NCBI GenBank assembly: GCA_029261215.1
Contig: JAJDBT010000039.1
Coordinates: 1-63,038 of the forward strand
Direction: 5' to 3'
From: Nitrospirota bacterium
Lineage (GTDB): Bacteria > Nitrospirota > Nitrospiria > SBBL01 > JAADHI01
DNA: 63,038 bases
Shown one piece after another: positions 1-63,038 of the stretch (the stretch's first letter is position 1; each line of letters opens with the position of its first letter). The position numbers were made by a program, and so were the translations under genes. The notes beneath the pieces were generated by a model. That model saw only the letters and a list, made by a program, of their open reading frames with translations, searched no databases and was not told the DNA's origin.

Positions 1-419
1 AGGTGCTTTGTAATTGATCGCAGAGTGTTTTCGTCTTTGGTTATAAAAGACCTCAATGTATTCAAAGATCGAGGCCTTCGCTTCATCACGGCTTCGGATG
101 TAAGTCATATCAGAAACCCACTTCTGGTTTGGCCGCTGGGCGGTAAATTGCTGCTTCAACAGATTCTCTGAGACGGGATACTTGTGTTTTGAGTTTGTCG
201 TTGCCTTAAATTTTCTGACACTTTTGGCTCGAATCCCTTCTGCGCGCATGATCCGTCTGACACGGTGTAGGCCACAACGCTCACCTGTTTCGCGCAGGAA
301 GGCTTGCTCTCTGCCCGGCGACGCCAGTCATAATATCCGCTTCGTGAAACACCTAATATCCGACACAGCTGGGTTACTGGGTAATGGGCCTTCTCCACTT
401 CAATCAAAGGGTATCTCAT
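1..419 (-). pseudogene. IS3-family transposase OrfB, internally deleted twice and cut by the window edge
   Basis: The frame begins at 419 with the usual OrfB N-terminus (LCRILGVSRSGYYDWRRR). Near position 310 it changes frame and loses roughly 30 residues; the sequence resumes as GERCGLHRVRRIMRAEGIRA. It then reads normally to WVSDMTYIRS, which carries the first aspartate of the DDE triad. A second, in-frame gap of about 100 residues jumps straight to the C-terminal segment EAKASIFEYIEVFYNQRRKH. The second aspartate and the glutamate of the triad are therefore missing. Family knowledge gives a full OrfB of about 280 residues; fewer than half remain. The transposase is dead. Confidence 0.88.
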
Positions 420-694
420 GATGACTCCCTGGCAAAGAAGGCCGTCGTTTTTTTTAAGATGTCCCGCTCCATCGTCAGACGACGGTTTTCTTCTCGTAAT
501 CGACGGAGTGCTTCATTACTTGAGAATATCCTGGCCCCTTCCGGACTTGTTTTCGATTCTCGAATCCAACGACTCAAAGATGTTTGTGAGATCCCCAATT
601 CCCCTGCAATCTGGTTCGTGCTTTTTCCGCTCTTTTTGACCAGATCAACCGCTTCTTCTTTGAATGATGAACTGAATTTTCTGCGTGTTTTCAT
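416..694 (-). CDS. IS3-family transposase OrfA (helix-turn-helix protein)
   Basis: This 92-residue protein is the DNA-binding first frame of an IS3-type transposase. The N-terminal half is a helix-turn-helix (KEEAVDLVKKSGKSTNQIA, then GISQTSLSRWIRE). The C-terminal half is a basic leucine-zipper-like helix (RRLREENRRLTMERDILKK) of the kind used for OrfA/OrfAB dimerisation. Its stop overlaps the orfB start as ATGA. An A-rich run just before the end of the frame could be the site of the programmed -1 frameshift used by this family to make OrfAB. The frame itself is intact, but its partner is broken, so it is probably a non-functional relic. Confidence 0.88.
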   Translation of the reverse strand: MKTRRKFSSSFKEEAVDLVKKSGKSTNQIAGELGISQTSLSRWIRESKTSPEGARIFSSNEALRRLREENRRLTMERDILKKTTAFFARESS

Positions 695-786
695 CCTTTA
701 CCTCCCTCAGCATTTTATGCTAGATCGGTGTCCGTGAAAACAGGGGAAGGTCACCTGTCGGGTTGGGTTGTTCAATTGACAATAAT

Positions 787-1548
787 TTACAGCCGCACCG
801 GGATGCCGCGCTTGGCGAGATAATGCTTTGCTTCCTGGATGGAATAGGTTTGGTAGTGAAAAATTGAAGCCGCTAAAACCGCGTCGGCTTTGCCGGTGGT
901 GACGCCTTCGTAAAGATGTTCGAGCGTACCAACGCCGCCGGAGGCGATGACGGGAATGCGCACATGCTCACAAACCGCTCGAGTGAGTTCAAGATCGTAA
1001 CCCGTGGTTTTTCCGTCCTGATCCATGCTGGTCAGCAAAATTTCGCCTGCACCGTAGGCTTCCATTTTTGCCGCCCATTCAACTGCGTCGAGACCCGTAG
1101 CATTGCGTCCACCGTGGGTGTAGACCTCCCAGTGTGCCTGATCGGGGGAGCGTTTCGCATCAATGGCGACCACAATGGTCGAACTGCCAAATTGCCGAGA
1201 GGCGTCTCTCACAAATTCAGGCCGGTTCACGGCTGCGGTATTGATCGATACTTTATCGGCCCCTGCACTCAAAAGAATCTGGACATCTTCGACCGTGCGT
1301 ACACCGCCGCCGACAGTCACGGGCATCGACACTTCATCCGCCGTGTGCCGGACGATGTCGAGCAAAATTTCACGCTCATCGGACGAAGCAGTAATGTCTA
1401 AAAAACACAATTCATCCGCACCCTGGGCCTCGTAAACCTTCGCGACTTCGACCGGATCGCCCGCATCTTTTAAATCCACAAAAGCCACGCCTTTGACCAC
1501 GCGGCCCCCTTTCACATCAAGACAGGGGATGATCCGTTTCGCCAGCAC
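787..1548 (-). CDS. hisF: Imidazole glycerol phosphate synthase, cyclase subunit HisF
   Basis: HisF closes the imidazole ring: it turns PRFAR plus ammonia from HisH into imidazole glycerol phosphate and AICAR. The 253-residue length is that of a full cyclase barrel. Visible marks are the N-terminal [15 protein letters not shown] with catalytic Asp11, the phosphate-binding [10 protein letters not shown] and [10 protein letters not shown] loops, and the second catalytic aspartate in VVAIDAKR. The start overlaps the hisA stop by one base, and hisH lies two genes upstream, so the two subunits are made from the same message. It is the last his gene before the IS3 remnant; hisI and hisE are not found in the window. 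Confidence 0.98.
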
Positions 1549-2273
1549 TAGACCTTCCTTTTCCCGGCTGCAATCGCATCTTTAAGGGAAATCCGGCCTT
1601 CGTAGAGGGCTTTTCCGATGATGGCACTCTTGACACCGGTCATTTTTGAAAGTTTTTCTATTTGCGCTATCGTGGTCACGCCGCCGGACGCGATAATGGG
1701 GATTTTCACGACCCTGGCCACATCTTCCATAAGCCCATAATTTGGCCCTTCAAGCATGCCGTCTTTTTCAATATCCGTCAAAATCAGTGAAGCCACACCA
1801 GCCTGTTCCATTTGAAGTGCTAGTTCGGCAACCGTCTCTTCACGCTGTTCTGTCCAGCCTTGAACCGCGACCTTGCCTTTACGCGAATCGATTCCGACGA
1901 TGATTCTATTTCTAAAGGATAAACAGGCTTCTTTTAGGGTCAGGGGTTCTTTAAGGGCGACGGTGCCGAGAATGACACCCGCTGCACCCGCCGATAGATA
2001 TCGATCCATATCCTGTAAATAACGCAGGCCGCCGCCCACCTGAACCGGAATGGAGAGCGACTTGATGATGCGCTCAATCACGGCATAGGCTACAGGGCTA
2101 CCTTGCACTGCACCGTCCAAATCGACTAAATGGAGCCGTTCCGCGCCTTCGCTGACCCAGCGTTGGGCCATTTCAAGCGGATCTTCTCCGTACACGGTTT
2201 CTTCATTGAGTGCGCCCTGGGTCAGACGCACGCAGCGCCCACGTTTAATGTCTATTGCTGGAATTAAAATCAC
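1548..2273 (-). CDS. hisA: ProFAR isomerase HisA
   Basis: HisA performs the Amadori rearrangement of ProFAR to PRFAR, the substrate of HisHF. The protein is 241 residues, the normal size for this half-barrel-duplicated (beta/alpha)8 enzyme. It begins [20 protein letters not shown] with the general-base Asp8, has the acid aspartate in [16 protein letters not shown], and has the phosphate-binding segments VQVGGGLR and IIASGGVTT. It is directly adjacent to hisH upstream and overlaps hisF by one base downstream, so translation of hisH, hisA and hisF is probably coupled. Confidence 0.98.
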
Positions 2274-2879
2274 TTATAACCTCGCAAAATTTTCAAGTAA
2301 CTGCCGTCCCATGTGCTGGCTTTTTTCCGGATGAAACTGGCAGGCAAAGAGTCGCCCCTTCGACACGGAAGAAACAAATGGTTCACCGTAGTCCGTCGTC
2401 GTCATCACACACGCAGGATCTTTCGGCGCGCCGTAATACGAATGCACAAAATAAAAATAACTGTCATCGGGAATACCCTTTAAAAGCGGGTGTTCTTTTT
2501 TAATCTGTATTTGATTCCAGCCCATGTGCGGGACTTTTAAATCATTTTTTGGAAAACGCACAACCTGACCCGGCAGAATACCCAAACCGGGTTTTGAACC
2601 AAACTCGGTCCCTTCTGTAAATAAAATCTGAAGCCCGAGACAAATACCGAGATAAGGTTTTTCGGCTTGAATGGATTCTCGAATCGGCGAAAGCAACTGA
2701 AGTTTTTCAAGATTGTCCATGCAGTCGGCAAAGGCCCCAACACCCGGCACGACCAGGTGCGTTGCCTCGGCCACAACATTCGGATCGCGGGTAATCGTGG
2801 AGGAAAAACCCGCACGCTCGAAACCCCGCTGCACACTACGCAAATTGCCGGAACCATAATCGACGATCACAATGTTCAT
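2274..2879 (-). CDS. hisH: Imidazole glycerol phosphate synthase, glutaminase subunit HisH
   Basis: HisH is the class I amidotransferase that feeds ammonia from glutamine to HisF. The 201-residue protein shows the nucleophile elbow PYLGICLGLQ with Cys80 and the His183/Glu185 pair in CQFHPEKSQ, so the triad is complete. The ATG at 2877-2879 overlaps the stop of the small upstream IVP gene as ATGA and has no clear ribosome-binding site of its own. If the IVP unit is removed together with one flanking 7-bp repeat, the frame would start at a GTG overlapping the hisB stop (GTGA), with GAAGGGA just upstream as binding site. Present translation probably depends on coupling to the inserted gene. Confidence 0.97.
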   Translation of the reverse strand: MNIVIVDYGSGNLRSVQRGFERAGFSSTITRDPNVVAEATHLVVPGVGAFADCMDNLEKLQLLSPIRESIQAEKPYLGICLGLQILFTEGTEFGSKPGLGILPGQVVRFPKNDLKVPHMGWNQIQIKKEHPLLKGIPDDSYFYFVHSYYGAPKDPACVMTTTDYGEPFVSSVSKGRLFACQFHPEKSQHMGRQLLENFARL

Positions 2880-3241
2880 GATTGTGTCAGTTTACGGTTT
2901 ACAGTGACCGGTTGACGGTTTTTTAAAGAATTATGGAGGCCTTGCAACATTTTTGAGATCGTTTTTACTTCCTGAATCAGTGTTCCTGCATCTTCATTAG
3001 AAATAATGTCGATTTCTTTTGAAATATAAATTTGTGTCCTGAGTTCTGCAGCAGAACCTTTTGCAATGCTAATAAATCTTTGAAAATCCCGAACGCTGCC
3101 TCGCTCGCTTCCTTCGGCAATATTACATGGAATCGACACTGATGCAGGGAGCATTTGATCTCTTAACCCGTAATCGCGGCAATCTTTCAATAATCGATAC
3201 ATTTTAACGCTCAACTGACATGATTTCTTCCACACGTCCAA
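2876..3241 (-). CDS. S23/IVP-type four-helix bundle protein inserted between hisB and hisH
   Basis: This 121-residue protein resembles the family encoded in 23S rRNA intervening sequences and found as free-standing genes: DVWKKSCQLSVKMYRL, then PASVSIPCNIAEGSERGS, then a helical C-terminal half with KGSAAELRTQIYIS. The function of the family is unknown; related Avd proteins assist retroelements, but no reverse transcriptase is present here. The usable start is a TTG at 3241. The conserved residues SFEDL just before it are in frame but have no start codon; the nearest ATG (3259-3261) is one base out of frame. The last residues (QPVTVNRKLTQS) are encoded by the flanking imperfect repeat. Function is uncertain, and N-terminal decay is possible. 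Confidence 0.75.
   Translation of the reverse strand: MDVWKKSCQLSVKMYRLLKDCRDYGLRDQMLPASVSIPCNIAEGSERGSVRDFQRFISIAKGSAAELRTQIYISKEIDIISNEDAGTLIQEVKTISKMLQGLHNSLKNRQPVTVNRKLTQS
2887..2918. repeat. Imperfect terminal inverted repeat, hisH side of the IVP unit
   Basis: The plus strand begins TCAGTTTACGGTTTACAGTG here. The reverse complement of 3282-3315 begins TCAGTTTCCAGCAGACGGTT and continues with a similar GACCG...AC.GTT pattern. The two segments face each other around the IVP gene. This copy encodes the IVP C-terminus. Confidence 0.55.
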
Positions 3242-3281
3242 GTCTTCAAACGAAGCCCCATCTTATTGGTTTTTGCTTTTT

Positions 3282-3315
3282 AACTGTGAACGGTCAACCG
3301 TCTGCTGGAAACTGA
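3282..3315. repeat. Imperfect terminal inverted repeat, hisB side of the IVP unit
   Basis: Partner of the repeat at 2887-2918. Immediately outside it is ATGTTCA (3315-3321), repeated at 2872-2878 on the other side of the unit. The 7-bp match fits a target-site duplication and includes the hisB stop on this side and the hisH start on the other. Confidence 0.5.
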
Positions 3316-3318
3316 TGT

Positions 3319-3909
3319 TCACAGACTTCCCTTCGTTGAGGCGACACCCGATTGACGCGGATCGATCTGCGTCGCTTGATCCAGTGCGCGTCCGAAGGCT
3401 TTGAAAATGGTTTCAAAAATATGGTGAGGGTCTTTTCCGTACATCAAATTGATATGCAGGTTGATCCGGCATTGGTCCACCATTGAACGAAAAAAGTGTT
3501 CGATGAGTTCACAGTCAAAGTCCTTGATTTTTTTGCGGGTGTTCTCAACATTGTAAACCAGAAAGGGGCGTCCCGAAAGATCGACCGTGACCTGTGTCAG
3601 GGCCTCATCCAGCGGGATTGTGGCAGTGCCAAATCGCCGGATACCTGCCTTATCGCCCCAGGCTTTGGCAAAAACGTCGCCCATCACGATGCCGGTATCC
3701 TCGACGGTGTGATGTTCGTCGATTTCGATATCGCCTTTTGCTTTTATTTCAAGATCGAAAAAACCATGTTTTGAAAAGGCAGAGAGCATGTGGGTCAAAA
3801 AGGGAAAGGGAGTATCGATTTGATACTGTCCGGTACCGTCGAGGTTCACTGCGATGGCGATATCCGTCTCTTTTGTTGTGCGAGTCACACTGGCTTTACG
3901 CATGATCAT
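3319..3909 (-). CDS. hisB: Imidazoleglycerol-phosphate dehydratase HisB
   Basis: HisB dehydrates imidazole glycerol phosphate to imidazole acetol phosphate. It is the monofunctional form of 196 residues, without the phosphatase domain fused to it in enterobacteria. Metal-binding motifs are visible: HMLSAFSKHGFFDL, DEHHTVEDTGI, and later FFRSMVDQCRINLHI with the family's HHIFE motif (DPHHIFETIFKAFGRAL). The N-terminus overlaps the hisD 3' end by 14 bases; ATG at 3909 or two codons later could be used. Its stop is three bases from the inverted repeat bounding the IVP insertion. Confidence 0.97.
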   Translation of the reverse strand: MIMRKASVTRTTKETDIAIAVNLDGTGQYQIDTPFPFLTHMLSAFSKHGFFDLEIKAKGDIEIDEHHTVEDTGIVMGDVFAKAWGDKAGIRRFGTATIPLDEALTQVTVDLSGRPFLVYNVENTRKKIKDFDCELIEHFFRSMVDQCRINLHINLMYGKDPHHIFETIFKAFGRALDQATQIDPRQSGVASTKGSL

Positions 3910-5194
3910 TCAACCTGATTCTGACCATGTTGGCGTGGGCGGTCAACCCTTCGACTTCGGCGATGCGAATCAAATGATCTCCATGTCGTTCGAGCGCCTT
4001 TCGGGTATATGAAATGACGCTGCTTTTTCGGATAAAGTCATCCACTGAAAGCGGAGAGAAAAAACGCGCCGTCCCGCCAGTTGGCAGGACGTGGTTGGGT
4101 CCCGCCACATAGTCCCCGAGCGATTGCGGCGTGTCTTCGCCCAAAAAAATCGATCCGGCATTTTTTAATTTTTTAAGGAGTTCAAACGGTTTTTTCGTAA
4201 AGACCGACAGATGTTCCGGAGCAATTGCGTTCGACATCCTCACCGCCTCTTTCAAATCAGGGACGACAAAGGCGATGCCATTGGCCTGAAGAGCAGTCTG
4301 TGCAATTTTTTTACGCGAAAGCGTCTTGAGTTGTTTTTCCATCTCTTTGCCTACTTTTTTGACCAGTTGGGCGGAAGGCGTAATGAAAATCACAACCGCT
4401 TCTTCATCGTGCTCCGCCTGGGAAATTAAATCAGAGGCCAAGTAAGCCGGGTTGGCCTCTTCATCTGCAATAATTAACAATTCGCTCGGTCCGGCCACCA
4501 TGTCGATATCCACCACGCCATAAACCAGTCGTTTGGCAGCGGCCACATATTTATTGCCCGGCCCAACAATTTTATCGACCCTGGGCACCTGCTTCGTCCC
4601 ATACGCCAAGGCGCCAATGGCCTGAATTCCGCCCAAACGGTAAATTTCATCGACCCCGACAATATCGGCCGCAATGAGGCAGTAGGGATTGCATTCACCC
4701 TCCGGCATGGGCGTGGTCATGACCAAACGGGAGACCCCGGCCACCACGGCGGGAATGGCATTCATTAAAACGGAAGACGGATAGGCCGCTTTGCCCCCTG
4801 GCACATAGAGCCCGACCGTCTCCAAAGGATCGACGCGCTGCCCCAGATAAATGCCATTTTTTCTGCTCGACCAGCCTGACTGGCATTGCTGTTGATGATA
4901 ATCAGAAATGCGCGCTGCAGCAAATTTGAGACTTTCGATGACCTTGGGATCGGCCGCTTGATAAGCGGCTTTGATTTCCTTTTGACTCACCCGCATGCCA
5001 GCGGGTTTAAGCTTCAAACGGTCGAATTGCTCGGTGTATTCAATCACAGCCTGATCGCCCCGTTTCTGAATATCTTTCAGAATGCTCATCACGGTGGCAT
5101 CCAGGCCGTCATCTCCCACGCTGAGACGATTCACCACTTTTTGATACGTCGATTGGAATTGAGCCTCTTTAAACTGAAACGTCTTCATCAGCAT
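3896..5194 (-). CDS. hisD: Histidinol dehydrogenase HisD
   Basis: HisD oxidises histidinol to histidine in two NAD-dependent steps at a zinc site. At 432 residues it is full length. Recognisable segments are YVPGGKAAYPSSVLMNAIPA, KIVGPGNKYVAAAKR, GPSELLIIADE, the zinc-site SQAEHDEEAV, and AIAPEHLSVF near the C-terminus. The start is 8 bases after the hisG stop; ATG at 5194 or the second ATG two codons later both fit. The 3' end overlaps hisB, so the pair is probably coupled in translation. Confidence 0.97.
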   Translation of the reverse strand: MLMKTFQFKEAQFQSTYQKVVNRLSVGDDGLDATVMSILKDIQKRGDQAVIEYTEQFDRLKLKPAGMRVSQKEIKAAYQAADPKVIESLKFAAARISDYHQQQCQSGWSSRKNGIYLGQRVDPLETVGLYVPGGKAAYPSSVLMNAIPAVVAGVSRLVMTTPMPEGECNPYCLIAADIVGVDEIYRLGGIQAIGALAYGTKQVPRVDKIVGPGNKYVAAAKRLVYGVVDIDMVAGPSELLIIADEEANPAYLASDLISQAEHDEEAVVIFITPSAQLVKKVGKEMEKQLKTLSRKKIAQTALQANGIAFVVPDLKEAVRMSNAIAPEHLSVFTKKPFELLKKLKNAGSIFLGEDTPQSLGDYVAGPNHVLPTGGTARFFSPLSVDDFIRKSSVISYTRKALERHGDHLIRIAEVEGLTAHANMVRIRLNDHA

Positions 5195-5202
5195 GAGATT
5201 TT

Positions 5203-5862
5203 CTACGCTTTCTCGGGTTTTTTCTGAAGAATCGCCTTCATCTCACCCAATATTTGCTGGATGGCAGGATATTTGAGTTTAAGGCTGGCGCGATTCACAA
5301 TGACGCGGGCCGTGCACTCGGCGATTTCGTCCACGATTTTTAAATTATTTGCCTTCAATGTGGCTCCGCTTGAAGTCAGATCCACAATCTGGTCGGCCAA
5401 ACCCACAAGCGGTGCTAATTCAATCGAGCCATAGAGTTTTATAATTTCGATGGGAATCCCTTTTTCAGAAAAATATTGCTCGGTAATGTTTGGATATTTT
5501 GTCGCTACGCGCCGCTTTGTATAACGTTTCGGGTTTTGACTGTAACCATTCTCTACCGCCTCGGCCAATATAATACGACAATACCCAAAACCCAAGTCAA
5601 TGGGTTCGTATACATCGCACATCTGCTCAAGCAGCAGATCTTTTCCGGCAAGTCCGATATCCGCCGCGCCGTACTCGACATATGTTGCCACATCCACGGC
5701 TCGAACCAGGAGGAGTCGAATGCCTTTTTCAGGCAGGTCAAACATCAATTCCCGGCTTTCCGATAAAAGCGCTTCTGAGGCAATGCCCATCTTTTCAAAA
5801 AACTCAACAGCAAATTCGAGAAGCCGACCTTTAGAAACGGCAATGACCAGGGGTTTATTCAT
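5203..5862 (-). CDS. hisG: ATP phosphoribosyltransferase, short form HisG
   Basis: HisG joins PRPP and ATP in the first step of histidine synthesis. The protein has 219 residues, the short type that lacks the C-terminal regulatory domain. In characterised systems such enzymes need HisZ, a histidyl-tRNA-synthetase-like subunit, for activity and feedback control; no hisZ lies in the window. Visible features are the start VIAVSKGRLLEFAVEFFEKM and the PRPP-binding loop near IVDLTSSGATLKANNL. The start abuts the murA stop with no gap, so transcription comes from the murA/prmC side. Confidence 0.96.
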   Translation of the reverse strand: MNKPLVIAVSKGRLLEFAVEFFEKMGIASEALLSESRELMFDLPEKGIRLLLVRAVDVATYVEYGAADIGLAGKDLLLEQMCDVYEPIDLGFGYCRIILAEAVENGYSQNPKRYTKRRVATKYPNITEQYFSEKGIPIEIIKLYGSIELAPLVGLADQIVDLTSSGATLKANNLKIVDEIAECTARVIVNRASLKLKYPAIQQILGEMKAILQKKPEKA

Positions 5863-7119
5863 CTACAAATCCCCTTTCACCCGTTGAATATTGGCCCCAA
5901 CCTGGGACAATTTTTTTTCAATCGATTCATAGCCGCGATCCAGATGATAAATGCGGAGCACCTCGGTTTGCCCCTCGGCCACCAGTCCGGCTAAAATGAG
6001 ACAGGCGCTTGCGCGTAAATCGGAGGCCATCACAGGTGCGCCAGAAAGATGTGGGACGCCTTTGATCACGGCATGATGCCCTTCCAAACGAATGTCAGCG
6101 CCCATGCGCTGCAACTCCGCACAATGGGTAAATCGGGATTCAAAAATGGTTTCGGTGACGACGGACAAGCCGTCCGACACGCTCATCAAGGCCATAAACT
6201 GGGCCTGCATGTCCGTCGGTAACCCGGGGTAGGGCAGCGTCTTCGCATCTACGGCTTTTATCTCTTTTCCAATCACTCGAATCGACTTTTTTTCTATTAC
6301 AATCTCTGAGCCTGTCGCCTTCAGTTTTTCGATAATACTGCCCATGTGCGCAGGATTACATTTTTTCAGGAGAAGATCTCCCTTTGTGATGGATGCTGCC
6401 AGCATAAAGGTGCCGGCTTCGATCCGGTCGGGCATGATTTCGTAATTCGTCCCAGAAAGTGATTTAACCCCGTGAATCACGATGGTTTCTGTCCCGGCCC
6501 CTATAATTTGAGCGCCGCACTGGTTGAGGAAATGGGCCAAATCCACTATTTCCGGCTCACAAGCCGCGTTCCCCAAAGTGGTGGTTCCTTCCGCCAGGGT
6601 GGCGGCCATCATTAAATTTTCGGTGCCGGTCACGGTCTGGGTTTCAAAATGGATCACGGCCCCTTTGAGTTTTGTTGCCTTAGCATGAATCATGCCGTGT
6701 TCGATATTAATTTCGGCCCCCATTTTTTCCAGCCCGTCGAGATGCAGTTGAATCGGCCGTGCACCAATGGCACATCCCCCCGGCAGAGAAACATGGGCCT
6801 CTCCACAACGCGCAAGCAGTGGACCCAAGACCAAAATCGTTGCACGCATGGTTTTGACCCAGGCATAGGGCGCCTCGTTATTCTCGATCGACTTGACCTC
6901 GATTGAGCAGCCGTCATTCTCTTCCGAAATGTTCGCGCCGATTTTTTCTAAAAGCCGTTTGAGCGTCGTGATATCGCCGAGCTTGGGAACATTTTTAAGC
7001 CGGTTTGGCCCGCGTGAAAGCAGGGTCGCCGCCAAAATGGGAAGTGCCGCGTTCTTTGCACCGCTGATTTGAATTTCTCCATTCAGGGAAGTTCCCCCTT
7101 GAATGATCATTTTATCCAT
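5863..7119 (-). CDS. murA: UDP-N-acetylglucosamine 1-carboxyvinyltransferase MurA
   Basis: MurA transfers enolpyruvate from PEP to UDP-GlcNAc, the first committed step of peptidoglycan synthesis, in the cytoplasm. The start chosen is ATG at 7119 (MDKMIIQGG), preceded by AAAGGAG at a 7-base spacing; the frame stays open further upstream inside prmC, but that extension is not family-like. The protein has 418 residues, with SGAKNAALPILAATLL near the N-terminus and the fosfomycin-target cysteine in HVSLPGGCAIGARPI. The start overlaps the prmC 3' end by 8 bases. A murA gene between prmC and hisG is a known arrangement in several diderm lineages. Confidence 0.98.
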   Translation of the reverse strand: MDKMIIQGGTSLNGEIQISGAKNAALPILAATLLSRGPNRLKNVPKLGDITTLKRLLEKIGANISEENDGCSIEVKSIENNEAPYAWVKTMRATILVLGPLLARCGEAHVSLPGGCAIGARPIQLHLDGLEKMGAEINIEHGMIHAKATKLKGAVIHFETQTVTGTENLMMAATLAEGTTTLGNAACEPEIVDLAHFLNQCGAQIIGAGTETIVIHGVKSLSGTNYEIMPDRIEAGTFMLAASITKGDLLLKKCNPAHMGSIIEKLKATGSEIVIEKKSIRVIGKEIKAVDAKTLPYPGLPTDMQAQFMALMSVSDGLSVVTETIFESRFTHCAELQRMGADIRLEGHHAVIKGVPHLSGAPVMASDLRASACLILAGLVAEGQTEVLRIYHLDRGYESIEKKLSQVGANIQRVKGDL

Positions 7120-8041
7120 CAACGGACTCCTTTGGTGCGGACGGCATTCTGGAAAGACAAGCAATGCGGTCAATCTCCGCCCAGTCCTTGATGAAAGACA
7201 ATGTCCAAAGGTGACGGGTTTTATTCAGCGTATCCTCAACATAGGCCCGAAGCCATTCGCTCTGGCCTTGCCCCAACTCGAATAAAATAAGCCCCTGATC
7301 ATTCAAAAATAAAGGCGCTTCCAGCAAAATACGACGGTAAAAGTCGCGGCCTTCATCGGCCGCAAACAAAGCCACAGCAGGTTCATGATCACGCACTTCG
7401 ATTGGCAGGGATTCACTGTCTGACTCAGAGATATATGGAGGATTTGAAACAATCAGGTCAAATTTTTCGGCTGTAGTGTGATTGTTTTTAAACGCTTCAA
7501 ACAAATCTCCCTTCAGAAAAACAGTTCTCGCAGCCACACCCTGATTTTGAGCGTTGGCGGATGCCAATGCCAGCGCGTCATCCGCACAATCGACGCCAAC
7601 AACATCTGCCAATGGAAAGGTCTTGGCCAAAGCCACAGCCAAGGCTCCGCTGCCTGTACAGAGATCCAGAATTCGACGCGGTGGGAAAAGCGCTTTTGCG
7701 GCTTCGATAATTAATTCCGTCTCCGGCCGAGGGATGAAAACGCCTTTGGAAATTGCAAGGGTCATGTCGCAAAATTCGACCTGGCCGGTAATGTATTGAA
7801 GCGGTTCGTGCGCCGCCCGACGGCGAATGTTTGCCCAAAACTGATCCAGGTGTTCTTGCGAAAGATTTTTTTCAATATCCAAAAAAAGATGAAGCCTTGA
7901 ACAACCCAGGACGGCAGCAAGCAGGTGTTCGGCCTCCCGCTGGGGAACCTCAATCTCATGCCGCTGAAGATCGGCCGCGCCTTCTCTCAGCACATCTGCG
8001 ATGTGCTGTGTCGGTTTTGGCACGAGAGAAGCCTGGCTCAA
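7112..8041 (-). CDS. prmC: Release factor glutamine methyltransferase PrmC
   Basis: PrmC methylates the glutamine of the GGQ motif in release factors, using S-adenosylmethionine. Of 309 residues, the first third is the helical substrate-binding domain. It is followed by a Rossmann methyltransferase fold with ILDLCTGSGALAVALA and the diagnostic LIVSNPPYISESD. It starts with TTG, which overlaps the stop of prfA (TTGA), so it is translationally coupled to the gene for its own substrate. The 3' end overlaps murA. Confidence 0.97.
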   Translation of the reverse strand: MSQASLVPKPTQHIADVLREGAADLQRHEIEVPQREAEHLLAAVLGCSRLHLFLDIEKNLSQEHLDQFWANIRRRAAHEPLQYITGQVEFCDMTLAISKGVFIPRPETELIIEAAKALFPPRRILDLCTGSGALAVALAKTFPLADVVGVDCADDALALASANAQNQGVAARTVFLKGDLFEAFKNNHTTAEKFDLIVSNPPYISESDSESLPIEVRDHEPAVALFAADEGRDFYRRILLEAPLFLNDQGLILFELGQGQSEWLRAYVEDTLNKTRHLWTLSFIKDWAEIDRIACLSRMPSAPKESVDG

Positions 8042-9114
8042 ACCATTTCTCCTTCGGCGACCAAGCCTTCAATAATCGGATCGATTTCCCCTTCAAGAAT
8101 GCGCTCAAGTTGATAGAGGGATAGATTAATACGGTGATCGCTCACCCGGTTTTCTTTGAAATTATAGGTCCGAATTTTCTCGCTCCGACCACCCGTTCCG
8201 ACTTTTGATCGGCGATCCTGCGCGATTTCCGCCTGCTGTCTTTCCATCTCAACTTCCAAAAGCCGGGAACGCAAAACCCGCATTGCCCTGGCTTTATTCT
8301 TGATTTGAGAACGCTCATCTTGACAGGTCACCACCACGTTGGTCGGGAGATGTGTAATCCGGACGGCAGAATAAGTGGTGTTGACACCTTGCCCTCCCGG
8401 CCCTGAAGCACAATACGTATCGACACGCAGGTCGGAGGGGTTAATTTCGACATCAACCTCTTCGGCTTCAACAAGGACGGCGACGGTAACGGTTGAGGTA
8501 TGAACCCGTCCACTCGCCTCTGTTTTTGGCACACGCTGCACACGATGCACGCCGCTTTCGTATTGCAGGTAACGATAGGCGCCTTTACCAATCACCGACA
8601 AAATAACCTCCCTGAATCCGCCAATGCCGGTTTCACTGGAGTTGATGATTTCGACTTTCCAGCCCTGTCGCTCGGCATATTTTGTGTACATACGCATGAG
8701 GTCACCGACAAAAAGTGCGGCCTCATCGCCTCCCGTCCCGGCACGAATTTCTAAAAAAAGATTCCGGTCTTCGTAAGGATTTTTAGGACGCAGCAAGGTT
8801 TTGATCGACTCGGCCAGTTTTTCTGCTTTTTCTGAAAGTTCATCCCATTCCAGTTCTGCAAGTTCTTTAAATTCCGGGTCGGCCTGCTCATCTTGACGCA
8901 ACTCATCTGCTTCAGCGATTTGTTTGATCAGAACCTGATACGCTTCATACAATCCCATACTTTCTTCGTATTCTGCCCGCTCTTTGGCAATACGAATTTG
9001 CTCCTTAGGATTAGAAAGAATCGCAGGGTCCGAGAGCTGAGCGGTCAACGACACATACTTCTGAGCGCTCTCGTCCAGTTTTTCTAATACAGAAGACTCC
9101 AACTCAATAAACAT
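8038..9114 (-). CDS. prfA: Peptide chain release factor 1 (RF1)
   Basis: RF1 reads UAA and UAG stop codons and triggers peptide release on the ribosome. The 358-residue protein contains the GGQ tripeptide at 240-242 (SGPGGQGVNTT), the conserved FLEIRAGTGGDEAALF region about residues 120-135, and the RF1-type segment ASGRVHTSTVTV. The N-terminal domain is helical and acidic. It lies downstream of rpmE beyond a strong hairpin, and it overlaps prmC, which modifies the GGQ glutamine. Confidence 0.98.
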   Translation of the reverse strand: MFIELESSVLEKLDESAQKYVSLTAQLSDPAILSNPKEQIRIAKERAEYEESMGLYEAYQVLIKQIAEADELRQDEQADPEFKELAELEWDELSEKAEKLAESIKTLLRPKNPYEDRNLFLEIRAGTGGDEAALFVGDLMRMYTKYAERQGWKVEIINSSETGIGGFREVILSVIGKGAYRYLQYESGVHRVQRVPKTEASGRVHTSTVTVAVLVEAEEVDVEINPSDLRVDTYCASGPGGQGVNTTYSAVRITHLPTNVVVTCQDERSQIKNKARAMRVLRSRLLEVEMERQQAEIAQDRRSKVGTGGRSEKIRTYNFKENRVSDHRINLSLYQLERILEGEIDPIIEGLVAEGEMV

Positions 9115-9172
9115 GATTGATCCTATTGACGCCTAGAGGAAGGGATGCCTTGCCTAAATAAGGGCTAGAAAC

Positions 9173-9200
9173 AAAAAAACCTGCCAATAGGCAGGTTTTT
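9173..9200 (-). terminator. Rho-independent terminator after rpmE
   Basis: A perfect 7-bp stem (ACCTGCC/GGCAGGT) with a 4-base loop is flanked by an A run on one side and a T run on the other. On the minus strand it ends the rpmE transcript 18 bases after the stop. The flanking tracts would let it work in both directions. No second promoter is obvious before prfA, so some read-through is likely. Confidence 0.85.
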
Positions 9201-9217
9201 GCGCACACCATTGGGAA

Positions 9218-9430
9218 TTATTTTTTTTCGACGCCCTGGTATTTCTTCTTAAATCGCTCAACCCGCCCTTCAGTATCCACGATGCGCTGTGTACCGGTAT
9301 AAAACGGATGACAAGCCCCGCACACCTCAAGACGAATCGTATCAATGGTTGACCTTGTCGATAATGACGAACCACAGGTCGCACAGGTAATCTCAATCTC
9401 ATGTACTTCTGGATGAATCCCTTCTTTCAT
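9218..9430 (-). CDS. rpmE: Ribosomal protein bL31, zinc-binding type
   Basis: bL31 bridges the ribosomal subunits at the central protuberance. The 70-residue protein has four cysteines at positions 16, 19, 37 and 40 (CATC and CGAC), the zinc-ribbon form of L31 rather than the cysteine-free paralogue used under zinc limitation. The segment [20 protein letters not shown] is a clear family signature. It has its own promoter immediately upstream and a strong terminator downstream, so it can be transcribed as a short independent unit within the rho-prfA block. Confidence 0.97.
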
Positions 9431-9460
9431 AACTGATCCCCTTTATAATAAAAGCGCTTT

Positions 9461-9489
9461 ATCATATCGAAAGAGTATTCTGAATTCAA
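9461..9489 (-). promoter_or_regulatory. Sigma70-type promoter for rpmE
   Basis: On the minus strand TTGAAT and TATGAT are separated by 17 bases, with the -10 box 31 bases upstream of the rpmE start. Confidence 0.65.
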
Positions 9490-9512
9490 GCGATTTTATC
9501 TTTTTCTCGTGT

Positions 9513-10760
9513 TTATCGGTTCATCGACTCTAAAAATTCTTTGTTGGTTTTTGTCCCCTTCATTTTATCGATCAGAAATTCCATCGATTCAATCGGGGAA
9601 AGCGGGCTAAGAACCTTCCTTAAGATCCACATTTTATTCAGAACTTCTTTTTCAACCAAAAGTTCCTCTTTTCGAGTCCCGGAAAGCGTGATATCAATTG
9701 AGGGATAAATTCGCCGATCAGCCAGTTTCCGATCGAGATGAACTTCCATGTTTCCCGTTCCTTTAAATTCTTCAAAGATCACGTCATCCATCCGGCTCCC
9801 CGTATCCACCAATGCCGTGGCGATAATGGTCAAACTTCCGCCATCCTCTATATTTCGGGCCGACCCAAAAAACCGCTTAGGCCGTTGCAGGGCATTGGCG
9901 TCTAATCCGCCTGACAACACTTTCCCGCTGGAAGGAATCACCGCATTAAAGGCCCGCGCCAAACGGGTAATGGAATCCAATAAAATAACAACATCTTTTT
10001 TGTGTTCCACAAGACGTTTTGCTTTTTCCAGCACCATTTCGGCCACCTGGACGTGCCGTGTTGCTGGCTCATCAAAGGTGGAACTCACCACTTCGCCTTT
10101 GACCTGACGCTGCATGTCCGTCACCTCTTCAGGTCGTTCATCAATCAGAAGCACAATTAGCACAACTTCCGGATGATTTTTCATAATCGCCTTCGCAATG
10201 GACTGAAGCAGCACGGTTTTACCCGTTCGGGGGGATGCGACGATCAATCCACGCTGGCCTTTTCCAATGGGGGTAATCAACTCCATGACCCGCGTCGAGT
10301 AGTCTTCGCGTTTATATTCGAGCTTAATCTTTTCTTCAGGGTAGAGGGGGGTCAGATTGTCAAACAGGATCTTATCTTTAGCGGCATCCGGGCCTTCATG
10401 ATTGAGCTCTTCAACCTTTAAGAGCGCAAAATACCGCTCGCTTTCTTTTGGAGGCCGGATCTGCCCCGAAACAATGTCTCCCGTTCGCAAACTAAAACGC
10501 CTGATTTGTGATGGAGAAACATAGATATCATCCGGCCCCGGCGTATAGTTATAGTCAGGCGACCTTAAAAAACCAAAACCATCCGGCAATGTTTCCAGTA
10601 CGCCCTCTCCATAAATTGTCCCATTTTTTTCAGCCTGCGCTTGGAGAATCGCGAAAATGAGCTCCTGTTTTCTAAGATTACTGGCCCCTTCGACTTTCAT
10701 TTCTTTAGCAACATCGAACAGGTTTGAAATACTTTTTTGCTTTAATTCAGCAAGATGCAT
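9513..10760 (-). CDS. rho: Transcription termination factor Rho
   Basis: Rho is the hexameric RNA helicase that ends transcription of untranslated RNA. The 415-residue protein has the N-terminal Rho domain, then the cold-shock-like RNA-binding domain ([19 protein letters not shown], then [12 protein letters not shown]). The ATPase core carries the Walker A motif [11 protein letters not shown], the Walker [15 protein letters not shown], and the Q/R-loop region [20 protein letters not shown]. The length matches short Rho proteins without an inserted domain. The start follows GGAGG at suitable spacing. It heads the minus-strand block, with a roughly 600-base leader region upstream. Confidence 0.98.
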
Positions 10761-11377
10761 ATTTATTCCTCCATCAAAAAATAACTAACTTGCTCTTGGC
10801 TGAACAAGACAAGCAAGCACTAACAAAAACAATAATCACTCACCTAAGTTCTAGGCCTTGCTTAGGCATCCACTACAAATAGTAACGAAAAGGATAACCA
10901 TACGGGGGACTCAATCTAAGATCATGTCAATATTGATCAGCTTTTTAATTTTTAGTCTTGATTAATTAGAAGGTAGTGTCGGCGCAAACCGAGAGAGGCA
11001 TCCTTAAGTTTAATAGAAGTTGTCTAATGAGTTATTCTGTTCTGCTGTATAGTATAGGGTTTTTCCTGAAATAGAAAATATCAGATAAAGACGGTACTGA
11101 TCTCTATTCTATTCAATAGGATTCACATTGTCAAATGGTTTTTCTCACTCCAGCTCACCATAAAACCCACGACGGCTTGTTTTATGCTCTCCAGTCCTAG
11201 TGAAAAATATCCAGATCCGTGCTGCGGGAAACCCCATATTCCAATCCCCAATGATTTTTGTATTGTTTTTTCATTTTTGTTATAGTAAGTCACACTTGAG
11301 TGTAATTCCCTGTGCCTCTGCCTGTCTCGGAAAGGAACATTTAGCACGATATCCTGTTTCGTCTGAATTTTTAGAAT
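10761..11377. other. Divergent intergenic region between rho and the 11378 gene
   Basis: About 617 A+T-rich bases without a convincing gene. A minus-strand frame at 11123-11467 covers part of it, but it runs into the start of the plus-strand gene and looks like no known family. The region holds a plausible plus-strand promoter at 11258-11286. A TTGACA on the minus strand near 10925-10930 has no well-placed -10 box, so the rho promoter is not fixed. I see no riboswitch or tRNA. Confidence 0.5.
11258..11286 (+). promoter_or_regulatory. Candidate sigma70 promoter for the 11378-14447 cluster
   Basis: TTGTAT and TATAGT are separated by 17 bases, about 90-120 bases upstream of the possible starts of the first gene. 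Confidence 0.5.
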
Positions 11378-12364
11378 ATGGTTTTTTATTTTTACGAAAA
11401 TGCAATGAAAGACGTGGATAAAATCTCCGTCGATGGCATTGCCCCGAATAGTGTCCATCTCAGCCACTGGCCAGGAAACCAGACCCCTATCCCTCTAAAA
11501 GCCGACACGGCCACCGCAATCGTCTTTCGCTATATTAGTCATCCGAACCAGAAAGACTTTTTCCCGAAAATGAGAATTATCACCAACACCCATTTTGATA
11601 CAGACGGCCTTTTGTCTGTCTGGTCCATGTTGAACTCGAAACGCGCAGAACCGATGGCCAGTCGGATGATTGCTGCTGCTGAGGCAGGCGACTTTTCTGC
11701 CTTTTCCTCCGAAGAAGGCGTGCAAGTCAATCTCCTGATTCAGGCTTTCTGTCATCACGAAAAAAGTCCCATTCATGAGAAAATAGAGGAATATGTCGGG
11801 CCAAGAGAGGCTGCTTATTACAAACACCTCCTCCCGCTTGTCCCTGACCTATTTAGAAAAAAAGACCAGTATCGCGACTTGTGGGAACCTTCTTTTGAAA
11901 AAATCCTCCAGTCCATGACGCTTTTTGAAAAAGGCGTGATCGGGGGCGAAGAATATGAAAATGAGCGACTTTCAGTCGTCATTGATGAACATGCGCCAGC
12001 CCGTCAGGCCATTGACCACTATTGCCAGGGCGATCTTTTTCTCGTTATTGAGGACAAAGAACGATCTGAAGGCGGATATCGATATGTTCTGGATTACCGA
12101 TACTATTCATGGGCCGACACGGTCACACGGCCTCCCATCAAGAAAATCCCCATGAACGCACTCGCCGAGAAGCTGAACACACTGGAAACACAGACCCGTG
12201 GTTCGTGGATGACCGAAGGTTTTGAAAATAAGGGATTAACCACCGCCCTCAAATTTACCGACAAAGCAGGTGAAAACCTTGTCAGTCGCCTTCATCCGGA
12301 AGACGTCATCGAAGCCTTGTTAAAACATATCCGGCTTCACAGCCCGGACACCGAATCAGTATGA
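11378..12364 (+). CDS. Uncharacterised protein with HFDTDG motif (DUF6687-like)
   Basis: This 328-residue protein has no signal peptide or membrane segment. Near residues 68-80 it reads IITNTHFDTDGLLSVWSM. The HFDxDG element resembles the metal-binding DHH-type phosphoesterase signatures, but no second DHH or DHHA1 motif is evident. The N-terminal segment VHLSHWPGNQTPIPLKAD and the acidic VIDEHAPARQAIDHYCQGD also look conserved; I recall similar proteins under the label DUF6687, from memory only. Start could be ATG 11378 or ATG 11405; neither has a strong binding site. Its stop overlaps the start of the M20 peptidase (ATGA), so the two are coupled. Confidence 0.7.
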   Translation: MVFYFYENAMKDVDKISVDGIAPNSVHLSHWPGNQTPIPLKADTATAIVFRYISHPNQKDFFPKMRIITNTHFDTDGLLSVWSMLNSKRAEPMASRMIAAAEAGDFSAFSSEEGVQVNLLIQAFCHHEKSPIHEKIEEYVGPREAAYYKHLLPLVPDLFRKKDQYRDLWEPSFEKILQSMTLFEKGVIGGEEYENERLSVVIDEHAPARQAIDHYCQGDLFLVIEDKERSEGGYRYVLDYRYYSWADTVTRPPIKKIPMNALAEKLNTLETQTRGSWMTEGFENKGLTTALKFTDKAGENLVSRLHPEDVIEALLKHIRLHSPDTESV

Positions 12365-13509
12365 GCCTTTCCCCTTTAAATATCGAACGAATGACCGAAC
12401 ACTTTTTAGAGATTGTCCAAATCGACAGCATCTCTAAAAAAGAACGCGCCATTGCGCTGAAACTACAACAAGATCTCGAAGCCCTGGGCGCAACCGTTAT
12501 CTTCGATCATGCAGGAGAAGCTGTTGGCGGTGAAATCGGGAACCTCATTGCCCGACTGCCCGCAAACGACCCGGAGCGGCAACCGATACTGCTCTCGGCG
12601 CACATGGACACCGTCGTGCCCGGAGAAGGCGTTAAGCCCATTCGTGATGGTGATGTGATCCGAAGTGACGGAACCACCATTTTGGGCGGCGACGATAAAT
12701 CAGGCATCTCAATCATCGTCGAAATTTTACGCACCCTGACCGAAAAAAATATCGCTCACGGGGAAATCGAAGTCGTGCTCACCATCTGTGAAGAGTTTGG
12801 TCTTGTCGGCGCAAAACATCTCGATACGTCACAGCTCCACTCAAAATCCGGCATCGTGCTGGATTGCGATCACGCGCACTTTTTGTTTACCCGAGCCCCG
12901 GCTTCGGATCGACTTGAGTTCACCGTGCACGGCCTTGAGGCCCATGCGGGGCTATGTCCCGAACGAGGAATTTCCGCCATTCAAATCGCTTCCGATGCCA
13001 TCAGCCGCATGTCTCTGGGTCGAATTGACGATGAAACCACGGCCAATGTCGGGATCATTCAGGGCGGTGCCGCCGTGAATATTGTCCCCAAAATGGTTTT
13101 CGTTCGCGCTGAGGCTCGAAGCCACAGCCAGAAAAAACTGGCCGCGCAAACCCAGCATATGCGAAGCTGTTTTCAGGAAGCGGTCGAAAAGTACAGCATT
13201 GAAATTGATGGAAAACGGATCACCGGAAAAGTCGAAGAAAAGATTTGGCGCGATTACAACCCAATCAACCTGCCACAAAGCGCGCCCATTGTTGACGCAG
13301 TACTAAACGCGGCAAAAAGATGTGGATACAATGTCCAGACCAACGCCACCGGCGGAGGCTGCGATGCCAACATCTTCAACGAAAAAGGCATCACTGTGCC
13401 TAATCTCGGAACCGGCATGCACCAAATTCACACTGTTCGGGAATGGGTCAGCCTCTCGGAAATGACACAAACGGCCCACGTCGTTTTTGAAGTGGTCAAA
13501 ACATTTTAA
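12361..13509 (+). CDS. M20-family metallopeptidase, PepT-like
   Basis: The 382-residue protein is a di-zinc exopeptidase of the PepT-like branch of family M20. Metal-binding motifs are visible: LLSAHMDTVVPGEG (histidine and bridging region), GGDDKSGISII (bridging aspartate), the catalytic EE pair in LTICEEFGLVGA, the aspartate in VLDCDHAHF, and the final histidine in GTGMHQIHTVREW. A dimerisation lid domain lies between about residues 180 and 290 (GLEAHAGLCPERGISAIQI). It is probably cytosolic and acts on peptides or an acylated amino acid; the substrate cannot be read from sequence. It overlaps the upstream gene by 4 bases. Confidence 0.85.
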   Translation: MSLSPLNIERMTEHFLEIVQIDSISKKERAIALKLQQDLEALGATVIFDHAGEAVGGEIGNLIARLPANDPERQPILLSAHMDTVVPGEGVKPIRDGDVIRSDGTTILGGDDKSGISIIVEILRTLTEKNIAHGEIEVVLTICEEFGLVGAKHLDTSQLHSKSGIVLDCDHAHFLFTRAPASDRLEFTVHGLEAHAGLCPERGISAIQIASDAISRMSLGRIDDETTANVGIIQGGAAVNIVPKMVFVRAEARSHSQKKLAAQTQHMRSCFQEAVEKYSIEIDGKRITGKVEEKIWRDYNPINLPQSAPIVDAVLNAAKRCGYNVQTNATGGGCDANIFNEKGITVPNLGTGMHQIHTVREWVSLSEMTQTAHVVFEVVKTF

Positions 13510-13559
13510 AGCAATGAATCCTCACCCCTTCATCTCCTATCAATGATTCACAGGAACCC

Positions 13560-14447
13560 ATGCTATTTCAAACAATGAGTCAGCTGGGTGATACCCTAAA
13601 AAACATCGTCGACATTTCAAACGGGAACCTTGCCATCATAGACGCCCAACGCATAAGGGGGCCACTCATCGACCGGCTCACCACGACCGCGCGCTTCCAT
13701 GAAAAAGTAGAAATGCGCGGCATGGCGAGATGGATCATCAAAAGAATGGCCGCGCCGCTCGGCATTCATCTGAAGATGAAGCCGGAAAATGATATCTCAG
13801 CGGCCCTTTCGACCCCTTCAATCCAGATCACAGGCATGTGTTACGATAGCGCCCGAATGATCTTTCACTCAGCCGCTCAACATCACCTGAAGACATTGCT
13901 CACGCCTTATTCTCCAGCTGAGCAGGGAGAGAGACACCCCTCACAATATGAAAGCACCCTCATTGCGGCGGCGATTCAAGCAGGCTTTCAGGGAACGTTG
14001 CTTTTTCAGGAACAACCGCAAGCCGAGCCTTTTGATATTGAAATTTATACGGTTTTAGAGCATGCGCATGAAGTGCGCATGGAGCCGATTGAGCTCAGCT
14101 CAAATATCACCCCCGCCGACTTTGATATAGGAGCAAAGGAGACTCTCAAAATCACCATTCGGGTTTTTGGAGGAGAGGCGGTTTCTATCGAAAAACAAGA
14201 GGCATTTCTCTGGGCGCTTCCATCAGCCCTTTATGAAAAAATATCGCTTGCGCTTGGGGAAAAACTTGGACTGTATTTCAAAAAGATCAAGGGGCTTCGG
14301 GGGCCCCCACAGATTCAGGAAAAAATCACATCACAAGAACGCTCATTTACACTTCGAGACGAGATTGCGGCGGCCCTGACTGAACCGGAAACAGACCCGA
14401 GCCAAGCTTTTTTTGAAATGATGGCAGGGCTTAAGCGCGCACCATAA
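13560..14447 (+). CDS. Hypothetical protein, 295 residues
   Basis: I do not recognise this protein. It has no signal peptide, no membrane segment and no cysteine-rich motif. The composition is that of an ordinary soluble alpha/beta protein, with stretches such as GNLAIIDAQRIRGPLIDRL near the N-terminus and a possible helical bundle at the C-terminus. The start ATG follows AGGAACCC, 51 bases after the peptidase stop on the same strand, so it is probably the third gene of the 11378-14447 transcript. It ends 25 bases from the convergent aldolase gene. Being in one cluster with an M20 peptidase and the HFDTDG protein suggests a shared but unknown pathway. Confidence 0.8.
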   Translation: MLFQTMSQLGDTLKNIVDISNGNLAIIDAQRIRGPLIDRLTTTARFHEKVEMRGMARWIIKRMAAPLGIHLKMKPENDISAALSTPSIQITGMCYDSARMIFHSAAQHHLKTLLTPYSPAEQGERHPSQYESTLIAAAIQAGFQGTLLFQEQPQAEPFDIEIYTVLEHAHEVRMEPIELSSNITPADFDIGAKETLKITIRVFGGEAVSIEKQEAFLWALPSALYEKISLALGEKLGLYFKKIKGLRGPPQIQEKITSQERSFTLRDEIAAALTEPETDPSQAFFEMMAGLKRAP

Positions 14448-14471
14448 AAAACAACTCAGCGTATTTTGCCC

Positions 14472-15524
14472 CTACGCAATCGTAATGTCTTTACACAGAT
14501 AAACATCCTGAATCGCATTGAGAAGCCGAATGCCCTCTGCTGTGGGTTTTTGAAAGGCCTTTCGGCCCGAAATCAAACCCGTTCCGCCCGCCCTTTTGTT
14601 GATAACGGCCGTTTTTACGGCATCTGCTAAGTCATTGTCTCCTGAAGCCCCGCCTGAATTAATCAGACCCGACCGCCCCATATAACAGTTCGCCAACTGG
14701 TATCGGGTTAAATCGATGGGATGATCCGAGCTGAGTTTGCTGTACACCTTCTTGTCTGTTTTCCCGAATTTAAGCGCGTTATAGCCGCCATTGCATTCCG
14801 GCAGTTTCTGCTTAATAATGTCGGCCTGAATCGTCACGCCCATGTGGTTTGCCTGTCCCGTCAAATCTGCGGCGGCATGATAATCCACCTCTGCCGTTTT
14901 AAACGCCGGATTGCGGAGATAACACCATAAAACGGTGAACATGCCCAAATCATGCGCTTGTTTGAAGGCCAGTGACACTTCCTGAATCTGACGCTTTGAT
15001 TCTTCCGACCCAAAATAGATGGTTGCCCCGACACCTGCCGCTCCCATATCAAAGGCTTGTTTCATGTTTGCAAACTGGATCTGGTCATAGCTGTTCGGAT
15101 AAGAGAGAAATTCATTGTGATTAAACTTGAGGATAAAAGGGATTTTGTGTGCATATTTTCGAGAAAGACAACCCAAGACACCCAGCGTTGAGGCAACCGC
15201 ATTGCACCCGCCTTCGATGGCCAATTGAATAATGCCTTCCGGATCAAAACAAACGGGATTCGGGGCAAAAGAGGCCCCTGCGGAATGCTCAATGCCCTGA
15301 TCAACGGGTAAAATCGAAACATATCCCGTCCCCGACAATCGACCATGATGAAACAAACGTGAAAGATTATTCAGCACACCGACGGGACGGTCAGATGGGA
15401 CGACACATTCATCCACAAAATTTGGGCCAGGTAAATGGAGTTGTTCTTTTGTAATGGTCAGGCATTTGTGGGCGAGAAGGTATTCCGCTTCATCAGCAAG
15501 TAAGTTTTCAATTTGTGCACGCAT
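14472..15524 (-). CDS. fbaB: Class I fructose-bisphosphate aldolase (FbaB type)
   Basis: The enzyme cleaves fructose 1,6-bisphosphate, or condenses the two triose phosphates, through a lysine Schiff base. The 350-residue protein closely matches the E. coli FbaB (DhnA-type) layout that I remember: [82 protein letters not shown] and the C-terminal [15 protein letters not shown]. Lysines in the expected strand positions are present. It stands alone, with a divergent lipoate-ligase gene upstream. In many bacteria this type supports gluconeogenesis; that role here is inference. Confidence 0.95.
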
Positions 15525-15655
15525 TGCTATCCATCCCCTTTCTTTAGGTCAATCGTTCTCTGTAAAATAGTGCATGAATGAAAATTGTGTCATTCAACAA
15601 ATCACTTAATATAAGATAAGCTCGTCATTCTTGCAAGGAAATCAACGGAGCGCTT

Positions 15656-16498
15656 TTGAATAAAACGCCCTGGCGGCTCATAATTGACCCGCCACAAAAC
15701 GCTGCAATCAATATGGCAGTGGACGAAGCCATTGCCATCGCCTTCTCTGAAGGCAAAGCGCCTCCAACACTTCGGTTTTATCACTGGGAAACACCCAGCT
15801 TTTCAATTGGCACGTTTCAAACGCTGGATCAAGACTGGATCAATGCACTCGAAACACAGAACATTCCCATCATCCGTCGTATCACCGGCGGGCGAGGCCT
15901 TTTACATGACAATGAACTGACATACGCCATCATCTCCAGCACACAAGATCCGCGCTTTTCAAAAGGGATCAAAGGCACATTTTATACGATCGCTCAGGGT
16001 TTTTTAAAAGGGCTTCACCCCTTCGGACTTGAAGGAATTGATGTTTCTCCATCCCGTTTGCCACCACTTAAACAGAAAAACCCGCTCTGTTTTGATGCCG
16101 TATCCATGTATGAAATCACGGCAAAAGGGAAAAAGCTCCTGGGAAGTGCACAGAGACGCTGGAAATCCCACTTTCTGCAGCATGGATCTTTAATTTATCA
16201 GCACAGCTCGATGATCCTAAAGATTCATCATGCGTCCGGAGCATCATTGATCTCCAAAAACCAAACGGCCCTGGCCGACCTGCTTCCCCACTTGCCTCCA
16301 GATGACACCCTCATTCAAAGTTTAAAACAAGGCTTTGAATCAGCGCTTGAGATTGAATTAACACCCGGCGGGCTTTCCCTATACGAGAAAAAAATAAGTG
16401 ACCGGCTCGTCAAAGAAAAATACGGAAATACAGACTGGACCCGAAACAGACAACGACCGGACGCACCTTCAAGACAAAGCAGAATGCATCAGGGCTGA
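15656..16498 (+). CDS. Lipoate-protein ligase A family protein
   Basis: The 280-residue protein has the biotin/lipoate ligase catalytic fold: MAVDEAIAIAFSEGKAPPTL, the substrate-loop HWETPSFSIGTFQ, IPIIRRITGGRGLLHDNELT, and the lysine-bearing KGKKLLGSAQRR. It either attaches lipoate or octanoate to carrier domains or moves octanoyl groups between them; the short C-terminus lacks the accessory domain of E. coli LplA. The start is TTG at 15656 with AACGGAG just before it. The last 10 bases overlap the end of the convergent TonB-like gene. No lipoate-dependent dehydrogenase lies nearby. Confidence 0.88.
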   Translation: MNKTPWRLIIDPPQNAAINMAVDEAIAIAFSEGKAPPTLRFYHWETPSFSIGTFQTLDQDWINALETQNIPIIRRITGGRGLLHDNELTYAIISSTQDPRFSKGIKGTFYTIAQGFLKGLHPFGLEGIDVSPSRLPPLKQKNPLCFDAVSMYEITAKGKKLLGSAQRRWKSHFLQHGSLIYQHSSMILKIHHASGASLISKNQTALADLLPHLPPDDTLIQSLKQGFESALEIELTPGGLSLYEKKISDRLVKEKYGNTDWTRNRQRPDAPSRQSRMHQG

Positions 16499-17157
16499 CT
16501 CGGTAAACTTGCACAAAATTCTTTATAGGCCGTGATGCACTGCGCATTCCCATCGGGACAGACCATAGACACCACTTTGATCATGCAATCTTCAGGGCCG
16601 GTCATATTGGGCGGAAGTTTTTTCGTGGTCACCAGCGGAATGGGTTCATCAGTTAGCATCGCGGTTCCATCCCGCTTTAAAGCCACGGACTGCTTCGAAC
16701 CCTCATCACGATGACGGATAATTTCTTTCTCAAAGTCCGGCATGCGTGATGGATCATCGGACAGAGAGACCGGCGGAGCGCCGACTTGTTGTGAGTCACG
16801 GCTCTCAGAATTTCCATCCATTTTCCCGTCTATTGAGACTTCCTGCGGAAACAACCCAAGAGATTCGACTTTAGGGGGGAACATCCCCAATGCATTCACG
16901 CCCCCTTTCCCCAAAAGACCGTCCTCTTCAGCAAGGTTTGCATCGGACGAAACCCCTCCGATGCCCGGAAGGGAGAGCAGCTGAACCTCAAAGCGCTTAT
17001 CCGGGGCTGCGCTTTCTACGGGATCGCCCAGAATTAATAATAACGGGTTTCCAAAGACAATGAAAAACACCACATAGTGCAGTATCACGGAAAAAAACAA
17101 TACCCGGGCAATCGGGTCGTCTTTTGGGTCTTCGTAATGGCCAAAGTGAAAAGGCAT
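16489..17157 (-). CDS. Single-pass inner-membrane protein, TonB-like architecture
   Basis: This 222-residue protein has a short cytoplasmic N-terminus, one membrane helix at about residues 18-43 (VLFFSVILHYVVFFIVFGNP), and then a long polar periplasmic stretch. The layout recalls the anchor of TonB or TolA-type energy transducers, but no recognisable TonB C-terminal domain is visible and no ExbB/ExbD genes are near. The C-terminal 50 residues hold four cysteines (DCMIKVVSMVCPDG, then QCITAYKEFCASL), possibly two disulphides. It lies downstream of accA on the same strand, about 140 bases away. Function unknown. Confidence 0.65.
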   Translation of the reverse strand: MPFHFGHYEDPKDDPIARVLFFSVILHYVVFFIVFGNPLLLILGDPVESAAPDKRFEVQLLSLPGIGGVSSDANLAEEDGLLGKGGVNALGMFPPKVESLGLFPQEVSIDGKMDGNSESRDSQQVGAPPVSLSDDPSRMPDFEKEIIRHRDEGSKQSVALKRDGTAMLTDEPIPLVTTKKLPPNMTGPEDCMIKVVSMVCPDGNAQCITAYKEFCASLPSQP

Positions 17158-17299
17158 AAAACCTCCACCATCATCGGTTCATTTTAAAGAAAAGCTCTTG
17201 AAGCGTATCAGTAAGAGAAGGGGAATCGCCAGGGGTTTTTCGAGTTGGTTTTTAAAAAGCTTCACCTCTGTTTTTCCGGCATCAGCACAAGGGGACTGC

Positions 17300-18268
17300 T
17301 CAAGAAGGACTGGAGGCCGGTTCCGTATAGGCCCCGATTTTTCTCAGACGTTCATAACGCTGCTTTACGCGCTCTTCAGGAGGAATGAGTTCGAGGGCGC
17401 TCACTTTTTTACAAATCGTTTTTGAGATGAGTTCCCCCATCTTTTTGGGATCATAATGCGCACCGCCCAGGGGCTCCGGAATAATATCCTCAATCACACC
17501 CAAGGCCAAGAGGTCTTTTGCGGTCAGACGTAGACTCTCCGCCGCCTCGGAAATTTTCGCCGGATCATCCCATAAAATGGCCGCACAGCCTTCAGGGGAG
17601 ATCACAGAATAAACCGAATATTCCAACATCAACATCTGATCAGCGACCGAAATCGCCAGGGCCCCGCCACTCCCGCCTTCACCAATGACAACGGCAATAA
17701 TCGGGACGCTTAACTGAGACATCACCCATAAGTTTTTGGCAATGGCTTCGGATTGTCCGCGCTCTTCCGCCTGAACGCCCGGATAAGCGCCGGGCGTATC
17801 GACAAAGGTAATAATCGGTTTGTTAAACTTTTCTGCAAGCTCCATGATACGAAGCGCTTTTCGATAGCCTTCCGGGTGAGACATGCCGAAGTTATGGACA
17901 ATGCGATCTTTCACCCCTTTTCCTTTTTCGTGGCCAATCACAATGACAGAACGCCCTTCCAGTCGGGCCAAACCGGTGATCATGGACTTATCATCCCCGT
18001 AAAGACGATCTCCGTGCAGTTCCACAAAGTCTTCAAAGATCAATTTAATATAGTCCGAAGTCCCCGGCCGTCTCGGATGCCGCGCCAACTGTGTAATTTG
18101 CCAGGGGCTTAACTTGCTGTAAATTTCACGCTGAAGTTCCTCCATTTTTTTCTGGAGTTTTGGAATTTCATCCAATTTACGAGAATTGGTCTTTCCCAAA
18201 TCTTTCAGCTGGTCAATCTTTTCCTGGATTTGCATCACGGGTGTTTCAAAATCGAGATATTCTTTCAT
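17300..18268 (-). CDS. accA: Acetyl-CoA carboxylase carboxyltransferase subunit alpha
   Basis: AccA with AccD transfers the carboxyl group from biotin to acetyl-CoA, making malonyl-CoA for fatty acid synthesis. The 322-residue protein is full length: a helical N-terminus (LDFETPVMQIQEKIDQLKDL), then the crotonase-type core with HPRRPGTSDYIKLIFEDFVE, GHEKGKGVKDRIVHNFGMSH, FVDTPGAYPGVQAEERGQSE and the oxyanion-loop GEGGSGGALAISVADQ. accD is not in the window. It follows dnaE by 24 bases, the common dnaE-accA pairing, so both are probably on one transcript. Confidence 0.98.
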   Translation of the reverse strand: MKEYLDFETPVMQIQEKIDQLKDLGKTNSRKLDEIPKLQKKMEELQREIYSKLSPWQITQLARHPRRPGTSDYIKLIFEDFVELHGDRLYGDDKSMITGLARLEGRSVIVIGHEKGKGVKDRIVHNFGMSHPEGYRKALRIMELAEKFNKPIITFVDTPGAYPGVQAEERGQSEAIAKNLWVMSQLSVPIIAVVIGEGGSGGALAISVADQMLMLEYSVYSVISPEGCAAILWDDPAKISEAAESLRLTAKDLLALGVIEDIIPEPLGGAHYDPKKMGELISKTICKKVSALELIPPEERVKQRYERLRKIGAYTEPASSPS

Positions 18269-18292
18269 GTTTCCCTCAAAACGGCATGCGGA

Positions 18293-21200
18293 TTAGGGCG
18301 CATCTGATAAAACAGATCCTCTGCCAAACCGGTCTTCCACCTCCAGTTTTAAACGATCTGATCCGTCCACATTTAACCGCGTATCGACCGCAATGGTCGA
18401 CTCTGTTACAAATTGATCTCCATCCGGTATGCGAATCTTTAAAAAAACCGGAATCCTCCCTGGAGCCTGCTCTAACATTTTATTCAGTTGGGCGATATCT
18501 GAAGGAGAAACTTGCGCCGAGGAAAGCAGAATTGTCATTTTTTGTTTCTTTTCCAGAGGTAGAATCATCGTGGCCTTTAACTTGATTCCCTTATCGCCTT
18601 GATCCAAAGTCCCATTAACCATCAACGGCACGTCCTGATCAATCAGTCCCGCAGCACTACGATAGAGTTCCGGGAAAACAATCACCTCCACACTGCCGAC
18701 CAAATCTTCAATGCGAAGATAGGCCATGCGGTCTCCTCGTTTTGTTGTCGCAACCCGTTTTTGAATCACCATCCCGCAGACCCGAATTTCCCGGTCATCG
18801 TTTATTTCAGAAAGGGCGTCCGTTGGTGTCACCGAGCGCTCTTTGAGCAAACCCTCAAATCGGGTTAATGGATGACAGGTAATATAAAACCCAATCGCTT
18901 CTTTTTCAAGTTTGGCGATTTCACTGTCATCCCATTCCTTGATATCGGGCAACGCAGGTTCAGTCGGATGGACTGAGGCTGAAGCCCCGCCAAAAATGGA
19001 CAATTGTCCACTTTCTACCTCTTTTTTATGCTGTGCCCCCATTTGCATGGCTTGATCCATGACCTCGGTTAAGGCCGAGCGTTTCGCTTTTGAGCCGTCA
19101 AATGCACCACACTTGATCAAGGCCTCAATCACTCGCTTATTGGTTTTTCGGAGGTCGATTTTACGGCAAAAGTCAAAAAATGAGGCAAACGCGCCCAGCT
19201 CATCCCGAACTTCAAGGATCGAGTCCACCGCCCCCTCGCCCACATTTTTAATCGCCGCCAAGCCAAAACGAATGCCTCCGCTTACCACGGTAAAGCCTTT
19301 TTCACTCTCATTCACGTCCGGCGGCAAAATCGTAATCCCCATGCGCCGACACTCGGTAATATAGTTTACCACCTTGTCAGAGTTCCCCATTTCACAGGAG
19401 AGCAGCGCCGCCATAAACTGGGCCGGGTGGTGCGCCTTTAAATAGGCGGTTTGAAAGGTGACCAGGGCATAGGCGGCGGAATGGGATTTGTTAAATCCAT
19501 ATCCCGCAAAATATTCCATCAAGTCAAAAATCTTTTCCGCTTTACTCGCGGAGACCTTCAAAGCAACAGCGCGTTCGATAAATAAAACCTTCTGCGCCGC
19601 CATCTCTTCCGGTTTTTTCTTCCCCATTGCGCGGCGCAAAAGATCGGCTTCACCCAGTGAAAAGCCCGCCAGGGCGTTTGCGATTTTCATCACCTGTTCC
19701 TGATAAACAATCACCCCGTAGGTTTCTTTTAAAATTTCTTCCAGTTTCGGGTGGTCATACTTGATCTTCTTCTTGCCTTGTTTGCGTTTGATGAAGTCAT
19801 CCACCATGCCGCTGCCAATCGGGCCGGGACGGTACAAAGCCAAAATCGCCGTAATGTCTTCAAAGGTTTCAGGCTTCATCTTGGTTAAAAGGTCGCGCAT
19901 GCCGGGACTTTCCAGCTGAAAAATACCCGTCGTTTCTCCCGAGCCGAGCAGGGCATAAGTGTGAGGGTCGCTCAGGGAAAAATCGGCCGCCAACAAAGCC
20001 TCTCCCTCTTCAGGCAAGCGTTTTTTATTGACCATTTTTAATGCCAGATCAATCACGGTCAAGGTTCGCAGACCCAGAAAATCGAACTTGATCAGCCCGA
20101 TTTTTTCGATATCGCCCATTGGATATTGGGTGACTGTTTCACCCTTGCTCCCACGATAAAGCGGCACATGCTCTGTCAGCGGCGCATCGGAAATCACCAC
20201 ACCGGCGGCATGCGTCGAGGCATGCCGGGAAAGCCCTTCCAACTGTTTCGCCATCTCGATCAATTCGCCGATTTTTGGATTATTCTTGATTTCCTCTCCA
20301 AATTTCGGCTCTTGCGCCAGGGCCTCATCCAAGGTGATATTCAGGGTATTTGGCACGAGTTTGGCCAGCCTGTCCACATCGGCGTAGGGAATTTCAAGCA
20401 CGCGGCCCACGTCACGCAAGGCCCCTTTTGCCGCCATCGTGCCAAAAGTGATGATTTGGCAAACATGGTCTGCGCCGTATTTATCGTTCACATATCGAAT
20501 GACTTCGTCCCGCCGGTCCATGCAAAAATCCATATCGATATCCGGCAGGGACACCCGCTCCGGGTTTAAAAATCGCTCAAAAATCAGTCCGTTTTGAATC
20601 GGGTCGATATCCGTAATACCCAGGGCGTAAGCTACTAGACTGCCTGCGGCGGACCCCCGGCCCGGCCCGACCGGAATCTGCGACTGCCGCGCGTAATTAA
20701 TGATGTCCCAGACGATTAAAAAATATCCGGGATAACCCATGTGATTAATAATGTCCAGCTCTTGTTTCAGTCGAGCTTCATATGCGGGATGGAGCGCCGC
20801 TGGAACATGTTTGAGTTGATTCAAACGCCAGGTCAAGCCCTTTTGGGCCAGGGATTCGAGATAGCCCTCACGACTCATGCCGACGGGGGGTTGATAATCC
20901 GGCATATGGGCCTTGCCAAAGGTCAAGTCGAGATCGATCATTTCGGCAATGCGGAGTGTATTGGTCACCGACTGAGGCAGTTCTGAAAAGGCTGCGGCCA
21001 TTTCCTCACCCGATTTTAAATAGAGTTCTTTTGTTTCAAAGCGCATCCGGTTTGGCGTGTGGAAGGTTTTTCCGGTTTGAAGGCAAAGCATGATGTCGTG
21101 TGCGTGGGCATCTTCTTTATGAAGATAATGACAATCATTGGTGGCCACAATGGGAATTTCTTTTTTAGCGGCCAAGTCCACCAATTGCCGGTTGACCTTG

Positions 21201-21793
21201 ACCTGTAAATCCAGTCCATTGTCCTGAATCTCGATAAAAAAATGTTCTTTCCCAAAAATGCGCTGATAATCATCCGCCGCCGCATAGGCCTCTTTTGTTA
21301 GATCACGCGCCAAAAGATAGGGAATTTCCCCGCGAAGACAGCCGGAAAGCCCAATGAGTCCCTCAGAATACTGCTCCAAAATCTCTTTATCGATCCTCGG
21401 CTTGTAATAAAAACCTTCCAGATTGGCAAGAGAGACCAGCTTCATCAGGTTTTTATAACCCCTAAGGTTTTCAGCCAGCAGAATTAAATGATAATAAGGA
21501 TTTGAAGCAATCGCGGTCTCGTAATCATCGGAGTTGGCCCCGTGCCCTTCCTTATCAAAACGGCTTCGGGGGGCCAGATAGGCTTCACAGCCGATAATGG
21601 GTTTGACTCCGCCATTTTTGGCCTTTTGATAGAACTCGATTGCGCCAAAGAGATTCCCGTGGTCCGTGATCGCAAGGGCGGGCATGCCAAATTTTTTTGC
21701 AGAGGAAATAAGCGGAGAGACCCGATTGGCCCCATCGAGCAGGCTGTACTCGGTATGAAGATGAAGATGGACAAATTCTTGTTGCTGTGGCAT
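18293..21793 (-). CDS. dnaE: DNA polymerase III subunit alpha
   Basis: DnaE is the replicative polymerase. The 1166-residue protein has the usual order: PHP domain at the N-terminus (FVHLHLHTEYSLLDGA), the C-family polymerase palm with the catalytic aspartates in PDIDMDFCMDRRDEVI, fingers with GRGSAAGSLVAYALGI, tandem HhH, and an OB-fold region near the C-terminus (IRVCGMVIQKRVATTKRG). The PHP segment keeps several of the metal-binding histidines, as in lineages where it may still act in proofreading. It starts 204 bases from the divergent DUF302 gene and is followed by accA. Confidence 0.98.
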   Translation of the reverse strand: MPQQQEFVHLHLHTEYSLLDGANRVSPLISSAKKFGMPALAITDHGNLFGAIEFYQKAKNGGVKPIIGCEAYLAPRSRFDKEGHGANSDDYETAIASNPYYHLILLAENLRGYKNLMKLVSLANLEGFYYKPRIDKEILEQYSEGLIGLSGCLRGEIPYLLARDLTKEAYAAADDYQRIFGKEHFFIEIQDNGLDLQVKVNRQLVDLAAKKEIPIVATNDCHYLHKEDAHAHDIMLCLQTGKTFHTPNRMRFETKELYLKSGEEMAAAFSELPQSVTNTLRIAEMIDLDLTFGKAHMPDYQPPVGMSREGYLESLAQKGLTWRLNQLKHVPAALHPAYEARLKQELDIINHMGYPGYFLIVWDIINYARQSQIPVGPGRGSAAGSLVAYALGITDIDPIQNGLIFERFLNPERVSLPDIDMDFCMDRRDEVIRYVNDKYGADHVCQIITFGTMAAKGALRDVGRVLEIPYADVDRLAKLVPNTLNITLDEALAQEPKFGEEIKNNPKIGELIEMAKQLEGLSRHASTHAAGVVISDAPLTEHVPLYRGSKGETVTQYPMGDIEKIGLIKFDFLGLRTLTVIDLALKMVNKKRLPEEGEALLAADFSLSDPHTYALLGSGETTGIFQLESPGMRDLLTKMKPETFEDITAILALYRPGPIGSGMVDDFIKRKQGKKKIKYDHPKLEEILKETYGVIVYQEQVMKIANALAGFSLGEADLLRRAMGKKKPEEMAAQKVLFIERAVALKVSASKAEKIFDLMEYFAGYGFNKSHSAAYALVTFQTAYLKAHHPAQFMAALLSCEMGNSDKVVNYITECRRMGITILPPDVNESEKGFTVVSGGIRFGLAAIKNVGEGAVDSILEVRDELGAFASFFDFCRKIDLRKTNKRVIEALIKCGAFDGSKAKRSALTEVMDQAMQMGAQHKKEVESGQLSIFGGASASVHPTEPALPDIKEWDDSEIAKLEKEAIGFYITCHPLTRFEGLLKERSVTPTDALSEINDDREIRVCGMVIQKRVATTKRGDRMAYLRIEDLVGSVEVIVFPELYRSAAGLIDQDVPLMVNGTLDQGDKGIKLKATMILPLEKKQKMTILLSSAQVSPSDIAQLNKMLEQAPGRIPVFLKIRIPDGDQFVTESTIAVDTRLNVDGSDRLKLEVEDRFGRGSVLSDAP

Positions 21794-21884
21794 GCGTACA
21801 TTCTAGATCTATGACCTTCAATCGTCAAGCCCCCTCAATAGAACAAAGCCGTATCTTAACGGCGTATCGACAATTCGTCGCCTT

Positions 21885-21913
21885 TTGACTTTAGGCCTGA
21901 AAGTCTTTATATG
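21885..21913 (+). promoter_or_regulatory. Sigma70-type promoter for the DUF302/DyP genes
   Basis: TTGACT and TATATG with a 17-base spacer. The predicted start of transcription is about 78 bases before the DUF302 ATG. Confidence 0.6.
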
Positions 21914-21997
21914 CTTTGAGCAGCTGAATACGCTAGAATCTCTGATCGTCTGTGTCGAATAGACGCACACCGTCGAAACAAAACCAGGAGGTGAGGC

Positions 21998-22381
21998 ATG
22001 TATTATATCGTTCAAACCACAAAATCATTTGAACAAGCCGCGACAGATCTTGAAGCTGCGGTAAAACGGAACGGCTTTGGCGTGCTGCACATTCATGATT
22101 TGGGGAATACCCTCCGCAGTAAAGGCATCGATTTTAAGGAAAACTGCAAGGTCTTTGAGGTTTGCAATCCGGCTCAAGCCGCAAAAGTGCTGGCGGCAGA
22201 CATGAAGCTGAATATGGCGCTGCCCTGCCGTATTTCGGTGTATACCGAAAACAATGAAACGAAGATCGGTCTCATTAAACCCGTTCCGATGCTCGCGTCT
22301 CTTTCCCAGGATAAGACGCTGCAACAAACGGCAAAAGAAGTCGAAGACAAAGTCATTAAGATGGTGGACGAAGCAAAATAA
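21998..22381 (+). CDS. DUF302 family protein
   Basis: The 127-residue protein has the DUF302 pattern: TTKSFEQAATDLEAAVKRNG, VLHIHDLGNTLRSKGIDF, then VFEVCNPAQAAKVLAADMKL and ALPCRISVYTENNETKIGL. The family folds as a small alpha/beta protein of unknown activity, often found in stress or redox settings. One cysteine (CNPAQ) and a second (LPCRI) are at the family's conserved positions. The binding site AGGAGGTG precedes the ATG. It has a good promoter and is followed 68 bases later by the DyP peroxidase, so a shared response to oxidative stress is a reasonable guess. Confidence 0.85.
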   Translation: MYYIVQTTKSFEQAATDLEAAVKRNGFGVLHIHDLGNTLRSKGIDFKENCKVFEVCNPAQAAKVLAADMKLNMALPCRISVYTENNETKIGLIKPVPMLASLSQDKTLQQTAKEVEDKVIKMVDEAK

Positions 22382-22448
22382 GGCCATTCTCATCTTTCAA
22401 TTAGGGGACAAACCCCTCTTTTTCCCATGATGATATGAAGGAGAATTT

Positions 22449-23327
22449 ATGAGCAGTATTCAACCGGGCATACTTGGACCCGTACCCCCTTTGGCACGAT
22501 ATCTCACTTTCAATCTCTCCCCCGGAGAAGATCCGCGTCAAAATCTGCACGCGCTCAGTGAAGCCATTGATGGCGATCAAACGGTTGTGGGTTTAGGACA
22601 GTCCTTAATCCTCACACTTGAAGGTCATGTTGAAGGGCTTCGTCTTTTCCCACGTCACGCCGGGCCGGGTTTTGATGTACCCTCGACCGCAGGCGCCCTC
22701 TGGTGCTGGCTAAAAGGGGACGACAGGGGCGAGTTGCTGCATCGCAGCCGTGCCATCGAAGAAACGCTCTCACCCGCCTTTATTCTGGAAAATGTCACAG
22801 ATGCCTTTCAGTACGGGCCCAGCCTCGATTTAACCGGCTATGTCGATGGGACGGAGAACCCGACGGACGAACAGGCCACGGAGGTGGCGACTGTTCACAG
22901 CGATCAAACGGGACTCGATGGTTCGAGCTTTGTGGCGGTGCAGCAGTGGGTGCACGATCTCGATCTTTTTGACGCAATGCCGCAGCATGAGCAGGACAAC
23001 ACCATTGGACGCAAGAAAAGCGATAACGAAGAAATAGAGGATGCCCCCGAATCGGCCCACATAAAACGCACGGCGCAAGAAAGTTTTGATCCGGAAGCCT
23101 TTATCCTGAGGCGGTCCATGCCCTGGGCGGATGAACAATGGGCCGGGCTGGTTTTTGTCGCCTTCGGGAAATCATTCGACGCCTTCGAGGCCCTTTTAAA
23201 ACGCATGGTCGGCGAGGACGACGGGATTCCCGATGCGCTGTTTCGATTTACAAAACCGATCACTGGAAGTTATTTCTGGTGCCCACCCGTGACAGATGGA
23301 CGACTCGATTTAAGCGCAGTGGATTAA
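22449..23327 (+). CDS. Dye-decolourising (DyP-type) haem peroxidase
   Basis: The 292-residue protein is a compact DyP-type haem peroxidase (the YfeX-like group in length). The GxxDG motif is present as LTGYVDGTENPTDEQATE, with its catalytic aspartate. The proximal haem histidine is in SAHIKRTAQESF, followed by FILRRSMPW. No signal peptide or Tat motif is present, so the enzyme is cytosolic or an encapsulin cargo; no encapsulin gene is in the window. It may remove peroxides; the physiological substrate is not known for this group. A small unknown gene follows about 115 bases downstream on the same strand. Confidence 0.93.
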   Translation: MSSIQPGILGPVPPLARYLTFNLSPGEDPRQNLHALSEAIDGDQTVVGLGQSLILTLEGHVEGLRLFPRHAGPGFDVPSTAGALWCWLKGDDRGELLHRSRAIEETLSPAFILENVTDAFQYGPSLDLTGYVDGTENPTDEQATEVATVHSDQTGLDGSSFVAVQQWVHDLDLFDAMPQHEQDNTIGRKKSDNEEIEDAPESAHIKRTAQESFDPEAFILRRSMPWADEQWAGLVFVAFGKSFDAFEALLKRMVGEDDGIPDALFRFTKPITGSYFWCPPVTDGRLDLSAVD

Positions 23328-23441
23328 TTTGGGGCCAGATAGACAGGGGCATGAAAGTTGGTATCATTGTTTGAATAAGAACGGCCTCAAAAGTATTCGG
23401 GCGGGCTTGAGAAAATATTCTAATTTTTATTGGAGGAAAAA

Positions 23442-23678
23442 ATGCGTTCGACACCCAGAGAGGATGATATCGATAAAAACCAGCTCATCGCTGCACTGCT
23501 CACCAATGCCCTCTTTACAGCAAAGCTCGTCCACCTTCAAAAAGGGACCAGCATTGATTCAAAAGGGATTTTTGAGGATGTGTTCGCCACATGGACCGGC
23601 ATCAGCCAACATTTTCATAATGAAACCACTGCGCAGCGAAAAAAAGATAAACAAGGGGAAGATCACCCCAAAAAGTAG
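23442..23678 (+). CDS. Small hypothetical protein, 78 residues
   Basis: The ATG at 23442 is preceded by GGAGG at good spacing, a strong sign that it is translated. The frame is also open from a TTG four codons upstream, but that TTG overlaps the binding site. The product is charged and soluble, with a central helix (LIAALLTNALFTAKLVHLQK) and a lysine-rich C-terminus. I recognise no family. It is followed by a strong bidirectional terminator, so it closes the DUF302-DyP transcription unit. Confidence 0.7.
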   Translation: MRSTPREDDIDKNQLIAALLTNALFTAKLVHLQKGTSIDSKGIFEDVFATWTGISQHFHNETTAQRKKDKQGEDHPKK

Positions 23679-23733
23679 ACAGATCCTTTGCTTCGGGTCA
23701 TTTTGATCAAGTCAAGAGATCGCCTTAATAAAA

Positions 23734-23766
23734 CAAAAAGCCCTCAATTGAGGGCTTTTTGTTTTT
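23734..23766. terminator. Bidirectional Rho-independent terminator
   Basis: A perfect GC-containing hairpin (AGCCCTCAATTGAGGGCT) is flanked by A-rich and T-rich tracts on the two sides. It separates the plus-strand DyP unit from the convergent minus-strand pntB. Confidence 0.92.
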
Positions 23767-23788
23767 AGCGTGGGAGAGAATCAGGTGA

Positions 23789-25201
23789 CTATTTTAAGGC
23801 TTCGGCCATCTGCTCCACAGTGCCTTTGGCATCCCCAAAAATCATCATGGTATTGGGTTTGTAAAACAGTTCGTTTTCGATACCGGCAAAACCCGGTTTC
23901 ATGCTTCGTTTTAAAACCATCACTAATTTAGAGCGATCCACATGAAGAATCGGCATCCCGTAAATCGGGCTTTCCGGATCGGTATCGGCCCCCGGGTTCA
24001 CCACATCGTTGGCGCCGATAACAAGCGAAACATCCGTGTCCTCGAAATCGTCGTTGATTTCATCCATATCAATCAACTTGTCATACGGCACATTGGCTTC
24101 GGCAAGCAGGACATTCATATGCCCTGGCATGCGCCCCGCCACAGGATGAATCGCATATCGTACTTCTGTCCCCTGTTTTTCCAAGCGCTCCGCCAGGTCT
24201 TTCACCGTATGCTGGGCCTGAGCAACGGCCATGCCATAACCGGGAACGATAATCACTGATTTTGCTTTTTTAAAAAACTCTGCGGCCTCTTGAGGAGTAC
24301 CGCTTCTCACTTCGGGTGCGGCTTCAGGCACGGCCGGTTTTGATCCCCCATCAGATCCGGCGCTCACCGGCGGCGTTTTTGGAGCCGCCGTAACCTGACC
24401 GAATCCACCAAACAAGACATTGGTCAAGGAACGATTCATCGCCTTGCACATCAATTGTGACAGAATAATCCCGGCCGATCCGACCAGGGAGCCACTAATG
24501 ATCAAGACATTATTATTCAGGATAAAACCACTCGCAGCCGCAGCCATGCCGGAATAGGAATTTAAAAGGGAGATCACCACCGGCATGTCTCCTCCACCAA
24601 TGGGAATCACCACTAAAATACCCAGCAGGGACGAAATCGCAACCAGGGCCCAAAAAGCCGGCGTTGCCGCTGGCATGAAGGCGAGATATCCAATGAGCGC
24701 CAGTGTCGAAATAAAAAAGAGAAAGTTGAGTCCATGCTGAAACGGGAAAATAATGGGTGCGCCCTTCATGAGTTCTTGCAGTTTCGCAAAAGCAACCAGA
24801 CTTCCGGTCAGGGTCACCATCCCGATCAAAATCGTCAAGGCAATGGTGATCATGGGGTAGGCCGTTAAATTGGACTGGGATCTAAAAAATTCCGCCGCGC
24901 CGACCAAGGCAGAAGCAAGGCCGCCAAAGCCGTTCAAAAGAGCGACCATTTGAGGCATATCGGTCATTTTGATTTTTGTCGCCATGACGGCGCCCAGGGC
25001 TGCTCCGATAATTACCCCGGAGAGAATCATGCCATAACTCACGACCCCATAATTGAGCAGGGTCGCAACCACAGCAATGAACATCCCTCCTTGTGACAAC
25101 AGCATCCCGCGGGGGGCCGTCTCGGGAGAACTTAAAAATTTTAAACCCAGAATAAAAGAAACAGATGCGAGCAGGTAGGAAAACTGAATAAGCTGATCCA
25201 T
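23789..25201 (-). CDS. pntB: NAD(P) transhydrogenase subunit beta
   Basis: PntB carries most of the membrane domain and the NADP(H)-binding domain III of proton-translocating transhydrogenase. The 470-residue protein begins with about nine hydrophobic helices (YLLASVSFILGLKFLSSPET, then AALGAVMATKIKMTDMPQMV). It ends with domain III: VIIVPGYGMAVAQAQHTVKD, HPVAGRMPGHMNVLLAEANV and SLVIGANDVVNPGADTDPES. An alanine/proline/glycine-rich linker lies between the two parts. It is the last gene of a three-gene set with pntAA and pntAB, each separated by at most a few bases. The complex makes NADPH from NADH using proton-motive force. Confidence 0.97.
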   Translation of the reverse strand: MDQLIQFSYLLASVSFILGLKFLSSPETAPRGMLLSQGGMFIAVVATLLNYGVVSYGMILSGVIIGAALGAVMATKIKMTDMPQMVALLNGFGGLASALVGAAEFFRSQSNLTAYPMITIALTILIGMVTLTGSLVAFAKLQELMKGAPIIFPFQHGLNFLFFISTLALIGYLAFMPAATPAFWALVAISSLLGILVVIPIGGGDMPVVISLLNSYSGMAAAASGFILNNNVLIISGSLVGSAGIILSQLMCKAMNRSLTNVLFGGFGQVTAAPKTPPVSAGSDGGSKPAVPEAAPEVRSGTPQEAAEFFKKAKSVIIVPGYGMAVAQAQHTVKDLAERLEKQGTEVRYAIHPVAGRMPGHMNVLLAEANVPYDKLIDMDEINDDFEDTDVSLVIGANDVVNPGADTDPESPIYGMPILHVDRSKLVMVLKRSMKPGFAGIENELFYKPNTMMIFGDAKGTVEQMAEALK

Positions 25202-25203
25202 AT

Positions 25204-25482
25204 TTATCTTGGTCCTTTTTTAAACATTTTGAGCATTCGGCTGGTCACCATAAAGCCACCGACGACATTAATTGTCGCAAAAATCACAGCTAAAAACCCT
25301 AAAGTCGAGCTAATGCCCGCCTCGCCTGTCCCCGCAGCGAGCACGGCACCGACCAGCGTGATGCCCGAAATGGCATTGGCCCCGGACATCAGCGGCGTGT
25401 GCAGCAGAGGCGGGACTCTTGAAATGAGTTCATACCCCAGAAAGGTCGCCAGCACAAACAGTGTAATTGAAAATATCAGCAT
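25204..25482 (-). CDS. pntAB: NAD(P) transhydrogenase subunit alpha, membrane part
   Basis: A 92-residue membrane protein with three hydrophobic segments: ITLFVLATFLGYELI, MSGANAISGITLVGAVLAAG and LGFLAVIFATINVVGGFMVT. It corresponds to the C-terminal membrane helices of the alpha subunit in species where alpha is split. The PLLHTPLMSGANAISG segment is highly conserved in this family. It overlaps pntAA by 7 bases and lies two bases before pntB, so the three are certainly one operon. Confidence 0.96.
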   Translation of the reverse strand: MLIFSITLFVLATFLGYELISRVPPLLHTPLMSGANAISGITLVGAVLAAGTGEAGISSTLGFLAVIFATINVVGGFMVTSRMLKMFKKGPR

Positions 25483-26654
25483 GATCCATTCGCTCCCGCT
25501 TTCGCTTGCTCAGAAGCCTTTATTACGGCCTCGTTGACGATTTGTCCATCATGAGTCACAAGGGACCCTTTTGTGATTTCATCATTTAAATCGATCTGTA
25601 CTGCGTTGTCCCGGCAAAGGTGATTTAAAAAATGAATCATGTTATTGGCATAGAGTTGACTGGCTGCGACCGGAATCGTGGCGGAGAGATTCACCGCCCC
25701 GATGATTTTAATGCCTTCAAAATCGATTTCTCGATCCACGGCAGAATGTTCACAATTGCCGCCTTGCTCCACCGCCATGTCGATCACGACAGACCCTTTT
25801 TTCATATCTTTCAGCATGTCGCTTGTAATGAGAATCGGCGCTTTTCTTCCAGGGATTAAGGCCGTGGTAATGACGATATCAGCCCCTTTCGCCCGTTCGT
25901 GAATGAGGGCCACCTCTTTTTGATGAGAAGCTTCGGAGAGTGCCTTGGCATAACCTCCAGAGCCTTCGCCTTCACCTTCTTCCAGTTCGAGGGCCACAAA
26001 GGTTGCGCCCAAACTCTCCACCTGCTCTTTAACGGCAGGCCGGGTATCAAAGGCCTCAACCACCGCACCCAGGCGCTTTGCTGTGGCGATGGCCTGAAGA
26101 CCCGCAACGCCTGCGCCCAAAATCAACAGCTTTGCCGGATGAAGCGTACCCGCAGCAGTGGTCATCATCGGGAAAGTCCGGCCATAAGCGGCCGCCGCCA
26201 AAAGTACGGCTTTATACCCCGCAAGACTGCTCATCGAACTTAAAACGTCCATTTGCTGGGCGCGGGTAATGCGCGGAATTAACTCGACCGCAAAAGCATT
26301 GATTTTTTTCTCCGCAAGCTTTTGACTGATTTCAAAAGCGGTCAGAGGTTGCAGCATCGCGACAAGCGCGGTTCCGGCTTTCATTAATTCAATTTCGTTT
26401 TTTCCAAGTTGGGCATTGTGTATCGGAGCCATGATTTTCATGACCAGGGCCGCACCACCGTAAAGGCTTTCTGCATCGGCGATGATTTTGGCACCGACTT
26501 CTTCATAATCGCTGTCTTTAAAAGTTGCGCCCAAACCGGCTCCCGATTCGACATGAATCTCGAAACCTTTTTTAATCAGACGCCGGACACTATCGGGCGT
26601 GGCGGCCACACGTTGCTCTCCCGGAGTAATTTCTTTCGGAATGGCTATAATCAT
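25476..26654 (-). CDS. pntAA: NAD(P) transhydrogenase subunit alpha, NAD-binding part
   Basis: The 392-residue soluble protein is domain I, which binds NAD(H). It begins MIIAIPKEITPGEQRVAATP, related to alanine dehydrogenase, and contains the Rossmann motif LLILGAGVAGLQAIATAKRL and the mobile-loop region that includes ALIPGRKAPILITSDML. The N-terminal half resembles the Ald protein at 30100 in this same window, as expected for these two related families. The gene is the first of the pnt operon, 46 bases downstream of a promoter-like pair of boxes. Confidence 0.96.
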   Translation of the reverse strand: MIIAIPKEITPGEQRVAATPDSVRRLIKKGFEIHVESGAGLGATFKDSDYEEVGAKIIADAESLYGGAALVMKIMAPIHNAQLGKNEIELMKAGTALVAMLQPLTAFEISQKLAEKKINAFAVELIPRITRAQQMDVLSSMSSLAGYKAVLLAAAAYGRTFPMMTTAAGTLHPAKLLILGAGVAGLQAIATAKRLGAVVEAFDTRPAVKEQVESLGATFVALELEEGEGEGSGGYAKALSEASHQKEVALIHERAKGADIVITTALIPGRKAPILITSDMLKDMKKGSVVIDMAVEQGGNCEHSAVDREIDFEGIKIIGAVNLSATIPVAASQLYANNMIHFLNHLCRDNAVQIDLNDEITKGSLVTHDGQIVNEAVIKASEQAKAGANGSC

Positions 26655-26699
26655 AGTTCTCGTCCCTTATAAAATGAGTTTTGAAACAAAAGGCCTACA

Positions 26700-26730
26700 C
26701 TTATAGCATAGGCTCTGCCTTTCTCGTCAA
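26700..26730 (-). promoter_or_regulatory. Sigma70-type promoter for the pnt operon
   Basis: On the minus strand TTGACG is followed after 18-19 bases by CTATAAG. The -10 box is about 46 bases upstream of pntAA. Confidence 0.55.
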
Positions 26731-26851
26731 GATTCTATTTCAATAAAAATGGAGAAAAAACAAGCGTTTTTTGATGTTTTAAATTTTGAACCGTGAAAAA
26801 CAGGCTGTGCTGGGGGCACTTCACCTTTATTGCGCCTTTAATTAGGGTTAA

Positions 26852-27991
26852 CTATTCACCTGTATATCGGCTAACGCCTCCGAAGGTGCCAAACCATTTG
26901 TGGCCGTCGGGGTCAATGGCGATGGCAAAGACATAGTCACCAAGCAGGCCGTCCATTCGCGTAAAGGTTTTGAAAACCTTTCCATCGTAGCGGCTAACGC
27001 CTTTATTGGTGCCAATCCACATGATGCCCCTCGCATCAATCTCGATCGCATTGATGATGTTGCCGGGAAGCCCGTTTTCTCTTGTATAGTTTTTAAAGGT
27101 CTTCCCATCAAAACGGGCCAGGCCGCCGCCCCAGGTACCAAACCAGAGGATGCCTTTGGCATCAATGGCGGATGAAATTACATAATTTGGATTGGTTTCC
27201 TGATTTTCACGGCCTTGTTGCAGGTGGTGTTCTTCATCCTCATCATAAGCTTCGTCTTTTTTAGGGCGCTTCAAGGGCTCACGAATCGTCGCACCCAAGC
27301 CGTCTTTGTGTGTCCAGCCTTGCATGGTCTTCCCGTCAAAACGGTTCACCCCCCCTTCTGTGCCAAACCAGAGCACACCGGAGGGCTCTCTTTCGACGGT
27401 ATAAACCCACTTATCCACCAGGCCGTCGTCCATTGTGTAAGTGTGAAATCCTTCTTTTTTAGAATGACTCGCGCCCTTCCAGGTGGCAACCCACATTGAA
27501 CCGTCCGGCTCAAAAAGCAGGTCATAGACCCAAAGATCCCCTAATCCGGTTTTTGGGGCATATTGCACCCAATCTGCGCCGTAGCTTTTTTGGCCATGCC
27601 CATAGGGAGTAAACAGCTCCCATTCTCTGCCGTCAAAACGGGCCAGACCGCCGCCGTATGTTCCAATCCAGACATTTCCTTTTGTATCCGGGGTGATTGA
27701 AACAATGACGTTGGATAACAATCCGGCCTTTTTTGTATTAAAAACCTCGGGACTTTCTGTCTTTCGGTTGAAGCGGATCAAACCATTGGAGGTTCCGATC
27801 CAGATGTCGTCACCCTTGGCCGCCATGCCCCGGACCACGACCTCACCAATGGACCAACCCGTCCACCTGGCATCAAAGGATCCCGCCAGCGGAGGAGGCG
27901 TTTGGGCCGCAGATACAAACGGCAACAACAGTATGAGCACACTGACAAAGGCCAGCACACGATTCACAGGTATTTTCAAAACTCCCCCCAT
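26852..27991 (-). CDS. Secreted Reg_prop beta-propeller protein
   Basis: The 379-residue protein starts with a Sec signal peptide (VLAFVSVLILLLPFVSAAQ) and then has seven blade repeats of the two-component-regulator-propeller type. Examples are IWIGTSNGLIRFNRK, VWIGTYGGGLARFDGRE, LWFGTEGGVNRFDGK, LWFGTWGGGLARFDGK, MWIGTNKGVSRYDGK and KWFGTFGGVSRYTGE. Such propellers are usually sensor parts of hybrid histidine kinases or diguanylate cyclases; here the protein ends after the last blade with no output domain. Its start overlaps the nadK 3' end by 16 bases, so it depends on nadK transcription. Ligand and role are unknown. An acidic insert (about residues 245-270) interrupts one blade. Confidence 0.85.
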   Translation of the reverse strand: MGGVLKIPVNRVLAFVSVLILLLPFVSAAQTPPPLAGSFDARWTGWSIGEVVVRGMAAKGDDIWIGTSNGLIRFNRKTESPEVFNTKKAGLLSNVIVSITPDTKGNVWIGTYGGGLARFDGREWELFTPYGHGQKSYGADWVQYAPKTGLGDLWVYDLLFEPDGSMWVATWKGASHSKKEGFHTYTMDDGLVDKWVYTVEREPSGVLWFGTEGGVNRFDGKTMQGWTHKDGLGATIREPLKRPKKDEAYDEDEEHHLQQGRENQETNPNYVISSAIDAKGILWFGTWGGGLARFDGKTFKNYTRENGLPGNIINAIEIDARGIMWIGTNKGVSRYDGKVFKTFTRMDGLLGDYVFAIAIDPDGHKWFGTFGGVSRYTGE

Positions 27992-28800
27992 TTCAGTTTT
28001 TGGCGCAAGACCTGATAATAACTGCGTTCCGGGGACAAAATCATGCGAAGTCGTTTTTCGGCCGCAGTCACTTTAACCCGGTCATTACACAACAGGGGAA
28101 AGATCTCCTGACCGTCAAACATGGCGACCGGGCCCTCGCCCTCCGTTTTTAAAACCACATGAATCGCCGAAGCGCTTGGCACAACAATGGGACGATTGGT
28201 CAGCATATGAGGAGAAATTGGCGTCAGTAAAATGGCATCAACCGCAGGGTGTACAATGGGCCCGCCCGAAGACAGAGAATAGCCCGTTGAGCCAGTCGGA
28301 CTTGAAAGAATCAAACCGTCCGCGCGAATGGCGGTTACAAATTGCCCATTGATCGTGATTTCGAGATGTATCAGTTTTGAAAGTGCGCCTTTATGAATGG
28401 TTACATCATTCAGGACCGTCGGTTGGGGGTAGTCTGTGCCATCCCGCGTCACGACGCTTTTCAGGGTTTGGCGGGCATCCTCGCGAAACCCATGTTCAAA
28501 GATACGTTCCAGGCTTATATACAGCTCATCCAGAGGCACTTCGGTCAAAAACCCCAAACTACCCAGGTTGACCCCCAAAATGGGGATACTCCGCCCCTCA
28601 ACTTGCCGGGCTGCGGAAAGAAAAGTCCCGTCCCCTCCCAACACGATCAAGAGATCCAGTGAGGCTGGCGGCGCATTCTGGTTGCGCGGCCCGACAAAAA
28701 AGACCTCTTTATCTTTTTTTCGGAGCCAGTCCGTCAGGGCTTTTCGAGTCTCTTCGCCCTGAGGATAATTTTCTTTGAGTGTGATTCCAATTCGTTTCAT
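27976..28800 (-). CDS. nadK: NAD kinase
   Basis: NadK phosphorylates NAD to NADP. The 274-residue protein has the GGDGT nucleotide motif (DLLIVLGGDGTFLSAARQV), the substrate region VNLGSLGFLTEV, and the conserved SPTGSTGYSLSSGGPIVHP. It is a normal-length bacterial NadK. The start faces the divergent small membrane protein gene; a perfect TATAAT lies at 28834-28839 on the minus strand, with only a weak -35. It overlaps the Reg_prop gene downstream. Confidence 0.97.
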   Translation of the reverse strand: MKRIGITLKENYPQGEETRKALTDWLRKKDKEVFFVGPRNQNAPPASLDLLIVLGGDGTFLSAARQVEGRSIPILGVNLGSLGFLTEVPLDELYISLERIFEHGFREDARQTLKSVVTRDGTDYPQPTVLNDVTIHKGALSKLIHLEITINGQFVTAIRADGLILSSPTGSTGYSLSSGGPIVHPAVDAILLTPISPHMLTNRPIVVPSASAIHVVLKTEGEGPVAMFDGQEIFPLLCNDRVKVTAAEKRLRMILSPERSYYQVLRQKLKWGEF

Positions 28801-28880
28801 TTGGCTGAAAGCATATATAAATCAATGCTTTTTATTATAAAATCGACAATTGATCGTGATTCTAACCATCCCTATTTTTT

Positions 28881-28909
28881 TTGTCAACGCATCGTCGATC
28901 CTGTAATTC
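28881..28909 (+). promoter_or_regulatory. Candidate promoter for the membrane protein at 28966
   Basis: TTGTCA and TAATTC are 17 bases apart. The expected transcript start is near 28916, after the TTG at 28801 but before the GTG at 28966, which supports the shorter reading of the gene. Confidence 0.45.
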
Positions 28910-28965
28910 TTGAACTCCTCCCAGGAGAGGTGGTAAAGTACCTCCCTTTCAAAAGGAAGAAAACC

Positions 28966-29415
28966 GTGTCAAAAAAAATCCACCAATTCTTAACGATTTC
29001 CGGTTCAATCCTGCTCGTTCTGGGCGTCATCCGATTGTACCGTGTTATTCGGATGCACGAGACCGATCCGCTTTTTGCCCCGCATCTTCTCGGCGCGAGT
29101 CTATCCGCCTGGATCTCCTATTCACTTCTGAAAATCGGGCGCAATAAAAAGGTGCTCGATCGAAAAGGCGCAATTTCGCTCATCCGCTCAGGCTCTGTCC
29201 TTCTGGCCATCTGGGGTTACCGCTTTTATCTTTTTTTAAAAAACCCAAGTGAAACGGGGACGCCCATGCAAGCCTATCTTGCCCCTTTTTATGTTGTTTT
29301 TGGCACCATTGTGATGTGTGTCGGGCTTAAGATCAGTCGAGGCATTCGCAAACAAATGCGGGAAAGCGCGGCCCTGCTTTCAGAAGAGATCGCAAAAAAA
29401 GAAACCGCTCATTAA
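28966..29415 (+). CDS. Small four-helix membrane protein
   Basis: The frame is open from a TTG at 28801, but the first 55 codons look like leader sequence. The GTG at 28966 has AAGGAAG seven bases upstream and lies after a promoter. From it the product is 149 residues with four hydrophobic helices (FLTISGSILLVLGVIRLYRV, LLGASLSAWISYSLL, LIRSGSVLLAIWGYRFYLFL, YLAPFYVVFGTIVMCVGL) and a basic C-terminal tail. I recognise no family. It is followed 47 bases later by yjbQ on the same strand, so the two may be co-transcribed. Confidence 0.6.
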   Translation: MSKKIHQFLTISGSILLVLGVIRLYRVIRMHETDPLFAPHLLGASLSAWISYSLLKIGRNKKVLDRKGAISLIRSGSVLLAIWGYRFYLFLKNPSETGTPMQAYLAPFYVVFGTIVMCVGLKISRGIRKQMRESAALLSEEIAKKETAH

Positions 29416-29462
29416 ATCCGAGGCCTTCGCCTTTCCCTTTCGCAAGCAAAAAAGGAGACCCC

Positions 29463-29882
29463 ATTTTTCAGAAAAGCGGAGAACTTTCTTTTCAAACAAA
29501 AGGCAGAAAACTTTACGACATCACAGATGAGGTCAAAAACTGGGTCAAGGCAAGCGCGATTCAGGAAGGGCTGCTGACCCTCTATATCCGTCATAGCTCT
29601 GCATCCCTGCTTATTCAGGAAAATTACGACCCTGAAGTCCTCAAAGACATGGAACGGTTTTTTGATCGACTGGTTCCGCAGGGAGACCCGCTTTTTCGTC
29701 ATGTCACAGAGGGCCCGGATGACATGCCTGCCCATGTGCGTGCAGCCCTCACCGCAGTTTCTCTCTCCATCCCGCTGGTGAATGGCGTATTGCGCCTCGG
29801 CACCTGGCAAGGGATTTTTTTATATGAACATCGAACGGCAGCGCACACCCGAATGATCTCCTGCCATGTCATCGGTGTATAA
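29463..29882 (+). CDS. yjbQ: YjbQ family protein (UPF0047), apparent AUU start
   Basis: The reading frame from 29463 gives 139 residues that match YjbQ along its whole length: LTLYIRHSSASLLIQENYDP, DMERFFDRLVPQGDPLFRHV, GPDDMPAHVRAAL, and LRLGTWQGIFLYEHRTAAH near the end. No ATG, GTG or TTG lies in frame between the upstream gene and residue 63. ATT at 29463 is preceded by AAGGAGACCCC, an excellent ribosome-binding site at 5 bases, and the reading IFQKSGELSF lines up with the E. coli start MWYQKTLTLS. Family members have been linked to thiamine-phosphate synthase-like activity; the real role is unclear. AUU starts are rare and often autoregulatory, as in infC. Confidence 0.85.
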   Translation: MFQKSGELSFQTKGRKLYDITDEVKNWVKASAIQEGLLTLYIRHSSASLLIQENYDPEVLKDMERFFDRLVPQGDPLFRHVTEGPDDMPAHVRAALTAVSLSIPLVNGVLRLGTWQGIFLYEHRTAAHTRMISCHVIGV

Positions 29883-30021
29883 CAGACAAGATCCTTTTCT
29901 CACAGAAATACCTGCCGAAAAATTAAGAGCCGCAAACACCCTCTCTTTCGAAGCGATTGATATTTCAGGAAAATAAAAAACAAACATCCAGGAATCTGTC
30001 GCTGCCTGGCAACACCTCAGA

Positions 30022-30050
30022 TTGACTTTCACCCATAAAACTGCTACATC
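30022..30050 (+). promoter_or_regulatory. Candidate promoter for ald and downstream genes
   Basis: TTGACT and TACATC are separated by 17 bases, about 50 bases before the ald ATG. The -10 box is weak. Confidence 0.4.
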
Positions 30051-30099
30051 TCTTTGGATGTCGCTTAGACGAATTTGTCTCTATATACTGATGTAAAAT

Positions 30100-31197
30100 A
30101 TGATTATTGGCGTACCACGGGAAATTAAAGATCAGGAATATCGGGTGAGCATGACCCCCGTCGGGGTTTCCACGCTTTGCCGGGAAGGCCACACGGTACT
30201 GATCGAGTCGGGTGCCGGTGAGGGCAGCGGCCTGACAGATGACGTTTTTAAAAAAGCTGGCGCCGAGATTTCCCCCTCAAAAAAAACGCTTTTTAATACG
30301 GCCGATCTCATCATTAAAGTCAAAGAGCCTACCCCTGAAGAATATGACTTTTTCCGGCAGGGACAGATCCTCTTCACCTTTCTTCATCTTGCGGCAGATC
30401 GTGCATTGCTTGATTGTTTAATCGACCGCGGGGTCACTGCCATCGCCTACGAAACCATTGAGTTGGAAGATGGAAAGCGTCCACTGCTGAAACCCATGAG
30501 TGAAGTGGCAGGCCGCATGTCTGTCTTGATCGGGGCGCAATATCTACAAAAAATTCACGGGGGCGCAGGCATCCTGCTTTCGGGAGTTGCGGGCGTGTCC
30601 AAAGGACGAGTGACCATTATCGGTGGCGGCATCGTGGGAAAAAATGCGGCACAAGTCGCTCTGGCTTTAGGGGCTGAAGTCACTATTTTTGAACACAATT
30701 CCTTACAGCGCGCCAACCTTGATGATTTTTTCAGGGGAGCGGTCGTCACGCTCCCTCCCTATCCGGACGAGATTACACAAAACCTTGAGCGCAGCCACCT
30801 TGTCATAGGCGCGGTATCAAAAACAGGAGATAAAGCCCCTCACCTGGTCACCCGAAACATGATTGCAAACATGCTGAAAGGCGCAGTCATCGTGGATGTG
30901 GCCATTGATCAGGGCGGCTGCTTTGAAACTTCACGAAAAACATCTCACTCAGACCCCATTTATCTTGTTGAGGGTGTGATTCATTATTGTGTTACCAATA
31001 TGCCGGGAATCGTGCCAAAAACATCGACTTTTGCTTTGGCCAATGAAACATTCCCCTATCTTCAGAAACTCGCAACACTTGGCTTTGAACAAGCCACGGC
31101 ATCAGACTCCGCGCTTTTAAAAGGGGTTAATACGCACCAAGGCACAATTCGGCATCCTTCTGTCGCAGACGCCTTTAATTTGGAAATGGAAAACTAG
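30100..31197 (+). CDS. ald: Alanine dehydrogenase
   Basis: Ald interconverts alanine with pyruvate and ammonium using NAD. The 365-residue protein starts MIIGVPREIKDQEYRVSMTP and carries the substrate-site segments ESGAGEGSGLTDDVF, KVKEPTPEEYDFF, TFLHLAADRALL and MSEVAGRMSVLIGAQYLQ, then the Rossmann motif VTIIGGGIVGKNAAQVALAL and VIVDVAIDQGGCFETS. Length and motifs are those of a complete enzyme. Its stop is three bases before the tRNA-Pro gene, so the tRNA and the genes beyond it may be transcribed with ald. Confidence 0.97.
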   Translation: MIIGVPREIKDQEYRVSMTPVGVSTLCREGHTVLIESGAGEGSGLTDDVFKKAGAEISPSKKTLFNTADLIIKVKEPTPEEYDFFRQGQILFTFLHLAADRALLDCLIDRGVTAIAYETIELEDGKRPLLKPMSEVAGRMSVLIGAQYLQKIHGGAGILLSGVAGVSKGRVTIIGGGIVGKNAAQVALALGAEVTIFEHNSLQRANLDDFFRGAVVTLPPYPDEITQNLERSHLVIGAVSKTGDKAPHLVTRNMIANMLKGAVIVDVAIDQGGCFETSRKTSHSDPIYLVEGVIHYCVTNMPGIVPKTSTFALANETFPYLQKLATLGFEQATASDSALLKGVNTHQGTIRHPSVADAFNLEMEN

Positions 31198-31200
31198 AGT

Positions 31201-31277
<77 letters not shown>

Positions 31278-31282
31278 GTTTT

Positions 31283-31588
31283 ATGACCATGAAACAAGAC
31301 GAGGATCAAAAAATCATCGCGTCTGCCCAAATTTATGTAAGTGGACATGTTCAAGGCGTTGGCTTTAGAAAGTTCAGCCAGGCTTGTGCAGCAAAGCTGC
31401 ATCTCTCCGGCACAGTTCGAAACTGTCCGGACGGGCGCGTGGCATTAAAAGTCGAAGGGACGCGTGAAAGAATAGAAGCGCTCATTTCAAATCTTCATCA
31501 AGGGCCAAGTCGTTCAAGGGTAGATGCAGTCAATGTATCATGGGATATCATTTCAACCCGCTTGAGCACTTTTTCAATAACCGATTAG
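31283..31588 (+). CDS. acyP: Acylphosphatase
   Basis: This small enzyme hydrolyses acyl phosphates such as acetyl phosphate or carbamoyl phosphate. The 101-residue protein shows the family signature YVSGHVQGVGFRKFSQ, with the catalytic arginine in GFR, and the catalytic asparagine in TVRNCPDGRVALKVEG. The first ATG is 5 bases after the encoded CCA of tRNA-Pro; a second ATG is two codons later. No ribosome-binding site fits either, so after tRNA 3' processing the message would be nearly leaderless. The sigma factor gene follows 26 bases later. Confidence 0.95.
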   Translation: MTMKQDEDQKIIASAQIYVSGHVQGVGFRKFSQACAAKLHLSGTVRNCPDGRVALKVEGTRERIEALISNLHQGPSRSRVDAVNVSWDIISTRLSTFSITD

Positions 31589-31614
31589 ATGAATTGAGAA
31601 AACAGAGGTAGGTC

Positions 31615-32607
31615 ATGGGAAATGATTGGGTTCAAGAACAGGAAGATGACGATGAATCAGAAGACCGGACTACAATTCTGGATAAATCACTTCCGGACCT
31701 GGATTCTGAGGAAGAAGAAGATGACGATGATGCAATACCTGTTAAATCAGTATTAAAGGCAGATCAACAAGAACAACCTGCCGGGGATGCCGTCAAGTCC
31801 TACTTAAGAAATATCCGACGCTCTACACTCTTAACCTTTCAAGACGAAGTCGAACTGGCTAAACGGATTCTAAAAGGAGATGAACCGGCTCGACAACGCA
31901 TGATCGAGTCCAATCTGCGATTAGTCGTGAGCATTGGGAAACGTTATCTCAACCGGGGCCTCCCTTTTTCAGATATTATCGAAGAAGGGAATATTGGCTT
32001 GATTAAAGCCGTTGAGAAATACGATCACGAAAAAGGGTTTCGCTTTTCAACCTACGCCTCATGGTGGATTCGCCAATCCATTGAACGCGCCATCATCAAC
32101 CAGGGAAAATTGATTCGCCTGCCTGTTCATGTTGTTGAACGGGTCAATCACTACCTTGCACATCTCGACGATCTCGTTCAGGAATTGGGACGCGAACCCG
32201 AAATCATTGAAATTTCTAAAAAAATGAAAATGAAGGAAAAGGACATCGACAACATTCAGCGTCTGATGAGAAAAACCTACTCACTGGACAGCCCCATCGC
32301 CACGGGAAAAACGATCTCACTCAAAGATGTCATCGAAGATACCAATCAAATTTCTCCCATGACCCGCGCCGAGGGTGTTGAACGAAGAGAAGGACTGACC
32401 TGCTGGCTCTCAAAACTCAATCCGAATGAACGCAAGGTCATCGTATTGCGTTTTGGACTCCAAGGAGATGAGCCAAACACGCTGGAACAAATTGGAACGG
32501 TTTTTGGGCTGACCCGGGAACGTGTCCGTCAAATTGAAGCCGTTGCGCTCCGAAAACTCAGGAACATCATCGCAGAAAAAGCCATTCAGTCTGATGAACT
32601 GCTTTAA
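31615..32607 (+). CDS. rpoS: RNA polymerase sigma factor, RpoS-like (group 2)
   Basis: The 330-residue protein is a sigma70-family factor with the group 2 layout. The first 55 residues are strikingly acidic (about half are D or E). Region 1.2 is [20 protein letters not shown], region 2 is [18 protein letters not shown] through [20 protein letters not shown], and region 4 is [20 protein letters not shown]. It lacks the long region 1.1 and the non-conserved insert of RpoD, so it is more RpoS-like; orthology to E. coli RpoS is inference from length and regions. GAGGTAGGTC precedes the ATG. It sits in a tight plus-strand set with acyP and apt. Confidence 0.85.
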
Positions 32608-32639
32608 GACAACCCCGGACACTCAGGGAGAATAATACC

Positions 32640-33155
32640 ATGGATTTAAAAACCAAAATTCGAGAGGTGCCCGATTTTCCAAAACCCGGCATTCTTTTTT
32701 ATGACATCACCACCCTTCTGGCTGACCCGGCGTCATCCCGTTATGTCATCGACCAGCTCTCCTTGCCCTACCTCGAACAAGGCATCGACAAAGTCATTGG
32801 GATTGAGTCGCGGGGCTTTATTTTTGGCGCAATCCTTGCTGAGCGTCTAAACGCTGGTTTTGTTCCTGTCAGAAAACCCGGGAAATTGCCCGCAGAGCGG
32901 ATCGAAGAGCGCTACAATTTGGAGTATGGCAGCGACGCGCTCTGTATCCACAAAGATGCCATTTTGCCCGGAGAGCGGGTATTGGTGGTTGATGACCTGC
33001 TCGCAACAGGCGGAACAATGGCGGCCACCGCCAAGCTCATTCAACGCCTGAAAGGCGAGATCATCGCAATGGCTTGTGTGATTGAACTCACTGGACTCAA
33101 GGGCCGTGAAAAATTGAACGGACACACCGTCTTTTCTCTATTAACCTATGATTAA
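32640..33155 (+). CDS. apt: Adenine phosphoribosyltransferase
   Basis: Apt salvages adenine with PRPP to make AMP. The 171-residue protein has the PRPP motif VLVVDDLLATGGTMAATAKL, the ESRGFIFGAILAERLNAGF segment, and the flexible-loop GKLPAERIEERYNLEYGSD. Length and all segments are typical. It starts 32 bases after the sigma factor on the same strand, so the two are probably co-transcribed. The small metal-chaperone gene follows. Confidence 0.97.
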   Translation: MDLKTKIREVPDFPKPGILFYDITTLLADPASSRYVIDQLSLPYLEQGIDKVIGIESRGFIFGAILAERLNAGFVPVRKPGKLPAERIEERYNLEYGSDALCIHKDAILPGERVLVVDDLLATGGTMAATAKLIQRLKGEIIAMACVIELTGLKGREKLNGHTVFSLLTYD

Positions 33156-33193
33156 AATAAACCCGCTCTATTTAAACCCCGACAGGATACCGT

Positions 33194-33409
33194 ATGAAAA
33201 AAATAACTATTGAGATCGAAGGAATGACCTGTGACCATTGTGTCAAAGCAGTCACGCAGGTTTTAAAGGAATTTGACGGCGTGACAGATGTTTTGGTCGA
33301 CCTATCGAAAAAAAGTGCGCAACTGAGCTACGACCCCGAAAAAGCAACGCTTTCAGAACTAACCCAGGCCATCGAAGCAGAAGAATATGAAGTAAAAGGG
33401 ACTCACTAA
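33194..33409 (+). CDS. Heavy-metal-associated (HMA) domain protein, CopZ-like
   Basis: The 71-residue protein is one HMA domain. The metal-binding loop is GMTCDHCVKAVTQVLKEF, with the two cysteines that normally hold Cu(I), and the C-terminal half has the beta-alpha-beta pattern ending EAEEYEVKG. It could deliver copper to a P-type ATPase, but no such gene is in the window. The start has GACAGGATACC upstream. It is the last gene of the plus-strand run from ald, followed by a hairpin. Confidence 0.93.
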   Translation: MKKITIEIEGMTCDHCVKAVTQVLKEFDGVTDVLVDLSKKSAQLSYDPEKATLSELTQAIEAEEYEVKGTH

Positions 33410-33472
33410 AAATCTGCTGAAGACGCGCTGACTGCGTTGCAAAACCACCCAAAATATTATTTAGGACCCCGC

Positions 33473-33494
33473 AACTCCGCTTTTTCGGAGTTTT
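33473..33494 (+). terminator. Probable terminator after the HMA gene
   Basis: A 7-bp stem (AACTCCG/CGGAGTT) with a 6-base loop is followed by a short T run. It lies about 60 bases past the HMA stop and faces the convergent minus-strand genes. Confidence 0.65.
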
Positions 33495-33554
33495 GCATCT
33501 TCTCATCATCCCCTTGATTGAATTTTTAGAGGTATCTCTGTTTAGGTGTTTTCT

Positions 33555-33887
33555 CTAAGTCGAAAGTGGCTTTCCGAGCTTTTTTTGAACGCTCTCGACT
33601 TTCGATGTGAGACGACCCGTTTTTCCTTTACGATAATCAATCTTTACGATGGTTGAAACCCGGTCACAATCCTGCCTCATCCGATCCAGACAGGCCTTTA
33701 CGACACCCATCACCTCATCCCAAGGGCCTTCAATCACTGTTCCCATTGGATTTAGCCGATAAGGCAACCCACTCTGATCGATAATTTCCAGCGACCGGGA
33801 AACATACTCACTCACACTATCGCCCTTGTTTAAGGGGGACATCGAAAACTCCAGCAAAATAATGGCATCCTCTTGACTCTGCGGCAT
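33555..33887 (-). CDS. MTH1187 / thiamine-binding (UPF0045) family protein
   Basis: The 110-residue protein matches the small ferredoxin-like family of MTH1187 and YqgV: IILLEFSMSPLNKGDSVSEY, LPYRLNPMGTVIEGPWDEVM and KACLDRMRQDCDRVSTIVKI. Relatives bind thiamine or related ligands in tetramers; the cellular role is not known. It lies 17 bases downstream of the ygfZ-type gene and shares its promoter. It ends close to the terminator after the HMA gene. Confidence 0.9.
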   Translation of the reverse strand: MPQSQEDAIILLEFSMSPLNKGDSVSEYVSRSLEIIDQSGLPYRLNPMGTVIEGPWDEVMGVVKACLDRMRQDCDRVSTIVKIDYRKGKTGRLTSKVESVQKKLGKPLST

Positions 33888-33904
33888 AAAAACTCCTGAT
33901 TTGA

Positions 33905-34987
33905 TTATTTGTTATAAAAGGGCAGGGAAACGACTTCCGCCGAAATCTGGCCTTGATTAAGATTTACGGTGATCATCGTTCCGGGGCTGGCCAGCTCTCG
34001 ACGGACATAGGCCATGGCGATCACCTTTCCCAGAAAAGGGGAGTGAACAGCGCTCGTCACCCATCCTACTTTTTTATCACCACGAAAAACCTCGCAGCCT
34101 TGCTCCGGAACTACCTCCCCTTCAAGGATTAGGCCGGTGAGCACTCTGTTGACATGACCGTAGGTTTTGATGCGCGCAACAACTTCCTGCCCTGGGAAAC
34201 AGCCCTTGGTGTAACTGATGACTTCATCTTGAATGCCCGCTTCAACCGGAATGGTTTCTTCATTGATATCCACCCCATATTTGATTTTTCCGGCTTCGAC
34301 ACGAAGTATCTCCAAAGCACTGGCCCCGATGGCCCGGACATTGAGCGCCTCGCCCTCAGACATTAATTTCTGCCACAAGGCATCTATTTTTTCAAGGGGA
34401 TAATAGAGGTGAAAATCCACCGATCCTGTTAGCGATCGCTTAATGCAAATTAGCCTTTGAGCCTCTATCGATTTTTCAAAAAAGGATTTTTCTGCCATTT
34501 CAGGCAAGGGTTCACCGAGCAATTCTTCCATCAGCGCACTGGATGAAGGACCAGAAACCAGCAGCTTCCCCCAGGCAGGCACGGACATCTCGACTTTCGA
34601 ACGTAAACGAAAGCGCATCAAATACTCTTTTGTTTTTTCCGCATTCCCCCATTCGATTTCCATTAAAAATCCTTCCGGGAGCGGGAAAAGATAAAAATCA
34701 GCGACGGTCTTCCCCTTCGCCGTCAGGAGGGTGGTATAAATTCCCAGATCACTCCTGGCTGCCTTAAGATCGTTGCTGATCAGCCCTTGTAAAAAAGTGC
34801 TCGCATCCGCACCCGAAATAATAAACTTCCCCTGGTAGGAAAGATCGGCCAAAACCACCCCTTCGCGGGCCGCCTGAGCTTCTGCCTCCGGGTTCCCGTA
34901 ATCGGCCGGGATTTCCAATCCGGCTTCTGTCCGAAAATGGGCACCCAGCGTTTCATGTCGTGCGTGTAACGGAAGTTGTGATGTCAT
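33905..34987 (-). CDS. ygfZ: YgfZ/GcvT-type folate-binding protein
   Basis: The 360-residue protein has the GcvT fold and the YgfZ signature KGCFPGQEVVARIKTYGHVN with its conserved cysteine. YgfZ proteins bind folate and help iron-sulphur cluster enzymes such as MiaB; they are not the glycine-cleavage aminomethyltransferase. The N-terminal part (VVLADLSYQGKFIISGADAS, then FLQGLISNDL) and the C-terminal barrel (GWVTSAVHSPFLGKVIAMAY) are complete. The cysteine motif argues against glycine cleavage, and no gcvH or gcvP genes are present. Confidence 0.93.
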   Translation of the reverse strand: MTSQLPLHARHETLGAHFRTEAGLEIPADYGNPEAEAQAAREGVVLADLSYQGKFIISGADASTFLQGLISNDLKAARSDLGIYTTLLTAKGKTVADFYLFPLPEGFLMEIEWGNAEKTKEYLMRFRLRSKVEMSVPAWGKLLVSGPSSSALMEELLGEPLPEMAEKSFFEKSIEAQRLICIKRSLTGSVDFHLYYPLEKIDALWQKLMSEGEALNVRAIGASALEILRVEAGKIKYGVDINEETIPVEAGIQDEVISYTKGCFPGQEVVARIKTYGHVNRVLTGLILEGEVVPEQGCEVFRGDKKVGWVTSAVHSPFLGKVIAMAYVRRELASPGTMITVNLNQGQISAEVVSLPFYNK

Positions 34988-35015
34988 CTTTTAACCCCGG
35001 ATTTAAATAGAAAAT

Positions 35016-35045
35016 ATCTTACACACCTTTTTTATGGATGGTCAA
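35016..35045 (-). promoter_or_regulatory. Sigma70-type promoter for ygfZ and the MTH1187 gene
   Basis: On the minus strand TTGACC and TAAGAT are 18 bases apart, about 30 bases before the ygfZ start. Confidence 0.55.
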
Positions 35046-35088
35046 TGAAAACTGTCCCGGTCTTATGCGATGCTTTCCTAGCGACTTT

Positions 35089-35116
35089 TTTGCATTTTTT
35101 CACGTTTTTTTATATG
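35089..35116 (+). promoter_or_regulatory. Candidate promoter for the membrane protein at 35156
   Basis: TTTGCA and TATATG with a 16-base spacer, about 40 bases before the chosen GTG. It lies inside the longer open frame, which argues for the shorter start. Confidence 0.4.
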
Positions 35117-35155
35117 CTCCCCTGTAATTTTGTTCCGAATCGGAGGTTCCTAAAG

Positions 35156-35533
35156 GTGCAGTACTATATTCTGTTTAACACAACACTTGTGATTGCCAGT
35201 TGTTTTTTAAGCTGGATCGAACCCAAAATCTTTGTGATTGCCATGCGCGGTATCCAGATGATTGATGGCAAAATTGTACTCGTGCTCGGCATCATCGGGT
35301 TTGTCACGATCTGCTACGAACTCCTCCGCAGAAAAGAGCAGCTCTACTGGGTCTATGGTCTCACGGGCTTTATCATTTCCATTATCGCAGGCATGGAATT
35401 TTATAGCTTTTATCAAAACCAATATTCCGGAGGAGCAGGTATTTATCTCGCTGCGCTGGGCGGCGTTCAATTGACGGGCTCTTATGTCGTCGTCCTCTTT
35501 CAAGAAAGCAAACAAAAGGCTTCCAGGTCTTAG
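35156..35533 (+). CDS. Small four-helix membrane protein
   Basis: The frame opens at 35045, but the GTG at 35156 has GGAGG nine bases upstream and gives a cleaner N-terminus. The 125-residue product has four hydrophobic segments (YYILFNTTLVIASCFLSWI, IVLVLGIIGFVTICYELL, WVYGLTGFIISIIAGMEF, IYLAALGGVQLTGSYVVVLF) and a short basic tail. I recognise no family. It stands alone between the divergent ygfZ promoter and hslV, so no function can be read from context. Confidence 0.6.
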   Translation: MQYYILFNTTLVIASCFLSWIEPKIFVIAMRGIQMIDGKIVLVLGIIGFVTICYELLRRKEQLYWVYGLTGFIISIIAGMEFYSFYQNQYSGGAGIYLAALGGVQLTGSYVVVLFQESKQKASRS

Positions 35534-35731
35534 CCCGAGAGGAATCAAAGGGGCCTATTTCACACGCTTATTTTAATCTGCCCCCTTGTTTTATAGTCTT
35601 AAAATGTTTATTTACGGAAAACACGCGGATCAGAGGGTCTTTTTTGTTCATACAGACTTTCTAAACACGAGAAGAATTTCGTATTTTTATCCAGGCATGC
35701 AATAGAATCACCCAATGCAAAAAGGAGCAGC

Positions 35732-36259
35732 ATGATTCGTTCGACAACGATTATTTCAGTTCGCCACAATGGGCAGGTTGCAATGGCAGGAGACGGGCAG
35801 GTCACCTTGGGCGCAACCGTCTTAAAACACAACACCCGCAAAGTCCGAAAAATTCATAACAACTCCATCCTGACCGGATTTGCAGGCGCCACGGCGGATG
35901 CCTTTACCCTTTTTGAAAAATTTGAAGCAAAACTCGAACAATATAATGGCAACCTCACACGTGCCGCAGTCGAACTCGCAAAAGACTGGCGCACCGACCG
36001 CATGCTTCGGCGATTGGAAGCCCTGCTCGCGGTCTCCGACAAGGACCATTCGCTGATTATTTCAGGAACCGGAGATGTCATCGAACCTGAAAACGGGATT
36101 GTGGCGATCGGATCAGGCGGCCCCTATGCCCAGGCCGCAGCCACCGCACTCGTTACGCATACAGCGCTGGACGCACGAGACGTTGTCACAGCAGCCATGA
36201 AAATTGCCGCAGACATCTGCATCTATACCAACAATGAGGTTATTATTGAGGAACTCTGA
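35732..36259 (+). CDS. hslV: ATP-dependent protease subunit HslV
   Basis: HslV is the threonine protease of the HslUV (ClpYQ) complex. The protein has 175 residues and matches the E. coli enzyme along its length: [60 protein letters not shown], and [18 protein letters not shown]. The catalytic threonine is Thr5 ([14 protein letters not shown]), so a short four-residue N-terminus must be cleaved, whereas in E. coli the threonine is residue 2. AAAAAGGAGCAGC precedes the start. hslU follows 123 bases later. Confidence 0.97.
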
Positions 36260-36382
36260 CAGCGTTTGTCTTTCATTCCACCCGTTCTATTTGTTCCAGA
36301 CAAAAGGAAAAAATTTCTTTTTTCTGGTCTTCTCATGTAGTATGCGTGGTTTTGATCAACAGGGTAGGGGAGCATTTAAGGC

Positions 36383-37765
36383 ATGATAGAGACTGAAGAA
36401 TATGAAAACCTGATTCCTCGTCGCATCGTCGAGGAACTCGACAAATATATCGTGGGTCAAAACGAGGCGAAACGCATGGTCGCCATTGCCCTTAGAAATC
36501 GCTGGAGACGGCAACGTCTCCCGGAAGAATTAAAAGACGAAGTCCTGCCCAAAAATATCATCATGATGGGACCTACAGGTGTGGGAAAGACTGAAATTTC
36601 GAGACGATTGGCCAAACTTTCCGGAGCACCCTTTATCAAAGTGGAAGCCTCCAAATTTACTGAAGTCGGTTACGTTGGGCGGGATGTTGAGTCCATGGTC
36701 AGAGATCTGGTTGAACTCTCCGTCAACATGGTCAAAGCCCAGCACAATATCACCGTTCAGGAGAAGGCCGTCAAACTCTCGGAAGATCGCCTTTTAGACC
36801 TATTACTTCCTCCTCCGGCACGATCGACACCCACAGGGGTCTACAGTGAATCCAAGGAAGCCCTCCCGCCCCCATCCGGCTCTTATGAGCAAAGCCGGGA
36901 AAAACTGAGAATGCAACTCAAAGAGGGAAAACTCGATAAACGAACGGTTGAACTGGACGTTCCGGATAAATCCACCCCGCCCATTGGCGTCATTTCAAAT
37001 GTGGGAATGGAAGATCTCGAAATGAACCTTCGAGACATGCTCGGCAATATGATGCCGGGCAAAAAGAAAAAACGCAGAGTCAAAATCCCCGAAGCCTTAA
37101 ATTTACTCAATCAGGAAGAAGCGGCAAAGCTCATCGACATGGATGAAGTCGTGCACCAAGCGGTGCGGCGTGTCGAAAATTCGGGCATTATCTTTTTGGA
37201 CGAGATCGACAAAATTGCAAGCCGGGAGAAAGGGCAAGGCCCCGATGTCTCACGCGAAGGCGTACAGCGAGACCTGCTTCCCATTGTCGAAGGTTCAACG
37301 GTCAATACCAAGTATGGCATGGTGAAAACCGACCATGTGCTCTTCATCGCAGCGGGCGCTTTTCACACCTCGAAACCTTCGGATCTCATTCCCGAATTAC
37401 AGGGGCGTTTTCCCATTCGCGTGGAACTCACTTCACTTGGAAAAGACGAGTTTGTCCGCATCTTGACCGAACCTAAAAATTCGCTCAAAAAACAATATGT
37501 AGGTCTGCTTGAGACCGAAGGCGTCGAATTGATTCTCACCGACGATGCCATAGAGGCCATCGCTGAAACAGCTGTTCTGGTTAACGAACGAGATGAAAAT
37601 ATCGGAGCGCGGCGGCTCTTCACCATTCTCGAACGATTGCTGGACAAAATCTCCTTTGACGCCCCGGAGCTGGAAGATAAAAAAGTCGTGATTGACGCCA
37701 AATATGTTGAAGAGCGCATGGACAAAGTGGCAAAAAACAGCGACCTCTCTCGCTACATACTGTAA
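36383..37765 (+). CDS. hslU: ATPase subunit HslU
   Basis: HslU is the AAA+ unfoldase that feeds substrates to HslV. The 460-residue protein has the N-terminal [20 protein letters not shown], Walker A in [15 protein letters not shown], Walker B in [15 protein letters not shown], and the C-terminal tail ending DLSRYIL, which inserts into HslV to activate it. The inserted I-domain spans roughly residues 110-235. argB starts 5 bases after the stop, an arrangement shared with several deltaproteobacteria and Nitrospirota. Confidence 0.98.
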
Positions 37766-37770
37766 GTACG

Positions 37771-38646
37771 ATGGAATTTGAGGCAATGACACCAAGCGAT
37801 TTACTCAATAAAAAAGCCGAAGTCCTCATCGAAGCCTTGCCCTATATCCAGGCTTTTTATGGCAAAACCATCGTTATAAAATATGGCGGCGCGGCGATGA
37901 TTGACCCGGATTTAAAACGCCAGTTTGCCCAGGATGTTGTTTTGATGAAATATGTGGGCATGCATCCCGTCATCGTGCACGGAGGTGGACCTCAAATTTC
38001 AGGCATGATGAAACGACTCGGCATGGAGCCGAAGTTTGTTGAAGGCGTTCGCGTGACCGACCCCGAAACCATGTCAATCGTCGAAATGGTTCTCGCAGGG
38101 ACGATCAATAAAGAAATTATTACCCTCATTCACCAAATGGGGGGCAAGGGCGTTGGACTGACAGGAAAAGACGGGCGATTGATTAAAGCCAAACGGCTCG
38201 TTGAAGATAAAGAGTCGATCAATCATGTCGGAGAGGTGGATTCGGTTGACCCTGAGATCTTAAGAACATTGGACGAGGGACGTTTTATCCCTGTGATTTC
38301 CCCGATCGGAGCAGATGAAACAGGGAAAACCTACAACATCAACGCGGATCTAGTGGCAGGAAGCCTCGCCGCCGCCCTTTCTGCTGAAAAGCTCTTGATT
38401 CTGACGGACGTCCCCGGCATCCTGGACGAAAAGGGCACCCTTATTCCCACCCTCTCTAAAAAGAAAGTCGAGCAATTGATTCAGGACGGCGTGGTGCGGG
38501 GCGGTATGATGCCCAAAGTCAAAGCGGCACTTTCCGCCGTAGAAGAGGGCGTCCGAAAATCTCACATCATTGATGGCCGCGTTCCCCACGCCCTGTTGCT
38601 CGAAATATTCACCGATCAAGGGGTTGGAACAGAAATCGTTGCTTAA
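37771..38646 (+). CDS. argB: Acetylglutamate kinase
   Basis: ArgB phosphorylates N-acetylglutamate in arginine synthesis. The 291-residue protein has the amino-acid-kinase motifs [56 protein letters not shown] and [18 protein letters not shown]. An N-terminal helix ([19 protein letters not shown]) precedes the kinase core; such a helix is found in hexameric, arginine-inhibited forms, so feedback inhibition is plausible. Start could be ATG 37771 or ATG 37786. It ends 9 bases from the convergent FGE-type lipoprotein gene. Confidence 0.97.
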
Positions 38647-38655
38647 AAATAGGAC

Positions 38656-39471
38656 TCAGGGGGATTTTGCACAGCGGAACCCAAGGTCCGAAAACGCTTG
38701 TTCCGGCTTGATCGACGAACGATAGGACGTGCGATAGAAAAGGGGAAGGACATAATGTCCTACGCGTCCTCCGCCACCACCGCGAAAGACTTTCTGCTTT
38801 TCACCAAATAATTCGGATTGATAGGTCGCATTAGGATAGGGCTTGTACCAGTCACCTGTCCACTCCCAAACATTACCGGCCATATCCATTACCCCATAAG
38901 GGCTACTGCCTTCTTTAAATGTTCCGACTGGCGCGATATCGCCTGAAGTGGCTTTGTCCGTGTTTTCTTTAATCTTTTCAAAATCATTTCCCCAGGGAAA
39001 TTCCCGGCCATCCTCGCCACGAGCAGCTTTTTCCCATTCCGCTTCTGTCGGCAGCCGTTTCCCGGCCCAGGAACAGTAACGGTCGGCTTCAAACCAATTA
39101 ATATTCGACACAGGGTAATTTTCCGCACCCGGCGGAACGGAGCGATCTACAAAATAAGACGGGGCCCGCCAATCCGTCGCATCGATAAATTGTTTATATT
39201 CAGCATTCGTTATTTCGAATTGGTCGATATAGAAAAAAGGCAGGGTCATTTCATGCTGGGGATACTCATCTTTATACCAGGGCTTTTTACTCCCCAGTTC
39301 TTTTGCCTGTTGAAATTCGTCAAGCTTATTACTCCCGCGGATAAACCGTCCTGCGGGAACAGGAAGCATATTGCGAAAAGGCACCGGCCTCAGCGCCTTT
39401 GATGAACAACTCACAAGGGAGAGGCTTACGATCAGGACATGAACACACAGAACCGAGGTACGTATTTTCAT
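38656..39471 (-). CDS. FGE-sulfatase-fold (SUMF1-type) lipoprotein, copy 1
   Basis: The start at 39471 gives a lipoprotein signal (VLIVSLSLVSCSSK) with the lipidated cysteine at residue 21; the frame stays open 13 codons further up. The 271-residue product then has the formylglycine-enzyme-like fold: VPAGRFIRGSNK, PFFYIDQFEITNAEYKQFID, WAGKRLPTEAEWEKAARGED, GNVWEWTGDWYKPYPNATYQ and LGFRCAKSP. The copper-binding cysteine pair of true formylglycine enzymes is not seen; the usual RGGSW-type segment reads FRGGGGGRVGHY. It is therefore probably a binding or structural paralogue. A second copy follows upstream at 39645. Confidence 0.85.
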   Translation of the reverse strand: MKIRTSVLCVHVLIVSLSLVSCSSKALRPVPFRNMLPVPAGRFIRGSNKLDEFQQAKELGSKKPWYKDEYPQHEMTLPFFYIDQFEITNAEYKQFIDATDWRAPSYFVDRSVPPGAENYPVSNINWFEADRYCSWAGKRLPTEAEWEKAARGEDGREFPWGNDFEKIKENTDKATSGDIAPVGTFKEGSSPYGVMDMAGNVWEWTGDWYKPYPNATYQSELFGEKQKVFRGGGGGRVGHYVLPLFYRTSYRSSIKPEQAFSDLGFRCAKSP

Positions 39472-39644
39472 AGTGAAATGTATCGTAGGAAGGGGCTGTA
39501 TATCCGTCAAGGAAAAAACAGGAACTAATTGAAAAATTACATTAAATACTAATTAACAACAAAACTATTGGGCTTGAATTTTTGAAAATTAGGAAATTTT
39601 CCTGAAAGGCATTCTGTCTTTATTTAAGATGAAAAACAAAACAA

Positions 39645-40463
39645 TTACGGGGATTTCACGCAACGAAAGCCTAAATCGGCATAGGCTTCTTCAGGAACAA
39701 GCGAGGAGCGATAGGCCGCCCGATAAAAAAGAGGTAAAGAATAATGACCGACACCGCCCCAGCCACCGCCACGAAACACTTTTTGTTTCTCGCCATACAG
39801 GTCATTTTGATAGGTTCCTTCAGGGTAGGGTTGGTACCAGTCTGCCGTCCACTCCCACACGTTGCCCGATAAATCGTAAACGCCGTAAGGACTCACACCG
39901 TCTTTAAAAGACCCGACAGGTGCGACATCACCAAGACCTGAATCTCCTGCATTCAGCTTTTTTTTATCGTAATCATTGCCCCAGGGAAATTCCCGGCCAT
40001 CCGTACCCCGGGCCGCTTTTTCCCACTCCGCTTCGGTCGGAAGACGTTTCCCCTGCCATTCACAATACCGCGCGGCTTCGTACCAGTTAATATCTGTCAC
40101 CGGATACCCTTCACGTCCGGGCGGCACCCCCCGTCCAAAAAAATAAACGGGCGGACGAGAGCGGGTATTGTCGATAAAAAGCTTGTACTCCGCATTTGTC
40201 ACTTCATACCGGTCGATATAAAAGAGAGGAAGATCATGTTCGTGCTGAGGATGTTCGTCAAGATACCAGGGTTTGAGCGTACCTAATTCATTACCTTGTT
40301 GATGCTCATCCACCTTGTCACTGCCGCGAATAAATTTCCCGGCGGGAATCGCCACCATGCCCGGCGGAGGAGGCTCTATCGGAACCCTCAAAAAACAACT
40401 CGAAAGGAGCAAGCCTGCAAAAACAATGAATCCTGAGAAAAGGGGCGTACGTTTCAAAATCAT
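39645..40463 (-). CDS. FGE-sulfatase-fold (SUMF1-type) lipoprotein, copy 2
   Basis: The start at 40463 gives FIVFAGLLLSSCFLR, a lipobox with the cysteine at residue 22. The 272-residue protein is collinear with copy 1 and shares long segments (RLPTEAEWEKAARG, DGREFPWGND, EKQKVFRGGG, LPLFYR), so the two arose by tandem duplication. Here the segment reads FRGGGWGGVGHY, closer to the family norm than copy 1. Catalytic cysteines are again absent. About 170 bases separate the two copies, so each may have its own promoter. Role unknown; an envelope-located sensor or enzyme partner is possible. Confidence 0.85.
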   Translation of the reverse strand: MILKRTPLFSGFIVFAGLLLSSCFLRVPIEPPPPGMVAIPAGKFIRGSDKVDEHQQGNELGTLKPWYLDEHPQHEHDLPLFYIDRYEVTNAEYKLFIDNTRSRPPVYFFGRGVPPGREGYPVTDINWYEAARYCEWQGKRLPTEAEWEKAARGTDGREFPWGNDYDKKKLNAGDSGLGDVAPVGSFKDGVSPYGVYDLSGNVWEWTADWYQPYPEGTYQNDLYGEKQKVFRGGGWGGVGHYSLPLFYRAAYRSSLVPEEAYADLGFRCVKSP

Positions 40464-40590
40464 CCGGCCATCATAATCGCTCAAGTTCTGCGGGTCAAGA
40501 GGCTGTTTTCAGCTATTCGAATTTCGAATATGGATTGCTTCTCTGCGTTTCTATTTTTGAAGCAAAAACCTAGAGCAGCGCCGACCTTCC

Positions 40591-41634
40591 CTAAAAATAA
40601 TAGGCGATTGAAAAGCTGAACCGTTGTTCATTAAAGGCAACAAAGGGGTCGGAAGAACGTGTCCAGATTTTTTCAATTTGGGCAGCCAAATTGATTTTGG
40701 AATAGGGCTTATAAACGGCTTCGATAAAAAACAAATGATTCTGATCCCTCCGTCCATGGTGAATGCGGTCGTCTTCATCCGCAGTAAATCGTTTATCACG
40801 CACACGGTATCTGGATCGAAGCTGCGCTTTAGGTGAAAAGCGGTAATGGGTCTGTACTGAAAAAACCGTGGCGCGAAAGGAGATATCATCCCCACGCGTA
40901 CAAAGGGCGACCAAACAGGTAAAGCCCTCATCATTTAATAGGTCCCGGCACGCCCGTAACAGTGCTTCCGACAATACAGGGCATCTAAAAAAAATGGTGC
41001 CGCCCGCTGCGCGTCCGCGCTCAAAAGCCAGGTCAGCCGAAAAGGTCCATCGCGTGTCAAGGATATAAAAAAGGGAGGGGCCCAATGCAACAATCTTTGA
41101 GTCCTTCGTATCAAAAACCGCATTATAGTCCAGTCGCGTCCATGAGACGAAAACGCCCATTTCCCCCCACGGCATTTCCCGATCAATAAATAGGTTAAAG
41201 CCCTGGGAGGCGAGTTCAAAAGGCGTAGCGTCTGCGTCTTCCTTATCCAGGGGCGCCGAGGGTGAAAAATTTAAAAAGGCACTGCCATAGTACTTTTCAG
41301 AAAGCGGCGCGGAGATTCCGAGCTCATAAAAATTGTTGTTTAATGATGTATTCTTACGATACCGATTCAATACAGCCAGTGCGCTAAAAACTGCTTCACC
41401 CGATTGCATATTCAAAAAGAGGCTGGATTCCCAGATGGTATCTGAAGATTTGTTGTCCTTTTCTTGCAAAATATTGTCGTCAAACACCAGGCCGGTTTCG
41501 ATTTTCCCCGACCAGGCGGGCTGGGCTCCATCTTCCAGAAAAAAGTCGTCACCCGCTCCAAACACAGGGGGAAATATCGAGATCATTACCATAAAAATCA
41601 CGACACAGAGACAAAGACACTTTTTCAAAAACAA
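40591..41634 (-). CDS. Outer-membrane beta-barrel protein
   Basis: The 347-residue protein has a Sec signal peptide (VIFMVMISIFPPVFGAG) followed by alternating amphipathic strands rich in aromatic residues. It ends with RFSFSIAYYF, the terminal phenylalanine motif recognised by the BAM complex. A possible disulphide loop lies at about residues 230-256, with four cysteines (FFRCPVLSEALLRACRDLL, then FTCLVALCTRGD). The pattern recalls surface beta-barrels of the 'outer membrane beta-barrel' group without a sharper assignment. It lies between glgA and the FGE lipoproteins on the same strand. Confidence 0.75.
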   Translation of the reverse strand: MFLKKCLCLCVVIFMVMISIFPPVFGAGDDFFLEDGAQPAWSGKIETGLVFDDNILQEKDNKSSDTIWESSLFLNMQSGEAVFSALAVLNRYRKNTSLNNNFYELGISAPLSEKYYGSAFLNFSPSAPLDKEDADATPFELASQGFNLFIDREMPWGEMGVFVSWTRLDYNAVFDTKDSKIVALGPSLFYILDTRWTFSADLAFERGRAAGGTIFFRCPVLSEALLRACRDLLNDEGFTCLVALCTRGDDISFRATVFSVQTHYRFSPKAQLRSRYRVRDKRFTADEDDRIHHGRRDQNHLFFIEAVYKPYSKINLAAQIEKIWTRSSDPFVAFNEQRFSFSIAYYF

Positions 41635-41700
41635 CTCCTGGAGAGAGAAGAGACAGAGACGATCAGGAAACGGCGGGAAAACTTCTGAATCACGAACAGG

Positions 41701-43386
41701 TCATTTTTGTTTTGAGCCGGGTAATATCGGCACTGTTTTTTCCAGGATGTTTGTGTAGAGCGGAAGATACTGCTGTTCCAGAACTTTTTCCCAGGTAAAC
41801 TGATCGTGGATGGTGTTGATGGCTTTCTGCTGAATGGCCCTCAGCTGTTTTTTCCCGGCCGTTCGATACACCTTCATCGCACGTTTCACCGCAAGCAATA
41901 AAGCGTCTGCCCCTCCGAGATAAGAAAAGCCTGTTTGGCCGTCCACTGTTTTCACCAGACCACCCACCTGATGCACGATAGGGACATTGCCGTTCAACTG
42001 TGCGATAAAGTCGGTCAGTCCACACGGCTCATATTGAGAGGGGATCAGGAAAAAATCCCCGGAGGCAAAAATCCGCTTGGCGCTTTCTTCGCTAAATCCA
42101 TCGATAAAACAGACCCGCCCTTTGAATTGCTGCGCCAAGGCGATAAATTGCTTCACAATCTCCGGATCGCCGCTTCCCAAACCCCACAGACTGAAGTCTT
42201 TGTCTTCTTTTAACAAGGTTTCCATCACCTTAAACAAACCATCAAAACCCTTTTGAGACGTCAAACGGCCGACAAAGGTGAAGAGCGGGTCTTCCGCTTT
42301 ATACCTGAGTCCACCATATTTCCGGGCGTCATTCGTTGTTGTGAAGTTTTCGAGTGCTTCAATCGACTTTCTCTTGCAGGTTTCCTTGCCTTCCCAATCG
42401 TCTTTTTCAGGATAAAATGGATGCGGTAAACCTTCGCGCGAGGCATTCCCCGGATTATTCGAGGCAACATCAATGCCATTGGTCATTCCGATCAAATCGA
42501 TACCCAGCCCTGTATAACGATGTCCCAGCCAGCCTGTTTTTGCATCCAGCCCGGTTTCCCGCAACTCTCTTGCATAATTTTCACTCACTGTATTCACGGC
42601 CGTACCAAAAATGCCGCCGGCCAACAGGGGATCAAAAGCCCCTTCCAGGATGCACGGCGCAATCAGCGTATCGGCCTCTGATTTCGGGAGACCACAAATC
42701 GATTGGGCATAGTCCAGACCTTTTGTCTCCTGATGATAGCCCAGACCTGCATTGTGGATGGTCAGCAGGGTGGGCAAATGCGCAAGCGCGGGCGAATACC
42801 CCTCATCAGAGTATTGCGCGATCAAAGGAAATAGTGCCGCGTGGCCGTCATGGCAATGTACGATATCGGGCCGCCACGAAACTTTGCCTAAAATCATCAA
42901 TGCAGACTTCACCAGTAAGACATTTTGCGCAAAAGCATCTGCGTAACCCTGCCCTTCTAAAGCAGGTTGACCCACAGCATCCGCCTCAGCTTTGGTATAT
43001 TGGTAGATGCCCTGTCTGGGGATTTTTTGTTCCGGCCGTTCAGCGAGGTATTGAAAGGGATCTGCCTTGATAAGATACAGGGTCAGGTTTACGGCGATTT
43101 TGCAGGTAGAAACCAGCACCGTTTCCGGGTGTTCATAACTGCCATAATTCATCGGAATGACAAAAGAGGCATAACGACGGGATCGTAAGTGATGACGGGC
43201 AAGATAGTCATCCACTTTCCGATAATGCGGCAGAAGCATCTCCGTTGCAATGCCCATCTCCGCTGTGGCCTTGCAAAGCCCCCAGGTCACATCTTTAATG
43301 CCTCCCGCACCCGCAATGGCCCCAAATTCTCGCGCAATGTGCACCACGCGGCGTATCTTTTGATTTTGAGAACGAATGCTCACCAT
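41701..43386 (-). CDS. glgA: Glycogen/starch synthase (GT5 family)
   Basis: The 561-residue protein has a GT5 N-terminal domain with an atypical nucleotide-loop start (REFGAIAGAGGIKDVTWGL, where most enzymes have KVGGLGDV) and VHCHDGHAALFPLIAQYSDE. The C-terminal GT-B domain contains FTFVGRLTSQKGFDGLFKVM and FFLIPSQYEPCGLTDFIAQL. These features fit the GT5 family; the variant loop recalls the longer archaeal/Thermotoga-type synthases, a recollection rather than a search. The enzyme probably extends alpha-1,4-glucan from ADP- or UDP-glucose. A glucan phosphorylase is encoded 5 kb away at 48002, but no branching enzyme or glgC is in the window. Confidence 0.88.
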   Translation of the reverse strand: MVSIRSQNQKIRRVVHIAREFGAIAGAGGIKDVTWGLCKATAEMGIATEMLLPHYRKVDDYLARHHLRSRRYASFVIPMNYGSYEHPETVLVSTCKIAVNLTLYLIKADPFQYLAERPEQKIPRQGIYQYTKAEADAVGQPALEGQGYADAFAQNVLLVKSALMILGKVSWRPDIVHCHDGHAALFPLIAQYSDEGYSPALAHLPTLLTIHNAGLGYHQETKGLDYAQSICGLPKSEADTLIAPCILEGAFDPLLAGGIFGTAVNTVSENYARELRETGLDAKTGWLGHRYTGLGIDLIGMTNGIDVASNNPGNASREGLPHPFYPEKDDWEGKETCKRKSIEALENFTTTNDARKYGGLRYKAEDPLFTFVGRLTSQKGFDGLFKVMETLLKEDKDFSLWGLGSGDPEIVKQFIALAQQFKGRVCFIDGFSEESAKRIFASGDFFLIPSQYEPCGLTDFIAQLNGNVPIVHQVGGLVKTVDGQTGFSYLGGADALLLAVKRAMKVYRTAGKKQLRAIQQKAINTIHDQFTWEKVLEQQYLPLYTNILEKTVPILPGSKQK

Positions 43387-43479
43387 TAAAACGATCTGCT
43401 TTACATTGAAGTACTGCGGGCTAAAACAAGCTCAACACGATCCCACTTTTTTCATTCCATGAGAATATCATCACAAACG

Positions 43480-43836
43480 CTATTTTCCTCGGCATTCCGC
43501 TTTAAAGGCAAGAAATGCCAGCACGTCGAGTCGGGCATCTTCAAGCTCCGGGTGCTTACGGATGTATCCTGTCAGTGTTTCCTCAAATTGGGCTGGCCCC
43601 ATGAGTTCGATACATTTTGACAACCAGGGGACAATTGCATTCTCATCCGCCATCGGCCGGATGATCGACATGCCGTGAACAAATCCATTCACATAAAAAG
43701 TCCGAACCGGGGATTCCAGTTTAAGATAGTTTCGCCCTGAAAAATCATCGTCATTCGCCGCGAGCACCACACGAGCTCCCCCGCCTGTAAATAAAATAAA
43801 GACCATCCAAAAGAGAAAAAAGCGAGCAATGTTCAT
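43480..43836 (-). CDS. Secreted Rap1a/Tai-like protein
   Basis: From the ATG at 43836 the protein has 118 residues and a signal peptide (ARFFLFWMVFILFTGG, then ARVVLA). The mature part has the pattern of Rap1a/Tai immunity-like proteins: TFYVNGFVHGMSII, then a cysteine-bearing helix (LSKCIELMGPAQFEETLTGY), RKHPELEDARLDVLAFLAF and a final cysteine. Family members include periplasmic immunity proteins of Serratia, but most have no known partner, and no toxin gene is adjacent here. It lies 5 bases outside the trpS 3' end, so transcription from trpS is likely. Confidence 0.6.
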   Translation of the reverse strand: MNIARFFLFWMVFILFTGGGARVVLAANDDDFSGRNYLKLESPVRTFYVNGFVHGMSIIRPMADENAIVPWLSKCIELMGPAQFEETLTGYIRKHPELEDARLDVLAFLAFKAECRGK

Positions 43837-43883
43837 AAAATGCATTTCCTTATCTAAGATCCTAAAGAATGATGTCATCTGAA

Positions 43884-44897
<1,014 letters not shown>

Positions 44898-44948
44898 TTA
44901 AGAGTGCGTCCTTTCCATCTGTGTCATTTTACATAAAAAAGCGGCTTC

Positions 44949-44977
44949 ATTATGGCGGCAGACTCTTAGGCTGTCAA
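44949..44977 (-). promoter_or_regulatory. Sigma70-type promoter for trpS
   Basis: On the minus strand TTGACA and CATAAT are 17 bases apart, with the -10 box about 55 bases before the trpS start. It faces away from the promoter at 45050-45078. Confidence 0.75.
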
Positions 44978-45011
44978 GCGACAACCCATCACGGTGCGCC
45001 CATTCAGAACA

Positions 45012-45044
45012 ACCTTGCAATACCCGCAATTTACCTTGCAATAC
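45012..45044. repeat. 12-bp direct repeat, two copies 21 bp apart
   Basis: ACCTTGCAATAC occurs at 45012-45023 and again at 45033-45044, an exact match. The 21-base period is two turns of B-DNA, so both copies face the same side of the helix. They end 5 bases before the -35 box of the DUF4864 promoter and could be activator sites. Confidence 0.6.
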
Positions 45045-45049
45045 GCCAA

Positions 45050-45078
45050 TTGAAGACCTTGATCGATTGGCGTATAAT
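45050..45078 (+). promoter_or_regulatory. Promoter for the DUF4864 gene, overlapped by an inverted repeat
   Basis: TTGAAG and TATAAT have a 17-base spacer, with a perfect -10 box about 37 bases before the gene. An inverted repeat, CGCCAAT (45044-45050) and ATTGGCG (45066-45072), straddles the -35 box and the spacer, a typical operator position. Confidence 0.65.
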
Positions 45079-45114
45079 GAGGACTGACTCAACCGGGTTT
45101 CATGGAAACGACTG

Positions 45115-45585
45115 ATGCGCATGCAAGATTTCAGAGCACCGGGTTCTTCTGCAAAAAAAGCCGCCCCTGGCGCGCTGGCCATCTACTTTATTTCCGTTGT
45201 TCTACTTGTTTTTTTATCTGCCTCACCTGCGAAATCCGATACCGTCACGCAGGAAATTCAGTCACTCATTCAGCAACAGCTACAGGCCTTTAATGAGGAT
45301 GATTATTTTTCTGCCTATCAATATGCATCGAGACACATTCAAACCGAATTCACGCTGACCGAGTTTGAGATGATGGTTCGCGTGGGGTATCCTCACATTG
45401 CAAAATCACAAAAATCATCCTTTGAAAAAATAGAAGTTTCCAAAACAGGAGACAGCGCAATCGCCATTGTCCATGTCACCGGAAAAACCCACGTCACGGT
45501 AATTGCCCGCTATCAGCTGGTCTATGAAGAGGGGAGCTGGCGGAACAACGGCGTCATGATTTTAGACCAAAACACGCCCATTTAA
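45115..45585 (+). CDS. DUF4864 secreted protein
   Basis: The 156-residue product has a Sec signal peptide or membrane anchor at about residues 20-40 (LAIYFISVVLLVFLSASPAK). The mature part has the DUF4864 pattern: EIQSLIQQQLQAFNEDDYFS, YQYASRHIQTEFTLTEFEMM, VRVGYPHIAKSQKSSF, and a final LVYEEGSWRNNGVMILDQN. The fold resembles NTF2-like proteins, and the role is unknown. The start is ATG 45115 or 45121. The region upstream has an unusually elaborate promoter, with direct repeats and an operator-like palindrome, so its expression is probably regulated. Confidence 0.8.
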   Translation: MRMQDFRAPGSSAKKAAPGALAIYFISVVLLVFLSASPAKSDTVTQEIQSLIQQQLQAFNEDDYFSAYQYASRHIQTEFTLTEFEMMVRVGYPHIAKSQKSSFEKIEVSKTGDSAIAIVHVTGKTHVTVIARYQLVYEEGSWRNNGVMILDQNTPI

Positions 45586-45661
45586 AATACCCCAAAAAGT
45601 CACCCAACTGAATAATCAATGAACGGCTTTTCATCTTTCATTTTTTACATGAAGACCTTTC

Positions 45662-45690
45662 TTGACAATCATTTCTGCACGTCCTACGAT
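45662..45690 (+). promoter_or_regulatory. Sigma70-type promoter for the Rel/SpoT gene
   Basis: A perfect TTGACA is followed after 17 bases by TACGAT, about 55 bases before the gene's ATG. Confidence 0.7.
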
Positions 45691-45744
45691 TAAAGAGTGG
45701 GTGGTTTTTCAGCTTATTTTAAGATGAAGAAATAAGAGAGACGG

Positions 45745-47925
45745 ATGGTTACAAAAGTAACACAAATGAAACAAAAGAGAGCCACGCAGCTTTCCGTAGA
45801 TGCACTGGCCAAACAGATCCGTTCATATGCGAGCGAAGTAGATGTTTCGCTGCTCACCAAGGCCTACGAATTTGCCGATAAAGCCCATACGGGACAACAG
45901 CGGCAATCAGGGGAGCCCTACCTTCGCCACCCGCTTGCGGTCGCAAAAATCTTAACCGAGCTCAAACTGGATGTCCCTTCAGTTGTCGCCGGACTTTTGC
46001 ATGATGTGGTTGAAGATACGGATTATACACCGGAAAATATCAAAACAGAATTTGGTGAAACCATCGGATCACTGGTCGAAGGGGTCACCAAAATCGGGAA
46101 AATCGTTTTTAAAAACACCCAGGAAAAACAGGCCGAAAATTTCAGAAAAATGATCATCTCGATGTCAACCGACATCCGGGTCTTACTCATCAAACTGGCT
46201 GACCGCCTCCATAACATGCGAACACTGGACGCCCTGAGAGAAGAAAAACAGGAACGCATCGCAACAGAAACGCTGGAAATTTATGCACCCCTGGCAAATC
46301 GACTCGGGATCGGCTGGGTAAAAGCCGAACTTGAAGACCTCTGCTTACGCGCCCTGAAGCCCGACATCTACCAAAACCTGACCAAAAAAGTAAAATCAGG
46401 CAGCGGGAGCCGAAAAAGATACATAAAATCAGTCCTCGACATCGTGAAAAAAACCTTGAAAGAGAACCAATTCAAGTGTGAGGTCTATGGTCGTTCAAAA
46501 CACCTTTTTGGAATTTACCGAAAAATGGAACGACAGGGAATCCCTTTTGAAGAAGTTTACGATTTAATGGCGGTCCGCATCATTACCGATACAAAAATGA
46601 ATTGTTATGCCATTTTGGGTCTGATGCATTCTCTTTGGCGGCCGCTTCCCGGACGTTTTAAGGATTACATTGCGATCCCCAAATCGAATCTATATCAATC
46701 CCTGCACACAACGGTGGTCGGCCCGGAAGGCAAACATGTCGAATTTCAAATCCGAACCGAAGAGATGCACAAAATCGCGGAAGACGGCATCGCCTCTCAC
46801 TGGGTTTACAAGGACGGCGGCCAGATTAATCCAAAAGACGAACGGGTTTTTGCATGGTTACGCCAGCTCCTGGAGTGGCAGCGGGATCTCCCCGACACAC
46901 GCCAATTTATGACCTCGGTCAAAACAGATCTTTTTACAAATGTGGTCTTCGTCTTTACCCCCAAAGGGGATTTAAAAGAACTCATGAACGGATCAACACC
47001 CATTGATTTTGCGTATGCCGTTCACACAGAAATAGGAGACCACTGCGTCGGGGCAAAGATCAACGGCGTGATTACGCCCCTGCGGAAACCCATCAGAAAC
47101 GGGGACACCGTTGAGATCATCACCTCCCCCACACAGACCCCGAGTAAAGACTGGCTCAAGTTCGTCAAAACATCTAAAGCCAAGGCAAAAATCAAACACT
47201 TTATCGGTTTGGAAGAACGTGCCCAGAGTTTGGCCCTTGGCCGAAAAATCCTGGAACGAGAAGCACGTAAAGAAAAATTAAGTCCGACAGAAGTGATGAA
47301 ATCCAAAGAGATTCTTCTGGCTGGAAAGGAACAAGGCATCACCACGATCGGCGACCTGCTCATTGCAATCGGCTATGGCAAAATATCGGCTCAACATGTC
47401 CTCCGACCACTGCTTCCTCAGTCTAAAATGCAAGAAGGCATTACTGAAAAAATCATTCGCAAAACGGGGATCGGAAACAACGGGGTCAAAGTCAGGGGCA
47501 TCGGAGATATTTTGATTAATCTTTCAAAATGTTGCAATCCGGTTCCCGGAGAAGAAATTATCGGTTTTATTACACGCGGCCGGGGACTGTCAATTCACAC
47601 GATAAACTGCCCGAATATTGATGAACTTGACTGCGATAAAGAACGGCTTGTTGCCGTCGATTGGGATAAAAAGCACGCCCAGTCCCATGCCATCGATATT
47701 TCAGTCCTGACCCTCGACCGGCCGGGTCTCCTTGCGGCCGTCACCACGGCGATTTCAGAAACCGGAGCAAACATCAAACACGCGGAGATCAGCACCACCG
47801 AAGATCAAAAAGGAAACTTCAACCTCGTCGTAGACATCGAAAACATCAAACACCTTGAGAAAGTACTCAAAAAAATCGAAAGCCTCAACGGTGTCCTCCA
47901 GGCCAGACGTGTTCATAAGGGCTAA
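45745..47925 (+). CDS. rel: Bifunctional (p)ppGpp synthetase/hydrolase (Rel/SpoT)
   Basis: The enzyme makes and degrades the alarmone (p)ppGpp. The 726-residue protein has the intact HD hydrolase motifs RHPLAVAKILTELKLD and GLLHDVVEDT, and the synthetase domain at roughly 240-350 (YGRSKHLFGIYRKMERQG, then SNLYQSLHTTVVGPEGKHVE). After these come a TGS domain (VVFVFTPKGDLKELMNGST) and a C-terminal ACT domain (ISVLTLDRPGLLAAVTTAIS). The HD histidine-aspartate pair argues for hydrolase activity as well as synthesis. Start is ATG 45745 or a downstream ATG at MKQKRATQL. Only 76 bases separate it from the next gene, which has its own promoter. Confidence 0.97.
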   Translation: MVTKVTQMKQKRATQLSVDALAKQIRSYASEVDVSLLTKAYEFADKAHTGQQRQSGEPYLRHPLAVAKILTELKLDVPSVVAGLLHDVVEDTDYTPENIKTEFGETIGSLVEGVTKIGKIVFKNTQEKQAENFRKMIISMSTDIRVLLIKLADRLHNMRTLDALREEKQERIATETLEIYAPLANRLGIGWVKAELEDLCLRALKPDIYQNLTKKVKSGSGSRKRYIKSVLDIVKKTLKENQFKCEVYGRSKHLFGIYRKMERQGIPFEEVYDLMAVRIITDTKMNCYAILGLMHSLWRPLPGRFKDYIAIPKSNLYQSLHTTVVGPEGKHVEFQIRTEEMHKIAEDGIASHWVYKDGGQINPKDERVFAWLRQLLEWQRDLPDTRQFMTSVKTDLFTNVVFVFTPKGDLKELMNGSTPIDFAYAVHTEIGDHCVGAKINGVITPLRKPIRNGDTVEIITSPTQTPSKDWLKFVKTSKAKAKIKHFIGLEERAQSLALGRKILEREARKEKLSPTEVMKSKEILLAGKEQGITTIGDLLIAIGYGKISAQHVLRPLLPQSKMQEGITEKIIRKTGIGNNGVKVRGIGDILINLSKCCNPVPGEEIIGFITRGRGLSIHTINCPNIDELDCDKERLVAVDWDKKHAQSHAIDISVLTLDRPGLLAAVTTAISETGANIKHAEISTTEDQKGNFNLVVDIENIKHLEKVLKKIESLNGVLQARRVHKG

Positions 47926-47940
47926 GCGCTCACTTTTCAA

Positions 47941-47969
47941 CTGACACACCCTGCATCATCAGTTATACT
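47941..47969 (+). promoter_or_regulatory. Sigma70-type promoter for glgP
   Basis: CTGACA and TATACT have a 17-base spacer. The pair starts 16 bases after the rel stop and 61 bases before the glgP ATG. Confidence 0.65.
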
Positions 47970-48001
47970 AGCTCCAACTTATTGAACAAGGAGGGATATT
48001 T

Positions 48002-50143
48002 ATGTCGGACACTTTTTCAATTCCGGAACGGATTGGTCGATTGAAAGACTTGGCCTATAATTTTTGGTGGAGCTGGGATCCGGAATCAAGGAGCCTCTTT
48101 GAAGCCCTTGACCGGGTACTTTGGGATCGCACGCAACACAACCCGGTTGCCATTTTGCGAGACATTACGCCAGAGCGCCTCAAGGAAGCTGAAAAAGATC
48201 CGGATTTCCTTCGCCATTACGATGGGGTGATTAAAAGTTTTGATTATATGCTCGGCCTCAAAGACACTTGGGTCAAAAAAACGCACCCCAATCTTTCAGA
48301 TCAAACCATTGCCTATTTTTCAGCAGAATTTGGTCTTCATAACTCCCTGCCCATTTATTCCGGCGGACTGGGAATTCTTGCCGGGGATCACTGCAAGGAA
48401 GCCAGTGAAATTGGCTTACCGCTCATCGGCATCGGCTTTTTATATCCACAAGGTTACTTTCATCAACGCATTCAGGCTGACGGCTGGCAGGAAGCGACCT
48501 ATCGTCCACTCAATGTCAATCGTGTGGCCATTGAACCGGTCGTATTTCCTTCAAGCGGCAAACGGTTTATAGAAATCCCTGTGGGTCACCGGACGATCCG
48601 GATTGCAGCCTGGCAGGTGCGTGTGGGGCGTATCCGGCTTTTTTTGATGGATACCGATATTCCAGAAAATGAACCCTGGGACCGAGAGCTTTCGGCACGA
48701 CTTTATGCAGGGGATGAAGACCTTCGGATTCGGCAGGAAATTGTCCTGGGTATTGGCGGCGTTCGCCTGCTTCGTGCATTAAATATTCATCCGGCGGTTT
48801 GGCATTGCAACGAAGGGCATACCGCCTTTCAGATGCTGGAACGGATCCGGGAAAAAGTAGCTCTTGGCGAAACCTTTGACTCTGCGGCGGCCGAGGTTCG
48901 AAAAAAGACTGTCTTTACAACGCATACACCCGTTCCGGCAGGACATGACGCCTTCCCGCCCTCACTCATCGAAAAATATTTCTCAAGTTACTGGCCTGAA
49001 CTGGGGATAGACCAAAGCCAGTTTTGGGCATTGGGTCAACATAAAGAGACTTGGGGAGAAGCATTTAACATGACCGTGCTTGCCCTCCACCTGGCGGAGG
49101 GTAAAAATGCGGTAAGTGCGCAACATGGCATTGTCAGTCGAAGAATGTGGCAGCACCTTTGGCCGCTTTCCAAAGAAGACGATGTCCCCATTTCTTCAAT
49201 TACCAACGGCATTCATGTACCTACCTGGATTTCACCTGAATTAATTCGTCTTTATCGACGGTACATCGCACCTGACTGGATCGAACGGCAGGATGATCCT
49301 GGACTTTGGCAGCGCGTGACAGATATCCCCGATCAAGAACTCTGGCACACCCGTCAACATATGAAACGGAAGCTCTTTAATTTTATCCGTGAACGGGCGC
49401 GAACATCGTGGACACAGGATCGGGCCGAAGCCGCCCAATTACTTGCAGCCGGCACTCTGCTCAACCCCGAAGCCCTGACCATCGGATACGCACGACGTTT
49501 CGCAGGATATAAACGGGCCACCCTGATTTTCCGCGATCTCGACCGGCTTAAACGCATTATTGGAAACCAGCGACGCCCCGTTCAAATCATCTTTGCAGGT
49601 AAGGCTCATCCGGCAGACGATATCGGAAAACACCTCTTGCAGGAAATCTACAACCTTGCTAAAGATGCCAAAATGGGCGGACGCATTGTCTTTGTTGAAA
49701 ATTACGAAATGCATGTCGCCCATTACCTGGTGCAAGGGGTCGATGTCTGGCTCAATTCTCCACGCTCTCCACTCGAAGCCAGCGGAACCAGTGGCATGAA
49801 GGCCGCCTTAAATGGGGTGCCGCAACTCAGCATCCCGGATGGCTGGTGGCCAGAAGCCTACAATGGATCAAACGGCTGGGCCTTTGGGGGCGATACTTCT
49901 CTTTCCCCGGATGAAATGGATGCGGCCGATGTAGAAAATCTTTACGATATTCTCGAAAATGAGGTCATTCCACTCTATTATATGCGAGACTCCGACGATA
50001 TTCCCCGCGGATGGACCGCTCTGATCAAAGAAACCATTCGTTCGATTGTGCCCACTTTTTCGATGCGGCGTGCTGTCAAAGAATACACCGAACAACTTTA
50101 TGCCCCCGCCATCAATGGCAAAAAACCAGCGAGCGGACAATAA
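48002..50143 (+). CDS. glgP: Alpha-glucan phosphorylase
   Basis: The enzyme releases glucose-1-phosphate from glycogen or maltodextrin with pyridoxal phosphate. The 713-residue protein is the short GT35 form without an N-terminal regulatory extension. The region DQTIAYFSAEFGLHNSLPIY, WHCNEGHTAFQMLERIRE, the phosphate-binding FAGYKRATLIFRDL and the PLP-lysine segment EASGTSGMKAALNGVPQLSI are all present. AAGGAGGG precedes the start. The Nudix gene begins immediately after its stop, and rel lies just upstream. Confidence 0.96.
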   Translation: MSDTFSIPERIGRLKDLAYNFWWSWDPESRSLFEALDRVLWDRTQHNPVAILRDITPERLKEAEKDPDFLRHYDGVIKSFDYMLGLKDTWVKKTHPNLSDQTIAYFSAEFGLHNSLPIYSGGLGILAGDHCKEASEIGLPLIGIGFLYPQGYFHQRIQADGWQEATYRPLNVNRVAIEPVVFPSSGKRFIEIPVGHRTIRIAAWQVRVGRIRLFLMDTDIPENEPWDRELSARLYAGDEDLRIRQEIVLGIGGVRLLRALNIHPAVWHCNEGHTAFQMLERIREKVALGETFDSAAAEVRKKTVFTTHTPVPAGHDAFPPSLIEKYFSSYWPELGIDQSQFWALGQHKETWGEAFNMTVLALHLAEGKNAVSAQHGIVSRRMWQHLWPLSKEDDVPISSITNGIHVPTWISPELIRLYRRYIAPDWIERQDDPGLWQRVTDIPDQELWHTRQHMKRKLFNFIRERARTSWTQDRAEAAQLLAAGTLLNPEALTIGYARRFAGYKRATLIFRDLDRLKRIIGNQRRPVQIIFAGKAHPADDIGKHLLQEIYNLAKDAKMGGRIVFVENYEMHVAHYLVQGVDVWLNSPRSPLEASGTSGMKAALNGVPQLSIPDGWWPEAYNGSNGWAFGGDTSLSPDEMDAADVENLYDILENEVIPLYYMRDSDDIPRGWTALIKETIRSIVPTFSMRRAVKEYTEQLYAPAINGKKPASGQ

Positions 50144-50686
50144 GTGGATCTGCAAGAAACCTTTCTTCGAAAAAAGACAGTCTTTAAGGGACGTTACCTT
50201 CAGGCCGAAGAGCAGGTGTTTCGTCAGCCCAACGGGAAAGAGGTGGTTCGGGAAATCGTCACGCCGCCGGATGCGGTGGGCATTCTGCCCATTGACGACG
50301 CCGGGCGGGTTCATCTCGTCCGTCAATATCGGCCCGCAATTCGAAAAATTACCCTTGAAATCCCCGCAGGGGTCATTGACGATGGCGAAAAACCCATTGA
50401 AACCGCCGCTCGGGAATGTCGCGAAGAAATCGGTTATCTCCCCAAGCAACTGGATTTTCTTTTTATGTACTATCATTCCGTCGGGTTTTCGACTGGAAAA
50501 ATCGAGGTTTTTCTTGGCCAAAACCTGAGCGCATTTCCAGAACAGCACCTGGACGACAGCGAATTTATAGAGGCCGTCACACTTCCCTTTGAAGAAGCCT
50601 ATCAACAGGCCATTACCGGAAAAATCATCGACAGCAAAACACTTCTCGCCTTCCTTTGGTACAAACAACGCGTCCACTCCCAATAA
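50144..50686 (+). CDS. Nudix hydrolase, ADP-ribose pyrophosphatase type
   Basis: The GTG at 50144 follows the glgP TAA with no gap (TAAGTG), so translation is coupled. The 180-residue protein has a perfect Nudix box, GVIDDGEKPIETAARECREE followed by IGY, that is GX5EX7REX2EEXG. The preceding VHLVRQYRPAIRKITLEIPA is typical of ADP-ribose or ADP-sugar pyrophosphatases. Coupling to glucan phosphorylase suggests a substrate such as ADP-glucose or ADP-ribose; that is inference. Confidence 0.93.
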   Translation: MDLQETFLRKKTVFKGRYLQAEEQVFRQPNGKEVVREIVTPPDAVGILPIDDAGRVHLVRQYRPAIRKITLEIPAGVIDDGEKPIETAARECREEIGYLPKQLDFLFMYYHSVGFSTGKIEVFLGQNLSAFPEQHLDDSEFIEAVTLPFEEAYQQAITGKIIDSKTLLAFLWYKQRVHSQ

Positions 50687-50693
50687 GTTCTCT

Positions 50694-50722
50694 TTGTTTT
50701 TAATCAATTATTATGGTAGTAT
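50694..50722 (+). promoter_or_regulatory. Candidate promoter for the propeller protein at 50784
   Basis: TTGTTT and TAGTAT with a 17-base spacer, about 60 bases before the gene. Confidence 0.45.
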
Positions 50723-50783
50723 TGCGCGAAATAAACGTTAATATTTAATAATATTACTACTATTTTACAATTAAAGAGTGCAA

Positions 50784-52544
50784 ATGATGCCTTGTAAATT
50801 TTCTTCCATTTTGCTTGTCGGAGCGATAAGTGCATGGTTTTTATGCATGCCAAATCAAGGGATCGCACGCGAAACAACAGTCACGGACTCTATTGCACCG
50901 ACGGACGACCTCAGCCTCCCCTTTGGTGCATTTGCCATTGGGAAAAAATCCCCTGAGCACCGCATTACCCTGACCAATACAGGGAACACATCACTGCCCC
51001 TGCCTCCCCTCACACTTACAGGGCCGGGAACGAACGCGTTTCGACTCAATCTGAATGCGGGCACAGCACCCTGCGGGAGTTTCACCAACCTTTCTGCTGG
51101 AGAAAGCTGTACCATCACACTCTCATTTATTCCAGATATGACCGGAATACGAACTGCTTTTTTAAATATCGGCACATCCGAAGAACAGATCGCCTTTCAT
51201 GATCCTGCCACAAGCGGGATCAGTCTCTTCAGCCTCACCTCTAAAGTCGTGACGCCAGTGACCCTTCCGGCATCAGGGGTAGACGATTTTCCCACGTGGT
51301 CTCCCGGACGCGGGCAGATTGCTTTTCATCGCCAAATCAACGGCTTCAATTATATTTACAGAGTCAATGTAGATGGCACGGGAGAAACCTTTGTCACCCA
51401 CAAAGCAACCGAACCCGACTGGGCTCCGGATGCTCAAAAAATTGTCATGCGTGACCTTCAGTTTGGCGGACTGAAAATATACGACCTCAGCCTCAACCAG
51501 ATAAGTGCTGTCATTGGGAGCAGCGTCAGCGGAGAGTGGAACAACCCACACTGGTCGCCAGATAACCAGAAACTGGTCTTCCATCATGCCAGTATAAATA
51601 TTCCCTTTCCTCATGACATCTTTACGATAAATGCAGATGGTTCAAGATCTCAACTTATCGCGAATAATGGGAAAACACCGACATGGTCACCCGCTGGTCA
51701 GAAGATCGCTTTTCATAACCTATCGACACAGGGCATCAGTCTTATTGATATCGGAGGGACTCCAACACTCTTAACAAATCCTGGAAGTGCAGAAGACACC
51801 TTCCCCACTTGGTCTCCAGATGAAGCACGCCTTGTCTTTCAGCGCACTACGAGCACTTCCCTGGTCAAAAATGAACTGATGATAATAGGCACCAACGGCT
51901 CCAGCGAAAGCCCTCTCACTCTCGCTTCAAATGGTGAAAAGGTCTCAGGGAAAACACCCTCATGGTCGCCTTCCACACAAACCGCCGTGACGCTCACCGG
52001 AACAGCGCTTGCTTCGAGCGCGAATAGTCCGCCTTCTGCACCTCAGCTTCTTTCTCCGACAAACGGTCAAACGGGCCTTGGAACGTCTGTCACTTTAAAA
52101 TGGCTCACTTCGAGTGATCCCGACGGGGACACCCTGACATACGCGCTCCTCTTTTGTGAAACCGCACAATTTCAAAGCGACGACTGTCAGCCAACCCTCA
52201 TCGCCAAGACTCAACAAAGCACACCGCCTTTTTCTGGAATGCGTTTTGCGGGAACAGGCATGCTTATCGTTGGTTTTTTATACGGATTGAATCGGAACAC
52301 ACATCAGAAAATCAAAACAAGGCGGTCTCTTTTTTTCATCTTCACGGCCTTTTTTTTCATCAGTGCCTGTGGGGGAAGTGGCGGAAGCAGCCCTAATTTT
52401 AGCGCGGGTGGTGAACAGGGCGGCACGGAAATTGCCCAAAACACAGGGCCGCTCAAACCGAATACAAGTTATCAATGGCAAATCACAGCCGACGACGGGA
52501 AAGGAGGAAAAGCCTCCAGTCTAATCTGGCGTTTTACGACTTAG
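50784..52544 (+). CDS. Secreted PD40 beta-propeller protein with membrane segments inside a fibronectin-like domain
   Basis: The ATG at 50784 is preceded by AAAGAG at 5 bases; a GTG two codons earlier is also possible. The 586-residue protein has a signal peptide (SSILLVGAISAWFLCMPNQG). Next is a choice-of-anchor/ASH-like domain (ITLTNTGNTSLPLPPLTLT) and then TolB-like PD40 repeats (DFPTWSPGRGQIAFHRQING, PTWSPAGQKIAFHNLST, FPTWSPDEARLVFQR). The C-terminus opens as a fibronectin-type domain (PQLLSPTNGQTGLGTSVTLK) and ends as one (TSYQWQITADDGKGGKASSL). Between the halves, from about residue 486, are a hydrophobic helix (RFAGTGMLIVGFLYGLNR), a basic loop, and a second segment ending FFFISACGGSGGSSP, like a lipoprotein signal with cysteine near 529. 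Function is unknown. Confidence 0.75.
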   Translation: MMPCKFSSILLVGAISAWFLCMPNQGIARETTVTDSIAPTDDLSLPFGAFAIGKKSPEHRITLTNTGNTSLPLPPLTLTGPGTNAFRLNLNAGTAPCGSFTNLSAGESCTITLSFIPDMTGIRTAFLNIGTSEEQIAFHDPATSGISLFSLTSKVVTPVTLPASGVDDFPTWSPGRGQIAFHRQINGFNYIYRVNVDGTGETFVTHKATEPDWAPDAQKIVMRDLQFGGLKIYDLSLNQISAVIGSSVSGEWNNPHWSPDNQKLVFHHASINIPFPHDIFTINADGSRSQLIANNGKTPTWSPAGQKIAFHNLSTQGISLIDIGGTPTLLTNPGSAEDTFPTWSPDEARLVFQRTTSTSLVKNELMIIGTNGSSESPLTLASNGEKVSGKTPSWSPSTQTAVTLTGTALASSANSPPSAPQLLSPTNGQTGLGTSVTLKWLTSSDPDGDTLTYALLFCETAQFQSDDCQPTLIAKTQQSTPPFSGMRFAGTGMLIVGFLYGLNRNTHQKIKTRRSLFFIFTAFFFISACGGSGGSSPNFSAGGEQGGTEIAQNTGPLKPNTSYQWQITADDGKGGKASSLIWRFTT

Positions 52545-52555
52545 AGACTAAAAAC

Positions 52556-55500
52556 CTATTCTTCATCTGCCCGAAAATATCGGGCTTCCGGGTGATGAAA
52601 AACCATTGCGGAGACCGTGGCTTCGGGGTCCATCATATGCCCATCTGTCAAAGTGACCCCGATTTCTTTCGCCCCTTCTAAGAGGCGGAAGAGTTTTTCC
52701 TGATCGGAAAGGTCAGGGCAGGCCGGGTACCCAAAACTCACACGAATTCCCTGATATTTGTTTTTTAATACATCGCGAATGCTCATCTCTTTCGGATCGG
52801 GAAAACCCCAATCGGCCCTGATTTTTTGATGAAGCCATTCGGCAAAACCTTCGGCACCCTCTATCGCAAGCGCTTGCAACATATGAGATCGCAGGTATTC
52901 TCCCGCATCTTTCCATTCTCCTGATAATTGCCGAACACCCTGGCCGAGCGTCACGACAAAAAAAGCGACCGAGTCCATTTCATTAGAAGCCGTCTCACGG
53001 CAGTAATCAGACAGGCACAGGTAATCTCCACGCGACTGCCTCGGAAAAGTGAAGGTCTCCAGAACCTGACTCTGGTTTTTTGGATCATAAATCAACAGGT
53101 CGTCCCCGCGTGCACGACAGGGAAAATATTGATACACCCCTTGAGCCGACAGATGTCCTTTTGTCAAAATCTCGGACTTCATTGCCTCAACCGAATCAAG
53201 CAGCCGTTTTGCTTTGTCATCACCCTCTGCCAGCAGCCGTTCCAAATTGCCTTTGAGCCCAAGATGATTGCCGTAGAGCATTGAAGGATTGATGTATTCA
53301 AAGAGCTTTTCAAGGGGACCTTCCCGTATAAGGTGTGGTTCAAAATCGGGTGCTTTCGGAAGAGGTAAGTCTCGCCGGACGGGAGAAATGCCTGGGCCAG
53401 ACTCTTTTTTTATCTCGGTCTTTTCTTTTTTCAAAAGTTCGGCCTCTGCGGCCTCATTGCCTTTTGTCACTTCAAGCTGAATTTTCGCAAGCAGTGCGCC
53501 GCGATCCGTTTCACTCGACAATTGGTTCGCAAGCGAGAGGCCATCCATTGCGTCTTTGGCGTAGAGCACCGGCCCCGAATATTCTGCGGCAATTTTCAAA
53601 TTGGTAAAGCGTCGCGTGAGCGCCGCCCCGCCAACCAAAATCGGGAGCTCAATCCCCGAGGCTTTCAAATCTTTGGCTGTTGTGACCATTTGATGAGCAG
53701 ATTTCACGAGCAGCCCCGAAAGCCCAATCATGTCAGGCTTATTCGTCCGCACAGCCTCCACCAAAACTTCCGGCGGCACTTTAATGCCCAGGTTCACGAC
53801 ATGAAACCCATTGTTTGAAAGAATGATCTCAACGAGGTTTTTCCCGATATCATGCACATCGCCTTTCACCGTCGCAAGAATCACTTTGCCCCGGCTGGCG
53901 CTTTCGTTTTTTTCCATAAAGGGCTCAAGATGTCCAACCGCCGCCTTCATCGCCTCGGCTGACTGGAGCACTTCGGCCACAATCAGTTCATTTTGATTAA
54001 AAAGACGGCCCACTTCGGCCATTCCCGTCATTAAAGGCCCGTTGATAATGTCCAGTGGCGCGCTTTCCTTCATTTTTAAATTGAGGTCGTCAATCAGACC
54101 TTCTTTAGATCCCTCGACGATGTACTGGGCCAGACGTTCATCCAGCGGCAGTCTCGGTTGATCCTTGGCAACGGCCTTCTTTTTAACCTTAAAATGAGCG
54201 GCGAAGGCCCCCACGGGATCATCTCCGCGCCAGAAAAGAAGGTTCTCCGAAAGTTCACGTTCAAATTTGGGAATGGATGGGTAGCGCTCCAGTTTTTCTG
54301 AATTCACAATGGCATAATCCAGGCCCGCCTTGACGCAGTGATACAAAAAAACCGCATTGAGTACTTCCCGCCCCGCAGGCGGCAAACCAAAAGAGACATT
54401 ACTGATGCCAAGGATCGTTTTCACTTCCGGTAAAGCGTCCTTGATCAGCGTGATGCCTTCGATGGTTTCTTTGGCTGATCCAATATAATTGTCATCGCCC
54501 GTGCCCACAGGAAACACGAGCGGGTCAAAAATGATGTCTCGCGGAGCAATGCCGTATTTTTCTGTCAGCAAGGTATAGGATCGTTGCGCGATCTCTAACT
54601 TTCTTTGCCGCGTCACGCCCATGCCCTGATCCGGGTCTTCATCAATACAACCCACCACCACCGCGCCACCATAGGTTTTAAGGAGCGGTACGATCTCTTC
54701 AAAACGGCTTTCACCCTCTTCCAGATTGATCGAGTTGATAATGCATTTTCCCTGACAATGTTTGAGCGCAACTTCAGTCACTTCAGCATCCGTCGAATCG
54801 ATCATGATGGGGGCTTTGACCTTTTTATTGAGCTCTTGAATAAAGACATCGATATCCGCCACTTCGTCCCGGTCCGGGTTTGCCATGCAGACATCAATCA
54901 CCTGCGCACCAGTCTTGACCTGGGCTCGACCAATTTCTGCACCTTCTTCTATTTTTCCCGCAATAATCAGCTCTTTGAACTTTCGGCTTCCGATCACATT
55001 GGTGCGCTCTCCCACGATGATCGGTCGGTTTTCATCTTCGATCTGGAGAAATTCAATCCCTGAAACGGTGGTTCTGGAAACGGGCTTTGCAATCCGCGGC
55101 GGCTTGCCTTTGACCATTTTTGCAATCTCGGTGATGTGCGCCGGAGTGGTTCCGCAACAACCGCCAATGATATTAATCCACCCCTCGGCGACAAAACGGG
55201 CCAGCTTTTCCGAGAGTGAAGCAGGCGTTTCTTCATACTTTCCGTCTTCATTCGGAAGCCCCGCATTCGGATAAACACTCACCAAACAGGCCGCCATGCC
55301 TGCCAGAGAACGGATGTGGTCGGTCATAAACTCAGGCCCGGTCGCACAATTTAAACCAATGGACAAAATCGGGAAATGTTCGAGCGCGGCATATAGGGCT
55401 TCCACGCCCTGACCCGCCAGCATGGTGCCTGTCGGCTCAATGGTTGCAGAAATCATAACCGGAATCGCCGTGCCGAGCGCCTTCTGCGCCTTCATCACGC

Positions 55501-56020
55501 CAATCATTCCGGCCTTTAAATTCAAGGTATCTTGAGCGGTTTCAAGCAGAAGCAGATCCACCCCTCCCGCAATCAGACCCTTGGCTTGATTCGAAAAATT
55601 TTCAGACAAGGCATCAAAGGTGACCCCGCCGGTCACGGTGATGGCCTTCGTCGTTGGCCCCATCGAACCGGCCACAAATCGGGGACGATCTTTCGAGGCA
55701 AATTTTGCGGCAGCCGTCTTGGCGATTTCCGCCCCTCTTTTGTTGATCTCATAAACATGGGCTTCAAGGTCGTACTCTGCCAAAACAATCGCCGTGCCGC
55801 CAAAAGTGTTGGTCTCGACAATATCTGCGCCTGCTTCAAAGTAGACTTCATGAATGGACTGAATGACATCGGGACGTGTGATATTCAGGTTTTCGTTACA
55901 TCCTTCAAGGGCCGCCCCGCCAAAATCTTCATCGCTCAGATTCTCAGCCTGAATCATCGTTCCCATTGCGCCGTCCATCACCAAAATGCGATCACGCAAT
56001 ATTTTTTGAATCTCTTCCAT
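52556..56020 (-). CDS. metH: Cobalamin-dependent methionine synthase
   Basis: MetH moves a methyl group from methyltetrahydrofolate to homocysteine through cobalamin. The 1154-residue protein has the standard order: homocysteine domain with zinc-cysteine segments (SIGLNCATGPEFMTDH and INIIGGCCGTTPAHITEIAK), the pterin domain from about residue 330 (RPIIVGERTNVIGSRKFKEL), the B12 cap and binding domain with VKGDVHDIGKNLVEIILSNN, and the C-terminal activation domain (YPACPDLSDQEKLFRLLEG). No cobalamin or SAM riboswitch is visible in the roughly 130 bases upstream. A TGATACAAT extended -10-like box lies near 56055-56063. The plus-strand tRNA-Asn unit begins just beyond. Confidence 0.97.
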   Translation of the reverse strand: MEEIQKILRDRILVMDGAMGTMIQAENLSDEDFGGAALEGCNENLNITRPDVIQSIHEVYFEAGADIVETNTFGGTAIVLAEYDLEAHVYEINKRGAEIAKTAAAKFASKDRPRFVAGSMGPTTKAITVTGGVTFDALSENFSNQAKGLIAGGVDLLLLETAQDTLNLKAGMIGVMKAQKALGTAIPVMISATIEPTGTMLAGQGVEALYAALEHFPILSIGLNCATGPEFMTDHIRSLAGMAACLVSVYPNAGLPNEDGKYEETPASLSEKLARFVAEGWINIIGGCCGTTPAHITEIAKMVKGKPPRIAKPVSRTTVSGIEFLQIEDENRPIIVGERTNVIGSRKFKELIIAGKIEEGAEIGRAQVKTGAQVIDVCMANPDRDEVADIDVFIQELNKKVKAPIMIDSTDAEVTEVALKHCQGKCIINSINLEEGESRFEEIVPLLKTYGGAVVVGCIDEDPDQGMGVTRQRKLEIAQRSYTLLTEKYGIAPRDIIFDPLVFPVGTGDDNYIGSAKETIEGITLIKDALPEVKTILGISNVSFGLPPAGREVLNAVFLYHCVKAGLDYAIVNSEKLERYPSIPKFERELSENLLFWRGDDPVGAFAAHFKVKKKAVAKDQPRLPLDERLAQYIVEGSKEGLIDDLNLKMKESAPLDIINGPLMTGMAEVGRLFNQNELIVAEVLQSAEAMKAAVGHLEPFMEKNESASRGKVILATVKGDVHDIGKNLVEIILSNNGFHVVNLGIKVPPEVLVEAVRTNKPDMIGLSGLLVKSAHQMVTTAKDLKASGIELPILVGGAALTRRFTNLKIAAEYSGPVLYAKDAMDGLSLANQLSSETDRGALLAKIQLEVTKGNEAAEAELLKKEKTEIKKESGPGISPVRRDLPLPKAPDFEPHLIREGPLEKLFEYINPSMLYGNHLGLKGNLERLLAEGDDKAKRLLDSVEAMKSEILTKGHLSAQGVYQYFPCRARGDDLLIYDPKNQSQVLETFTFPRQSRGDYLCLSDYCRETASNEMDSVAFFVVTLGQGVRQLSGEWKDAGEYLRSHMLQALAIEGAEGFAEWLHQKIRADWGFPDPKEMSIRDVLKNKYQGIRVSFGYPACPDLSDQEKLFRLLEGAKEIGVTLTDGHMMDPEATVSAMVFHHPEARYFRADEE

Positions 56021-56115
56021 TTCGCCTCACATGCCTCCGGTTCAAAATGGCCTTATTGTATCAGAGGATAGGCCGCTCTGCACCTTTCCTTTTTGATCTT
56101 TCAATTTTTCACTGC

Positions 56116-56144
56116 TTGACATTCAAGGGAGGGGTCGATAAAAT
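56116..56144 (+). promoter_or_regulatory. Strong promoter for tRNA-Asn
   Basis: TTGACA and TAAAAT are 17 bases apart. The expected transcription start is almost at the first base of the tRNA, the usual layout for a tRNA promoter. Confidence 0.75.
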
Positions 56145-56154
56145 CCTGCCACAT

Positions 56155-56230
56155 TCCCCAGTAGCTCAGTTGGCAGAGCAGACGGCTGTTAACCGTCTTG
56201 TCGCTGGTTCGAGTCCGGCCTGGGGAGCCA
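56155..56230 (+). tRNA. tRNA-Asn (anticodon GTT)
   Basis: Acceptor TCCCCAG pairs with CTGGGGA. The anticodon stem GACGG/CCGTC holds the loop CTGTTAA, anticodon GTT. The T loop reads GGTTCGAGTCC. CCA is encoded. Confidence 0.97.
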
Positions 56231-56240
56231 ATTTATTCGA

Positions 56241-56567
56241 ATGAGTATCCAGCTTGTCATGAAGGATCTTTATTCACGCAAAATTTTATTTCTTTTCATC
56301 GTCAGTTTCGCATTCTTTGGATGTGCCACTTTCGGGGAAGAGGTTCAACTTGGGGCAACACAAGAGGATGTTGAAAAAGCCTTGGGAAAAGCAGTCGGCT
56401 TTCATCGGCGCACAATGCCGAATAAAGAAACAAGGGAGATTTGGGTTTACCACGATCGGAGACCCAACATTAAAAATCACCTCTATCCTGACACACTCCT
56501 CATCGTATTTAGCAACGGGAAAGTCGTCGCGAAAAACCCAAACGATCCTTATGGCCCACTCAAATAA
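56241..56567 (+). CDS. Small lipoprotein, BamE/OmlA-like
   Basis: The protein has about 108 residues and a lipoprotein signal (ILFLFIVSFAFFGCATFG). The mature part resembles SmpA/OmlA/BamE-type small lipoproteins: VQLGATQEDVEKALGKAVGF, then a polar stretch with IWVYHDRRPNI and a final beta segment TLLIVFSNGKVVAKNPND. BamE helps the outer-membrane assembly complex; a single copy like this could also be a different member of the fold. Start could be ATG 56241 or, giving a more usual signal peptide, ATG 56259. It lies between two tRNA genes and probably shares the tRNA-Asn promoter. Confidence 0.6.
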   Translation: MSIQLVMKDLYSRKILFLFIVSFAFFGCATFGEEVQLGATQEDVEKALGKAVGFHRRTMPNKETREIWVYHDRRPNIKNHLYPDTLLIVFSNGKVVAKNPNDPYGPLK

Positions 56568-56574
56568 AGCGTTT

Positions 56575-56604
56575 TTTACACGATAATGCTTTCATACATA
56601 TAAA
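56575..56604 (+). promoter_or_regulatory. Promoter for tRNA-Cys
   Basis: TTTACA and TATAAA with an 18-base spacer. The predicted transcription start coincides with the tRNA-Cys 5' end. Confidence 0.6.
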
Positions 56605-56610
56605 ATAATG

Positions 56611-56686
56611 GGCGGCGTACCCAAGTGGTTAAGGGAGCAGTCTGCAAAACTGTCATTCAGCGGTTCAACTCCGCTCGCCGCCTCCA
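56611..56686 (+). tRNA. tRNA-Cys (anticodon GCA)
   Basis: Acceptor GGCGGCG pairs with CGCCGCC. The anticodon stem GCAGT/ACTGT holds the loop CTGCAAA, anticodon GCA. The T loop region is CGGTTCAACTCCG. CCA is encoded. Confidence 0.95.
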
Positions 56687-56738
56687 TTTTTCAATTTTTT
56701 TATTATCCAGTAAAACCTGTCGATCCTGACTAAACCAC

Positions 56739-57068
56739 CTATTTTTCAGGAAGCGTGGTCACAAATTTTTCGCAGATCGACACCCATGCTAAAAGATCTT
56801 CATCCGATTCAAAGCCTTCGGGGTCTACATATAAAAATCCCTTCAAGGGCCGTCCGGTGAAGTCCATTTCGCGGGTGTGCGGATGTCTCAGCATTTCGGC
56901 ATATTGATCAATCCCCACGCGGGCCATGAGGGTATCGTGCACAACCCCGCAGCACATGTGCCCCCGCAGCATGAAGGCAAGTCCGCCAAACATCTTTTTT
57001 TCAAGAATGTCATCGCGATCTATAAAAATTTCCCGCAGCCTTTCGGCAAGGCCCTCGTCATAAGGCAT
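56739..57068 (-). CDS. TfoX N-terminal domain protein
   Basis: The 109-residue protein matches the TfoX/Sxy N-terminal domain: LAERLREIFIDRDDILEKKM, FGGLAFMLRGHMCCGVVHD and REMDFTGRPLKGFLYVDPEG. In Haemophilus and relatives full TfoX induces competence genes; single-domain proteins like this are widespread and mostly unstudied, so the competence role should not be assumed. The gene stands alone, with about 200 empty bases on its upstream side. Confidence 0.85.
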   Translation of the reverse strand: MPYDEGLAERLREIFIDRDDILEKKMFGGLAFMLRGHMCCGVVHDTLMARVGIDQYAEMLRHPHTREMDFTGRPLKGFLYVDPEGFESDEDLLAWVSICEKFVTTLPEK

Positions 57069-57266
57069 ATTTTTATTCTGACTGATGTTGTGAAATTATG
57101 TTTTGCGGCTCTTTTTAAAGAACAATTCTAACGGGATTCAGTCTACTTTTAAAGCCTTTATCGCACAAGCTTAAAAACAACCGGAGGGGTCTTTGGACAG
57201 ACAAGAAGAACACCTGGTCGAGAAATCAAACTAAAATAACGCGACCAGGCGACCTACAGCAATCGA

Positions 57267-57533
57267 CTAAAGATTATTGATTGTATTTCTCAGCTTTAAA
57301 ACCAGGGCCGCCTTGTTTGATTCTTTTAAAATATTGCCCCAAATCATCTCGCGAAGATAGGAATTGGTTCCAACTTTCTCGATGACGCGTGAAAGAAAAT
57401 CATCATTTTCTCCAAGAGAAGTCATTTCTTTCAGGGATTGAATGAGTTCAGGTTCGAGATTGACTGAATAATCATCTACAAGTAGGTATGCAGGATAAAC
57501 CGGATCGTGCCGTTTTTCAAATGTAATAGACAT
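57267..57533 (-). CDS. Small hypothetical protein, 88 residues
   Basis: The ATG at 57533 has AAGGAG nine bases upstream. A longer open frame starting at 57581 lacks a binding site and is not used here. The product is soluble, with a helical C-terminal half (LREMIWGNILKESNKAALVL). I recognise no family. It lies alone in a poorly populated stretch between the TfoX and PhoD genes. Confidence 0.55.
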   Translation of the reverse strand: MSITFEKRHDPVYPAYLLVDDYSVNLEPELIQSLKEMTSLGENDDFLSRVIEKVGTNSYLREMIWGNILKESNKAALVLKLRNTINNL

Positions 57534-57710
57534 ATGGATAAACTCCTTATAGATGGTGTACCCAAAACCCTGCCGGATCATGGGCTGAAAATACTACTGA
57601 ACATGACTTGGTCATATTGAGTATATCAAGGAATCGTAAAGGAGCAAGGCGCTGAGGCCGGTGAAAATTCTAGAAGAGTTTGACTTTTTCTGAGGTCATA
57701 AAACCTAGGG

Positions 57711-57747
57711 CTTCACCTGCCCGGCCAGGCGGGCCGAGTAGGTGAAG
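57711..57747 (-). terminator. GC-rich hairpin, probable phoD terminator
   Basis: CTTCACCT and AGGTGAAG form an 8-bp outer stem around an inner GCCCG/CGGGC stem, a GC-rich patch amid A+T-rich DNA. It lies 24 bases past the phoD stop. A T-rich tract follows on the minus strand only after several bases, so a structural or REP-like role is also possible. Confidence 0.5.
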
Positions 57748-57770
57748 ACAAAAAAATGACCCTTTGAATC

Positions 57771-59501
57771 TTACCAGTCGGTTAATTGTAAACGCTGGGG
57801 AGCGCTGTTCATTGCGCCACTTTTTTTACGGGTTTTTATCGGGCTTCCTGATTGGTCAAACAGGTGAAAAAGAAGTTGTTGATTGGCAGGGTCAATATCG
57901 ATCCGGCAAAAATTGTCGCATTGTGTAAAACCCCAGGCCGTGTAATCCATTGTCCCATTTCCTTCAGAAAGATCAAAGGTATCGCGATTTTTAGGATCAC
58001 TGGAATCATGCACATAGTCTGCAGGGTTGCCATCTGCAAAAGGAAAGGGCCAATAAAAGGCCGATGAGGTTAAACAATAGGCCGTAATTTCATTCGATGG
58101 GCCACCGTTAAACGTCATTTTAGCCACATTTGAACAATGCACATCTCCACTTAAAAAAATGACGTTTTGAATGTGATGTTCAACAATACAGTCGAGTATC
58201 GCGCGACGGGTATTGGGAAACCCCGGCCACGAGTCACTGTCTTCCTTGTTCTTGAAACCTTCCCGGGTTGAGATTACGGTGTTCGGCACAAACACAGAAG
58301 AAGAAGCGATAAATTTCGGAGTATTCCCCCTGGCGGCCTGTTGGGCCTGAAGCCAATGAATCAGCCGTTCCAGTTGACCCGGCTCAGTCGGGTGTTGCGC
58401 AGGACGCCCCAAGAGATGGTTGTCATGCAGACCTTCCTGTTCATCCTGAAAACGCTGCGTCCGGGTATCCAGGACAAAAAAAGGATAGCCTTCGCAAAGA
58501 AAATCATAATAAAGCAGGGGCGTCTGGGGATTGTGCAATGCCTCCTGAACCGCTGAAAGCTTCTTTTTTTCGGGGAGGGGAACGCAGTTATCCCAGGATC
58601 GTGGGCCATGACTCCATTGATAACTCAAGTAGGCATCGATTGCGATGTTGAATAATACGCGTTTCTTCCGGTCTTTGTTTATCCGGTCTTGTGTCCAGTT
58701 GTCTTCTATTTCGTGATCATCCAGAGTCATGTAGGTGGGGATATGCCTCAAAAATTCGCGCATGTTTCTTGACCCGAAGGCGGTCGTGTAGCGCTCCTGA
58801 AATTCTTCATAGGTGTCGGCTAAACAAAGGGGGATTTTGTTAAACATATCTGCATAGATCTGATCCCCGATCATCAACGAGAAGCGAATATCTTTTCCAT
58901 GATCACGCAACATCGGGCCAAAAACCCGGTCTGAGGCTTTACGCTTCCAAAGCAGTCCGGGGTACCGGCATGATCCCACTAAAAAACTGAGGCCCGTCTT
59001 TGGTTTTCCATTGGCTGCAGGAACAGAAAATGTTCTAAATTCAGCTTCGACGTAAGCGTCCGGCATTCGGTTAAGTACATCGACCCAATTTTTTGGATGA
59101 GGTAAACGTCCGACAAGCGTTTTATCGGGCACGTCATAATCATTGTCAAAGGCATCATCGACCGTCAAAGTCGATAAACGCACCTTGTATTGCGTTGCCG
59201 GGGTGAGGCGATAGGGCACTGCCTCTGCCCCGCCCTGTGCGGCCTTGAATAGACCGATTTCCGTCCCCAAAGTAAAAATCCCGGTCCGATTGTGCCCACG
59301 ATGAAGCCGAAAATAAGCCAAAGAATCCGGATCAACGGTATTGTCCTGTTTCACGACTCCGATCACCCCCAAGGTACGTCGGACTTCGGATTCTTTTTCG
59401 ACCGCATTATCCGGATTGGACGCTGCAATCCAGAGGCGGCACGATTCATGTGTCGTATGGCCTACAATCGGCCCAAGGCTCGGTTTTCTTAAACTACTCA
59501 T
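57771..59501 (-). CDS. PhoD-like metallophosphatase
   Basis: The 576-residue protein has the PhoD/phosphodiesterase metal motifs: IGDQIYADMFNKIP, MTLDDHEIEDNWTQDR and NVIFLSGDVHCSN, plus an N-terminal VGHTTHESCRLWIAASN barrel region. PhoD enzymes split phosphodiesters and usually leave by the Tat route, but no twin-arginine or Sec signal is visible here, so it may stay in the cytoplasm. It follows two small genes on the same strand, with only about 60 bases between, and they may be one unit. Confidence 0.88.
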   Translation of the reverse strand: MSSLRKPSLGPIVGHTTHESCRLWIAASNPDNAVEKESEVRRTLGVIGVVKQDNTVDPDSLAYFRLHRGHNRTGIFTLGTEIGLFKAAQGGAEAVPYRLTPATQYKVRLSTLTVDDAFDNDYDVPDKTLVGRLPHPKNWVDVLNRMPDAYVEAEFRTFSVPAANGKPKTGLSFLVGSCRYPGLLWKRKASDRVFGPMLRDHGKDIRFSLMIGDQIYADMFNKIPLCLADTYEEFQERYTTAFGSRNMREFLRHIPTYMTLDDHEIEDNWTQDRINKDRKKRVLFNIAIDAYLSYQWSHGPRSWDNCVPLPEKKKLSAVQEALHNPQTPLLYYDFLCEGYPFFVLDTRTQRFQDEQEGLHDNHLLGRPAQHPTEPGQLERLIHWLQAQQAARGNTPKFIASSSVFVPNTVISTREGFKNKEDSDSWPGFPNTRRAILDCIVEHHIQNVIFLSGDVHCSNVAKMTFNGGPSNEITAYCLTSSAFYWPFPFADGNPADYVHDSSDPKNRDTFDLSEGNGTMDYTAWGFTQCDNFCRIDIDPANQQLLFHLFDQSGSPIKTRKKSGAMNSAPQRLQLTDW

Positions 59502-59563
59502 ATGTTTCCTCCAAAATAAATATGTTTAGCCATAAACCTGAAATGGGGATGTCACCTCTGCCC

Positions 59564-59848
59564 TTATGCAAACTTTTCGATCAAAGTCAGCACCACACCT
59601 CCGAATTTTTCTGCATTTAGAACCAAATGATTGACCCTGGTATTTCTTTCATCCGCCGACTTCACAATTTGCATTAACTCCGAAAGCTTTTTAACATCGG
59701 CAGGGTCTGGGAACAGCGATTGAACTTCGTCGTCTGTCATACGCGTAAGGGACGAAATTTTTGAAGCAAGCTTTGCATCGGTTCGATCGCCACTCTCTTT
59801 GATAATGTCGTCCAATTCACGGTCCAATGCGTTCCAATCAACCGGCAT
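59564..59848 (-). CDS. Small acidic hypothetical protein, 94 residues
   Basis: A soluble, mostly helical and acidic protein (LDRELDDIIKESGDRTDAKL, then MTDDEVQSLFPDPADVKKLS) ending in a hydrophobic helix (GGVVLTLIEKFA). The family is not recognised. The clear AAGGAGG binding site lies before the ATG. It is 29 bases from the lipoprotein gene upstream and about 60 from phoD downstream, so the three are probably co-transcribed. Confidence 0.65.
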   Translation of the reverse strand: MPVDWNALDRELDDIIKESGDRTDAKLASKISSLTRMTDDEVQSLFPDPADVKKLSELMQIVKSADERNTRVNHLVLNAEKFGGVVLTLIEKFA

Positions 59849-59877
59849 GTTTCCTCCTTTTTTAACCTTTGCTTTCC

Positions 59878-60540
59878 CTAATGTTTGTCCCGAAGTTCCT
59901 GGAGTGTTTTAATATATTTTTTAGCCGACTTTACCCGATCAGGCATGTCCGCTGCCACGTTCAAAAGTCCGGATACAGCATCATCCGTTTTTGAAAGAAT
60001 CTGTCCGAGCTTTTCGTCAGACAATCCTGCCTTTTCAATATACCGAGTCCGGTTGGCTTCTACTTTAGCGGCAGAAAGCAAAAAGCTCGTAATGCTGTTA
60101 TTGATCGCTTTCGCCTCTGTAAACTCTTTTCTAAGCTGGTTTTCGACAACATCTTCAAGCTCATCCAGCGGCGCAATCAATTCGACTCGTTTCGCATTGA
60201 TCTTTTCCTGAAGTTTGGGGCCAATTTTGATAATAAAGTCCAAGCGCGCCTTTTCGTCCTTTTCAGAAACAATGGTCTGCCACGCCCTCGCAATCGTTGG
60301 GTGGGAAAAAAATTCAGCTGCAAAATGAGGCACCCATTCCTTTTGGATAAACTGGTCTACAGCATTCCGCTTTTCATCAAAAAAACGATGTAGCAACGTA
60401 AGATGCGCTTCTTCAATCCGCCCGATCTTCTCTCCAAGCTCCGCCGATAAACGAGGGGCTTCCGAGGGAATCGTGGCGCAGCCCAGCATCAAAACACTTG
60501 TTAAAAAAAATCCGGTGACCCTGTACATGATTCTTCTCAT
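59878..60540 (-). CDS. Hypothetical lipoprotein, 220 residues
   Basis: The N-terminus is a lipoprotein signal (MYRVTGFFLTSVLMLGCATI) with the cysteine near residue 21. The rest is helical and charged, predicted coiled coil (KIGRIEEAHLTLLHRFFDEK, then KINAKRVELIAPLDELEDVV), with no known domain. It is probably anchored to the outer membrane on the periplasmic side. It heads the small lipoprotein/94-residue protein/PhoD set, downstream of a candidate promoter. Confidence 0.65.
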   Translation of the reverse strand: MRRIMYRVTGFFLTSVLMLGCATIPSEAPRLSAELGEKIGRIEEAHLTLLHRFFDEKRNAVDQFIQKEWVPHFAAEFFSHPTIARAWQTIVSEKDEKARLDFIIKIGPKLQEKINAKRVELIAPLDELEDVVENQLRKEFTEAKAINNSITSFLLSAAKVEANRTRYIEKAGLSDEKLGQILSKTDDAVSGLLNVAADMPDRVKSAKKYIKTLQELRDKH

Positions 60541-60706
60541 TTATTAACGTCCTGTTCCATTTTTAAAACCAAAGAACATGATGATCGCGAGGATAAAACC
60601 CTTTAAAATCCACTAACCATACTTGAAGACGACCACATCATCTGCACACATAATCATGACACATAGTCGGAAAGGAGATGACACTTTGAAGAGATGATTT
60701 GGCAAA

Positions 60707-60735
60707 GATATACAGAATATGCATCTAAATTGCAA
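60707..60735 (-). promoter_or_regulatory. Candidate promoter for the 59878-60540 lipoprotein
   Basis: On the minus strand TTGCAA and TATATC are 17 bases apart. The leader would be about 160 bases, longer than usual, so the assignment is uncertain. Confidence 0.4.
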
Positions 60736-60842
60736 GAAGCCCCCCTAAACCCCCAGAACCTTAAAACAAACCCCACCTTCGTTCGTCTTCTTTTTCACAT
60801 TTTTTCAAGCCCAAAGAAGAACGACAAATTCCATATTTTTTG

Positions 60843-60870
60843 TTGACAAGCTTCTCGAATTGGTTATGAT
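60843..60870 (+). promoter_or_regulatory. Sigma70-type promoter for the MltD-like gene
   Basis: A perfect TTGACA is followed after 16 bases by TATGAT, about 78 bases before the GTG start. Confidence 0.65.
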
Positions 60871-60947
60871 TATGGTTATCGTGCATTTATAGAGGGCGAT
60901 CAAAAAAACATCGACCCTTCACCTCTTACATTTATTGGGATATCACT

Positions 60948-62747
60948 GTGCATTTTCATCTAACCTTTCGACGTTTACTTTCCCTGACAGTCTTCATTAG
61001 CCTGTTCATGCCCCTTAAACCACATGCGTCTCTCTCTGTGTGGGGCTTTGAAGATTCCACGCCTGAGAAGACATCAAGCAAAAATGCACAGGAAAAACCC
61101 GCGTTGGAAACAGCTGGCAATTCAGCAAAAATCGGGTCTGCTCCAATATGGATTGAAACCACACATGATCGGACCACAGACGAAACAAATCGCGCTGACC
61201 CGTTCACATCCCTAACTGAATTCGATACGACAGATGAAGGAAGCAGCGGTGGGCTGGACCCACTTTCTGACACATCCGAACTTGAGACAACAGAACTCAA
61301 AGAAGAAGCCGTAAAAGAACTCACACCCAGCGAAATTGAAGAAGCCGCACTTTCCAATGATCCATCAGAACTCACAGACGAAGCACTTTCAGACTTGATT
61401 CAAGAAGGTGAAGACAATACAGCGACTCCGCCTGCTTTAAACGAGATCCCCTCAGAAATAACTTATGACATGCCGGTGGCTCCGGATAATGAACATGTCA
61501 AAAAATATATCTCCCTCTTTCAAAATCGCCTACGCCCAAACTTTGAAAAATGGTTGTCACGTTCCGGCCGCTATACAGAAATGATTCAGAGGACGCTGCG
61601 AGAAAACAATCTTCCCGAAGACTTGCTCTATCTCGCTCTGATTGAAAGCGGTTTTAGTCCACATGCCTATTCACGATCAAAAGCGAGCGGCGTGTGGCAA
61701 TTCATGAAAGGCACAGGGAAACGATATGGACTGCGTATTGATCAATGGATTGACGAACGACGTGATCCGGTAAAATCAACCCAGGCCGCAGCAAGATATC
61801 TGACCGAGCTTTACAACATGTTTGGTTCCTGGCCTTTAGCACTCGCCGCTTACAACGCAGGAGAAGGGCGTGTTTCACGCACCATCATCCGGGTCAGGAC
61901 GCGGGACTTTTGGACCTTGAGAGAATCAAGGCATTTGCATCCTGAAACCAGAAATTACGTCCCGAAATTCATGGCGGCGACTATTATGAGCAAAGCCCCT
62001 GAGCGTTATGGTTTTTCCATTGAATATGAAGCGCCTTGGGAATACGAGGAAGTTGAGATTCAGAGTGCGACTTATCTGAGCGCGATTGCAAAATATGCAG
62101 GTATTTCCGTCAAAGAGCTCAAAAACTATAATCCGGAGCTCAAACAAAACATCACACCGCCCCGTGCACCAGGCTACAAAATTAAATTGCCTCCCGGTAC
62201 AAAAGAAGCCTTTTTATCGGCCTATTCTCCAGATAAAGAAGAGCAGATTTTTATCGGTCGCACCTTCAAACATCGTGTCCGAAGAGGGGAAAACATCTCG
62301 TCTATTGCCGCACGATACGGGGTCAGTGCCCACATGCTGATGGACACCAATAACCTGAGTAGAAAAAGCATTATTCGGGTCGGGCAAACCATTTTAGTTC
62401 ACGAAAGCCCAATCGTTTCCGGCAACAAACACCGGATTCGAAGAGGCGAGTCCATTAGTACCATTGCTTCAAAGTATCGGGTTTCAATCCGAAAACTCCT
62501 TGATGCCAATGACCTCAGCAAAAGAAGTGTGATTCGGGCAGGGGATACACTTACAATCCCTTCCTCATCACACACGAAAAGATCCAAAACGGTTCACAAC
62601 ACCCCCAAACGCCATCGAATTCGCTCCGGGGAATCCATCAGCACCATCGCACAAAAATATGCCATTCGCATTAAAGATCTCCTGAACGCAAACCAACTGA
62701 CAAAGCAGAGTGTCATTCGAGCCGGGCATACCCTCATCATCCCTTAA
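60948..62747 (+). CDS. mltD: MltD-like membrane-bound lytic murein transglycosylase with LysM repeats
   Basis: The 599-residue protein starts at GTG 60948. A signal peptide (LLSLTVFISLFMPLKPHASL) is followed by a roughly 130-residue acidic, serine/threonine-rich linker. A lytic transglycosylase domain sits at about residues 200-370, with the catalytic glutamate in LYLALIESGFSPHAYSRSKA, then GVWQFMKGTGKRYG and LALAAYNAGEGRVSRTII. After it come a degenerate LysM-like segment and three clear LysM repeats (HRVRRGENISSIAARYGVS, HRIRRGESISTIASKYRVS, HRIRSGESISTIAQKYAIR). The enzyme cleaves peptidoglycan with anhydromuramic products, and the LysM repeats bind the glycan. No lipobox, so it may be soluble in the periplasm. 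Confidence 0.93.
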   Translation: MHFHLTFRRLLSLTVFISLFMPLKPHASLSVWGFEDSTPEKTSSKNAQEKPALETAGNSAKIGSAPIWIETTHDRTTDETNRADPFTSLTEFDTTDEGSSGGLDPLSDTSELETTELKEEAVKELTPSEIEEAALSNDPSELTDEALSDLIQEGEDNTATPPALNEIPSEITYDMPVAPDNEHVKKYISLFQNRLRPNFEKWLSRSGRYTEMIQRTLRENNLPEDLLYLALIESGFSPHAYSRSKASGVWQFMKGTGKRYGLRIDQWIDERRDPVKSTQAAARYLTELYNMFGSWPLALAAYNAGEGRVSRTIIRVRTRDFWTLRESRHLHPETRNYVPKFMAATIMSKAPERYGFSIEYEAPWEYEEVEIQSATYLSAIAKYAGISVKELKNYNPELKQNITPPRAPGYKIKLPPGTKEAFLSAYSPDKEEQIFIGRTFKHRVRRGENISSIAARYGVSAHMLMDTNNLSRKSIIRVGQTILVHESPIVSGNKHRIRRGESISTIASKYRVSIRKLLDANDLSKRSVIRAGDTLTIPSSSHTKRSKTVHNTPKRHRIRSGESISTIAQKYAIRIKDLLNANQLTKQSVIRAGHTLIIP

Positions 62748-62846
62748 AACCCCTTATTTTAAAGAACTTTCAAGGTTTAAATCCGGCTTAAACTGGCTTG
62801 TTTCTGTAAGAGAGACTAAGCAGGAAAACATCTGGCAGACCCATCC

Positions 62847-62887
62847 AGCCTAAGCCAATATGCACATCAAACACATCGGCTTAGGCT
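62847..62887. repeat. 10-bp inverted repeat downstream of mltD
   Basis: AGCCTAAGCC (62847-62856) and GGCTTAGGCT (62878-62887) are perfect complements with a 21-base spacer. No T run follows. It may be a weak terminator, a protein-binding site, or part of the flank of the adjacent insertion sequence. Confidence 0.45.
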
Positions 62888-62912
62888 AATCTGATGAACC
62901 TAGTGTAGTGTC

Positions 62913-63038
62913 CTAAACTAGTTGGAGTTTATCTAGGGTTGCACGGGCACGATCAACTTTTGTCAATATTTCTTCAGCAGATTTGGTCCATACGAAGGGT
63001 GCCGGATCATCATTATGCTTTTCGATATAACGAAGGAT
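62913..63038 (-). CDS. IS630-family transposase, C-terminal end only
   Basis: The minus-strand frame from the window edge to the stop at 62913 encodes 41 residues that look like the C-terminus of IS630-type transposases: LRYIEKHNDDPAPFVWTKSA, then EEILTKVDRARATL. The N-terminal part and the DDE/DDD triad lie outside the window. The inverted repeat cannot be placed with certainty; TAGTGTAGTGTCC just after the stop is a candidate tip beginning with a TA dinucleotide, the usual IS630 target. Confidence 0.8.
   Translation of the reverse strand: MLRYIEKHNDDPAPFVWTKSAEEILTKVDRARATLDKLQLV

Follow-up and report, generated by a model that had tools for sequence, protein, structure and literature searches.

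An internal lipoprotein-type signal that splits a fibronectin type III domain: a candidate C-terminal lipid anchor of bacterial envelope proteins

Introduction

Lipoproteins are lipidated at their N-termini because the enzymes Lgt and LspA require a hydrophobic signal that is inserted from the cytoplasmic side of the membrane. A gene of a Nitrospirota bacterium raises the question of what such a signal does close to the other end of a protein that already possesses a signal peptide. The gene lies in a 63,038-nucleotide stretch of DNA that was analysed as a whole and is called the window below (contig JAJDBT010000039.1 of assembly GCA_029261215.1). According to the original prediction, made from the sequence alone, a final fibronectin type III (FN3)-like domain is interrupted by a hydrophobic helix, a basic linker and a lipobox, an unusual inserted module that either fixes the chain to the membrane at its middle or is cleaved to release two proteins. 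The architecture of the protein, the occurrence of the module elsewhere and the ways in which it might be processed are examined here.

Results

Architecture of the protein

The features of the protein are listed in Table 1. A GTG codon 6 bases upstream of 50784 is a possible alternative start. The predicted N-terminal signal peptide was found and reads MMPCKFSSILLVGAISAWFLCMPNQGIA-RE. The score of NF012200 to the following beta-sandwich is slightly under the cut-off of 45 bits. Residues 33-398 of the full-length AlphaFold model align with E. coli TolB (1crz) at a VIA-align Z of 33; thus the protein shares its propeller fold with TolB of the Tol-Pal system, from which it differs in the C-terminal module. 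The match to the TolB equivalog TIGR02800 (95.8 of 343 bits) is far under the cut-off.

Table 1. Position and basis of the features of the split-FN3 propeller gene (nucleotide coordinates of the window)
Feature	Coordinates	Strand	Description	Basis
Whole gene	50784..52544	+	586-residue exported protein; TolB-like propeller, split-FN3 module at the C-terminus	Full-length AlphaFold model
N-terminal signal peptide	50784..50867	+	Residues 1-28; GIA before R29; no lipobox	Sequence, crude scans
Choice-of-anchor-D / ASH-like beta-sandwich	50886..51176	+	Residues 35-131	NCBIfam NF012200, 42.8 bits
TolB-like beta-propeller	51261..52010	+	About residues 160-409, boundaries approximate	PD40, sub-cut-off TIGR02800, VIA-align
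FN3 N-half	52032..52211	+	Strands A-B-C-C', residues 417-476, with Cys458/Cys468	HMM positions 1-45; AlphaFold strands, pLDDT
TM1	52239..52289	+	Residues 486-502, predicted out-to-in	Hydropathy, charge; helices in AlphaFold models
Basic loop	52290..52325	+	Residues 503-514, predicted cytoplasmic, net +5	Charge
Internal lipoprotein-type signal	52326..52370	+	Residues 515-529	Hydrophobic 515-528, then lipobox Cys529
Gly/Ser-rich tether	52371..52427	+	Residues 530-548	G+S composition after Cys
FN3 C-half	52428..52541	+	Strands E-F-G, residues 549-586 (protein end)	HMM positions 52-88; pLDDT 86-98

The first hydrophobic segment (TM1) has the sequence MRFAGTGMLIVGFLYGL. Another 72 residues follow the basic loop up to the C-terminus. 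They begin with the second hydrophobic segment, which finishes with FISA, and the lipobox ISAC occupies residues 526-529; the codon of Cys529 is TGT (52368-52370). Helix, basic linker and the lipobox peptide FISACGGSGGSSP had been read correctly, ISAC being preceded by a basic n-region and a hydrophobic h-region.

The upstream neighbours are a glucan-phosphorylase-like and a NUDIX-like gene. Past the stop codon, a gap of 11 bases (52545-52555) separates it from the end of a metH-like gene that converges on it from the minus strand (52556-56020). These names were given by eye, and no look-alike of a sorting protease was seen by eye among the genes adjoining 50784-52544.

The interrupted FN3 domain

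An FN3 profile of 88 positions was constructed from 145 intact domains, taken from 40 loci in Thermotogota, Bacteroidota and other groups. It matches the window protein twice: positions 1-45 score 36 bits and, some 80 residues further on, positions 52-88 score 28 bits. In the 82 modules described below, the first piece stops at a median position of 45 and the second restarts at a median of 53, which places the predicted break in the C'-E loop. The Pfam fn3 model remains under its own cut-off on the window protein. A sequence search of solved structures recovered FN3 proteins matched by one half or the other, never by the whole.

AlphaFold was run on the module alone with a 35-row alignment, and a separate model of the full-length protein was made; the chain was uncut in both. 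The mean pLDDT of ten-residue blocks was 86-98 in the FN3 parts and 46-61 in the insert. Strands flank the insert at module residues 57-62 and 135-140, such that the FN3 domain is rebuilt around it. Aligned end to end with VIA-align, the model resembles the FN3 structure of NCAM2 (2jll; Z 10.2, rmsd 2.5, 93 aligned), and a Z of about 10 to FN3 structures identifies the fold as FN3. A Foldseek comparison of the module with the PDB gave nothing at E <= 0.001, the best row being IGF1R at 1.7e-3, and a viral fold library yielded general FN3 matches only, none at E <= 0.001. On the profile and the model, residues 417-476 and 549-586 are two parts of one FN3 domain. The original prediction of FN3 halves on either side of residues 486-560 was right in its residue numbers, and the modelled domain is continuous round the insert rather than ending in an ordinary transmembrane C-terminus. 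In the 35-row alignment, mean column identity was 0.53 in the N-half, 0.38 in TM1, 0.32 in the loop plus second segment (TM2), 1.0 at the Cys, 0.31 in the linker and 0.63 in the C-half.

Occurrence of the module

A search for the same insert elsewhere revealed two paralogues of identical layout in the genome of the window and 82 distinct split-FN3 modules in total, 48 from loci L001-L142 and 34 from L143-L215. The count leaves out broken copies, incomplete copies at the ends of contigs and ten loci whose FN3 matches gave no two-piece call. The insertion of a TM, a basic linker and a lipobox into an FN3 domain is therefore as originally predicted; it is a recurrent arrangement and not the peculiarity of a single protein. 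The paralogues (L002, L003) are large adjacent genes (G000:C35, about 15002 to beyond 21790) that both have a split-FN3 tail; among their other parts are choice-of-anchor-D repeats and, judged by eye, an N-terminal region of SBBP type. Downstream of one of them a lipoprotein-like ORF is cut by the end of the locus.

According to the titles as deposited, split relatives occur in Candidatus Manganitrophaceae, Troglogloeales, Thermodesulfovibrionia and other Nitrospirota, in Geobacteraceae, Desulfuromonadales and SAR324, in a MAG titled Deferribacteres and in one gammaproteobacterial MAG; this placement comes from a scan that kept 79 loci, many of which are intact FN3. The genome scans scored part of the candidates of each genome. 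In the class, the module was found in 13 of 269 genomes, every one within the order of the window. The phylum-wide scan, with its matches inspected in part, gave matches in 45 of 395 genomes and 29 of 169 genera at up to 7 places per genome, broken copies included; two of the 8 rows of one genome (G005) are parts of a single broken copy. Of 395 genomes scanned in the phylum to which the Geobacteraceae genome belongs, 11 matched; the two-piece test confirmed the split in 10 and did not confirm it in G835 (locus L211). A search of plasmids gave no match to the module, and viral contigs yielded no confirmed module.

Two neighbouring genes at L063 (4652-7329) each end in a split-FN3 module, and four module matches lie inside 10 kb at G398:C52:67563-77115. 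L098, L141, L068/L199 and L200 are fragments or broken copies on draft contigs, with parts shifted or missing.

When the 82 joined FN3 domains were placed in one tree with the 145 intact ones, the latter drawn largely from other phyla, 5 changes between split and intact were needed, compared with 66.9 in shuffles. Because of this small number, the split FN3 looks like nearly one lineage.

Conserved features

A Cys follows the second hydrophobic segment directly in 82 of 82 modules, a count that is partly made by construction because the collecting profile itself contained the Cys. A relaxed lipobox is present in 73 modules and the strict form, [LVI][ASTVI][GAS]C, in 49; nine lack even the relaxed form. 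The residue preceding the Cys is S, A or G in 79 of 82. All 82 have a 12-residue stretch with a net charge of at least +2 ahead of the lipobox signal and no hydrophobic segment past the Cys. In the first 48 modules the charge of the loop exceeded that of both flanks in every case (mean +3.4 versus +0.1 upstream and -0.9 downstream), the pattern expected of a cytoplasmic loop, and 49-72 residues separate the Cys from the C-terminus. Gly and Ser make up 60% of the 12 residues past the Cys in the 82 modules as opposed to 20% of the whole proteins. A Met occurs in the n-region of only 39 of the 82; a second product would therefore arise by cleavage and not from a conserved internal start.

In 82 of 82 modules no more than 12 residues lie between the FN3 domain and the end of the chain, which the selection did not demand. 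This places the putative anchor at the C-terminal end and not in the middle of the chain, as had been suggested; the alternatives of an anchoring and a cut module both stand. By sequence and model, the FN3 domain is broken by TM1, a basic loop and a lipoprotein-type signal, and all the modules collected share this layout and its position at the C-terminus.

Module residues 31-70 contain two Cys in 63 of the 82 modules, none in 19 and a single one in no case, in contrast to the 145 intact FN3 domains, of which 140 lack a Cys in the corresponding region, 4 have one and 1 has two. This two-or-none pattern in the split modules, set against the mostly Cys-free intact domains, suggests a disulfide. 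In the window protein the pair (52155-52187; module residues 44 and 54, in the C-C' region) corresponds to Cys458 and Cys468, a probable disulfide in the half that would stay upstream, typical of the split form.

N-terminal parts

Among ten module proteins, Pfam recognized N-terminal families in six and none in four. The six carry ASH/HYDIN (two proteins), GLUG plus DUF11, a MopE-type motif, FG-GAP, or FG-GAP plus TSP3. NCBIfam, applied to ten proteins (one truncated, one of the Ig-like type), adds choice-of-anchor D and Q. Judged by these sequences, the split FN3 behaves as a portable C-terminal module behind differing N-terminal domains. Among 30 ORFs that have a stop upstream, 27 gave an N-terminal signal candidate and one gave none; in two the internal signal was picked instead. 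None of the 27 contains a strict lipobox and four contain a relaxed one (L038, L040, L045, L063), which in L063 sits behind a likely ordinary cleavage site. The related module proteins L038, L040 and L045 have the Cys of a relaxed lipobox following the N-terminal signal too and might be lipidated at both the N-terminus and the internal site.

A related tail in Ig-like domains

NCBIfam already names a related device, NF058595 (invert_tail, "lipo-invert putative C-terminal anchoring domain"), and the name shows that curators have seen such tails. Nothing on "lipo-invert" or on internal lipoboxes in split domains was found in the literature searched. Both devices consist of a TM, a basic stretch, a second hydrophobic segment with a lipobox Cys, a polar linker and the last strands of a beta-sandwich, which end at the C-terminus. 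They differ in the domain that is split, an Ig-like domain in nine of the nine high-scoring members of NF058595 examined (L004, L143-L150) and FN3 in the window protein. When the nine were compared with an Ig-like profile of 101 positions constructed from 15 intact repeats, the first piece stopped at position 73-76 in all of them and began at position 2 in six, otherwise at 8, 20 and 45. The second piece was weak (4-9 bits) and started from 71-74 in six and from 46-48 in three.

The window protein scores 22.6-24.8 bits against NF058595, under the cut-off of 37. Of nine FN3-type proteins five gave a sub-cut-off match (32.9 at best) and four none. One FN3-type relative, L005, scored 37.3 with its neighbours in frame, barely at the cut-off, so that the boundary between the FN3 and the lipo-invert forms is not sharp and NF058595 already touches the FN3 form. 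Within a single family of the class to which the window belongs, NF058595 exceeds its cut-off in 9 of 147 genomes. Positions 73-113 of the model also match ordinary intact Ig-like repeats (L009, L010, L012-L014, L016, L017), and false sub-cut-off matches arise because its C-terminal third does so. Sub-cut-off matches were consequently rejected as a sign of membership: the 30 loci concerned comprise 10 split domains (the window included), 7 intact Ig-like domains and 13 ordinary N-terminal lipoproteins.

Discussion

The recurrence of the arrangement in dozens of otherwise different proteins argues for a domain that is cut, lipidated and rejoined. With a probability somewhat better than even, the module is a portable C-terminal lipid anchor in which the lipobox is processed within the FN3 domain and the two halves stay associated. 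We infer lipidation, cleavage and reassociation as its steps. Export of the chain would halt at TM1, with the basic loop on the cytoplasmic side, and the second hydrophobic segment would take the chain back out and thereby present the topology required by Lgt and LspA, of which the genome of the window encodes one each. Cys529 would be lipidated and the chain cut just before it. The last 58 residues would then form a small lipoprotein made of a flexible tether and strands E-F-G, which may join strands A-B-C-C' left on the upstream fragment in a single, non-covalently held piece. Fragments of FN3 domains reportedly can reassociate with high affinity (Dutta et al. 2005, cited in PMC11666773). 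The protein would in this way become attached to membrane lipid through its C-terminal end, and the remnant of TM1, loop and signal would be left in the inner membrane or cleared by other proteases. Counting against the lipid anchor, TM1 is unexplained if a lipid anchor suffices, and the nine modules with no relaxed lipobox, like the limitation of the strict form to 49, fit it poorly. The possible N-terminal lipidation of L038, L040 and L045 speaks against it as well. The modelled FN3 fold, moreover, comes from the uncut chain and is silent on the cohesion of cut halves.

The proposed signal shares with those of classical Lgt and LspA substrates the basic n-region, the hydrophobic h-region, the lipobox, the Cys and the Gly/Ser tether. 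Unlike theirs, it is internal, past residue 500, and a separate N-terminal signal peptide without a lipobox precedes it. A natural parallel is found in the insulin and IGF1 receptors, the insert of which is located inside FnIII-2; they are eukaryotic, are cut by furin and are not known to have a membrane hairpin or a lipid in the insert. Their insert domain carries a furin site that separates the alpha and beta chains (PMC7039211), and a cleavage-site insert thus divides two chains there as well.

GlyGly-CTERM and PEP-CTERM tags consist of a TM followed by an Arg/Lys cluster. Together with MYXO-CTERM, in the layout given in PMC11980579, they are likewise C-terminal and portable; they stop after the basic cluster, in contrast to the module, which crosses the membrane again and completes an FN3 domain. 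The resemblance of TM1 and the following Arg/Lys cluster to these sorting tags speaks for a double excision, by LspA at the Cys and, where TM1 begins, by a protease of intramembrane or sortase-like type. The hairpin would be lost and the rejoined FN3 domain, held by nothing but its lipid, would be free for sorting to the outer membrane or the surface. An aromatic-Ala/Gly motif, defined by a loose pattern, precedes TM1 in 52 of the 82 modules. In E. coli, Asp after the lipoprotein Cys causes retention in the inner membrane, and Asp takes this place in only 3 of the 82. Against double excision, no partner protease emerged from rhombosortase and exosortase profiles in the 13 module-bearing genomes, and it is considered improbable. 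Rhombosortase (TIGR03902) was over its cut-off neither in any of the 13 nor in the genome of the window, and was rejected as a partner, since the 2 of 58 relatives in which it did exceed the cut-off both lack the module; weaker rhomboid matches occur nearly everywhere among the 58. Exosortase (PF09721) was found in 35 of the 58 relatives, and two exosortases are encoded in the genome of the window. It was rejected as well, for it is present in nine of the module-bearing genomes and lacks a match in four, which are incomplete MAGs, and hence does not track the module. That neither protease tracks the module is in keeping with processing by the general lipoprotein enzymes.

Less probable again is an uncut hairpin: both hydrophobic segments would make up a re-entrant membrane anchor, with the FN3 domain folded on the periplasmic side and the Cys unprocessed. 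AlphaFold models the uncut chain in just this form, as a folded FN3 domain with two helices, and an unprocessed Cys would suit the nine modules devoid of a relaxed lipobox. The Cys would be superfluous in such an anchor, yet it is found in all modules, an argument weakened by its presence in the search profile. An unprocessed hairpin is likewise at odds with the S, A or G that precedes the Cys in 79 of 82 modules and with the Gly/Ser tether that follows.

The release of two independent proteins, as envisaged in the original prediction, is less likely than a rejoined domain and on the whole decidedly improbable. LspA would free a small lipoprotein, the propeller part would be left on TM1 and the halves would remain separate. 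The C-terminal piece does have every part of a small lipoprotein. Against separation, the FN3 halves are the best conserved parts (0.53 and 0.63 versus 0.31-0.38 in the insert when the Cys is disregarded) and fold together as a single domain in the uncut model. A natural two-gene form with a lone E-F-G lipoprotein gene was sought and rejected, the C-half-only candidates being contig ends or broken reading frames and no clear stand-alone gene. An artefact in which read-through or misassembly joined an exported protein to an adjacent lipoprotein gene, for which two poly-T runs within 52330-52358 might be cited, is refuted to near certainty, since 82 distinct modules drawn from many assemblies have their frame and layout in common.

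As far as the searches reach, no published account of the split-domain reading, of the wide FN3 family or of the disulfide pattern was found in the literature searched. There is an even chance that bacteria of several phyla employ signal peptidase II to divide a folded domain of their envelope proteins, and that fragment complementation keeps the lipid anchor attached at the C-terminal end. The device would be generic and would occur in no fewer than two families of beta-sandwich, the FN3 and the Ig-like. If so, the enzymes that ordinarily act on N-terminal lipoprotein signals would be shown to be able to anchor a protein at its opposite end, and proteins that seem to have odd C-terminal transmembrane segments would be accounted for. 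Predictors that consider only the N-terminus would overlook a class of lipoproteins, and a natural split-domain anchor would become usable for display.
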